The notes beneath the pieces are model-generated. The model did not search any database. It was not told the origin of the DNA and saw nothing but the letters and a program-made list of their open reading frames with translations. The position numbers were made by a program, and so were the translations under genes. This document shows, piece by piece, positions 1 to 36,216 of a stretch of 36,216 nucleotides of DNA. Every line of letters begins with the position of its first letter. Positions within the stretch are counted from its first letter, which is position 1. This DNA comes from Pseudolabrys sp. (GTDB lineage Bacteria > Pseudomonadota > Alphaproteobacteria > Rhizobiales > Xanthobacteraceae), in assembly GCA_030651965.1 (NCBI GenBank), contig JAUSBQ010000163.1:1-36216 (forward strand). The letters are read 5' to 3'.

Positions 1-45
1 GAAGCGGACGGCGTACCCGGCGCCGACAAAGAATACGGGCGATGA
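1..45 (+). CDS. 3' end of a CDS entering from the left edge (…EADGVPGADKEYGR*), product unknown
   Basis: Frame 1 is open from base 1 to TGA at 43-45; too short to identify. Confidence 0.3.
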   Translation, partial: EADGVPGADKEYGR

Positions 46-90
46 ATCACGGCCGCTGTTTGAAAATTGAATCTGGAACGCGCCGCGTTC

Positions 91-270
91 TCTCTTTCCC
101 TCTCCCCGCATTGCGGGGAGAGGTGGCCCGCCGAAGCGCATGCGCAGGCGGGTCGGTGAGGGGCCGGCGCTGAGCAAGCGGCGAACTCGCCCCTCACCCG
201 GCTCGCCATAGCGCGTCGAAAACGCGCTTTTGGCTCGCCACCCTCTCCCCGTAAGAACGGGGCGAGGGAA
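91..270. repeat. REP/RIME-like nested inverted-repeat mosaic
   Basis: CCTCTCCCCGCA-T-TGCGGGGAGAGG (99-123) is a perfect 12-bp stem; related CCCTCACC / CCACCCTCTCCCCG…CGGGGCGAGGG segments follow up to ~270. Confidence 0.65.
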
Positions 271-358
271 AGTAAGATGCCCTTGCCCTGCCGCAAAATT
301 ATCGTCTCATCTTCATCAGTGATTCGTTTTTTCGCGCGTTCGCCGCAGGAGTTCCATC

Positions 359-637
359 ATGCCGTGGTTCCGCAATCATTATGTCTGCAAGGTGTGCGGC
401 GGCCATTGGCTGGCCGAGGGTGCCGAATCGCAAGAAGCCGATTGCCCGCATTGCCGCGCTTACGGCGTCATGCCGTACAAGAGCGACGACTGGACCTGCG
501 TGATCGAGCCGCTCGGCAACGGCTTCGTCGTGCTCGAATGCACGCGCGTCAATGCGCACGGCCCGGACTACAAGCGCCGCAAGCGCTTTCCGTCGCGCGA
601 GGCGGCGCAGGAGTTCATCAGGTCGCGCGCGGCGTGA
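359..637 (+). CDS. small zinc-ribbon-like hypothetical protein (92 aa)
   Basis: ORF with two CxxC motifs (YVCKVCGG … DCPHCRAYG); AGGAG just upstream of the ATG. Confidence 0.7.
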   Translation: MPWFRNHYVCKVCGGHWLAEGAESQEADCPHCRAYGVMPYKSDDWTCVIEPLGNGFVVLECTRVNAHGPDYKRRKRFPSREAAQEFIRSRAA

Positions 638-641
638 CGGC

Positions 642-2444
642 CTAACGCGTCTCGAATTGCAACTTCGCCAGCCGCGCATACAGCCCGCCATTGGCCGAAA
701 GCTGGGCGTGCGTGCCCTCCTCGACGATGCGGCCCTTGTCGATCACCAGAATGCGGTCGCACGACAACACCGTGGCCAGCCGGTGCGCGATGACGATGCT
801 CGTGCGCTGCTGCATCAATTGCGTCAGCGCCGCCTGCACGAGCGTCTCGCTCTCGGCATCGAGCGCCGAGGTCGCCTCGTCGAGCAGCAGCAGCGGCGCC
901 TCGCGCAGAATGGCGCGGGCAATGGCGATGCGCTGGCGCTGGCCGCCGGACAGCGTGATGCCGCGCTCGCCGACCTGCGTGTCGTAGCCTTGCGGCATGC
1001 GGGCGATGAACTCGGCCGCATGCGCCGCTTCCGCCGCTTTCTCGATCTCGGCGTCGGTAGCCTCTAGCCTGCCGAAGCGGATGTTTTCGCGCACGGACGC
1101 GGCGAACACCACGGCGTCCTGCGGCACCAAAGCGATCTCGCGGCGCACCGCGGCCGGATCGGCGTCCGGCAGACGCACGCCGTCGAAGGTCACGGTTCCG
1201 CTCTGCGGATCGTAGAAGCGCAGGATGAGATGAAAGATCGTGCTCTTGCCCGCGCCGGAAGGCCCGACCAGCGCCAGCCTTTCGCCGGGCTTCACCGTGA
1301 ACGACAGTCCATCGAGCACGAAAGCATCGGGCCGCGTCGGATAGGCAAAGCGCACAGCGTCGAAAGCGACTTCGCCGCGCACCGGCCTGGTCAGCGGCAG
1401 CGGATGCGCCGGCGGCTTGATCTGCGGCTCGACCTTGAGGATCTCAAACAGCCGCTCGGCTGCACCCGAAGCCTGCGCGATCTCGCCCCACACCTGGCTG
1501 AGTTCGCCCAGGCCGCCGGCGGCGAACACGGCGTAGAGGATGAACTGGCTCAGCCGTCCGGGCGTGATATCGCCGGCCAGCACGTCCTGCGCGCCGACCC
1601 ACAGCACCAGCACGACGCTGGAAAAAATCAGAAAGATGGCGATCGAGGTCAGGATCGAGCGCGCCTGCGTCGCGCCGCGCGCCGCCTCATACGCCTGCTC
1701 GACCGCGCCGCCGAAACGCCGCGTCGCCAAAGTTTCGTTGGTGAAGGCCTGCAAGGTGCGCACCGCGCCGATCAGTTCGCTGGCGTAGCCGGATGCGTCA
1801 GCCAGAGTGTCCTGCGCGAGGCGGCTTTTCTTGCGCACGGCGCGGCCGAAGCCGACCAGAGGCAGCACGATCACCGGAATGGCGGCGAGCACGAACAGCG
1901 ACAGCCGCGGGCTGGTCACCACCATCATGGTGGCGCCGCCGAAGAACAGGACGAGGTTGCGCAGCGCGATCGACACCGAGGCGCCGACCGCGGACTTGAT
2001 CTGCGTGGTGTCGGCGGTCAGCCGCGACAGCATCTCGCCGGTCTTGGCGGTGTCGAAGAACGACGACGACAGCCGGGTGAGATGCGCGAACACGTCGGCG
2101 CGCAGATCGGCGACGATGCGCTCGCCGAGCGTGGTGACGAGGTAGTAGCGCATGGCGCTCGACAGCGCGAGCACCGCGACCACGGCGATCATCACGCTGA
2201 AGTAGCTGTCGATCAGTTCCGCCGCCTTGGCGGAAAAGCCGAAGTCGATCATGCGGCGGATCGCGACCGGCACCACCAAGGTGGTCAGCGCGGCCACCGT
2301 CAGCGCGACAAGCGCGGCCAGCGCGCGATAGCGGTAGCGGGCAATATAGGGCAGCAGCCGGGTCAGCGGCTTGACGCTCATCTTGCGCTTTTCGGCCGCC
2401 TGGGCCTGCTCGCTCAGCCCGCGTCCCTCACTGGCAAAACTCAT
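642..2444 (-). CDS. ABC transporter, fused permease/ATPase (MsbA-like exporter)
   Basis: 600 aa; Walker A GPSGAGKST, signature LSGGQRQR, Walker B LLLLDEATSALD, N-terminal TM region. Confidence 0.95.
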   Translation of the reverse strand: MSFASEGRGLSEQAQAAEKRKMSVKPLTRLLPYIARYRYRALAALVALTVAALTTLVVPVAIRRMIDFGFSAKAAELIDSYFSVMIAVVAVLALSSAMRYYLVTTLGERIVADLRADVFAHLTRLSSSFFDTAKTGEMLSRLTADTTQIKSAVGASVSIALRNLVLFFGGATMMVVTSPRLSLFVLAAIPVIVLPLVGFGRAVRKKSRLAQDTLADASGYASELIGAVRTLQAFTNETLATRRFGGAVEQAYEAARGATQARSILTSIAIFLIFSSVVLVLWVGAQDVLAGDITPGRLSQFILYAVFAAGGLGELSQVWGEIAQASGAAERLFEILKVEPQIKPPAHPLPLTRPVRGEVAFDAVRFAYPTRPDAFVLDGLSFTVKPGERLALVGPSGAGKSTIFHLILRFYDPQSGTVTFDGVRLPDADPAAVRREIALVPQDAVVFAASVRENIRFGRLEATDAEIEKAAEAAHAAEFIARMPQGYDTQVGERGITLSGGQRQRIAIARAILREAPLLLLDEATSALDAESETLVQAALTQLMQQRTSIVIAHRLATVLSCDRILVIDKGRIVEEGTHAQLSANGGLYARLAKLQFETR

Positions 2445-2656
2445 GCAACGCGACGCCTTTTATTTGAAAAACGCCCGGTTCCGGCGCTACTTGTCTTCAA
2501 TAGCCGGGACCATGCCCCGAGCGCTTGATATCGGTCAATCGCGATGATCTGCGGCTTGCCGCGCGGCCATTCGTCCTGTATAGACCGGCCAAATTCAGCA
2601 TTTCGGCGCCATTTTGGCCGCCTGCTCGCTCCAAATCGAATAAACGGAAAAAGACC

Positions 2657-2884
2657 ATGAAGGCCGATATCCACCCGGAATACCACACCATCAAGGTCGT
2701 CATGACCGATGGCAGCGAGTTCACCACCCGCACCACCTGGGGCAAAGAGGGTGACACGATGAACCTCGACATCGACCCGAAGTCGCACCCGGCCTGGACT
2801 GGCGGCCAGGCGCAGATGATGGATCGCGGCGGCCGCGTCTCGCGCTTCCAGAAGAAGTTCTCGGGCTTCATCAAGGAAAAGTAA
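2657..2884 (+). CDS. rpmE: 50S ribosomal protein L31
   Basis: [51 protein letters not shown]… matches the L31 family; start set at the internal ATG. Confidence 0.95.
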
Positions 2885-2910
2885 GCGCTTCAATTGGCGC
2901 CGGAATAGAG

Positions 2911-2936
2911 AAAACCCCGGGCATGCCCGGGGTTTT
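2911..2936. terminator. bidirectional intrinsic terminator between rpmE and rcdA
   Basis: AAAACCCCGGGCATGCCCGGGGTTTTT: perfect GC stem flanked by A4 and T5 between convergent genes. Confidence 0.85.
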
Positions 2937-2966
2937 TCGCTTTCAAGCACTGTGCGTTGAAAGGCG

Positions 2967-3491
2967 TCAGACTTTCTCGGTCCCGAACGCCGCCTTCAGC
3001 AGCCCGAGCTGGTGCTCGACCGGATTGATCGACGGCGCCTGTTCGGCTGCGATATTGTGAATGGTGTTGTCGAGCCGGCGCACCTTCATGTGCAGTTGTT
3101 GCGCGCGCTCGATCAAGGCGCGCAGCACGGCCGGCAGCAGCTCGACATTGTTCGGATCGTGATTGTCGGTGGCGGCCAGCTTGACCTTGGTCTTTTCCTT
3201 GTTGGCCTGGGCCAGCGACATCTCGCCTTCCTTGACCGCGCGATGCAGCAGTAGCCATGACGCAAGCTGCATCAGCCGGGTAGTCAGCCGCATGCTCTCG
3301 GTGGCGTAAGCCAGCGCCGCGGCGCGTTCGAGCGTCTTGGATTCGGCGCGGCCGGGACCGTCGAGATAGGTCGCGGTTTCCTCGACCAGCGCCATGCCGT
3401 CGCGAAACAGATCGGCGAAGGCCTGCGAATTGGCGAGGCGCTCACCGAACGATACCGGTTCCGCCGAACTGCTGAACAATGACTCGGACAT
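2967..3491 (-). CDS. rcdA: DUF1465 family protein, RcdA-like (regulator of CtrA degradation)
   Basis: FGERLANSQAFADLFRDGMALVEETATYLDGPGRAESKTL… resembles the DUF1465/RcdA family; start placed at internal Met (MSESLF). Confidence 0.75.
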   Translation of the reverse strand: MSESLFSSSAEPVSFGERLANSQAFADLFRDGMALVEETATYLDGPGRAESKTLERAAALAYATESMRLTTRLMQLASWLLLHRAVKEGEMSLAQANKEKTKVKLAATDNHDPNNVELLPAVLRALIERAQQLHMKVRRLDNTIHNIAAEQAPSINPVEHQLGLLKAAFGTEKV

Positions 3492-3712
3492 AACGCTACG
3501 CCTCACCCTAGTCTTCTAAGCTGACGTTCTAAATTATTCTTGCGTGGCGCGGAGCGGCACACACGATGCCCCGTTCACGATTGGGTAAGCATGGCGCGGC
3601 CGGGCGCTTATTGTCCAGACGGCGCCGCCGCAAAGCTGCCGACATAGTTGCCAGGCAGGCTTAAAACGGAACGCAGTCCGGCAATTTGCCGGCACCTGCC
3701 CCGAAACGGGAC

Positions 3713-3740
3713 AAAAAAGAGCCGCCGTTTCCGGCGGCTC
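3713..3740 (-). terminator. rho-independent terminator (GNRA tetraloop, U6 tail)
   Basis: Minus strand GAGCCGCCG GAAA CGGCGGCTC TTTTTT, perfect 9-bp stem. Confidence 0.85.
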
Positions 3741-3825
3741 GAAGTTGATAACAGGGAGGCGTCAAACAGAGTGGACAGGAGCCACTCAAAGTCCATGAAG
3801 ATGGACGGTCATAGTAATAGTCGGG
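3713..3825 (-). ncRNA. candidate trans-acting small RNA with intrinsic terminator
   Basis: Minus strand: hairpin GUCCAU-CUUC-AUGGAC (3806-3791), hairpin GAGUGG-CUCCUGU-CCACUC (3787-3769), unpaired GCCUCCCUG, then GAGCCGCCG-GAAA-CGGCGGCUC-U6 (3740-3713). Confidence 0.55.
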
Positions 3826-3901
3826 AAAGCTTACTGGCCGGTTAAGGACATAAATTAGGGGCCTGGTCACTTTTGACCATAAAAGCGGGTGGTTTTGCCG
3901 A

Positions 3902-4096
3902 TCAACGCTTGAAAAACTGATCGGCGGCCGCCCGTTTGGCGCGCTTTTGCGCCATGTCGGCCTCCAGCCGTTTTATTTCGTCCTGCATTAACTGTATGCG
4001 CGCCTGCAGTTCCTCGACCGACAGCAGGCCAAGCTCCTGGCCGATCTCATGGGCGATCTTCTTTTTCGGCCGGTCGTCGTCGTCGAATGCCGCCAT
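3902..4096 (-). CDS. DUF1192 family protein
   Basis: MAAFDDDDRPKKKIAHEIGQELGLLSVEELQARIQLMQDEIKRLEADMAQKRA… characteristic of DUF1192. Confidence 0.85.
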   Translation of the reverse strand: MAAFDDDDRPKKKIAHEIGQELGLLSVEELQARIQLMQDEIKRLEADMAQKRAKRAAADQFFKR

Positions 4097-4200
4097 CTCG
4101 AGGCTCCCTTTTCTAAGAAACTTAGCGGCGCGGCGGCGGGTTGTCACACCGGCTCGTGCCGCCTAAACAGTGCCCTTCCGTCATGAAGCACGAGGACCGC

Positions 4201-5196
4201 ATGGCCGACCTTGCGACCCACATGACCGTCATCGGCATCAAGGAAGCCGGTGGCCCTGAGGTCCTGGTGCCCGAGCAGCGCCCGGTCCCGGTGCCGCGCG
4301 ACGACGAAATTCTGGTCAAGGTCGCCGCCGCCGGCGTCAATCGCCCCGACGTGCAGCAGCGCAAGGGCCTCTACCCGCCGCCGCCCGGCGCGCCGGATGT
4401 GCCCGGTCTGGAAATCGCCGGCGAGATCGCAGCCCTCGGTTCCGCCATCAAGCGCTGGGCGATCGGCGATCGCGTCATGGCGCTGGTCGTCGGCGGCGGT
4501 TACGCGGAGTACGCGGTCGCGCATGCCAGTCACGCCATGCCGGTCTCCGGCCTGTCGATGGTCGAGGCCGCCGCCGTGCCGGAAACGTTTTTCACCGTCT
4601 GGCACAATGTGTTCGAGCGCGGTGCGCTGAAAGAGGGCGAGACATTGCTGGTGCATGGCGGTTCTTCCGGCATCGGCACCACCGCGATCCAGCTTGCCAA
4701 GGCGTTCGGCGCGCGCGTCATCGTCACCGCCGGCTCGGACGATAAGTGCGAAGCCTGCCGCAAGCTCGGCGCCGACGTCGCCATCAATTACAAAACCGAA
4801 GACTTCGTCGAAGCCACCAAGACCGCGACCGAAGGCAAGGGCGCCAACGTCATCCTCGACATGGTCGGTGGCGACTACATCGGCCGCAATTACGAAGCCG
4901 CCAGCGTCGAGGGCCGTATCGTGCAGATCGCATTCGCCGGCTCGCCGAAAGCCACCGTCGATTTCCGCCGCATCATGCTCAAGCGCCTCCATCACACCGG
5001 CTCGACCTTGCGTGCGCGCGCGATCGCCGACAAAGGCGCGATCCGCGAGGCGATCGAGCAGAAGGTGCTGCCGCTTCTGGCGGCCGGCAAGGTCAAGCCG
5101 ATCATCTACAAGACCTTCCCGCTCGCGCATGCGTCGGAAGCCCATGCGCTGATGGAGACCAGCACCCATATCGGCAAGATCGTGCTGGAGGTTTGA
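4201..5196 (+). CDS. NAD(P)H-quinone oxidoreductase / zinc-independent MDR (PIG3-like)
   Basis: 332 aa; AAAGVNRPDVQQRKGLYPPPPGAPDVPGLEIAGEI and nucleotide-binding LLVHGGSSGIGTTAIQLAKAFGARV motifs. Confidence 0.9.
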   Translation: MADLATHMTVIGIKEAGGPEVLVPEQRPVPVPRDDEILVKVAAAGVNRPDVQQRKGLYPPPPGAPDVPGLEIAGEIAALGSAIKRWAIGDRVMALVVGGGYAEYAVAHASHAMPVSGLSMVEAAAVPETFFTVWHNVFERGALKEGETLLVHGGSSGIGTTAIQLAKAFGARVIVTAGSDDKCEACRKLGADVAINYKTEDFVEATKTATEGKGANVILDMVGGDYIGRNYEAASVEGRIVQIAFAGSPKATVDFRRIMLKRLHHTGSTLRARAIADKGAIREAIEQKVLPLLAAGKVKPIIYKTFPLAHASEAHALMETSTHIGKIVLEV

Positions 5197-5371
5197 GGGG
5201 CCAAAGGCGGAAAATTCGCCGTAAACGCCGCCAGATACCGAAAAACACCGGGCCGGCCGTTAAGCCTATCCCCCGCCACAATCATGGTTAATCGCTAAAT
5301 GCTTGCCCGCACCCCCGGCGGCCCGCTACTCCTTTGAGGGCGGGCCGGCGGATCAGCCGGGGGGGTAACGT

Positions 5372-8272
5372 TTGCATTCGAGGCGTGCCGTTCACCGACT
5401 AACGACCATATTCGTGCTGACCGCCGCCGTGCTCGTGGCGTCGCGCGCGCATGCCGTGGAAGCCGTGAACGTCCGCCTCGACACCCCGGCCATCGACATC
5501 ACCGCCGCCACCGAGCGCGTACGGACGGACAACGACCGCATCCAGGTATCGACCGCCCCCGGCCCCGACGGCATCGTCCGCCGCATCGAGGTGCGCGCCC
5601 GCGAAGGCAACAACAACTGGGCGACCTTCGCGCTCACCAATAATTCCGACGAACAGATCGACCGCCTGATTGTCGTGCCGCATTACCGCATGGTCGGCTC
5701 CGGCCTGATCTGGCCCGATCTCGGTCTCTCGCGCGTTGCCGGTATCACCCCCTCCACCGGCGACCGTCCGCTGCGCCAGGAATCGACCACCTCGGACATC
5801 TTCCGCGTCACGCTCGACCCCGGCACCGTCATAACCTTCGTCGCCGAATTGCGCACCGATCGCCTGCCGCAGATTTATCTGTGGGAGCCCGACGCCTACA
5901 AGGACAAGGTCAACTCCTTCACGCTGTATCAGGGCATCGTCATCGGTATCGCCGGCCTGCTCGCGCTGTTCCTCACCATCCTGTTCGTGGTCAAGGGCTC
6001 GGTCATGTTTCCGGCCGCCGCCGCGCTCGGCTGGGCGGTGCTCGTCTACATCGGCATCGACTTCGGATTCTGGGGCAAGGTCTTCGACATGTCGGCCGGC
6101 GCCGAGCGCGTCTGGCGTGCCTGCGGCGAGGCGATCCTGTCGGCAACGCTACTCGTCTTCCTGTTCGCTTATTTGAATCTGTCGCGCTGGCATGTGCGCT
6201 ACGCCCACATCACCATTGCCTGGCTGGCGGCGCTTGCCGCCTTGATCGCGGTCGCGGTGTTCGATCCGGCGGTGGCCGCCGGCATCGCCCGCATGTCGCT
6301 CTTGGGGATCGCGGTGTTCGGGCTCGCCCTCGTTGTCTATCTCTCAACGCATGGCTACGACCGCGCGGTACTGTTGATCCCGACCTGGCTGCTGCTGGTG
6401 GTGTGGACCGTCACCGCCGGCATCGCGGTGATGGGCGGCGCGCAGAACGACATTATCGGCCCGGCGTTGCTCGGCGGTCTGGTGCTGATCGTGATGCTGA
6501 TCGGCTTCACGGTGATGCAGCACGCCTTCGCCGGCGGTATCACCCACGGCATCGTCTCCGACGTCGAACGGCGCGCTTTGGCGCTGACCGGCGCCGGCGA
6601 CATGATCTGGGACTGGGACGTCTCGGCCGACAAGGTCTTCACTAGCCCGGAAACCGAACACATTCTCGGCCTCAAGCGCGGCACGCTGGAAGGCCCGGCG
6701 GCGCAGTGGCTGGAAGTGCTGCACTCGCTCGACCGCGACCGCTTCCGCGCTTCGCTGGACAGCGTCGTCGAGCAACGACGCGGTCGCCTCAACCAGGATT
6801 TCCGGCTGCGCGCCACCGACGGGCATTACTTCTGGTTCACGCTGAAGGCTCGACCGGTGGTCGGCTCCGACGGCGAAGTCGTGCGCGTCGTCGGTACGTT
6901 GACCGACGTCAGCGACTTCAAGAATGCCGAGGAACGGCTGCTGTTCGACGCCGTTCACGACAATCTCACCGGCCTGCCGAACCGCGAATTGTTCATCGAC
7001 CGCATGGAAGCTGCCTTCGCCTTCGCCCGTTCCGACACCAATATCCGCCCGTCGGTCATGGTGATCGATCTCGATCGCTTCAAGCAGGTCAACGACTCCG
7101 TCGGCATCGCCGTCGGCGACTCGATCCTGCTGACCATCGCGCGCCGTCTGTCCCGTCTGCTCAAGCCGCAGGATACCCTGGCGCGGCTATCCGGCGACCA
7201 GTTTGCGGTGATCCTGTTGTCCGAGCGCGAGCCGGCGCGCATTGTCGCGTTCAGCGAAACTCTGCGCCGCGCGCTGCGCGCGCCGATCGCGTTCAACGAC
7301 CGCGAAATCTTCCTGACCGCCTCGATCGGTCTGGCGCTGGCCGAAAACGCCCCGCACCGCACCGAGGAAGTGCTCAAGGACGCCGAACTGGCGATGTATT
7401 ACGCCAAGCGCATCGGCGGCGACCGCATCGAAATCTTCAAGCCGGCGATGCGTGCGCGCAAGACCGACCGCTTGACGATGGAATCGGAATTGCGCCGCGC
7501 CATCGAGCGCCAGGAGATCAAGGTGCTGTTTCAGCCGATCGTGCGGCTGGAGGATCGCGCCATTGCCGGCTTCGAAGCGCTGGCGCGCTGGGATCATCCG
7601 AAGATGGGGCGGCTGTCGCCGGCCGAATTCATCTCGATCGCCGAGGAAATCGGGCTGATCGTCGACCTCGGTCTGTTCGTGCTCGACCACACCGCGAAGC
7701 AACTCGCGATCTGGCAGACCGCCACCAAAGGCCGCGAACCGGTATTTGCCTCGGTCAACGTGTCGTCGCGGCAATTGCTGCGCCACGATCTGATCCAGGA
7801 TCTGCGCGGCGTTCTGGCGCGCACGCCGCTGACGCGCGGCTCGCTCAAGCTGGAGATCACCGAGTCGCTGGTGATGGAAAATCCCGAACACGCCGCGCAG
7901 ATGCTCACCCGCATCAAGGAACTCGGCGCCGGGCTGTCGCTCGACGACTTCGGCACCGGGCATTCGTCGCTCGCCTACCTGCAACGGTTTCCGTTCGACA
8001 CCATCAAGATCGACCAGTCCTTCGTGCGGACCACGACGCGCGGCACCCGGCCGGTCATCCTGCGTTCGATCATCGCGCTGGCGCACGATCTCGGTATGGA
8101 AGTTGTCGCGGAAGGCGCCGAAACCGACAGCGACGCCGTCGAGCTGTACCAGCTCGGCTGCGAATACGCGCAAGGCTTCGCCTTCGGCGAGCCGATGACC
8201 TCGGAAGCCGCCCACGATCTGCTGCTCGGCAAGCCGCCGAGCGTGCGCGCGTTCAAGGTGGCGTCGGAATAA
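5372..8272 (+). CDS. membrane sensor with PAS, degenerate GGDEF (SGDQF) and EAL domains
   Basis: 966 aa; probable TTG start with signal peptide, multi-TM segment, PAS (MIWDWDVSADKVF…), RLSGDQFAV, EAL motif FEALARWDHP, LDDFGTGHSSLAYL. Confidence 0.9.
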   Translation: MHSRRAVHRLTTIFVLTAAVLVASRAHAVEAVNVRLDTPAIDITAATERVRTDNDRIQVSTAPGPDGIVRRIEVRAREGNNNWATFALTNNSDEQIDRLIVVPHYRMVGSGLIWPDLGLSRVAGITPSTGDRPLRQESTTSDIFRVTLDPGTVITFVAELRTDRLPQIYLWEPDAYKDKVNSFTLYQGIVIGIAGLLALFLTILFVVKGSVMFPAAAALGWAVLVYIGIDFGFWGKVFDMSAGAERVWRACGEAILSATLLVFLFAYLNLSRWHVRYAHITIAWLAALAALIAVAVFDPAVAAGIARMSLLGIAVFGLALVVYLSTHGYDRAVLLIPTWLLLVVWTVTAGIAVMGGAQNDIIGPALLGGLVLIVMLIGFTVMQHAFAGGITHGIVSDVERRALALTGAGDMIWDWDVSADKVFTSPETEHILGLKRGTLEGPAAQWLEVLHSLDRDRFRASLDSVVEQRRGRLNQDFRLRATDGHYFWFTLKARPVVGSDGEVVRVVGTLTDVSDFKNAEERLLFDAVHDNLTGLPNRELFIDRMEAAFAFARSDTNIRPSVMVIDLDRFKQVNDSVGIAVGDSILLTIARRLSRLLKPQDTLARLSGDQFAVILLSEREPARIVAFSETLRRALRAPIAFNDREIFLTASIGLALAENAPHRTEEVLKDAELAMYYAKRIGGDRIEIFKPAMRARKTDRLTMESELRRAIERQEIKVLFQPIVRLEDRAIAGFEALARWDHPKMGRLSPAEFISIAEEIGLIVDLGLFVLDHTAKQLAIWQTATKGREPVFASVNVSSRQLLRHDLIQDLRGVLARTPLTRGSLKLEITESLVMENPEHAAQMLTRIKELGAGLSLDDFGTGHSSLAYLQRFPFDTIKIDQSFVRTTTRGTRPVILRSIIALAHDLGMEVVAEGAETDSDAVELYQLGCEYAQGFAFGEPMTSEAAHDLLLGKPPSVRAFKVASE

Positions 8273-8275
8273 TCG

Positions 8276-8899
8276 TCAGGCGTGGCCGGCGTCGCGCGAC
8301 AGGTGGCTGAGGTCGATGCCGATCTTGCGCAACGCCTTGTCATATTTGCCGCCGGTGTCGGCACCGAAAATCAATTCCGCATCGGCCGGGCAATGCAGCC
8401 AGCCGTTCTGCTGGATTTCCTGCTCGAGCTGGCCGGGAGCCCAGCCGGCATAGCCAAGCGCGAGGATGGCGCTTTCGGGTCCGTCGCCATGGGCGATGGC
8501 CTTGAGGATGTCGAGCGTCGCGGTCAGGCAGATGCCGTCGTCGATCGGCAGCGTCGAGTTCTCGATAAAGAAATCGGCCGAATGCAGCACGAAGCCGCGG
8601 CCGGTTTCCACCGGGCCGCCCTTGAGCACTTTCACGGCATCCGCGCCGGTCGGCAACTGGATTCGCTCGGCCGCCGGAATCACTTCAAGCTGCACCAGCA
8701 GATCGGGGAATTTGATGTTCGACGCCGGCTGGTTGACGACGATGCCCATCGCGCCTTCGGTCGAATGGGCGCAGACATAAATCACCGCACGTTCGAAACG
8801 TTCGTCGCCCATCGTCGGCATCGCAATCAGCATCTGCCCATCGAGATAGCCGCGCGCCGTGTGCGTGGCCGAGGCGGTTGATTTGCGCGAAGCTTTCAT
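8276..8899 (-). CDS. YqgE/AlgH family protein
   Basis: [42 protein letters not shown]… matches the UPF0301/YqgE family; start at internal Met. Confidence 0.95.
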
Positions 8900-9054
8900 G
8901 GCGAAAAGGTACCCGATCGGCCGATCTTTGCAAACGAAGCGCACAAGCAAAAGTTCATCGGTCACAATTCGATTTTGGCTGGCAATTGTGGCAAAGTGAC
9001 AATGCTGCCTAAGCGGTGGTCACCGGTTGCTCACAATGAATTCAATGGCGCGGC

Positions 9055-9933
9055 ATGGCTTTTCCCCCTAGATCGACCGGCATGATCGACATCGGCAGTA
9101 TTCATTTCCGCCATACCGGCCTGGCGCTCATCTTGTGCGGTGCCGTCCTGCTACCGGCTGCGCCCGCGCGTGCTGCCGACGCATCGGCCTGGAGCCAGGA
9201 CAGCAAATCCGCGATCCGCCTGATCGCCGGCGCCAATAAAGCCGACGACACGGCGTTCCGCGCCGGCATCGAAGTCAAGTTGCAGCCGGGCTGGCATACC
9301 TATTGGCGCTATCCTGGCGATTCCGGCTTGCCGCCGCGCTTCGATTTCTCCGGCTCGGACAATGTAAAGACCGCCAAAGTGCGCTATCCGGCGCCGAGCT
9401 TGTTCAGCGATGGCGCCGGCAATTCGATCGGCTACAGCGGCACCGTCATATTTCCGGTCCAGGTCGTTCCGGGACAGGCGGGCAAGCCGGTCACGCTGCG
9501 GCTCAAACTCGAATATGCCGTGTGCGAGAAATTGTGCGTTCCAGCGGAAGGCCGCGCCGAGTTGCCGGTCGGCACTGGCCCGAGTGCGAACGAGGCGTCG
9601 TTGGCGGCCGCCGAAGCGCAGGTGCCCGTGCCCGCTTCGACCGCCGACCTGGAATTGAGCGTGCGGCGCGTCAACGATGCGCCGAAGCCGCTGGTCGCCG
9701 TCGACCTGAAAACGCTGGGCGGCAAAGCGGCGACAATTTTTGTCGAAGGGCCGAATCCGGAATGGGCGCTTCCCATCCCCAAACCGGCGCAAGGCGCGCC
9801 GCCCGGCCGCCAGCATTTCGGCTTCGAACTCGACGGCTTGCCGCCGGGCGTCAGCCCGAAGGGACCGTTCGAACTGACCTTCACCGTGGTCGAGGACGGC
9901 CGCGCCGTCGAGATCAAGACTCATCTCGACTAA
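9055..9933 (+). CDS. periplasmic DsbD N-terminal-domain-like protein (protein-disulfide reductase domain)
   Basis: Signal peptide; GWHTYWRYPGDSGLPPRFDFSGSDNV and LKLEYAVCEKLCVPAEGRAEL typical of the DsbD alpha domain; no TM or thioredoxin domain follows. Confidence 0.85.
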   Translation: MAFPPRSTGMIDIGSIHFRHTGLALILCGAVLLPAAPARAADASAWSQDSKSAIRLIAGANKADDTAFRAGIEVKLQPGWHTYWRYPGDSGLPPRFDFSGSDNVKTAKVRYPAPSLFSDGAGNSIGYSGTVIFPVQVVPGQAGKPVTLRLKLEYAVCEKLCVPAEGRAELPVGTGPSANEASLAAAEAQVPVPASTADLELSVRRVNDAPKPLVAVDLKTLGGKAATIFVEGPNPEWALPIPKPAQGAPPGRQHFGFELDGLPPGVSPKGPFELTFTVVEDGRAVEIKTHLD

Positions 9934-9997
9934 TCCGCGTAAAGGGGGCTATTTTGCCGCCGGAAACGCAAATCCATAAACGCTGAGAGGAAATCCC

Positions 9998-10477
9998 ATG
10001 CCCATTAAAGTCGGTGACAAGCTGCCCACCACCACGTTCCGCGTGATGACCGCGGAAGGTCCGAAGCCGAAAACCACCGACGAGATTTTCAAGGGCAAGA
10101 AGGTCGCACTGTTCGCCGTGCCCGGCGCCTTTACCGGCACCTGCCACAAACAGCATATGCCGACCATCGTACAGTCCCTGGCGGCGCTGAAAGCGAAAGG
10201 CGTCGACACCATCGCGGTGACCGCCGTCAACGACATCTCTGTGCTGGATGCCTGGAAAAAAGCCACGAATGCCGAAGGCGTCGAGTTCCTCGCCGACGGC
10301 AATGCCGAATTCGCCAATGCGATCGATCTGTCACTCGACCTGACGAAAGCCGGCATGGGTGTCCGCTCGCGGCGTTATTCCATGTTGGTGGACGACGGCG
10401 TCGTGAAAAACGTCAATGTCGATGAGCCGGGCAAGTTCGAAGTGTCGAGCGGCGATGCGTTGCTGAAGCAGACTTAA
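9998..10477 (+). CDS. peroxiredoxin, Prx5/AhpE-like
   Basis: 159 aa; MPIKVGDKLPTTTF… FAVPGAFTGTCHKQHMP (PxxxTxxC). Confidence 0.95.
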   Translation: MPIKVGDKLPTTTFRVMTAEGPKPKTTDEIFKGKKVALFAVPGAFTGTCHKQHMPTIVQSLAALKAKGVDTIAVTAVNDISVLDAWKKATNAEGVEFLADGNAEFANAIDLSLDLTKAGMGVRSRRYSMLVDDGVVKNVNVDEPGKFEVSSGDALLKQT

Positions 10478-10497
10478 TTTTTGACTTCGATAATTAA

Positions 10498-10533
10498 CGG
10501 TCATCGCCTGCCGGCGATGGCCGTTTTATTTTG
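10498..10533 (+). terminator. intrinsic terminator of peroxiredoxin gene
   Basis: CGGTCATCGCC-TGCC-GGCGATGGCCG followed by TTTTATTTT (one G-U pair). Confidence 0.75.
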
Positions 10534-10996
10534 TCGTCATCGCGCCTTTGGCGCCGGCGCGCGCCGCGATCAAGCCGGTACGCGCCAGTTCATCGGCGCG
10601 CTCGTTCATCGCGTGACCGGCGTGACCCTTGACCCAGTGCCAGTGCACGGTGTGCTGGCGCAGCGCCTCGTCGAGCCGCTTCCACAGATCGACATTCTTG
10701 ACCGGGCTCTTGTCGGCGGTGCGCCAGCCGTTGCGCTTCCAGTTGTTGATCCAACTCATGATGCCGTTGCGCAGATACTGGCTGTCGGTATGCAGATCGA
10801 CCGCGCAGGGACGCTTCAAGGCCTCCAGCGCCGCGATCGCCGCCATCAACTCCATGCGGTTGTTGGTGGTGTGCTCCTCGCCGCCCATCAATTCCTTTTC
10901 GCTATCGCCGAACGACAGAATCGCACCCCAGCCGCCCGGTCCCGGATTGCCCGAGCAGGCGCCATCGGTGTGAATGGTGACACGTAGTTCGGTCAT
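10526..10996 (-). CDS. rnhA: ribonuclease HI
   Basis: [27 protein letters not shown]… [15 protein letters not shown] … [17 protein letters not shown]; 1-nt overlap with thrB stop. Confidence 0.95.
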
Positions 10997-11958
10997 CAAG
11001 ATAATCCGTAATCGCTGGCGCTCTTCACCGCCTGATGAAAGCGCAGCTTGCCGCAATATTCCAGCGGGTCCTTCGGCTTGACCAGCGCGCCATCCGGCAC
11101 CGCCAGCCAGTCGACGAGCCGCGTCAAAAGGAAACGCATCGCCGCGCCGCGCGCCAGCATCGGCAGCGCCGCATGCTCCTGAGCCGACATCGGCCGCACC
11201 TTCTCGTAAGCCTTGAGCAGCGCGCGGCCTTTGGTGACGTTGAAGGAATGGTCCGGCTCGAAGCACCAGCAGTTCAGGCAAATCGCCACGTCATAAGCAA
11301 ACATGTCGTTGCAGGCGAAATAGAAATCGATCAGGCCCGACAGTCTGTCGCCGAGAAAGAACACGTTGTCGGGAAACAGATCGGCGTGGATGACGCCCGA
11401 GGGCAGATCGCGCGGCCAGCTTTTTTCCAGCACGTCGAGCTCGGTCACGATCTCGTTGCACAGGCCCTCGCGCACGCTGTCGCCGCGCGCGCCGGCATGC
11501 TCGAACAAAGGCCGCCAGCTTTCGACCGACAAGGCGTTCGGCCGTTTGATCGCAAAATCGGCGCCGGCCAGATGCAACCGCGCCATCGCTTCGCCGACCG
11601 CGGCGCAGTGGCCGGCATTCGGCTTGCGAATCCACAGCCCGTCGAGAAACGTGACGATCGCCGCCGGCCTTCCGGCGACAACGCCAAGCATGCCGCCATC
11701 TTTATTCTTCACGGGCTGCGGACAGGTCAGCCCGCGCGCCGCGAGATGCTCCATCAGGCCGAGAAAGAACGGCAGATCGGCTTCGGCGACGCGCTTCTCG
11801 TACAATGTCAGAATGAAATTGCCGGCGCTGGTGTGAACCAGAAAATTTGAATTCTCCACGCCTTCGGCAATGCCCTTGTAGGACAACAGTTCGCCGATAT
11901 CGTAGCGGCCGATGAAACGCGCGAGATCGTCGGCGGAGACGTCGGTATAGACGGCCAT
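10996..11958 (-). CDS. thrB: homoserine kinase (ThrB, APH-fold type)
   Basis: [41 protein letters not shown]…; [14 protein letters not shown]. Confidence 0.93.
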
Positions 11959-11967
11959 GACAGGTCC

Positions 11968-12954
11968 CTACTCCGCCGCCTGGTTCTCCCGCAGCGGACG
12001 AGGCAGCGGAAAGAACACCCCCTCCTCGGCGGCGGAGACGGTTTCGACGCTGACCGTGTAGCGCTGGGCGAAGGCTTCGATGATTTCCTCGACCAGAATT
12101 TCCGGCGCCGACGCGCCGGCGGTGATGCCCAGGCGCGCGATGTTGCCGAACTCGTTCCAGTCGATATCGGCGGCGCGCTGCACCAGAGCGGCGCGCGGAC
12201 AGCCGGCGCGTTCGGCGACTTCGCGCAGCCGCTGCGAGTTCGACGAATTCGGCGCGCCGACCACGATCATCGCATCGACGACCGGCGCGACGCGCTTGAC
12301 CGCTTCCTGGCGGTTGGTCGTCGCGTAGCAGATGTCTTCCTTGTGCGGGCCGACGATAGCGGGAAAACGCGCCTTGAGCCGGTCGACGATTTCCGCCGTG
12401 TCATGCACCGACAGAGTCGTCTGCGTGACGTAGGCCAAATTCGTGGCGTCGCGCGGCGTGAATTTTTCCGCATCGGCCAAGGTTTCGATCAGGCTGACGG
12501 CCCCCGGGGGGAGCTGGCCCATGGTGCCGATGACTTCCGGGTGACCGGCGTGTCCGATCAGCACGATCTGCCGGCCGCGCCGGTGGTGGATCTCGGCCTC
12601 GCGGTGGACTTTCGTCACCAGGGGGCAGGTGGCATCCAGCGCGAACAGGTTGCGCTGGCCCGCCTCCTCGGGCACCGAGCGTGGCACGCCATGCGCCGAG
12701 AAGATGACCGGGGCGCCGGTGCCTTCGGGAACTTCGCTCAGTTCCTCGACGAAAATCGCGCCCTTGGCGCGCAGGCCCTCGACCACGTAACGGTTGTGGA
12801 CGATTTCGTGGCGGACATAGACCGGCGGCCCGTAGAGCGTGAGCGCCCGCTCGACCGAATCGATGGCGCGCACCACGCCGGCGCAGAAACCGCGCGGCGA
12901 GCACAGCAGTACCTTCAGCGCGGGCCTCGCGGGCTTTTCGGCGTCAGCGGCCAT
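11968..12954 (-). CDS. ispH: 4-hydroxy-3-methylbut-2-enyl diphosphate reductase
   Basis: [53 protein letters not shown]. Confidence 0.96.
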
Positions 12955-13144
12955 TCCATCCTCGAAATCGCGCCAAAATCTGGCAAAACATGCCCCCGAC
13001 ATGGGATGCACCGCCCCGCCCTGTCAAGCCGTAGCGGTTGCATGCGTGGGGCCATGACCCTATATTCCGGCCATTCCCGATCATCCCCGATGATCTACTG
13101 CTTCGCCCCCAAAAAGGGCGGGCGAAGCCTAGAGGAGACATGCC

Positions 13145-13858
13145 ATGTCCGCAGCGCCCCTGATGCCGAAAGCCACCGCCGTCTGGCTGCTGGACAACAC
13201 CGCGCTGTCGTTCGACCAGATCGCCGATTTCTGCAAGCTGCACCCGCTCGAGATCAAGGCCATCGCCGACGGCGATTCGGCGCAAGGGATCAAGGGTCTC
13301 GATCCGGTCTCGACCGGGCAGCTGTCGCGCGAGCAGATCGCGGAAGCCGAGGCCAATTCGTCGATCGCGCTGAAGCTGACCGAGCCGAAGGTGGCGATGT
13401 CGAGCAGCGCGCATGGCGGCAAGAAAGGCCCGCGCTATACGCCCGTCTCCCGCCGTCAGGACCGGCCAAACGCCATTCTGTGGCTGGTGCGCAATCATCC
13501 CGAACTCAAGGACGCGGCGATCATGCGCCTGGTCGGCACCACCAAGTCGACCATCTCCGCGATCCGCGACCGCACCCACTGGAACGCCGCCGCTCTTGCG
13601 CCGATGGACCCGGTGACGCTCGGTCTGTGCTCGCAGATCGACCTCGATTTCGAAGTGTCGCGCGCCAACAAGGAAAAGCCGTTGCCGGTCGCCTCCGGCG
13701 CGACCTTGCTGCCGGCCTCCGAGACCACCGCGCGCAAGGAAGCGGAAGTTGCCGCCGCGGCCGAAGAGAAGCAGAAATCCGGCGGCGACCTCGACGTCAG
13801 CGCCGTGTTCGCCAAGCTCAAGCAGCTCGGCGGCAAAGGCGAGCAGGAAGAAGAGTAA
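13145..13858 (+). CDS. trcR: DUF1013 family cell-cycle regulator TrcR
   Basis: MSAAPLMPKATAVWLLDNTALSFDQIADFCKLHPLEIKAIADGD… matches DUF1013/TrcR. Confidence 0.85.
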   Translation: MSAAPLMPKATAVWLLDNTALSFDQIADFCKLHPLEIKAIADGDSAQGIKGLDPVSTGQLSREQIAEAEANSSIALKLTEPKVAMSSSAHGGKKGPRYTPVSRRQDRPNAILWLVRNHPELKDAAIMRLVGTTKSTISAIRDRTHWNAAALAPMDPVTLGLCSQIDLDFEVSRANKEKPLPVASGATLLPASETTARKEAEVAAAAEEKQKSGGDLDVSAVFAKLKQLGGKGEQEEE

Positions 13859-13889
13859 GCTCTTTCTGTATTCATGACAGCTGCTGTTC

Positions 13890-13912
13890 AACGCCCGCGC
13901 AAGCGGGCGTTT
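13890..13912. terminator. bidirectional intrinsic terminator between trcR and MBL gene
   Basis: AACGCCCGC-GCAA-GCGGGCGTTT stem-loop between convergent genes. Confidence 0.65.
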
Positions 13913-14724
13913 CAGTATCCGCGCACCCCATTGATCGCGGCGATGTAGCGCGCCACCGAGCGCTCGACGATGCGCTTGGCATCGTGCGCAACGACGCGGT
14001 CGAAATAGTGGCCGTAAATCCGGTCGAAGGCGAAAGGCGCCATCGCCGCATCGATGCGGCCGACTTCAACCGCAGACAGCGGAATGAAATTCGGATAGCT
14101 GCGCATGAACGACACGAACTTGCGGTCGGCAGCGACGCTGAGAATATCGCCCGAACAGACAACGCCGCGCGGCTGCTTCTCATCCTGCCAATGCAGCACC
14201 GTGCCGCCGGGGAAATGACCGCCGCAGCGGACAAGCGTGACACCGTCCCACAGCTTTAAAGTATCGCCGTCCCAGTGCTGCACCGCCGCCGACGGATTCA
14301 TGATCCAGTCTCTGTCGGCGGCGTGCAGATACACCGGGCAATCAAAGGCTTTCGCCCAGGCGCCCATCGCCGTGTAGAAATGCGGATGCGAAATGGCGAT
14401 CGCCTTGATGCCGCCTTTCGCCTTGATCGCGCTGACGGTCGCGTCGTTCAAGGTAGCGACGCAATCCCACAGCACATTGCCGCCGGCGGTTTGCAGCAGC
14501 AGCGCGCGCTGGCCGATGGCAAAGCCGGCGCCGATGCCGGTGACGCCCGACTCATACGCGCGGAACTGATTGACGTGGCTTTTCGCAAGCTGCTCGAGCG
14601 TGGTCCAGGTCTGGCCTTCTTCCGGAACGTATTGCCGCTCCTCCTCGCAGATGATGCATTGCGCGGGCGCTTGCGCGCTCTCAGGGTACTGCGTGCCACA
14701 GGCGGTGCAGATGAATGATGGCAT
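13912..14724 (-). CDS. MBL-fold metallohydrolase-like protein with N-terminal zinc ribbon
   Basis: ICTACGTQYPESAQAPAQCIICEEE (two CxxC) then MBL-like AIAISHPHFYTAMGAWAKAF … VRCGGHFPGGTVLHW. Confidence 0.8.
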   Translation of the reverse strand: MPSFICTACGTQYPESAQAPAQCIICEEERQYVPEEGQTWTTLEQLAKSHVNQFRAYESGVTGIGAGFAIGQRALLLQTAGGNVLWDCVATLNDATVSAIKAKGGIKAIAISHPHFYTAMGAWAKAFDCPVYLHAADRDWIMNPSAAVQHWDGDTLKLWDGVTLVRCGGHFPGGTVLHWQDEKQPRGVVCSGDILSVAADRKFVSFMRSYPNFIPLSAVEVGRIDAAMAPFAFDRIYGHYFDRVVAHDAKRIVERSVARYIAAINGVRGY

Positions 14725-14730
14725 GACGGC

Positions 14731-14949
14731 TCATACTTTCTTGAGAAATTCGGTGCGCAGCACCAGGCCCTTCACCTTGTCGGTGCGGCCTTCGATTTCG
14801 TCTTCGTTGTCGGTGAGGTGAATGTTGCGGATCATGGTGCCGCGCTTGAGCACGGTGGATGAGCCTTTCACTTTTAGGTCCTTGATCACGGTGACGCTGT
14901 CGCCCTCGCTGAGTTTGGTGCCGTTGCTGTCCTTGACGACGATGTCCAT
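14731..14949 (-). CDS. PhnA-domain (YjdM-like) alkylphosphonate utilization protein
   Basis: MDIVVKDSNGTKLSEGDSVTVIKDLKVKGSSTVLKRGTMIRNIHLTDNEDEIEGRTDKVKGLVLRTEFLKK typical of the PhnA C-terminal domain. Confidence 0.85.
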   Translation of the reverse strand: MDIVVKDSNGTKLSEGDSVTVIKDLKVKGSSTVLKRGTMIRNIHLTDNEDEIEGRTDKVKGLVLRTEFLKKV

Positions 14950-15011
14950 GCGATTGTCCTTTAAGTGTTCTGCGTGCCTCATGTCGGCGAGACGGAGGCC
15001 GCTTGTCAAAT

Positions 15012-15033
15012 CCCTCCCCGCTTGCGGGGAGGG
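15012..15033. repeat. REP-like palindrome
   Basis: CCCTCCCCGC-TT-GCGGGGAGGG perfect; same core as the repeat at 99-123. Confidence 0.6.
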
Positions 15034-15187
15034 TGCCGCGAATGAAATGAGCGGCGGGTGGGGCTTGCGCCGGGTGATCGACAGGAGAATATGAATAGGT
15101 TTTACGGCCGATCTAGCATGCGGAACCGGGCTGTTTTTAAATCAACTGCGATTTGATCGGGAGGTCCCCGCCGCGCATAGTCGCGCC

Positions 15188-15337
15188 ATGCTCGAGACCA
15201 ATGAAACCCCGCGCGATGTCCTGATCGCAGCAATTTTCTGCGCGATCATCGGGATCATCACTTATGCGGGGTTTTTGCAGGGCGGATTCGGCAACTCCAA
15301 TCAGCCTTACGCGCTGTCAAACGCCTCAAAACAATAG
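15188..15337 (+). CDS. small single-TM peptide (49 aa)
   Basis: MLETNETPRDVLIAAIFCAIIGIITYAGFLQGGFGNSNQPYALSNASKQ*; below the length cut-off of the supplied track; weak RBS. Confidence 0.4.
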   Translation: MLETNETPRDVLIAAIFCAIIGIITYAGFLQGGFGNSNQPYALSNASKQ

Positions 15338-15370
15338 TATTTTCACTCCGATTTTGGGCTGGAAAACCAA

Positions 15371-15454
15371 ATGAAGGTTCGTGAAGCCATTCGCCTGATC
15401 GAGCAGGACGGCTGGGTTCATGTCGCCACGCGCGGCCTGAAGGAGCAGCGCTGA
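15371..15454 (+). pseudogene. HicA toxin remnant with internal in-frame deletion
   Basis: MKVREAIRLIEQDGWVHVATRG|LKEQR*: HicA N-terminus joined to a HicA-like C-terminal end, lacking the catalytic RGSHxQ region; TGATG overlap with hicB. Confidence 0.7.
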
Positions 15455-15660
15455 TGCGCTACGCAATCGTGATCGAAAAGGCGGACGGGAATTATTCGGC
15501 CTATGTGCCGGACCTGCCGGGCTGTGTCGCCACCGGCGACACCGTTGCCGCCGTCGAAGTCGAGATTCGCGACGCCATCCGGTTTCATATCGATGGCTTG
15601 AAGGAAGATGGCCTGCCCGTGCCCAAGCCGACCAGCATTGCGGATTGGGTTGAGGCGTAG
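15454..15660 (+). CDS. HicB-family antitoxin (intact)
   Basis: MRYAIVIEKADGNYSAYVPDLPGCVATGDTVAAVEVEIRDAIRFHIDGLKEDGLPVPKP is a typical HicB partial RNase H fold. Confidence 0.92.
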   Translation: MRYAIVIEKADGNYSAYVPDLPGCVATGDTVAAVEVEIRDAIRFHIDGLKEDGLPVPKPTSIADWVEA

Positions 15661-15665
15661 CTCGG

Positions 15666-15803
15666 CCTCATGGTGAGGAGCTGCTCCGCAGGAGCGCGTC
15701 TCGAACCATCGCAAGTCGGCTATAGCCGACTTGCGCACGAAAATTGGGGCCGCCCTCGTCCTTCGAGACGCATCGCTACGCGATGCTCCTCAGGATGAGG
15801 GCG
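15666..15803. repeat. large nested inverted-repeat element (RPE/RIME-like)
   Basis: CCTCATGGTGAGGAGC…GCGTCTCGAACCAT (15666-15709) is inverted at 15758-15800; centre holds perfect palindrome GCAAGTCGGCTATAGCCGACTTGC (15711-15734). Confidence 0.75.
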
Positions 15804-15829
15804 GAGGAAGATTTACCATCTCTGTAAAT

Positions 15830-16238
15830 TCAGTGAGCATTAAAGTCGTTGTAAGGGCATTCTAACGAAATCGCGCAATAAATTTCCAACAACGCCTGTT
15901 TTGTTTGGTCGCACTCTTCAACGAACCTGTATTCCATGGTCCTTACCCGTGATTTAGCCTGAGAAAATGCTAAGGAAAATTCGACGTCCTCAGAGAGCCC
16001 ATTTCGACTATCTTTGCCGGGCATATAACTTGGCTTTATTTTTCCCGTCACCTCTCTGGCCAATCGAAAAGCAAAAAACTGCTTGGTTGTGTTGCGAACC
16101 TGGGTTGCACTGCTGACTATATCTTTTTTTGAGAGCATTCGAACGGCCTGCATAAAGATGCCTTTCCCCTTCGCTGAAAAGGTACACGCCCTGAGTCGGC
16201 ATCTCTCTAGGAAGGTTGCCATTCGTGACTGGCCGCAT
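15830..16238 (-). pseudogene. GIY-YIG nuclease-family protein split by a frameshift
   Basis: Frame A: MPTQGVYLFSEGERHLYAGRSNALKKRYSQQCNPGSQHNQAVF; frame B continues AFRLAREVTGKIKPSYMPGKDSRNGLSEDVEFSLAFSQAKSRVRTMEYRFVEECDQTKQALLEIYCAISLECPYNDFNAH*. Frames join if T6 at 16073-16078 is T5. Confidence 0.75.
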
Positions 16239-16305
16239 AGAAATCAACGTGCAGAAAGATGCGTGCAAACTTTCGACAACTTTTGCGAAGCGAGAGTCCA
16301 AAGAT

Positions 16306-18219
16306 CTACCCCACACCCTTGCCCTTCAACGCGCCCTCGATCTCGCCCAAGATCGCCGGATCGTCGATGGTCGCCGGCATGGTCCATTGATCGCCGTCGG
16401 CGATTTTCTTGATGGTGCCGCGCAAGATTTTGCCTGAACGCGTCTTCGGCAGGCGGGCGACCGTGATCGCCAGTTTGAAAGACGCCACCGGCCCGATCTT
16501 GTCGCGCACCAGCTGCACGATTTCCTTCTCGATCTCGATCGGCGCCTTGGTGACACCGGACTTCAGCACGATGAAGCCGCACGGCACCTCGCCTTTCATG
16601 TCGTCCTTGATGCCGAGCACCGCGCATTCGGCAACGTCCGGATGCGAAGCCAGCACTTCCTCCATACCGCCGGTGCTAAGCCTGTGGCCGGCGACATTGA
16701 TGATGTCGTCGGTGCGGCTCATGACATAGACATAGCCGTCGTCATCGCGATAGCCGGCGTCGGCCGTCTTGTAGTAGCCAGGGAATTCGTCGAGATAGGC
16801 CTCGCGAAAACGCTTGTCGTCCTGCCACAACGTCGGGAACGCGCCCGGCGGCATCGGCAGCTTGATGACGATCGAGCCGATCTTGTTCGCCGGCACCTTG
16901 TGGCAGGCCTCGTCCACGACGTCGATCTCGTAGCCCGGCATCGGCACGCAGGCCGAGCCGTATTTGACCGGCAGCGCGCCCAGCCCCACCGGATTGCCGG
17001 CGATGCACCAGCCGGTCTCGGTCTGCCACCAGTGGTCGATCACCGGCACTTTCAGCACCTCCTCCGCCCACTGGATGGTCGGTGGATCGGCGCGCTCGCC
17101 GGCGAGAAACAACGTGCGGAATTTGCTGAGGTCGTGCGTCTTCAGCAGCACCGCGTCGGGGTCTTCCTTGCGGATGGCGCGGAACGCGGTCGGCGCGGTA
17201 AACAGCGACACCACGCCATGCTCGGCGCAGACGCGCCAGAACGCGCCGGCATCCGGCGTGCCGACCGGCTTGCCTTCGTAGAGGATCGAGGTGGCGCCGT
17301 GCAGCAGCGGGCCGTAGACGATGTAGCTGTGGCCGACGACCCAGCCGATGTCGGAGGCGCACCACCACACTTCGCCGGGATCGATGTTGTAGAGATTCTT
17401 CATCGACCATTTCAGCGCGACCATGTGGCCGCCATTGTCGCGCACCACGCCTTTCGGGATGCCGGTTGTGCCCGAGGTGTAGAGAATGTACAGCGGATCG
17501 GTGGCAGCGACCGGCACGCATTCGCTCGTCTTGGCGTAGTTGACGGCGTGCTCCCAGACGCGGCGCCAGTCATGGTCGCGGCCGTCGATCATTTTCGCCT
17601 CGGCCTGCGGCCGTTGCAGGATGAGGCAGGCATCGGGCTTGTGCTTCGCCATCTCGATGGCTTCGTCGAGCAGCGGCTTGTAGGCGATGACGCGCGTGCC
17701 CTCGATGCCGCAGGAGGCCGACAGGATCAGCTTCGGCTTGCAGTCGTTGATGCGGGTGGCGAGCTCCTTCGGCGCAAAGCCGCCGAACACCACCGAATGG
17801 ATGGCGCCGATGCGGGCGCAGGCCAGCATCGCGAACACCGCCTCCGGCACCATCGGCATATAGAGGATGACGGTGTCGCCCTTGGTCACCCCGAAATCGC
17901 GCAGCATGGCACCGAGGATCTGCACCTCGGAGAGCAAGCGGCCATAGGTGAAGGTCTGCTTTGTGTTGGTGACGGGTGAATCGTAGATGATCGCGGCCTG
18001 CTGGCCGCGCCCGGCCAGCACCTGGCGGTCGACGGCGTTGTAGCAGGTGTTGCAGGTGCCGCCGGTGAACCAGCGGCCGTAAATGCCGGCGTCCCTGTCG
18101 AACACCTTTTTCGGCTTCTCGATCCAGTCGATGGCGGCCGCCGCTTCGCCCCAGAAGCCTTCGGGATCGCTTTCCCACCGCGCATAGATGGCGGGATATC
18201 GGCTGGTCGCAGCGGTCAT
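16306..18219 (-). CDS. prpE: propionyl-CoA synthetase-like acyl-CoA synthetase
   Basis: 637 aa; GGTCNTCYNAVDRQV, LYTSGTTGIPKGVVRDNGGH, SASCGIEGTRVIAYKPLLDEAI, C-terminal TRSGKILRGTIKKIADG. Confidence 0.88.
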   Translation of the reverse strand: MTAATSRYPAIYARWESDPEGFWGEAAAAIDWIEKPKKVFDRDAGIYGRWFTGGTCNTCYNAVDRQVLAGRGQQAAIIYDSPVTNTKQTFTYGRLLSEVQILGAMLRDFGVTKGDTVILYMPMVPEAVFAMLACARIGAIHSVVFGGFAPKELATRINDCKPKLILSASCGIEGTRVIAYKPLLDEAIEMAKHKPDACLILQRPQAEAKMIDGRDHDWRRVWEHAVNYAKTSECVPVAATDPLYILYTSGTTGIPKGVVRDNGGHMVALKWSMKNLYNIDPGEVWWCASDIGWVVGHSYIVYGPLLHGATSILYEGKPVGTPDAGAFWRVCAEHGVVSLFTAPTAFRAIRKEDPDAVLLKTHDLSKFRTLFLAGERADPPTIQWAEEVLKVPVIDHWWQTETGWCIAGNPVGLGALPVKYGSACVPMPGYEIDVVDEACHKVPANKIGSIVIKLPMPPGAFPTLWQDDKRFREAYLDEFPGYYKTADAGYRDDDGYVYVMSRTDDIINVAGHRLSTGGMEEVLASHPDVAECAVLGIKDDMKGEVPCGFIVLKSGVTKAPIEIEKEIVQLVRDKIGPVASFKLAITVARLPKTRSGKILRGTIKKIADGDQWTMPATIDDPAILGEIEGALKGKGVG

Positions 18220-18331
18220 TCGGGCGTCCCCCTCGACGTATCTTTGCCGGCGATTGTGTCTTGCCGGACATGCACAAACAAGGCTGGCAAATCGGGCGCG
18301 GCTCGGCTTTGATCCGGCGCAAATCCACTCT

Positions 18332-18435
18332 GTCATTCCGGGATGCCCCCCTTGGGCCGGGCCCGGAATCCATAACCCCGGTCTGCGAGTATGGATTCCG
18401 GGCTCGCTTCGCTGACGCTCGCGCCCCGGAATGAC
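18332..18435. repeat. nested inverted repeat (GTCATTCCGGG… / CCCGGAATCCATA…TATGGATTCCGGG)
   Basis: Outer arms GTCATTCCGGG / CCCCGGAATGAC; inner perfect 13-bp arms 18362-18374 and 18390-18402. Confidence 0.75.
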
Positions 18436-18437
18436 AA

Positions 18438-19205
18438 ATGACCATCATCACCGACCCCGTGTTCTATGCCCTGGCCATTCCGGCGGTGATCGCGCTCGGG
18501 CTGTCCAAAGGCGGCTTTGCCGGGGTCGGCCAGATGGCGACGCCGATGCTGGCCTTGGTGATGCCGCCGCTGGAGGCCGCCGCCATCTTCCTGCCGATCA
18601 TGATCGTGCAGGACGCCAACGCGGTCTGGGTCTACCGCAAAGACTGGAACAGGCGCGTCGTCGCCATCGTCATCCCCGGTGCGATCGTCGGCATCGGCGC
18701 CGCCTGGCTGCTGGCGGCGTATATTTCGGATGCCGCGGTGCGCATCTTCATCGGCGTAACGACCATCGCCTTCGTCGCCTACAGCGTCATCGGCATGCTG
18801 CGGGTGCCGCGCGAGCCGAAGCAGCCGGGCGTGCCCGCCGGCGTGTTCTGGGGCGCGCTGTCCGGCTTCACCTCGACGATCTGCCAGGCCGGCGGCCCGC
18901 CCTATCAGATGTATGTGCTCGGCCTGAAGCTGCCGAAGATGACCTATGTCGGCACCACCGCTGTGTTCTTCGCCATCGTCAACGCGCTCAAGGTGGTGCC
19001 CTATTTCGCGCTCGGCCAGTTTACCGGGAGCGGCATCGGCACGTCGCTGGTGCTGCTGCCGCTGGCGATCGCCGCCAATTTTCTCGGCTTCTGGCTGGTG
19101 CGGATCACGCCGCAGGAGATCTTCTACAAGATCACGCTCGTCATCATGCTGCTGATTGCCATCGAACTGACGCGCGAGGGCGCCACGGTCTTGCTGCAGC
19201 GCTAG
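18438..19205 (+). CDS. sulfite exporter TauE/SafE family membrane protein
   Basis: 255 aa, multiple TM segments; GLSKGGFAGVGQMATPMLALVMPPLEAAAIFLPIMIVQD; FTSTICQAGGPPYQMYVL. Confidence 0.92.
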   Translation: MTIITDPVFYALAIPAVIALGLSKGGFAGVGQMATPMLALVMPPLEAAAIFLPIMIVQDANAVWVYRKDWNRRVVAIVIPGAIVGIGAAWLLAAYISDAAVRIFIGVTTIAFVAYSVIGMLRVPREPKQPGVPAGVFWGALSGFTSTICQAGGPPYQMYVLGLKLPKMTYVGTTAVFFAIVNALKVVPYFALGQFTGSGIGTSLVLLPLAIAANFLGFWLVRITPQEIFYKITLVIMLLIAIELTREGATVLLQR

Positions 19206-20356
19206 AGCGCGACGATCTGCACTTTCGGCGGCGTCGGCGCCAGCGCCTCGGCGCCGGTCGCTGTGATCAGCATCGGATATTCGAGCCGCATGCCGGCGAC
19301 GCCGGGCTGGTAGAAGTGCGTGCCGAGTGCGATCACCATGCCGGGCGCGAGGATGTCGTCGCTCGCGGCATTCATGAACGGCCGCGTGCGCGCGCAGGTG
19401 CCGAGCCCATGCCCGAACAGCGGCAGGCCGAACTGCCGGCCGATCTCGCTCTTGCCGAACGCCGCCACCGCGCCGGCGGCGCAATCGCGCACCGCCCGCC
19501 CGGGCTTGAGGCTGCCGATCAACGTCGCCGCCGTTTCTTCCCAGCAATCGATGGCGCGGCGCTGCGCATCGTCAGGCGCGCCGTAGAACACCGGGATCGA
19601 TAGATCGCACATGTACAGGTCGATCAGCGGATGCAGATCGATGACCACGAACTCGTTGGCGCGGATTTCGCGGTCGGTGCTCTGCTGGGTGACGCCGCGA
19701 TAGAAGGCGGTGCGTTCGCCGGCGCCGACTTCGGTGCCGCCGGTGACCGACCATGACCAGGTGCTGCCATGGTCGCGGATCGCGGCCTCGACCACGCCGG
19801 CAATGTGGTTCTCGGTCACGCCGGTGCGTACCGCGTCGAGACCGGCGTGGAAGCCCTTGTCGGCGACAATGGCAGCGCGGCGCAGCCGCTCGATTTCGGC
19901 CGGCGACTTGATCAGCATCAGATCGTCGATCAGGCCGACGCCGTTGATGAGCTCCGCCTGCGGGATCGCCGCGGCGAGCGCAAGATATTCGCCCGCCGTC
20001 AGCATGCCGGGCGCCACCTGCGCCGCGCCTGGGTGCGCCAGATCAAGACCGATGCGGCCTTGATCCGCGCCGCGCGCCGCCAGGCGCTTGGCGATCAATT
20101 CAATCAGGCCGGAGCCGGTGAATTCCAGCACCGGATGCGGACAGCCTTCGGCCTTGATGCGCTCGGAATCCATTGCCCAGTAGGCGACTTCGCAGCCGCC
20201 GTCGGCAGTGACGACGACCGCGCCGCGCCACGGCATGAAGGTGCCGCAGAGATAATGCAGCGAGGCCTGCCGCGTGCCGACATAGGCGGAGACGCCGTCG
20301 GCCTTCAGCCGGGCCGCGAGCGCGCGCACGCGCGCGGTGAAATCGATCGGTTGCAT
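19202..20356 (-). CDS. M24-family (Xaa-Pro aminopeptidase-like) protein, possibly with a non-canonical metal site
   Basis: Creatinase-like N-terminus; VIDLHPLIDLYMCDLSIPVF, FGHGLGTCARTRP, GMVIALGTHFY, GMRLEYPMLIT. Confidence 0.85.
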   Translation of the reverse strand: MQPIDFTARVRALAARLKADGVSAYVGTRQASLHYLCGTFMPWRGAVVVTADGGCEVAYWAMDSERIKAEGCPHPVLEFTGSGLIELIAKRLAARGADQGRIGLDLAHPGAAQVAPGMLTAGEYLALAAAIPQAELINGVGLIDDLMLIKSPAEIERLRRAAIVADKGFHAGLDAVRTGVTENHIAGVVEAAIRDHGSTWSWSVTGGTEVGAGERTAFYRGVTQQSTDREIRANEFVVIDLHPLIDLYMCDLSIPVFYGAPDDAQRRAIDCWEETAATLIGSLKPGRAVRDCAAGAVAAFGKSEIGRQFGLPLFGHGLGTCARTRPFMNAASDDILAPGMVIALGTHFYQPGVAGMRLEYPMLITATGAEALAPTPPKVQIVAL

Positions 20357-20362
20357 GGGGGC

Positions 20363-21343
20363 TTACTCGATGGAGAGGTTGGCGCCACGCACGGCGATTG
20401 CCCACTTGGCGGTTTCGCCGTCGATGAACTTGGCGAACTCGGCGGGCGTCGACGCGATCGGTTCGGCCGCCTGATTGATCAAGGTCTTACGCACCTCCGG
20501 ATCGGCCAAGGCCTTGGCGATCGCGCCCTGGAGCTTGTTGGCGATTGCCGGCGGCAGCTTGGCCGGGCCAACGACACCGATCCATCCGGTGGCGCTGTAA
20601 CCGGGCAGACCCGCTTCGGCGACGGTCGGCACGTCGGGGACGACGGGGGACCGCTGTGCGCCGGTGACGGCGAGCGCGCGCAACTTGCCGGCTTTCACCT
20701 GCGGCAAAGCGGTGATCATTGAATCGAACATCACCTGCACATGGTTGCCGATCATGTCGGTCAGGGCCGGCGCGCTGCCTTTATACGGGACCTGCGGCAT
20801 GTCGATGCCGGCCTGATGCACGAACAGTTCGCCGGACAGATGCATCGAGGTGCCGCTGCCGCCGTGGGCGCGGTTGAGCTTGCCCGGGTTGGCCTTGGCG
20901 TAGTCGATGAGTTCTTTCACCGACTTTGCCGGCACCGACGGATTGACGACCAGCAGCAACGGATACTGCACGACCAGCGAAATCGGCGTGAAATCCTTGA
21001 TCGGATCGAACGACAGTTTCTTGTAGAGCGTCTGGTTGATGGCGTGGGTGCCGATCGTGGCCATCAGGATCGTGTAACCGTCCGGCGCGGCGCGCGCGAC
21101 GACGTCGGCGCCGATATTGCCGCCGCCGCCCGGCCGCGCTTCGACCACCACCGGCTGGCCAAGCGTCTCCGACATCTTTTGCGCCAGCAACCGCGTGGTG
21201 ACGTCGGTCGGCCCGCCGGCCGCGGCTGGCACGATGAAGTGAATCGGCTTGTTCGGATAATCCTGGGCCTGCGCGGGCGCGCTGACGAACGCCAAGGCGG
21301 CAACTGCGACGGCGGCAACACTGCGGTGCATTTCAATCCCCAT
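20363..21343 (-). CDS. tripartite tricarboxylate transporter substrate-binding protein (Bug family)
   Basis: Signal peptide; QDYPNKPIHFIVPAAAGGPTDVTTRLLAQKMSETLGQPVVVEARPGGGGNIGADVVARAAPDGYTILMA. Confidence 0.95.
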   Translation of the reverse strand: MGIEMHRSVAAVAVAALAFVSAPAQAQDYPNKPIHFIVPAAAGGPTDVTTRLLAQKMSETLGQPVVVEARPGGGGNIGADVVARAAPDGYTILMATIGTHAINQTLYKKLSFDPIKDFTPISLVVQYPLLLVVNPSVPAKSVKELIDYAKANPGKLNRAHGGSGTSMHLSGELFVHQAGIDMPQVPYKGSAPALTDMIGNHVQVMFDSMITALPQVKAGKLRALAVTGAQRSPVVPDVPTVAEAGLPGYSATGWIGVVGPAKLPPAIANKLQGAIAKALADPEVRKTLINQAAEPIASTPAEFAKFIDGETAKWAIAVRGANLSIE

Positions 21344-21363
21344 CAATTTTAAGACCGGCATCT

Positions 21364-21387
21364 TGTTCGATTATCGAACATATGTTC
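21364..21387. promoter_or_regulatory. predicted IclR-type operator (overlapping palindromes)
   Basis: TGTTCGAT-T-ATCGAACA (21364-21380) and GAACATATGTTC (21376-21387), both perfect, between divergent genes. Confidence 0.65.
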
Positions 21388-21427
21388 AACTGACGCCCAC
21401 ACTTAACACCGCCAAGGAGATTGCACA

Positions 21428-22225
21428 ATGCTGGCCTCGCCTGAGGAAATTGCCGCCTGGCCGTCCGGCAGCGACACGTTCGTCGAATCCTTCGCCAAGG
21501 GGCTGGCCGTTATCGGCGCGTTCGGCGACGGCGGCGGCGCCCTGACGATTTCCGACGTCTCGAGACTGACCGGCCTGCCGCGCGCCGGCGTCCGGCGTCT
21601 GCTGCTGTCGCTGGTGGCGCTGGCGCTGGCGGAAGAGCATGACGGCCGCTTCTCGCTGACGCCGCGCGTGCTGCGGCTCGGCTATGCCTACCTGGCCTCG
21701 CTCAGCCTGCGCGAGATCGCCCAGCCGCTGATCGAAATGCTGGCGCGCGAGTGTGACGAGATCGTCGCCGTCTCGGTGCTCGACGGCGATGAACTGACCT
21801 ATGTGGCGCGCGCCGAACCCTCCAGCGTGCTGCGCCGCAGCCTCACCGTCGGCAGCCGCCTGCCCGTCTTCTGCACCTCAATGGGCCGCGTGCTACTCGC
21901 CGGCCTGACCGACGATCAGGTGCGCACCGTGCTGAGCCAAAGCGCCCGGCCTGCCTACACCCGGCACACCATCACCGACATCGCGGCCTTGTCACGCACG
22001 ATCGCCACAGTGCGCAGCCAGGGCTGGTGCTTTGTCAGCGAGGAGCTCGAACTCGGCGCCTGCGGCCTGGCGGCGCCGATCCGCGACGGCCAGGGCCGCA
22101 CCGTTGCCGCGCTCAACATCAGCACCAATCTGGGCCGGCATTCCGAGAAGCCGTTCATCAAGCAGTTCAAACAGCGCCTGATCGGGCTTGCCGAAAAAAT
22201 CTCCAGCAGCCTGCCCCGCAGTTAA
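21428..22225 (+). CDS. IclR family transcriptional regulator
   Basis: SFAKGLAVIGAFG…LTISDVSRLTGLPRAGVRRLLLSLVALALAE HTH; C-terminal effector domain ITDIAALSRTIATVRSQGWCFVSEELELGACGLAAPI. Confidence 0.95.
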   Translation: MLASPEEIAAWPSGSDTFVESFAKGLAVIGAFGDGGGALTISDVSRLTGLPRAGVRRLLLSLVALALAEEHDGRFSLTPRVLRLGYAYLASLSLREIAQPLIEMLARECDEIVAVSVLDGDELTYVARAEPSSVLRRSLTVGSRLPVFCTSMGRVLLAGLTDDQVRTVLSQSARPAYTRHTITDIAALSRTIATVRSQGWCFVSEELELGACGLAAPIRDGQGRTVAALNISTNLGRHSEKPFIKQFKQRLIGLAEKISSSLPRS

Positions 22226-22285
22226 ATGCCGCGATGACAAGCGCCGCTGAGGCCGGTAGTTTCCCGTCAAAGAGGAAACACCAAG

Positions 22286-23929
22286 ATGGCGAAAACGCCT
22301 GACGACAAGACACCCTACGATACCGATCTCGACCGCAATCCGGCCAATTACCAGCCGCTGACGCCGCTCGGCTTTCTCGAGCGCGCGGCGAGCGTGTTCC
22401 CGGAGCGCACCGCCATCGTCCACGGGACGCTGCGGCGATCCTACGCCAAGTTCTATGCACGCTCGCGGCGTCTTGCCTCGGCGCTGGCCAAGGCCGGCAT
22501 CAAGCGCGGCGACACGGTGACGGTCATGCTGGCCAATACGCCGGCGATGCTCGAATGCCATTACGGCGTGCCGATGACGCAAGGCGTGCTCAACACGCTC
22601 AACACACGGTTAGACGCGGCGATTCTCGCCTTCTCGCTCGACCATGCCGAATCCAAGGTGGTGATCATCGACCGCGAGTTCTCCAAGGTGATGAAGGAGG
22701 CCTTGGCGCTGGCCAAAGTGAAGCCGCTGGTGATCGACTATGACGACCCCGAATATTCAGGTAGCGGCGAACGGCTGGGCACGCTCGACTACGAAGAGTT
22801 CGTCGCCTCCGGCGATCCGGATTTTGCGTGGGCGATGCCGGACGACGAATGGGACGCGATCTGCCTCAATTACACGTCGGGCACCACCGGCGACCCGAAG
22901 GGAGTCGTGTATCACCATCGCGGCGCGCATCTATTGGCGCTCGGCAATATCGTCACCTGCGCCATGGGCAAGCATCCGGTCTATCTGTGGACGCTGCCGA
23001 TGTTTCATTGCAACGGCTGGTGCTTTCCGTGGTCGATCTCGGCGGTGGCCGGCACCCATGTCTGCCTGCGCGCGGTGCGCGCCAAGGCGATGTACGACGC
23101 CATCGCCGACCACAGAGTGACGCATTTGTGCGGCGCGCCGATCGTGATGTCGGTCCTGCTCAATGCCGACCAAGCCGAAAAGCGGCCGCTGCCGCATACC
23201 GTCGAATTCTTCACCGCCGCGGCGCCGCCGCCGGAAGCCGTGCTGGCCGCGATGAAGCAGGCCGGCTTCAATGTCACGCATCTGTACGGCCTGACCGAGT
23301 GCTATGGGCCGGCGGTGGTGAACGACTGGCATCGGGAATGGGACGCGCTGCCTTTGCCCGAACAGGCGGCGAAGAAAGCGCGCCAGGGCGTGCGCTACGG
23401 CGCGCTGGAAGCGCTCGACGTGCGCGACCCCGATACGATGGCGCCGGTTAAGCGCGACGGCGAGAGCATGGGCGAAGTGATGATGCGCGGCAATGTGGTG
23501 ATGAAGGGCTATCTCAAGAACAAGGCCTCGACCGACAAGGCCTTCGCGGGCGGCTGGTTTCACACCGGCGATCTCGGCGTCATCTATCCGGACGGCTATA
23601 TCCAGCTCAAGGACCGCTCCAAGGACATCATCATTTCCGGGGGCGAGAATATTTCGTCGATCGAGGTCGAGGATGCTCTGTACAAGCATCCCGCCGTGAT
23701 GGCGGTCGCGGTCGTCGCCAAGCCCGACGACAAATGGGGCGAGACGCCTTGCGCCTTTATCGAATTGAAGCCCGGCGCGCAGGCGACCGCCGAGGAACTG
23801 ACGCAATGGTGCAAGGCGAACCTCGCCGGCTACAAGGTGCCGCGCACCATCGTGTTCGCGGAAATTCCGAAGACGAGCACGGGGAAGATCCAGAAGTTCA
23901 GGCTGCGGGAGATGGCGAAGGGGGTGTGA
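22286..23929 (+). CDS. AMP-dependent fatty acyl-CoA ligase
   Basis: 547 aa; LNYTSGTTGDPKGVVYHHRGAH; GWFHTGDLGVIYPDGYIQLKDRSKDIIISGGENISSIEVE; KTSTGKIQKF. Confidence 0.94.
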   Translation: MAKTPDDKTPYDTDLDRNPANYQPLTPLGFLERAASVFPERTAIVHGTLRRSYAKFYARSRRLASALAKAGIKRGDTVTVMLANTPAMLECHYGVPMTQGVLNTLNTRLDAAILAFSLDHAESKVVIIDREFSKVMKEALALAKVKPLVIDYDDPEYSGSGERLGTLDYEEFVASGDPDFAWAMPDDEWDAICLNYTSGTTGDPKGVVYHHRGAHLLALGNIVTCAMGKHPVYLWTLPMFHCNGWCFPWSISAVAGTHVCLRAVRAKAMYDAIADHRVTHLCGAPIVMSVLLNADQAEKRPLPHTVEFFTAAAPPPEAVLAAMKQAGFNVTHLYGLTECYGPAVVNDWHREWDALPLPEQAAKKARQGVRYGALEALDVRDPDTMAPVKRDGESMGEVMMRGNVVMKGYLKNKASTDKAFAGGWFHTGDLGVIYPDGYIQLKDRSKDIIISGGENISSIEVEDALYKHPAVMAVAVVAKPDDKWGETPCAFIELKPGAQATAEELTQWCKANLAGYKVPRTIVFAEIPKTSTGKIQKFRLREMAKGV

Positions 23930-23985
23930 GGCAAGATTGCACCGCTTCGATCACGCGATCATCAAGCATTCGCCGTGCGCGGCGT

Positions 23986-24182
23986 TCAAAACGCCTTTGG
24001 CAATCCGGCCTGTCGAAGAATTGCATTGGCTGTGTGCCGGCTGGCAATGCCGACCGGACAGGAAAGTTTCGCTTGGTGATCGGGCTGTGCCAGATTTCGT
24101 GATTACCCTTGCCCTGACGCACAAGAACACAGCCGGCGGCGCGCAGCCTGTCCCGCAAATCACGGTCGAACTGGGGCGCCAT
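23986..24182 (-). pseudogene. HicA-family toxin disrupted by a 1-nt frameshift
   Basis: MAPQFDRDLRDRLRAAGCVLVRQGKGNHEIWHSPITKRNFPV then out of frame; adding one C near 24055 (GTCCGG>GTCCCGG) gives PVGIASRHTANAILRQAGLPKAF*. Confidence 0.78.
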
Positions 24183-24418
24183 CAGGCCACGGCCGGCTCG
24201 GCTTCGCGGAGCGCGGTAATCTGAAGGAATAGCGAAGCGGGATCGACGCCGGGATGGTTGTCGGGCAATAGGTCGAGCGCCATCGCTGATATCTTGTCGA
24301 GCAACAAGTCCAGCGTCGGCGCATCCGCGGCCGCCGGAATATCGTCGCAATGACCGCTCCAGACCGATGCGTCGGCATCCCAGACGGCGGAAATCGTAAA
24401 GATCAGCGGCTTACTCAT
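24182..24418 (-). CDS. DUF1902/HicB-like antitoxin (intact)
   Basis: MSKPLIFTISAVWDADASVWSGHCDDIPAAADAPTLDLLLDKISAMALDLLPDN…; TGATG overlap with downstream hicA. Confidence 0.85.
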   Translation of the reverse strand: MSKPLIFTISAVWDADASVWSGHCDDIPAAADAPTLDLLLDKISAMALDLLPDNHPGVDPASLFLQITALREAEPAVA

Positions 24419-24534
24419 CGAATAGCCCTCACAAATTTATTGTAGCCGAATCGGTGACGCGGGGGAAACGATGATTGCCCATGTGGCCGAACCCAAGCGG
24501 CCACGATACAGTTGGATTTAACCTGAGAATCCCC

Positions 24535-25281
24535 ATGTCCGACATCCTGATTACCGACGACGGCCCGATCCGCACCATCCGGATGAACCGGCTGGAGAAG
24601 AAGAACGCGTTGACGCTCGCCATGTACCAGGCGATGGCGGAGGCGATCGGCACCGCCGCCACCACCACCGCGATCCGCTGCCTGCTGATCGCCGGCGGGC
24701 CGACGGCGTTCTGCGCCGGCAACGATATCGGCGACTTCATGAAGGCGGCGGGCTCCGGCGCGCTTGGGGCACCGATCCTGAATTTCCTTTACGCGCTGGC
24801 GCGCTGCGAGAAGCCGATCGTCGCCGCGGTCAACGGCAACGCCGTCGGCGTCGGCACCACCATGCTGCTGCATTGCGACTATGTCGTCGCCGGCGACGCA
24901 GCGAAACTGTCGACGCCGTTCGTCGGCTTGGGGCTCGTGCCGGAGGCGGCGTCGAGCCTGATCGCGCCGCGGCTGATGGGGCAGGCGCGCGCCTTCGCGC
25001 TGCTGGTGATGGGTCAGCCGCTCACCGCCGACGAGGCCAAGGCCGCCGGCATCGTCAACGCCGTGGCAGCAGCAGCGGAGACCGACGCGCAGGCGCTTGC
25101 CGCCGCCGAAAGGATCGCCGCGCTGCCGCCGCAGGGCGTGCTGGAATCGCGCCGGCTGATGCGCGGATCTCCAGAGGAGATCGTCGCGCGCATCGACGAG
25201 GAAGCCGAGGCCTTCAAGGTGCGGTTGCAGTCGCCCGAGGCGCAGGCCGCGTTCATGGCTTTCATGTCGCGGAAGCGGTAG
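24535..25281 (+). CDS. enoyl-CoA hydratase/isomerase family protein
   Basis: MSDILITDDGPIRTIRMNRLEKKNALT; AFCAGNDIGDF; AVNGNAVGVGTTMLLHCDYVVAG. Confidence 0.93.
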   Translation: MSDILITDDGPIRTIRMNRLEKKNALTLAMYQAMAEAIGTAATTTAIRCLLIAGGPTAFCAGNDIGDFMKAAGSGALGAPILNFLYALARCEKPIVAAVNGNAVGVGTTMLLHCDYVVAGDAAKLSTPFVGLGLVPEAASSLIAPRLMGQARAFALLVMGQPLTADEAKAAGIVNAVAAAAETDAQALAAAERIAALPPQGVLESRRLMRGSPEEIVARIDEEAEAFKVRLQSPEAQAAFMAFMSRKR

Positions 25282-25287
25282 CGAGCC

Positions 25288-25614
25288 CTACCGTCCCATC
25301 AGAGTGTTCGGGCTGAAATAGCGATCGGTGTTATTGCGCTGATCGAACGACTCGCGGCCGCCGAATTGCAGCGTGGTGTTGCCGTTGCGATAGGTCGAGC
25401 GGTCGCTGCTGTCGCCGGTCATGCGCGATTTGGCGCGGTCGGCGGGATCGGTGAATTTGGTGGCGTCGCCGGTGTTGCCGGGCGCTGCATTGTCGATGGT
25501 GAAAGCCTGTGCGCCGGCAGTCGCCAGCATCACGATGGCGGCGGCGCCGGCCAGCCCGGCCAGGGCGCGGCCCGCTCGGGAACGCAGGCGCAGGGGCGAA
25601 TGCGGGAGAACCAT
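25288..25614 (-). CDS. small secreted protein of unknown function
   Basis: Signal peptide (LAGLAGAAAIVMLATAGAQA) then polar tail TIDNAAPGNTGDATKFTDPADRAKSRM…FSPNTLMGR. Confidence 0.65.
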   Translation of the reverse strand: MVLPHSPLRLRSRAGRALAGLAGAAAIVMLATAGAQAFTIDNAAPGNTGDATKFTDPADRAKSRMTGDSSDRSTYRNGNTTLQFGGRESFDQRNNTDRYFSPNTLMGR

Positions 25615-25781
25615 GGCAGCCCTTTCGATCTTGCAGCGCATTGCCGAAGCGAAGCCTGAAAATAAGGCCAGAGCGGGGCTTTGGCAAATGAGGCGCCGGC
25701 GGGCCGCAAAAAGCAAAAGGCCGGCCCGCGCGACGAGGCGCAAGCCGGCATTCTCAAATTCCGAAATTCAGTCTGGCGGGA

Positions 25782-25967
25782 TCAGTGAACGCTGTCGTGC
25801 TCGGAAAGCCGCAGACGTTCGATCTCGTCCTTCAGCAGCAATTTACGCCGTTTGAGTTCCACCACTTCCAGATCGTCGACCGCGGGGTGCGCTTGGCAAT
25901 CGTTTATTTGTTCGTTGAGTGCCCGGTGCTTTTTTTCAAGTTCCGCAAGATGCGATTGCATCGACAT
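25782..25967 (-). CDS. YdcH family protein (DUF465)
   Basis: HLAELEKKHRALNEQINDCQAHPAVDDLEVVELKRRKLLLKDEIERL. Confidence 0.88.
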   Translation of the reverse strand: MSMQSHLAELEKKHRALNEQINDCQAHPAVDDLEVVELKRRKLLLKDEIERLRLSEHDSVH

Positions 25968-26264
25968 GCCGAATGTCTCCTCAATCCTGGTTTCAGATGA
26001 TGTTGGCTCTCTGATTTGGCACGCTCTTAAATGACGCTACATTAAGAACGTAAGTCTACCCCGAAGGGTGCGCAAGGGCGACGGTAAAGCGCGGTTAGCG
26101 AACCTTCAACTTTGGAACCGAAGCCTTTGATCGGCAGGGGTAATTTCACCGGCTTGAAGGCGCCTGTGGAAAACGTGATAATTCGGTCGCTTGCGTCTCC
26201 AGTTACCTCTCAAGGTTCCCCAAGGGTTTTCGATGCTCGGACGTCAAGCAAACAAGCGGTGGCG

Positions 26265-26471
26265 ATGAACGACAACGAAGAAGTCGCCTTGCGCGAGCAA
26301 CTGGCCCGCCTGCAACAGGAGCATCGCGACCTCGACGCCGCGATCGCCGCGCTGGCGACGTCGCCGGGGTCCGACCTGATCCAGGTGCAGCGGCTGAAGA
26401 AGCGCAAGCTGGTGCTGCGCGACAATATCCGGCAGATCGAGGACCAGATCACGCCAGATATTATCGCCTAG
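26265..26471 (+). CDS. YdcH family protein (DUF465), paralog
   Basis: REQLARLQQEHRDLDAAIAALATSPGSDLIQVQRLKKRKLVLRDNIRQIEDQI. Confidence 0.85.
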   Translation: MNDNEEVALREQLARLQQEHRDLDAAIAALATSPGSDLIQVQRLKKRKLVLRDNIRQIEDQITPDIIA

Positions 26472-26474
26472 CCG

Positions 26475-27113
26475 TCAACCCCGCCTGCCCTTCTTGCGCG
26501 CATACATCGCCTTGTCGGCGGCGTCGATGACCGCGGCAACGCCGGCGCCGGGCGACAGCGGCACCGCGCCGGCGCTGGCGCCGACCGATAGCGATGCCGG
26601 GCCGTGATCGGCGCGCACATTGGCGATCAGGGTTTCCAGGTCAGTTGCCTTGGCGGCCGCGCGGTCGGCATCGACGTTCCACATCAGCACGCCGAACTCG
26701 TCGCCGCCGAGCCGCGCCACCACGTCGGAAGCGCGCACATTGGCGCGCAGTCCCGAGGCCACCGCCTTGAGCAGCGCGTCGCCGGCCGCATGGCCGTGCA
26801 GGTCGTTGACCGCCTTGAAGCCGTCGAGGTCGATGAACATCAGCGCCGCGGGCGTACCGTAACGCTGGACATAGGCCAGCGAGCGCGACAGTTCGCGCTC
26901 AAAGCCGCGCCGGTTGAGAATGTCGAGCAGCGGGTCGACGTCGGCGCGGGTTTCCAGTTCCGCGATTTTGCGCTCGGCCTCGGCCAGCGCCTGGCGCAGC
27001 CGCTCGACCTCGGCGACCAGCCGGTCGGCCGGTGCGAGCAGCAAGTCGCGGTCGTCTGCGGGGTCTGCGGTCAAGAGTCCGGCCTTTGGTGAGGGTGGCG
27101 GCGAATCTCCCAC
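26475..27113 (-). CDS. diguanylate cyclase (GGDEF) with coiled-coil N-terminus
   Basis: [10 protein letters not shown] active site with upstream RASD (RxxD I-site); [24 protein letters not shown]. Confidence 0.93.
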
Positions 27114-27231
27114 AACTCCTGGAAGTATAGCGCGTTCCCTGCGCAGCTTTCACCTTGCCAGCGGGGGTTCCAGACCTATAATCCGCCGCTTCCTAAAAGC
27201 CCGCCGGGCTGCGGGATTGGGGGAGCAAATC

Positions 27232-27714
27232 GTGGCAAAACCGGTCGCAATCATCATGGGCAGTCAATCCGACTGGGCCACGATGAAGCATACTACCGAG
27301 ACGCTCGACGCGCTCAAGATCGGCTATGAGGCCCTGATCGTCTCGGCGCACCGCACACCGAAGCGGCTGTACGACTTCGCCCATGGCGCGCGCGACAAGG
27401 GTTTCAAGGTAGTGATCGCCGGCGCCGGCGGCGCCGCCCACCTTCCCGGCATGGCCGCCTCAATGACGCCGTTGCCGGTGCTCGGCGTGCCGATCAATAC
27501 CCATGCGCTGGAAGGCAAGGATTCACTGCTGTCGATCTTGCAGATGCCCGGCGGCATTCCGGTCGGCACCCTGGCGATCGGCAAGGCCGGCGCGATCAAC
27601 GCCGCGCTGCTCGCCGCCGCGATCCTGGCGCTGTCGGACAAAGCGGTCGCCAAACGGCTCGATGCCTGGCGCGCCAAACAGACCAAGGCCGTGGCCAAGA
27701 GGCCGAAGGATTGA
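27232..27714 (+). CDS. purE: N5-carboxyaminoimidazole ribonucleotide mutase
   Basis: GTG start; [24 protein letters not shown]…[14 protein letters not shown]…[12 protein letters not shown]. Confidence 0.96.
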
Positions 27715-27721
27715 TTTCAAG

Positions 27722-28798
27722 TTGCTGAAACCCGGATCGACGATCGGCATTCTCGGCGGCGGCCAGCTCGGGCGCATGCTGGCGCTCGCGGCGGCACGGC
27801 TCGGGCTGCATTGCCATATCTATTCGCCGGAGAAGGATTCCGGCGCATTTGAAGTGGTGCGCGCCTCGACCTGCGCGGCTTATGAAGACGAGGCGGCACT
27901 GGCGCGTTTCGCCGCGTCGGTCGACGTCATCACCTATGAATTCGAAAACATCCCGGCGAAGACCGCGGCCTATCTCGCCAAGCGCAAGCCGGTGTTTCCC
28001 GCTCCGCATGTGCTGGAACTGACGCAGGACCGGCTGATCGAAAAGAATTTCATCAGCGGTTTGAAGATCGCCGTCGCGCCTTACGCCGCCGTGCATTCGG
28101 CGTCGCAACTGATGGCCGGGCTGGACAAAGTCGGCCGGCCCGCCGTGCTGAAGACGACGACGATGGGTTATGACGGCAAGGGCCAGGTCAAGATCATGCC
28201 GGGCGACGACGCCAATGCGGCGTGGCGCAAACTCAAGAACGCGCCGTGCATTCTCGAAGGCTTCGTGACTTTCGAGCGCGAAGTCTCGGTCGTGGCCGCG
28301 CGTTCCGCCGATGGCAAGGTCGAATGCTTCGAGGTCACCGAGAACGAGCACCGCGACCACATTCTCAAGGTCTCGACCGTGCCGGCCAAGGTGTCGCCGG
28401 CGCTGGCCACCGAGGCCAAGCGCATCGCCACCCGCATCGCCAAGGCGTTCGATTATGTCGGCGTGTTCGCGGTCGAGATGTTCGTGGTGAAAGACGGGAA
28501 GAAGCAGTCGGTGCTGGTCAACGAGATCGCGCCGCGCGTTCACAACTCCGGCCATTGGACCATCGACGGCGCGACGGTGTCGCAATTCGAGCAGCATATC
28601 CGCGCCGTCGCCGGCTGGCCCTTGGCCAAACCTATAAGGCTCGGCCGCAAGGTCGAGATGATCAACCTGATCGGCGCCGAAGTGCACGACCTCGCCGACT
28701 GGCTGGCGACGCCGGGCACCTCGGTGCATCTCTACGGCAAGACCGACGCCCGCGCCGGCCGCAAGATGGGGCATGTGACACGGGTTTATCCGAAGTAG
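27722..28798 (+). CDS. purK: 5-(carboxyamino)imidazole ribonucleotide synthase
   Basis: Likely TTG start; KPGSTIGILGGGQLGRMLALAAARLG…; NEIAPRVHNSGHWTIDG. Confidence 0.95.
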   Translation: MLKPGSTIGILGGGQLGRMLALAAARLGLHCHIYSPEKDSGAFEVVRASTCAAYEDEAALARFAASVDVITYEFENIPAKTAAYLAKRKPVFPAPHVLELTQDRLIEKNFISGLKIAVAPYAAVHSASQLMAGLDKVGRPAVLKTTTMGYDGKGQVKIMPGDDANAAWRKLKNAPCILEGFVTFEREVSVVAARSADGKVECFEVTENEHRDHILKVSTVPAKVSPALATEAKRIATRIAKAFDYVGVFAVEMFVVKDGKKQSVLVNEIAPRVHNSGHWTIDGATVSQFEQHIRAVAGWPLAKPIRLGRKVEMINLIGAEVHDLADWLATPGTSVHLYGKTDARAGRKMGHVTRVYPK

Positions 28799-28806
28799 GG
28801 CCTCTC

Positions 28807-29466
28807 ATGTCTATGACGCTTTACTTTCATCCGCTGTCGTCGTTCTGCCACAAGGCGCTGACGGCGCTTTACGAGAACGACACACCGTTCACGCCGCATG
28901 TTGTCGATCTCGGCGATCCGGCATCGAACGCGGCGTTCAAGAAGGTATGGCCGGTCGGAAAGTTTCCGGTGCTGCGTGACGAAGCGAGCAACCGGCTGAT
29001 CCCGGAATCGACCAGCATCATAGAATATCTCTCGCTGCATTATCCCGGCCGCATCAAACTCGTGCCGGACGACGCCGAACTGGCCGCGGCCGTGCGAGAG
29101 ACCGACCGGTTTTACGATCTCAACGTCCATGTGCCGATGCAGAAGATCATCACCGACCGGATTCGCCCGGCCGGCAAGAATGATACGTTCGGCGTCGACC
29201 AGGCGCGCGAGCTGCTGCACACTGCGCTCGGCATTGCAGAGAAGAAAATGGCGTCGCGGCCCTGGGCAACAGGTGCCCTGTTCACGATGGCCGACTGCGC
29301 GGCCGCGCCAACGCTGTTTTACACGGACATGGCAATCATGCCGCTGGCCGGCGCCTATCCCCATCTCGCCGGCTATCTCGGCCGGATCAAGGACCGGTCG
29401 TCCTATGGCCGCGTCCTCAAGGAGGCCGAGCCTTACCTGCATTGGGTCCCGCGCGAAAAAGTGTAG
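28807..29466 (+). CDS. glutathione S-transferase family protein
   Basis: MSMTLYFHPLSSFCHKALTALYENDTPFTPHVVDLGDP…; ESTSIIEYL thioredoxin-fold GST signature. Confidence 0.92.
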   Translation: MSMTLYFHPLSSFCHKALTALYENDTPFTPHVVDLGDPASNAAFKKVWPVGKFPVLRDEASNRLIPESTSIIEYLSLHYPGRIKLVPDDAELAAAVRETDRFYDLNVHVPMQKIITDRIRPAGKNDTFGVDQARELLHTALGIAEKKMASRPWATGALFTMADCAAAPTLFYTDMAIMPLAGAYPHLAGYLGRIKDRSSYGRVLKEAEPYLHWVPREKV

Positions 29467-29512
29467 GTATTGTCGATTCGTGCAATAGTTGTATCTCCAT
29501 CGGAGATGCAAC

Positions 29513-30130
29513 TTGAACGAACACACTTTCCCCGACCGCCTTCGGCTGCCGCTGGAGTTCGACCCGGCGCGGTTGGCCGCCGACTTGGCGGCGCTGTCGG
29601 CGGGCTCCTGGATCGCCCATTTCGTCACCCAGAACTATGACGGGGACTGGAGCGTCATCCCGCTGCGCGGCCCCGCCGGCGCGCGCCACCCGGTGCAGAT
29701 GATCTATTCCGACCCGGCCTGCGCCGAGTACCAGGACACCCCGTGGCTTGCCGCCGCGCCATATCTGCGCGAGGTGCTCGCCGCCCTCGCCTGCCCGCTC
29801 CAGGCGGTGCGGCTGATGCGGCTCTCGCCCGGCTCCTTCATCAAGGAGCATCGTGACCATGATCTGGCCTTCGAAGACGGCACGGTCCGTCTCCACATAC
29901 CGGTGACGACCAATGACGGGGTTGATTTCCGCCTCAACGGCGTTCGCTGTGTCATGGCGGCCGGTTCCGCCTGGTATCTGCGCCTGTCAGACCCCCACAA
30001 AGTCGCCAACCGGGGCGACAGCGACCGGGTGCATCTGGTGATCGACGCCACGGTCAATGGCTGGGTTCAGGCCCTGTTCGAGCGGGCGGCGGGGGCGGTT
30101 CCCGTAGGCGGGCGAGGGAAGGACCAATAG
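29513..30130 (+). CDS. aspartyl/asparaginyl beta-hydroxylase domain protein
   Basis: RLSPGSFIKEHRDHDLAFEDGTVRLHIPVTTNDGVDFRLNG…DRVHLVIDATVNGW; probable TTG start after GGAG. Confidence 0.85.
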   Translation: MNEHTFPDRLRLPLEFDPARLAADLAALSAGSWIAHFVTQNYDGDWSVIPLRGPAGARHPVQMIYSDPACAEYQDTPWLAAAPYLREVLAALACPLQAVRLMRLSPGSFIKEHRDHDLAFEDGTVRLHIPVTTNDGVDFRLNGVRCVMAAGSAWYLRLSDPHKVANRGDSDRVHLVIDATVNGWVQALFERAAGAVPVGGRGKDQ

Positions 30131-30228
30131 ACTCGCCGAAACAAGTCTGCTAAAGCCACCCGACTCAAAGAGCCCATTTTTTGCGGCTTTTGACCGAAAT
30201 TCGTTTCGACACCAACGAAGGAGCCTGC

Positions 30229-30546
30229 GTGCAAGTTCTCGTTCGCGACAACAACGTCGACCAAGCCCTCAAGGCGCTCAAGAAGAAGATGCAGCGTGAG
30301 GGCATCTTCCGCGAAATGAAGCTTCGCGGCCATTACGAAAAGCCGTCGGAAAAGAAGGCGCGCGAAAAGGCTGAAGCCGTCCGCCGCGCCCGCAAGCTGG
30401 CGCGCAAGAAGATGCAGCGCGAAGGCCTGCTGCCGATGAAGCCGCGGATCATTCCGGGCGCTGCCGGTCCTGGCGGCGCGGGTGGTCCGGGCGGTGCCGG
30501 TGGCCGTGGCGGTCGTGGTGGCGCCGGCGGCCCGCCGCGCTTCTAG
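30229..30546 (+). CDS. rpsU: 30S ribosomal protein S21 with Gly/Arg-rich C-terminal extension
   Basis: GTG start after [67 protein letters not shown]… then [29 protein letters not shown]. Confidence 0.95.
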
Positions 30547-30568
30547 TCGCAAGTTAGATTTTGTTGCA

Positions 30569-30598
30569 AAGCGCGGGTCCTCACGGGTCCGCGCTTTT
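30569..30598 (+). terminator. intrinsic terminator downstream of rpsU
   Basis: AAGCGCGG…CCGCGCTTTT stem-loop. Confidence 0.6.
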
Positions 30599-31399
30599 GC
30601 GTTGCGTGTCGGCGAGAAACTCCCGCACCGCCGCGAGTATGCCGTCGTCGTCGCTGTGGACATGATCGGCGTCGGGAAAGCGCACCATGCGTTTGGGCTC
30701 ATTGGCCATGGCAAAGAGCCGCTCGCCAAAGCGAACCGAGATCACCCGATCCTTGACGCCGTGCATCACCAGCAGCGGCGCGCGAACCGCGCCGATGCGG
30801 CGGTCGGAGTGATAGCGATCGCGCAACAGCCAGCGCGCCGGCAGGTAAGGAAACGCCGCCGCGGCGACGTCCACCGCCGACGTATAGGGCGCTTCGAGAA
30901 TGAGCCCGCCGACCGGATGGCGCGCCGCGACTTCCACCGCTATGCCGCTGCCGAGCGAAAAGCCCCAGGGCACGATGCGCGACGGCGCGTAACGCGCGGC
31001 GGCGTACCGGTAGGCCGCCTCGCCATCGGCGATCAGTCCGGCCTCGCTGGGCGTGCCGGTTGAGCCGGCGTAACCGCGAAACGACAGCGCGATGAGCCCG
31101 GTGCCGTCCGCCACCAGAGCGCGGAAGCGCGGCACGCGCCATGCCAGTACCTCGCCATTGCCGTGAAAGAACACGACGACCGGCCTGCCGGCGCGCGCCG
31201 GGACATGCCAGGCGATGGCCTTCTCGCCATCGGCGGTGTCGAGCAAAAGCTCCTGGGCCTGCGGAAAGCCGGCGGCGGCGGGCAGCGAGCGCTCGACCTG
31301 GGGGACCGGATACATGATCGCGCGCTGCATCAGATAGAGCGCGGCGACGAGCCCGCCATAGCCGAGCACGACAATGCCGATCCATTTCAACACAGCCAT
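30581..31399 (-). CDS. alpha/beta hydrolase, membrane-anchored
   Basis: N-terminal TM; FFHGNGEVLAWR; nucleophile elbow PWGFSLGSG; PLLVMHGVKDRVI. Confidence 0.9.
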   Translation of the reverse strand: MAVLKWIGIVVLGYGGLVAALYLMQRAIMYPVPQVERSLPAAAGFPQAQELLLDTADGEKAIAWHVPARAGRPVVVFFHGNGEVLAWRVPRFRALVADGTGLIALSFRGYAGSTGTPSEAGLIADGEAAYRYAAARYAPSRIVPWGFSLGSGIAVEVAARHPVGGLILEAPYTSAVDVAAAAFPYLPARWLLRDRYHSDRRIGAVRAPLLVMHGVKDRVISVRFGERLFAMANEPKRMVRFPDADHVHSDDDGILAAVREFLADTQRKSADP

Positions 31400-31571
31400 A
31401 GCCGCACCCTACCATGCCGGCCCGTCTCGACGGGGCCGGACCGGGCCGCGCCGCCAGTGCAAATGACAGGGGTTAAGCTCCCGTCAGACCGGCATTTTAA
31501 AGCTTTTCGCGGAACCATACGTGTACAAGCGGCTTTAGTAGCATTGGGGCAGGTCAGCCCCGCGGGAATCG

Positions 31572-31609
31572 GGGGCTAGATACATCGGGTGGGGCTAGAT
31601 ACATCGGGT
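31572..31609. repeat. perfect 19-bp tandem duplication
   Basis: GGGGCTAGATACATCGGGT repeated twice, ending 1 nt before the kinase ATG. Confidence 0.95.
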
Positions 31610-31610
31610 A

Positions 31611-32714
31611 ATGGATAAACCAGCCGGCTTTCTCGAGAGCGAATTGGAGCGTGCCCTAGCCGCGCGCGCGGCCGACGACACCTATTTGGTGTCGATGGAC
31701 GGCACGCGCGGGAACGACTCCGTGCGCGAGCCCGAGCGCCGCTTCCGGGAATTGCTCGATGCCCTGCCCGCCGCCATCTTCACCACCGACGCCAAGGGCC
31801 GTCTGACCTATTTCAACGACGCCGCCGCCGACATGTGGGGCGAGCGGCCCAGCCTCGGCGGCAGCATCTGGGGCAGGTCCTGGAAGCTCTATTGGTCCGA
31901 CGGCACGCCGATGCAGCCGCAGGACAGTCCGGTTGCCGTGGCGCTGCGCGAAGACCGCCCGGTGCGCGGCATGGAAGCGATCTGCGAACGTCCGGATGGC
32001 ACGCGCGTGCCGTTCATTCCCTACCCGACGCCGTTGCACGACGAAGCCGGCCAGCTGGTCGGCATCGTCAACATGCAGATCGACATTACCGAACGCAAAC
32101 GCGCGGAAGACCGCCAGCACCTGATGGTGCGCGAACTGCACCACCGGGTGAAGAATACGCTGGCCACCGTGCAGGCGATCATGGGCTCGACCGCGCGCAC
32201 CGCGACCAGCATGGAGGACTTCCAGACCGCCTTGATCGGCCGTATCGCCGCGCTGTCAAAAACGCATATCCTGCTCAGCGATGACAGCCGCCCGGTCTCG
32301 TTCGGCGATATCGTGCATAGCGAACTCGACGCTTTCGACGACGGCAGCGACGGCCGCATCATCCTGACCGGGCCGCCAGTCGAGATTCCCGCGCAGGCGG
32401 CGGTGCCGCTCAGCCTGGCGATGCACGAGCTCACCACCAACGCGGCGAAATACGGCGCGCTGTCGGTCCACGGCGGCAAGGTGCAAATCAGTTGGAGCGA
32501 GACGATCACCGCCGAGCGCCGCCAACTGGATTTCGACTGGGTCGAAAGCGGCGGCCCCGCGGTAGAGGCGCCGGAGCGGCAGGGCTTCGGCACGCGCCTG
32601 CTGCAATTCGTCCTGCCCGGGCAGATCCAGGCCAAACTCACCATCGATTACCGGCCGGAGGGCGTGCACGTCCACGGCACGGTGCCGCTGCCGGCGAAAA
32701 AAACCGCCGATTGA
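31611..32714 (+). CDS. PAS domain HWE-family sensor histidine kinase
   Basis: PAS (FRELLDALPAAIFTTDAKGRLTYFNDAAADMWGE); H-box VRELHHRVKNTLATVQAIM; N-box LAMHELTTNAAKYGAL; DFDWVESGGP. Confidence 0.93.
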   Translation: MDKPAGFLESELERALAARAADDTYLVSMDGTRGNDSVREPERRFRELLDALPAAIFTTDAKGRLTYFNDAAADMWGERPSLGGSIWGRSWKLYWSDGTPMQPQDSPVAVALREDRPVRGMEAICERPDGTRVPFIPYPTPLHDEAGQLVGIVNMQIDITERKRAEDRQHLMVRELHHRVKNTLATVQAIMGSTARTATSMEDFQTALIGRIAALSKTHILLSDDSRPVSFGDIVHSELDAFDDGSDGRIILTGPPVEIPAQAAVPLSLAMHELTTNAAKYGALSVHGGKVQISWSETITAERRQLDFDWVESGGPAVEAPERQGFGTRLLQFVLPGQIQAKLTIDYRPEGVHVHGTVPLPAKKTAD

Positions 32715-32824
32715 CGGCAGCCGCCGTCCAAGGCGGCCGGATCAGGCTTTGGTCGCGCACCTGTCATAGTCAATAAACCGATAATTTAACCGAATGCTCA
32801 CCACGTTGCGGTATCCGGAAGAGC

Positions 32825-33415
32825 ATGCCCGGCCCCGCCCCTTTCGACACCATCCTGCTGTTGACCGGATCGATCGAAGCCGCCGCTTTGGCCGGCGTCC
32901 TGACGATCCGCAATCCGCGCATCGGCGTGCGCCATGTCGCCTCGCTCAGTGAACTCAATGCGCTGGACGCCGGCGAACTGGCGCGCTCGCGGCTGATCGG
33001 CTTCTTCACCGACGTGATCGTGCCGCCGCGCATTCTCGCCGCGCTCGGCTACGGCGCCTATAATTTCCACCCCGGCCCGCCGACCTATCCCGGCTGGGCG
33101 CCGGCGCATTTCGCGGCCTACGATGGCGCGGCGACTTTCGGCGTCACCGCGCATGTCATGGTGGACCGCGTCGATGCCGGGCCGATCGTCGGCGTCGAGT
33201 GGTTCTGCATCCCGCCCGGCACCGACGCGGCGCGCCTTGAGCAATTGGCTTTCGCGGCGCTGGCGCGGATTTTCTGGAATCTCGCATACGCGCTGACGCA
33301 AGACGCGGCGCTTGTCACCCAGCCGATTTCCTGGAGCGGCGTAAAGGGCACGCGGCGGCGGCACCGGAATTTGCCGGACGTGACGGCGGCTGCGCCGATG
33401 GCCCGGCGCGCCTAA
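32825..33415 (+). CDS. short formyltransferase-fold protein
   Basis: AYNFHPGPPTYPGWAPAHFAAYDGAATFGVTAHVMVDRVDAGPIVG carries the N-x-H…D formyltransferase signature. Confidence 0.82.
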   Translation: MPGPAPFDTILLLTGSIEAAALAGVLTIRNPRIGVRHVASLSELNALDAGELARSRLIGFFTDVIVPPRILAALGYGAYNFHPGPPTYPGWAPAHFAAYDGAATFGVTAHVMVDRVDAGPIVGVEWFCIPPGTDAARLEQLAFAALARIFWNLAYALTQDAALVTQPISWSGVKGTRRRHRNLPDVTAAAPMARRA

Positions 33416-33456
33416 GGCGGCGGAATCCCTACAGCGACTTGAGGCGGCGATGCGGC

Positions 33457-34758
33457 TCAGTACTTCGCCGTCAACCCCACCGTCCAACTCTGCGTCGGCT
33501 CGGTGGTATAGAGATCGCGCCCTTTAGTGTAGCCGAGAGTAAGCGACACGTAGTCGTGCGGGTCGAAGCTGTAGGACAGCGAGGCGTCGAAGAAGTCCAG
33601 CTTACGCTTATCCCCGATATAGCCGTACATCAGCGTCTGGGTCGCACGCAGCGTCAGCGAATAATCGAAGAAAGTCCAAGCGAAACCAAATTGTGAGCCG
33701 ACGCGAAAGAACGAAGTGTGCTGCGCGGGATCCTCAATGTCGCCTTTACGCACATAATAGCCGTTGTCCGAGCGCAGGTCGAAGAGCAATTGCAGCATCG
33801 AGTTCGGCGCGAGCATGCGTGTCGCCGTGTTGACGTTAAAGACGTGCTGGCCTTGCGCATCGGTCAAGCTGAGATAGGGCTGATAAATGATACGTCCGCT
33901 CGCGATCTGGCTGCGGTCCTTGGTATTATAGAGGAATTGCGGCGTGGTGCTGATGCGGTGGCTCAGTGTCTCGCTGTCCGTCTTAATCCAGTCGAACATG
34001 ACCCCGCCCGCCACGTAGTTGCCGTCGTCGAGCCTCCTCATCCCGTTGGCGTCGGTGATGGTCTGGTTGACCGACAGATAGGGAATGATCTGGCGCAACA
34101 TAGTATCGGTGTCGGCCTCGAACGCGTAGCCCACGACGGCCTTCACCTTGGTTGAGAGCTTTTTTCCATCGCTGCGGTCGTCATGATAGCTGATCTTGGC
34201 GGAACTGGCCGCCTTGAAGGCATCCTTGTTGTTGCGGTCGGCTGCCAGATCGTCGGACGCGCCGCGGATGCGGAGCTTACTCACATCCTTACTGTTGTCC
34301 GGCGGCTCGATCAGGTCGGCCTTGCGGGTGCAGCGGATGGCGTTGTTGCCGTCTGGGGCGGAAGCAAAATAGACCGACGCAGGCAAGCGCGGATTACGGC
34401 TCGCATAAGTGCCGTTGCGATTTCCGTCGCGCACGAAATTGCCGAAGGCGTAGCGAAAGTCCCTCAGCGCGGCTGCCGCCTTTTCGTCACAAGTGCCGGG
34501 CCGAACGCAGGCATCGCCGTCGGCAACCAGTGCGCGAACCAGCGCGAGTCCGGTTTCGCGTCGGCTGGGCGGCGGATAGAGTAGTAGCCCCTCCATGATG
34601 CCGGGATTGCTGCGCAGCAGATGGACGAGAAGCCTTTCCTTCGCCACTACGACGCCGGATGGACACAGCGTATCGTGCAGGTCGACGGCCGGCTCTTTGG
34701 CTTCCGCCGGAAACCCAAACATAAGCAACGCGACGCACGCCACAACACAACGCAACAT
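33457..34758 (-). CDS. secreted protein of unknown function, predicted beta-barrel-like C-terminal half
   Basis: Signal peptide, Cys-containing N-terminal region, then many alternating-aromatic strands (YSLTLRATQTLMYGYIG, FFDASLSYSF, YVSLTLGYT) ending SWTVGLTAKY*. Confidence 0.7.
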   Translation of the reverse strand: MLRCVVACVALLMFGFPAEAKEPAVDLHDTLCPSGVVVAKERLLVHLLRSNPGIMEGLLLYPPPSRRETGLALVRALVADGDACVRPGTCDEKAAAALRDFRYAFGNFVRDGNRNGTYASRNPRLPASVYFASAPDGNNAIRCTRKADLIEPPDNSKDVSKLRIRGASDDLAADRNNKDAFKAASSAKISYHDDRSDGKKLSTKVKAVVGYAFEADTDTMLRQIIPYLSVNQTITDANGMRRLDDGNYVAGGVMFDWIKTDSETLSHRISTTPQFLYNTKDRSQIASGRIIYQPYLSLTDAQGQHVFNVNTATRMLAPNSMLQLLFDLRSDNGYYVRKGDIEDPAQHTSFFRVGSQFGFAWTFFDYSLTLRATQTLMYGYIGDKRKLDFFDASLSYSFDPHDYVSLTLGYTKGRDLYTTEPTQSWTVGLTAKY

Positions 34759-34769
34759 CGACGCCTCCC

Positions 34770-35036
34770 CTAGGTCGTTTGCCCGTCGATCCTTACCTTT
34801 ACTTGCGACACCCTGAGCGGCAGGAGCGACTTGCCGAAGGTAAAACTACTACTGAACCGGTAGCCTTTCGCCTTCAGCCGCCTCTGCACGCCGAGGCAGA
34901 ACTGCTGGATACTGACCTCGCTGTATCCATAGTCCTCCTGCATCTTCCAATTGTTCTTCACGCCGATCTTGGGATGCCGCGTTTCAAGCGTCTCGTCGAC
35001 GCTGTCGATGACAGCGTCCGTCTTTCTCTGCGACAT
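34770..35036 (-). CDS. small protein of unknown function, likely cotranscribed with 33457..34758
   Basis: MSQRKTDAVIDSVDETLETRHPKIGVKNNWKMQEDYGYSEVSIQQFCLGVQRRLKAKGYRFSSSFTF…; 11-bp gap to the next gene, same strand. Confidence 0.6.
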   Translation of the reverse strand: MSQRKTDAVIDSVDETLETRHPKIGVKNNWKMQEDYGYSEVSIQQFCLGVQRRLKAKGYRFSSSFTFGKSLLPLRVSQVKVRIDGQTT

Positions 35037-35195
35037 GGTGCCCACCCCCCGGTTTGCCAACTCAACCTATGGTAGACGAACACCGCAAACGCCGCAAGGC
35101 CGGCAAGCACGGCGTTTGCCAAAAGATCAGGCTTTAGACGGAAGTCGGATTGCAGGTCTGCCCGTCGCGCGCAGCGGCGGTCGCCTGAGCGCCGC

Positions 35196-36216
35196 TTACA
35201 GCGACTTGACGATGGTCTCGGTCATCTTCTTGGCGTCGCCAAGAAGCATCATCGTGTTGTCGCGGTAGAACAGCGGATTGTCGATGCCGGCATAACCGGA
35301 CGCCAGCGACCGCTTGATGAACATCACGGTGCCGGCCTTCCAGACCTGCAGTACCGGCATGCCATAAATCGGCGAGGTCTTGTCTTCTTCCGCCGCCGGA
35401 TTGGTGACGTCGTTGGCGCCGATGACGAAGGCGATGTCGGCCTGGGCGAATTCGGAGTTGATGTCTTCCAGTTCGAACACTTCGTCGTAAGGCACGTTGG
35501 CTTCGGCCAGCAGCACGTTCATGTGGCCGGGCATGCGGCCGGCGACCGGATGAATGGCGTACTTGACCTCGACGCCTTCCTTCTTGAGACGGTCACCCAT
35601 CTCTCGCAAGGCATGTTGCGCCTGCGCCACCGCCATGCCGTAGCCCGGCACGATGATGACCTTCTGCGCGTTCTTCATGATGTAGGCGGCGTCTTCGGCC
35701 GAGCCCAGCTTGACCGGCCGCGCTTCGGCCGCGCCGCCGGCGGGCCCCGCGACTTCGCCGCCGAAGCCGCCGAGAATGACCGAGATGAAGTTGCGGTTCA
35801 TTGCGTGGCACATGATGTAGGACAGGATCGCGCCGGAAGAGCCGACCAGCGCACCGGTGATGATCAGCGCGGAGTTGCCGAGCGTGAATCCGATGCCGGC
35901 GGCGGCCCAGCCGGAATACGAGTTCAGCATCGAGATCACGACCGGCATGTCGGCGCCGCCGATCGGAATGATCAGGAGCGCGCCGAGCACCAGCGCGATG
36001 ATGGTGATGAGCCAGAAGTCGAGCGCACTGCCCGACATCACAAGGCCGACGACGAAGAACACCAGCGCCAGTGCCAGCACGATGTTGATGACGTGGCGCG
36101 CCGGCAGGATGATCGGCGCGCCGCTCATGCGGCCCGACAGTTTCAGGAACGCGATCACCGAGCCGGTGAAGGTCAGCGCGCCGATGGCGACACCGAGCGA
36201 CATTTCGATCAGGCTG
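35196..36216 (-). CDS. pntB: NAD(P) transhydrogenase subunit beta (N-terminus beyond window edge)
   Basis: IIPIGGADMPVVISMLNSYSGWAAAGIGFTLGNSALIITGALVGSSGAILSYIMCHAMNRNF…PGYGMAVAQAQHALREM…GANDVTNPAA; frame open to the window end. Confidence 0.96.
   Translation of the reverse strand, partial: SLIEMSLGVAIGALTFTGSVIAFLKLSGRMSGAPIILPARHVINIVLALALVFFVVGLVMSGSALDFWLITIIALVLGALLIIPIGGADMPVVISMLNSYSGWAAAGIGFTLGNSALIITGALVGSSGAILSYIMCHAMNRNFISVILGGFGGEVAGPAGGAAEARPVKLGSAEDAAYIMKNAQKVIIVPGYGMAVAQAQHALREMGDRLKKEGVEVKYAIHPVAGRMPGHMNVLLAEANVPYDEVFELEDINSEFAQADIAFVIGANDVTNPAAEEDKTSPIYGMPVLQVWKAGTVMFIKRSLASGYAGIDNPLFYRDNTMMLLGDAKKMTETIVKSL

Follow-up and report, generated by a model that had tools for sequence, protein, structure and literature searches.

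We asked whether the DNA between rcdA and a DUF1192 gene in a 36,216-nucleotide contig of Pseudolabrys sp. (the window, i.e., the whole stretch of DNA analysed) encodes a small regulatory RNA and, if so, what controls its transcription and what it may act on. A preliminary description had proposed a minus-strand sRNA at 3713-3825, flanked by an rcdA-like gene and a DUF1192 gene, and both neighbours proved to be as described. Downstream and in the same direction lies rcdA (2967..3491, minus strand), encoding a ClpXP adaptor and recognised by the NCBIfam equivalog NF051867 (211 bits, cutoff 170), by PF07323 and by synteny; RcdA is the adaptor for CtrA degradation (NF051867). The DUF1192 gene (3902..4096, minus strand), likewise supported by synteny, is upstream in the same direction and matches PF06698 with 78.8 bits. 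Elsewhere in the window, ARAGORN calls a tRNA-Ser at 7268-7362 (minus strand), within a GGDEF-EAL gene (5372..8272); this call is probably a false positive.

The candidate, treated as unassigned in the preliminary description, is a real small regulatory RNA and belongs to the catalogued, functionally unstudied Rfam family BjrC1505 (RF02356). More specifically, the Rfam covariance model matches the minus strand of the window at 3852..3712 over its full length (model positions 1-140), with a score of 123.1 bits (E 2e-25) against a gathering score of 50. The Rfam scan returned this one match in the window and the same single copy in the genome. As a member of a known family, the sRNA itself is not new; BjrC1505 reportedly comprises sRNAs of Bradyrhizobium and Rhodopseudomonas that Madhugiri et al. 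described in 2012. RF02356 matched 28 of 31 close relatives, 332 of 398 genomes sampled across the order and 40 of 385 sampled across the class, nearly always once per genome; it matched none of 14 control genomes, Caulobacter vibrioides among them. One weak match in another genome (L030, G001:C9:8984-9133; 30.7 bits), without the linker motif described below and apparently overlapping a tRNA gene, is a false positive of the model.

The hairpins and terminator first read from the letters hold in every detail. On the minus strand, hairpin 1 (3791..3806; 6 bp, GUCCAU-CUUC-AUGGAC) and hairpin 2 (3769..3787; 6 bp, GAGUGG-CUCCUGU-CCACUC) precede an intrinsic terminator (3713..3740) with a 9-bp stem (3740-3719), a GAAA loop and T6. 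Folded over 95 nt, the RNA reaches -38.4 kcal/mol (z = -6.6), and none of 200 shuffles was equally stable. A structure alignment of 63 sequences from about 40 families was used to assess covariation. In this alignment, 94-96% of cells were paired in each of the three helices (95.6% in hairpin 1, 96.2% in hairpin 2, 95.5% overall), and hairpin 1 showed changes on both sides in five of its six pairs. Across the named structure, 14 pairs had changed on both sides, compared with 5.4 +/- 1.2 in shuffles (0 of 500 as high), and the signal was lost when the partners were displaced by 1-3 columns. The terminator, supported by the terminator call and by covariation, is strong and itself conserved. The 62-aa ORF called at 3608..3796 crosses the terminator and gave no match in a Pfam search; it is spurious, in line with the early doubt about it.

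Between hairpin 2 and the terminator lies the conserved linker UUUGACGCCUCCCUGUUA (3749..3766, minus strand), the probable mRNA-pairing segment, with the universal core CUCCCUGU at 3758-3751. Two pyrimidine-rich, anti-Shine-Dalgarno-like segments had been pointed out, namely GCCUCCCUG in this linker and CUCCUGU in the loop of hairpin 2. Both are present as described, and both the linker core and the loop are predicted to be unpaired (mostly so for the CUCCCU of the linker). Their conservation differs: no part of the RNA is better conserved than the linker UUUGACGCCUCCCUGUU, with 97-100% identity at 3764-3751 over the 63 sequences, whereas the loop is replaced by other sequence in outgroups and is therefore not the functional core. 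The conserved anti-Shine-Dalgarno-like segment is the linker and not the loop, and by comparison of the aligned sequences the invariant part of the RNA is the linker core CUCCCUGU. Both fold and alignment allow a weak GACG/UGUU helix in the linker, so the linker ends may not be free.

Upstream of hairpin 1, the conserved columns take a different form. They consist of two TTAA elements at 3845-3842 and 3834-3831 separated by seven bases, followed by a weak -10-like element, an unconserved gap (3812-3807) and an abrupt onset of conservation at 3806. The TTAA elements form a CtrA box (TTAACCGGCCAGTAA, 3831..3845, minus strand) that agrees with the CtrA consensus TTAA-N7-TTAA(C) (PMC7200025; TTAA-N7-TTAA also in PMC12403871) in 7 of 8 letters here and in 8 of 8 in many relatives. 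The -10-like element TATTACT (3813..3819, minus strand) is supported by its spacing and by columns that are moderately conserved (T 0.61, A 0.65, A 0.74, T 0.69). A scan for a sigma-70 consensus promoter at the sRNA found none, and no -35 element is apparent. Because of the conserved box, the -10-like element and the sharp onset of the RNA, we place the start near 3806, which would give a mature sRNA of about 94 nt (3713..3806, minus strand) with the box centred at about -32. The span first proposed would accordingly divide into an RNA at about 3806-3713 and promoter sequence at 3807-3825. The start near 3806 also bears on the Rfam model, whose first ~46 positions (about 3852-3807 here) look like promoter and not RNA. 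The helices drawn by Rfam at the 5' end have only 47.9% of cells paired, and neither their pair types nor their double-change pairs exceed those in shuffles; this is a shortcoming of the 5' end of the model family-wide and not of this member.

The CtrA box in the window has one mismatch and is modest when taken alone (0.023 of shuffles are as good), and its weight comes from the comparison across genomes. At least 7 of 8 letters are present in 93 of 97 loci and 38 of 40 families, against 4 of 288 upstream control windows from the same loci, and the spacing is nearly fixed, with most boxes at -80 to -82 relative to the linker. A scan of named genomes with the linker found both terminator and box in 105 of 118 loci, while most chance matches in non-alphaproteobacterial genomes had neither. 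The order and orientation DUF1192 - sRNA - rcdA - rpmE recur in most sampled families. In one diverged genus with genomes of 6-8 Mb (loci L447-L476), which we infer to belong to Rhizobiaceae, BjrC1505-like loci score under the Rfam gathering cutoff, yet all 30 have the CtrA box (0 of 105 control windows in the rhizobial set) and are flanked by rcdA and DUF1192. Only the core CUCCCUGU of the linker is kept there and the ACGC part is missing; the same start rule predicts RNAs of 101-106 nt. Since such diverged members fall below the cutoff, Rfam undercounts the family, and these results suggest that the RF02356 model both covers promoter sequence and misses diverged members. The genome studied here encodes a CtrA ortholog; it and its C. 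crescentus counterpart are about 85% identical over 225 aa (determined with an approximate query sequence). The conservation of the site across the order suggests cell-cycle control of the sRNA. The cell-cycle context raised at the outset thus gains support, mainly from the promoter and not from the mere presence of rcdA.

The same box has a bearing on how rcdA itself is thought to be regulated. The rcdA ATG is about 340 bp downstream, which places the box within the 400 bp upstream that Brilli et al. scanned for sites when they predicted, in 2010, conserved CtrA control of rcdA (PMC2877005). In S. meliloti, ChIP-seq detected CtrA binding at the rcdA promoter region, but depletion of CtrA left rcdA unaffected (PMC4433202). 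An sRNA promoter in between would be a simple explanation for this binding without response, and on comparative grounds the CtrA sites credited to rcdA may belong to the sRNA instead. At 14 of 86 loci, L007 among them, the sequence between the sRNA and rcdA holds another CtrA-like site matching at least 7 of 8 letters, compared with 3.7% in shuffles. This second site is not general, and in some lineages rcdA may be served by a CtrA promoter of its own. We found no description of a conserved CtrA promoter of BjrC1505, or of its bearing on rcdA, in the literature searched, a set to which the discovery paper of the family did not belong.

We consider that these observations are best read as follows, with a probability of about 0.65. 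The sRNA would be transcribed independently as a unit about 94 nt long. Its transcription would be controlled, and most likely activated, by CtrA (most likely phosphorylated) bound to the box, whose centre is some 32 bp ahead of the start; a position of -32 is compatible with activation but does not prove it. The two short hairpins and the terminator would present the single-stranded linker GACGCCUCCCUGUU, which would pair with purine-rich ribosome-binding sites of the ACAGGGAG type and thereby repress, in trans, the translation of several mRNAs.

Three other accounts of the locus were weighed against an independent, CtrA-activated sRNA. The one we regard as least improbable, and still unlikely, keeps the transcription unit and changes its control, with CtrA acting as a repressor or with another regulator binding the TTAA elements. 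A repressor could also act from the -35 region, with which the box overlaps, and the box alone gives no sign; on the other hand, the motif is the CtrA consensus cited above, and the absence of an apparent -35 element of the promoter's own is consistent with an activator-dependent promoter. We give still less credence to the RNA being a leader or attenuator of rcdA, in which transcripts starting at 3806 would mostly stop at the terminator and regulated read-through would yield the rcdA mRNA. Such an arrangement would suit the position of rcdA, which in nearly all families follows in the same direction and about equally far away (here, about 220 nt separate it from the terminator). Against it, the strength and conservation of the terminator, the nature of the invariant segment (a single-stranded, anti-Shine-Dalgarno-like stretch and not an anti-terminator), the unchanged rcdA expression on CtrA depletion in S. 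meliloti and a distance to rcdA that reaches 1420 nt (L099) all speak for a separate RNA.

Processing of the sRNA from the 3' UTR of the DUF1192 mRNA is very improbable. It does lie on the same strand, about 50 nt past the DUF1192 stop, and no terminator was found between the two. However, a conserved promoter-like block stands ahead of the RNA at nearly fixed spacing, and this distance from box to RNA stays nearly constant while the distance to DUF1192 varies between about 15 nt and over 800 nt.

Targets of the independent sRNA were sought as complements of the linker within 0-12 nt of an ATG, in sets from its own genome, the family and the order. No widely conserved target emerged from any of the three sets; many matches to the ribosome-binding-site pattern look real, and they fall in different genes, including those for a PaaK-like ligase, CBS-domain proteins, Bug-type binding proteins and a FlgA-like protein. 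In this genome, the ribosome-binding site AGGGAGGCGU of a PaaK-like AMP-ligase gene (L250, G000:C318:8327-8342) is a perfect 10-base complement of the linker. CBS-domain proteins of 143 aa in three genera (L169, L178 and L185) have in common the ribosome-binding site CAGGGAGGCG, complementary to the linker; these matches come from 3 of 41 genomes. The ribosome-binding sites of ctrA and gcrA pair with the linker no better than background (rank 0.36 for ctrA and 0.13-0.57 for gcrA), and an action on these two genes like that of CcnA is not favoured. For rcdA, pairing ranks at 0.098 in this genome, and the median fraction of linker shuffles that pair as well is 0.10 in the window's family and 0.43 over all families. 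An action on rcdA is thus weakly indicated by these pairings and would be limited to the window's own lineage.

Taken more broadly, we think it reasonably likely that BjrC1505/SmelC671 is an order-wide, CtrA-activated cell-cycle sRNA, that the conserved CtrA site long credited to rcdA in Hyphomicrobiales is its promoter, and that pairing with ribosome-binding sites adds a post-transcriptional arm to CtrA control, which in the window's family may reach the GAGGCGU site of rcdA. To our knowledge, sRNAs under CtrA control have been described as isolated examples (CcnA in Caulobacter). An sRNA with a CtrA box that is kept beside rcdA across the order would give the cell-cycle circuit an output that is both new and widely distributed.

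Comparison with known sRNAs sets this RNA apart from most described types. The preliminary description had likened it to the CCUCC-type sRNAs of alphaproteobacteria. The SmelA075/SmelA099 type has three or four hairpins, each with the loop CCUCCUCCC, and occurs in several copies (PMC3927594); the sRNA studied here is single copy and has no such loops, and that likeness was dropped. MmgR (RF00519 suhB) and SorY (RF02651) also have CUCCCU shortly ahead of a GC-rich terminator, and their models score below threshold here (23.9 against a gathering score of 41, and 17.1 against 111). Identity with GsrN or GspR was ruled out on published features. EcpR1 (SmelC291) of S. meliloti, an sRNA conserved in rhizobia and likewise connected to the cell cycle, belongs to another family, being stress-induced, located downstream of divK-pleD and equipped with the loop UCCGCCGCAUCU (PMC4414408), which is absent from 3713-3852. 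CcnA of Caulobacter crescentus also starts shortly downstream of a CtrA box; it differs in its length of 182 nt, its position at the replication origin and its CCCC loop acting on the ctrA and gcrA leaders (PMC8959179), and we saw no relation in sequence or locus.

With BjrC1505 as modelled in RF02356, the sRNA has all three hairpins and the linker in common and shows no difference in the RNA itself; what differs is our rereading of the first ~46 model positions as a putative CtrA-box promoter. A further close counterpart is SmelC671/Sm84/ReC71 of S. meliloti and R. etli, with a long single-stranded CUCCCUGU domain, variable flanking hairpins, a terminator and a length of about 100 nt (PMC3927594; PMC7143759), all features encountered here. 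That domain has been proposed as the interaction site (PMC3927594), the family ranges from Rhizobiaceae to Bradyrhizobiaceae (PMC3927594; PMC7143759), and SmelC671 of S. meliloti is listed with 100 nt, which agrees with the 101-106 nt predicted for the diverged genus, and no assigned sigma-factor promoter (PMC7143759). All 30 loci of the diverged rhizobial genus have a predicted RNA of this build placed between DUF1192 and rcdA, a comparison in which SmelC671 entered by its description only. We take the SmelC671 family and BjrC1505 to be the same family.
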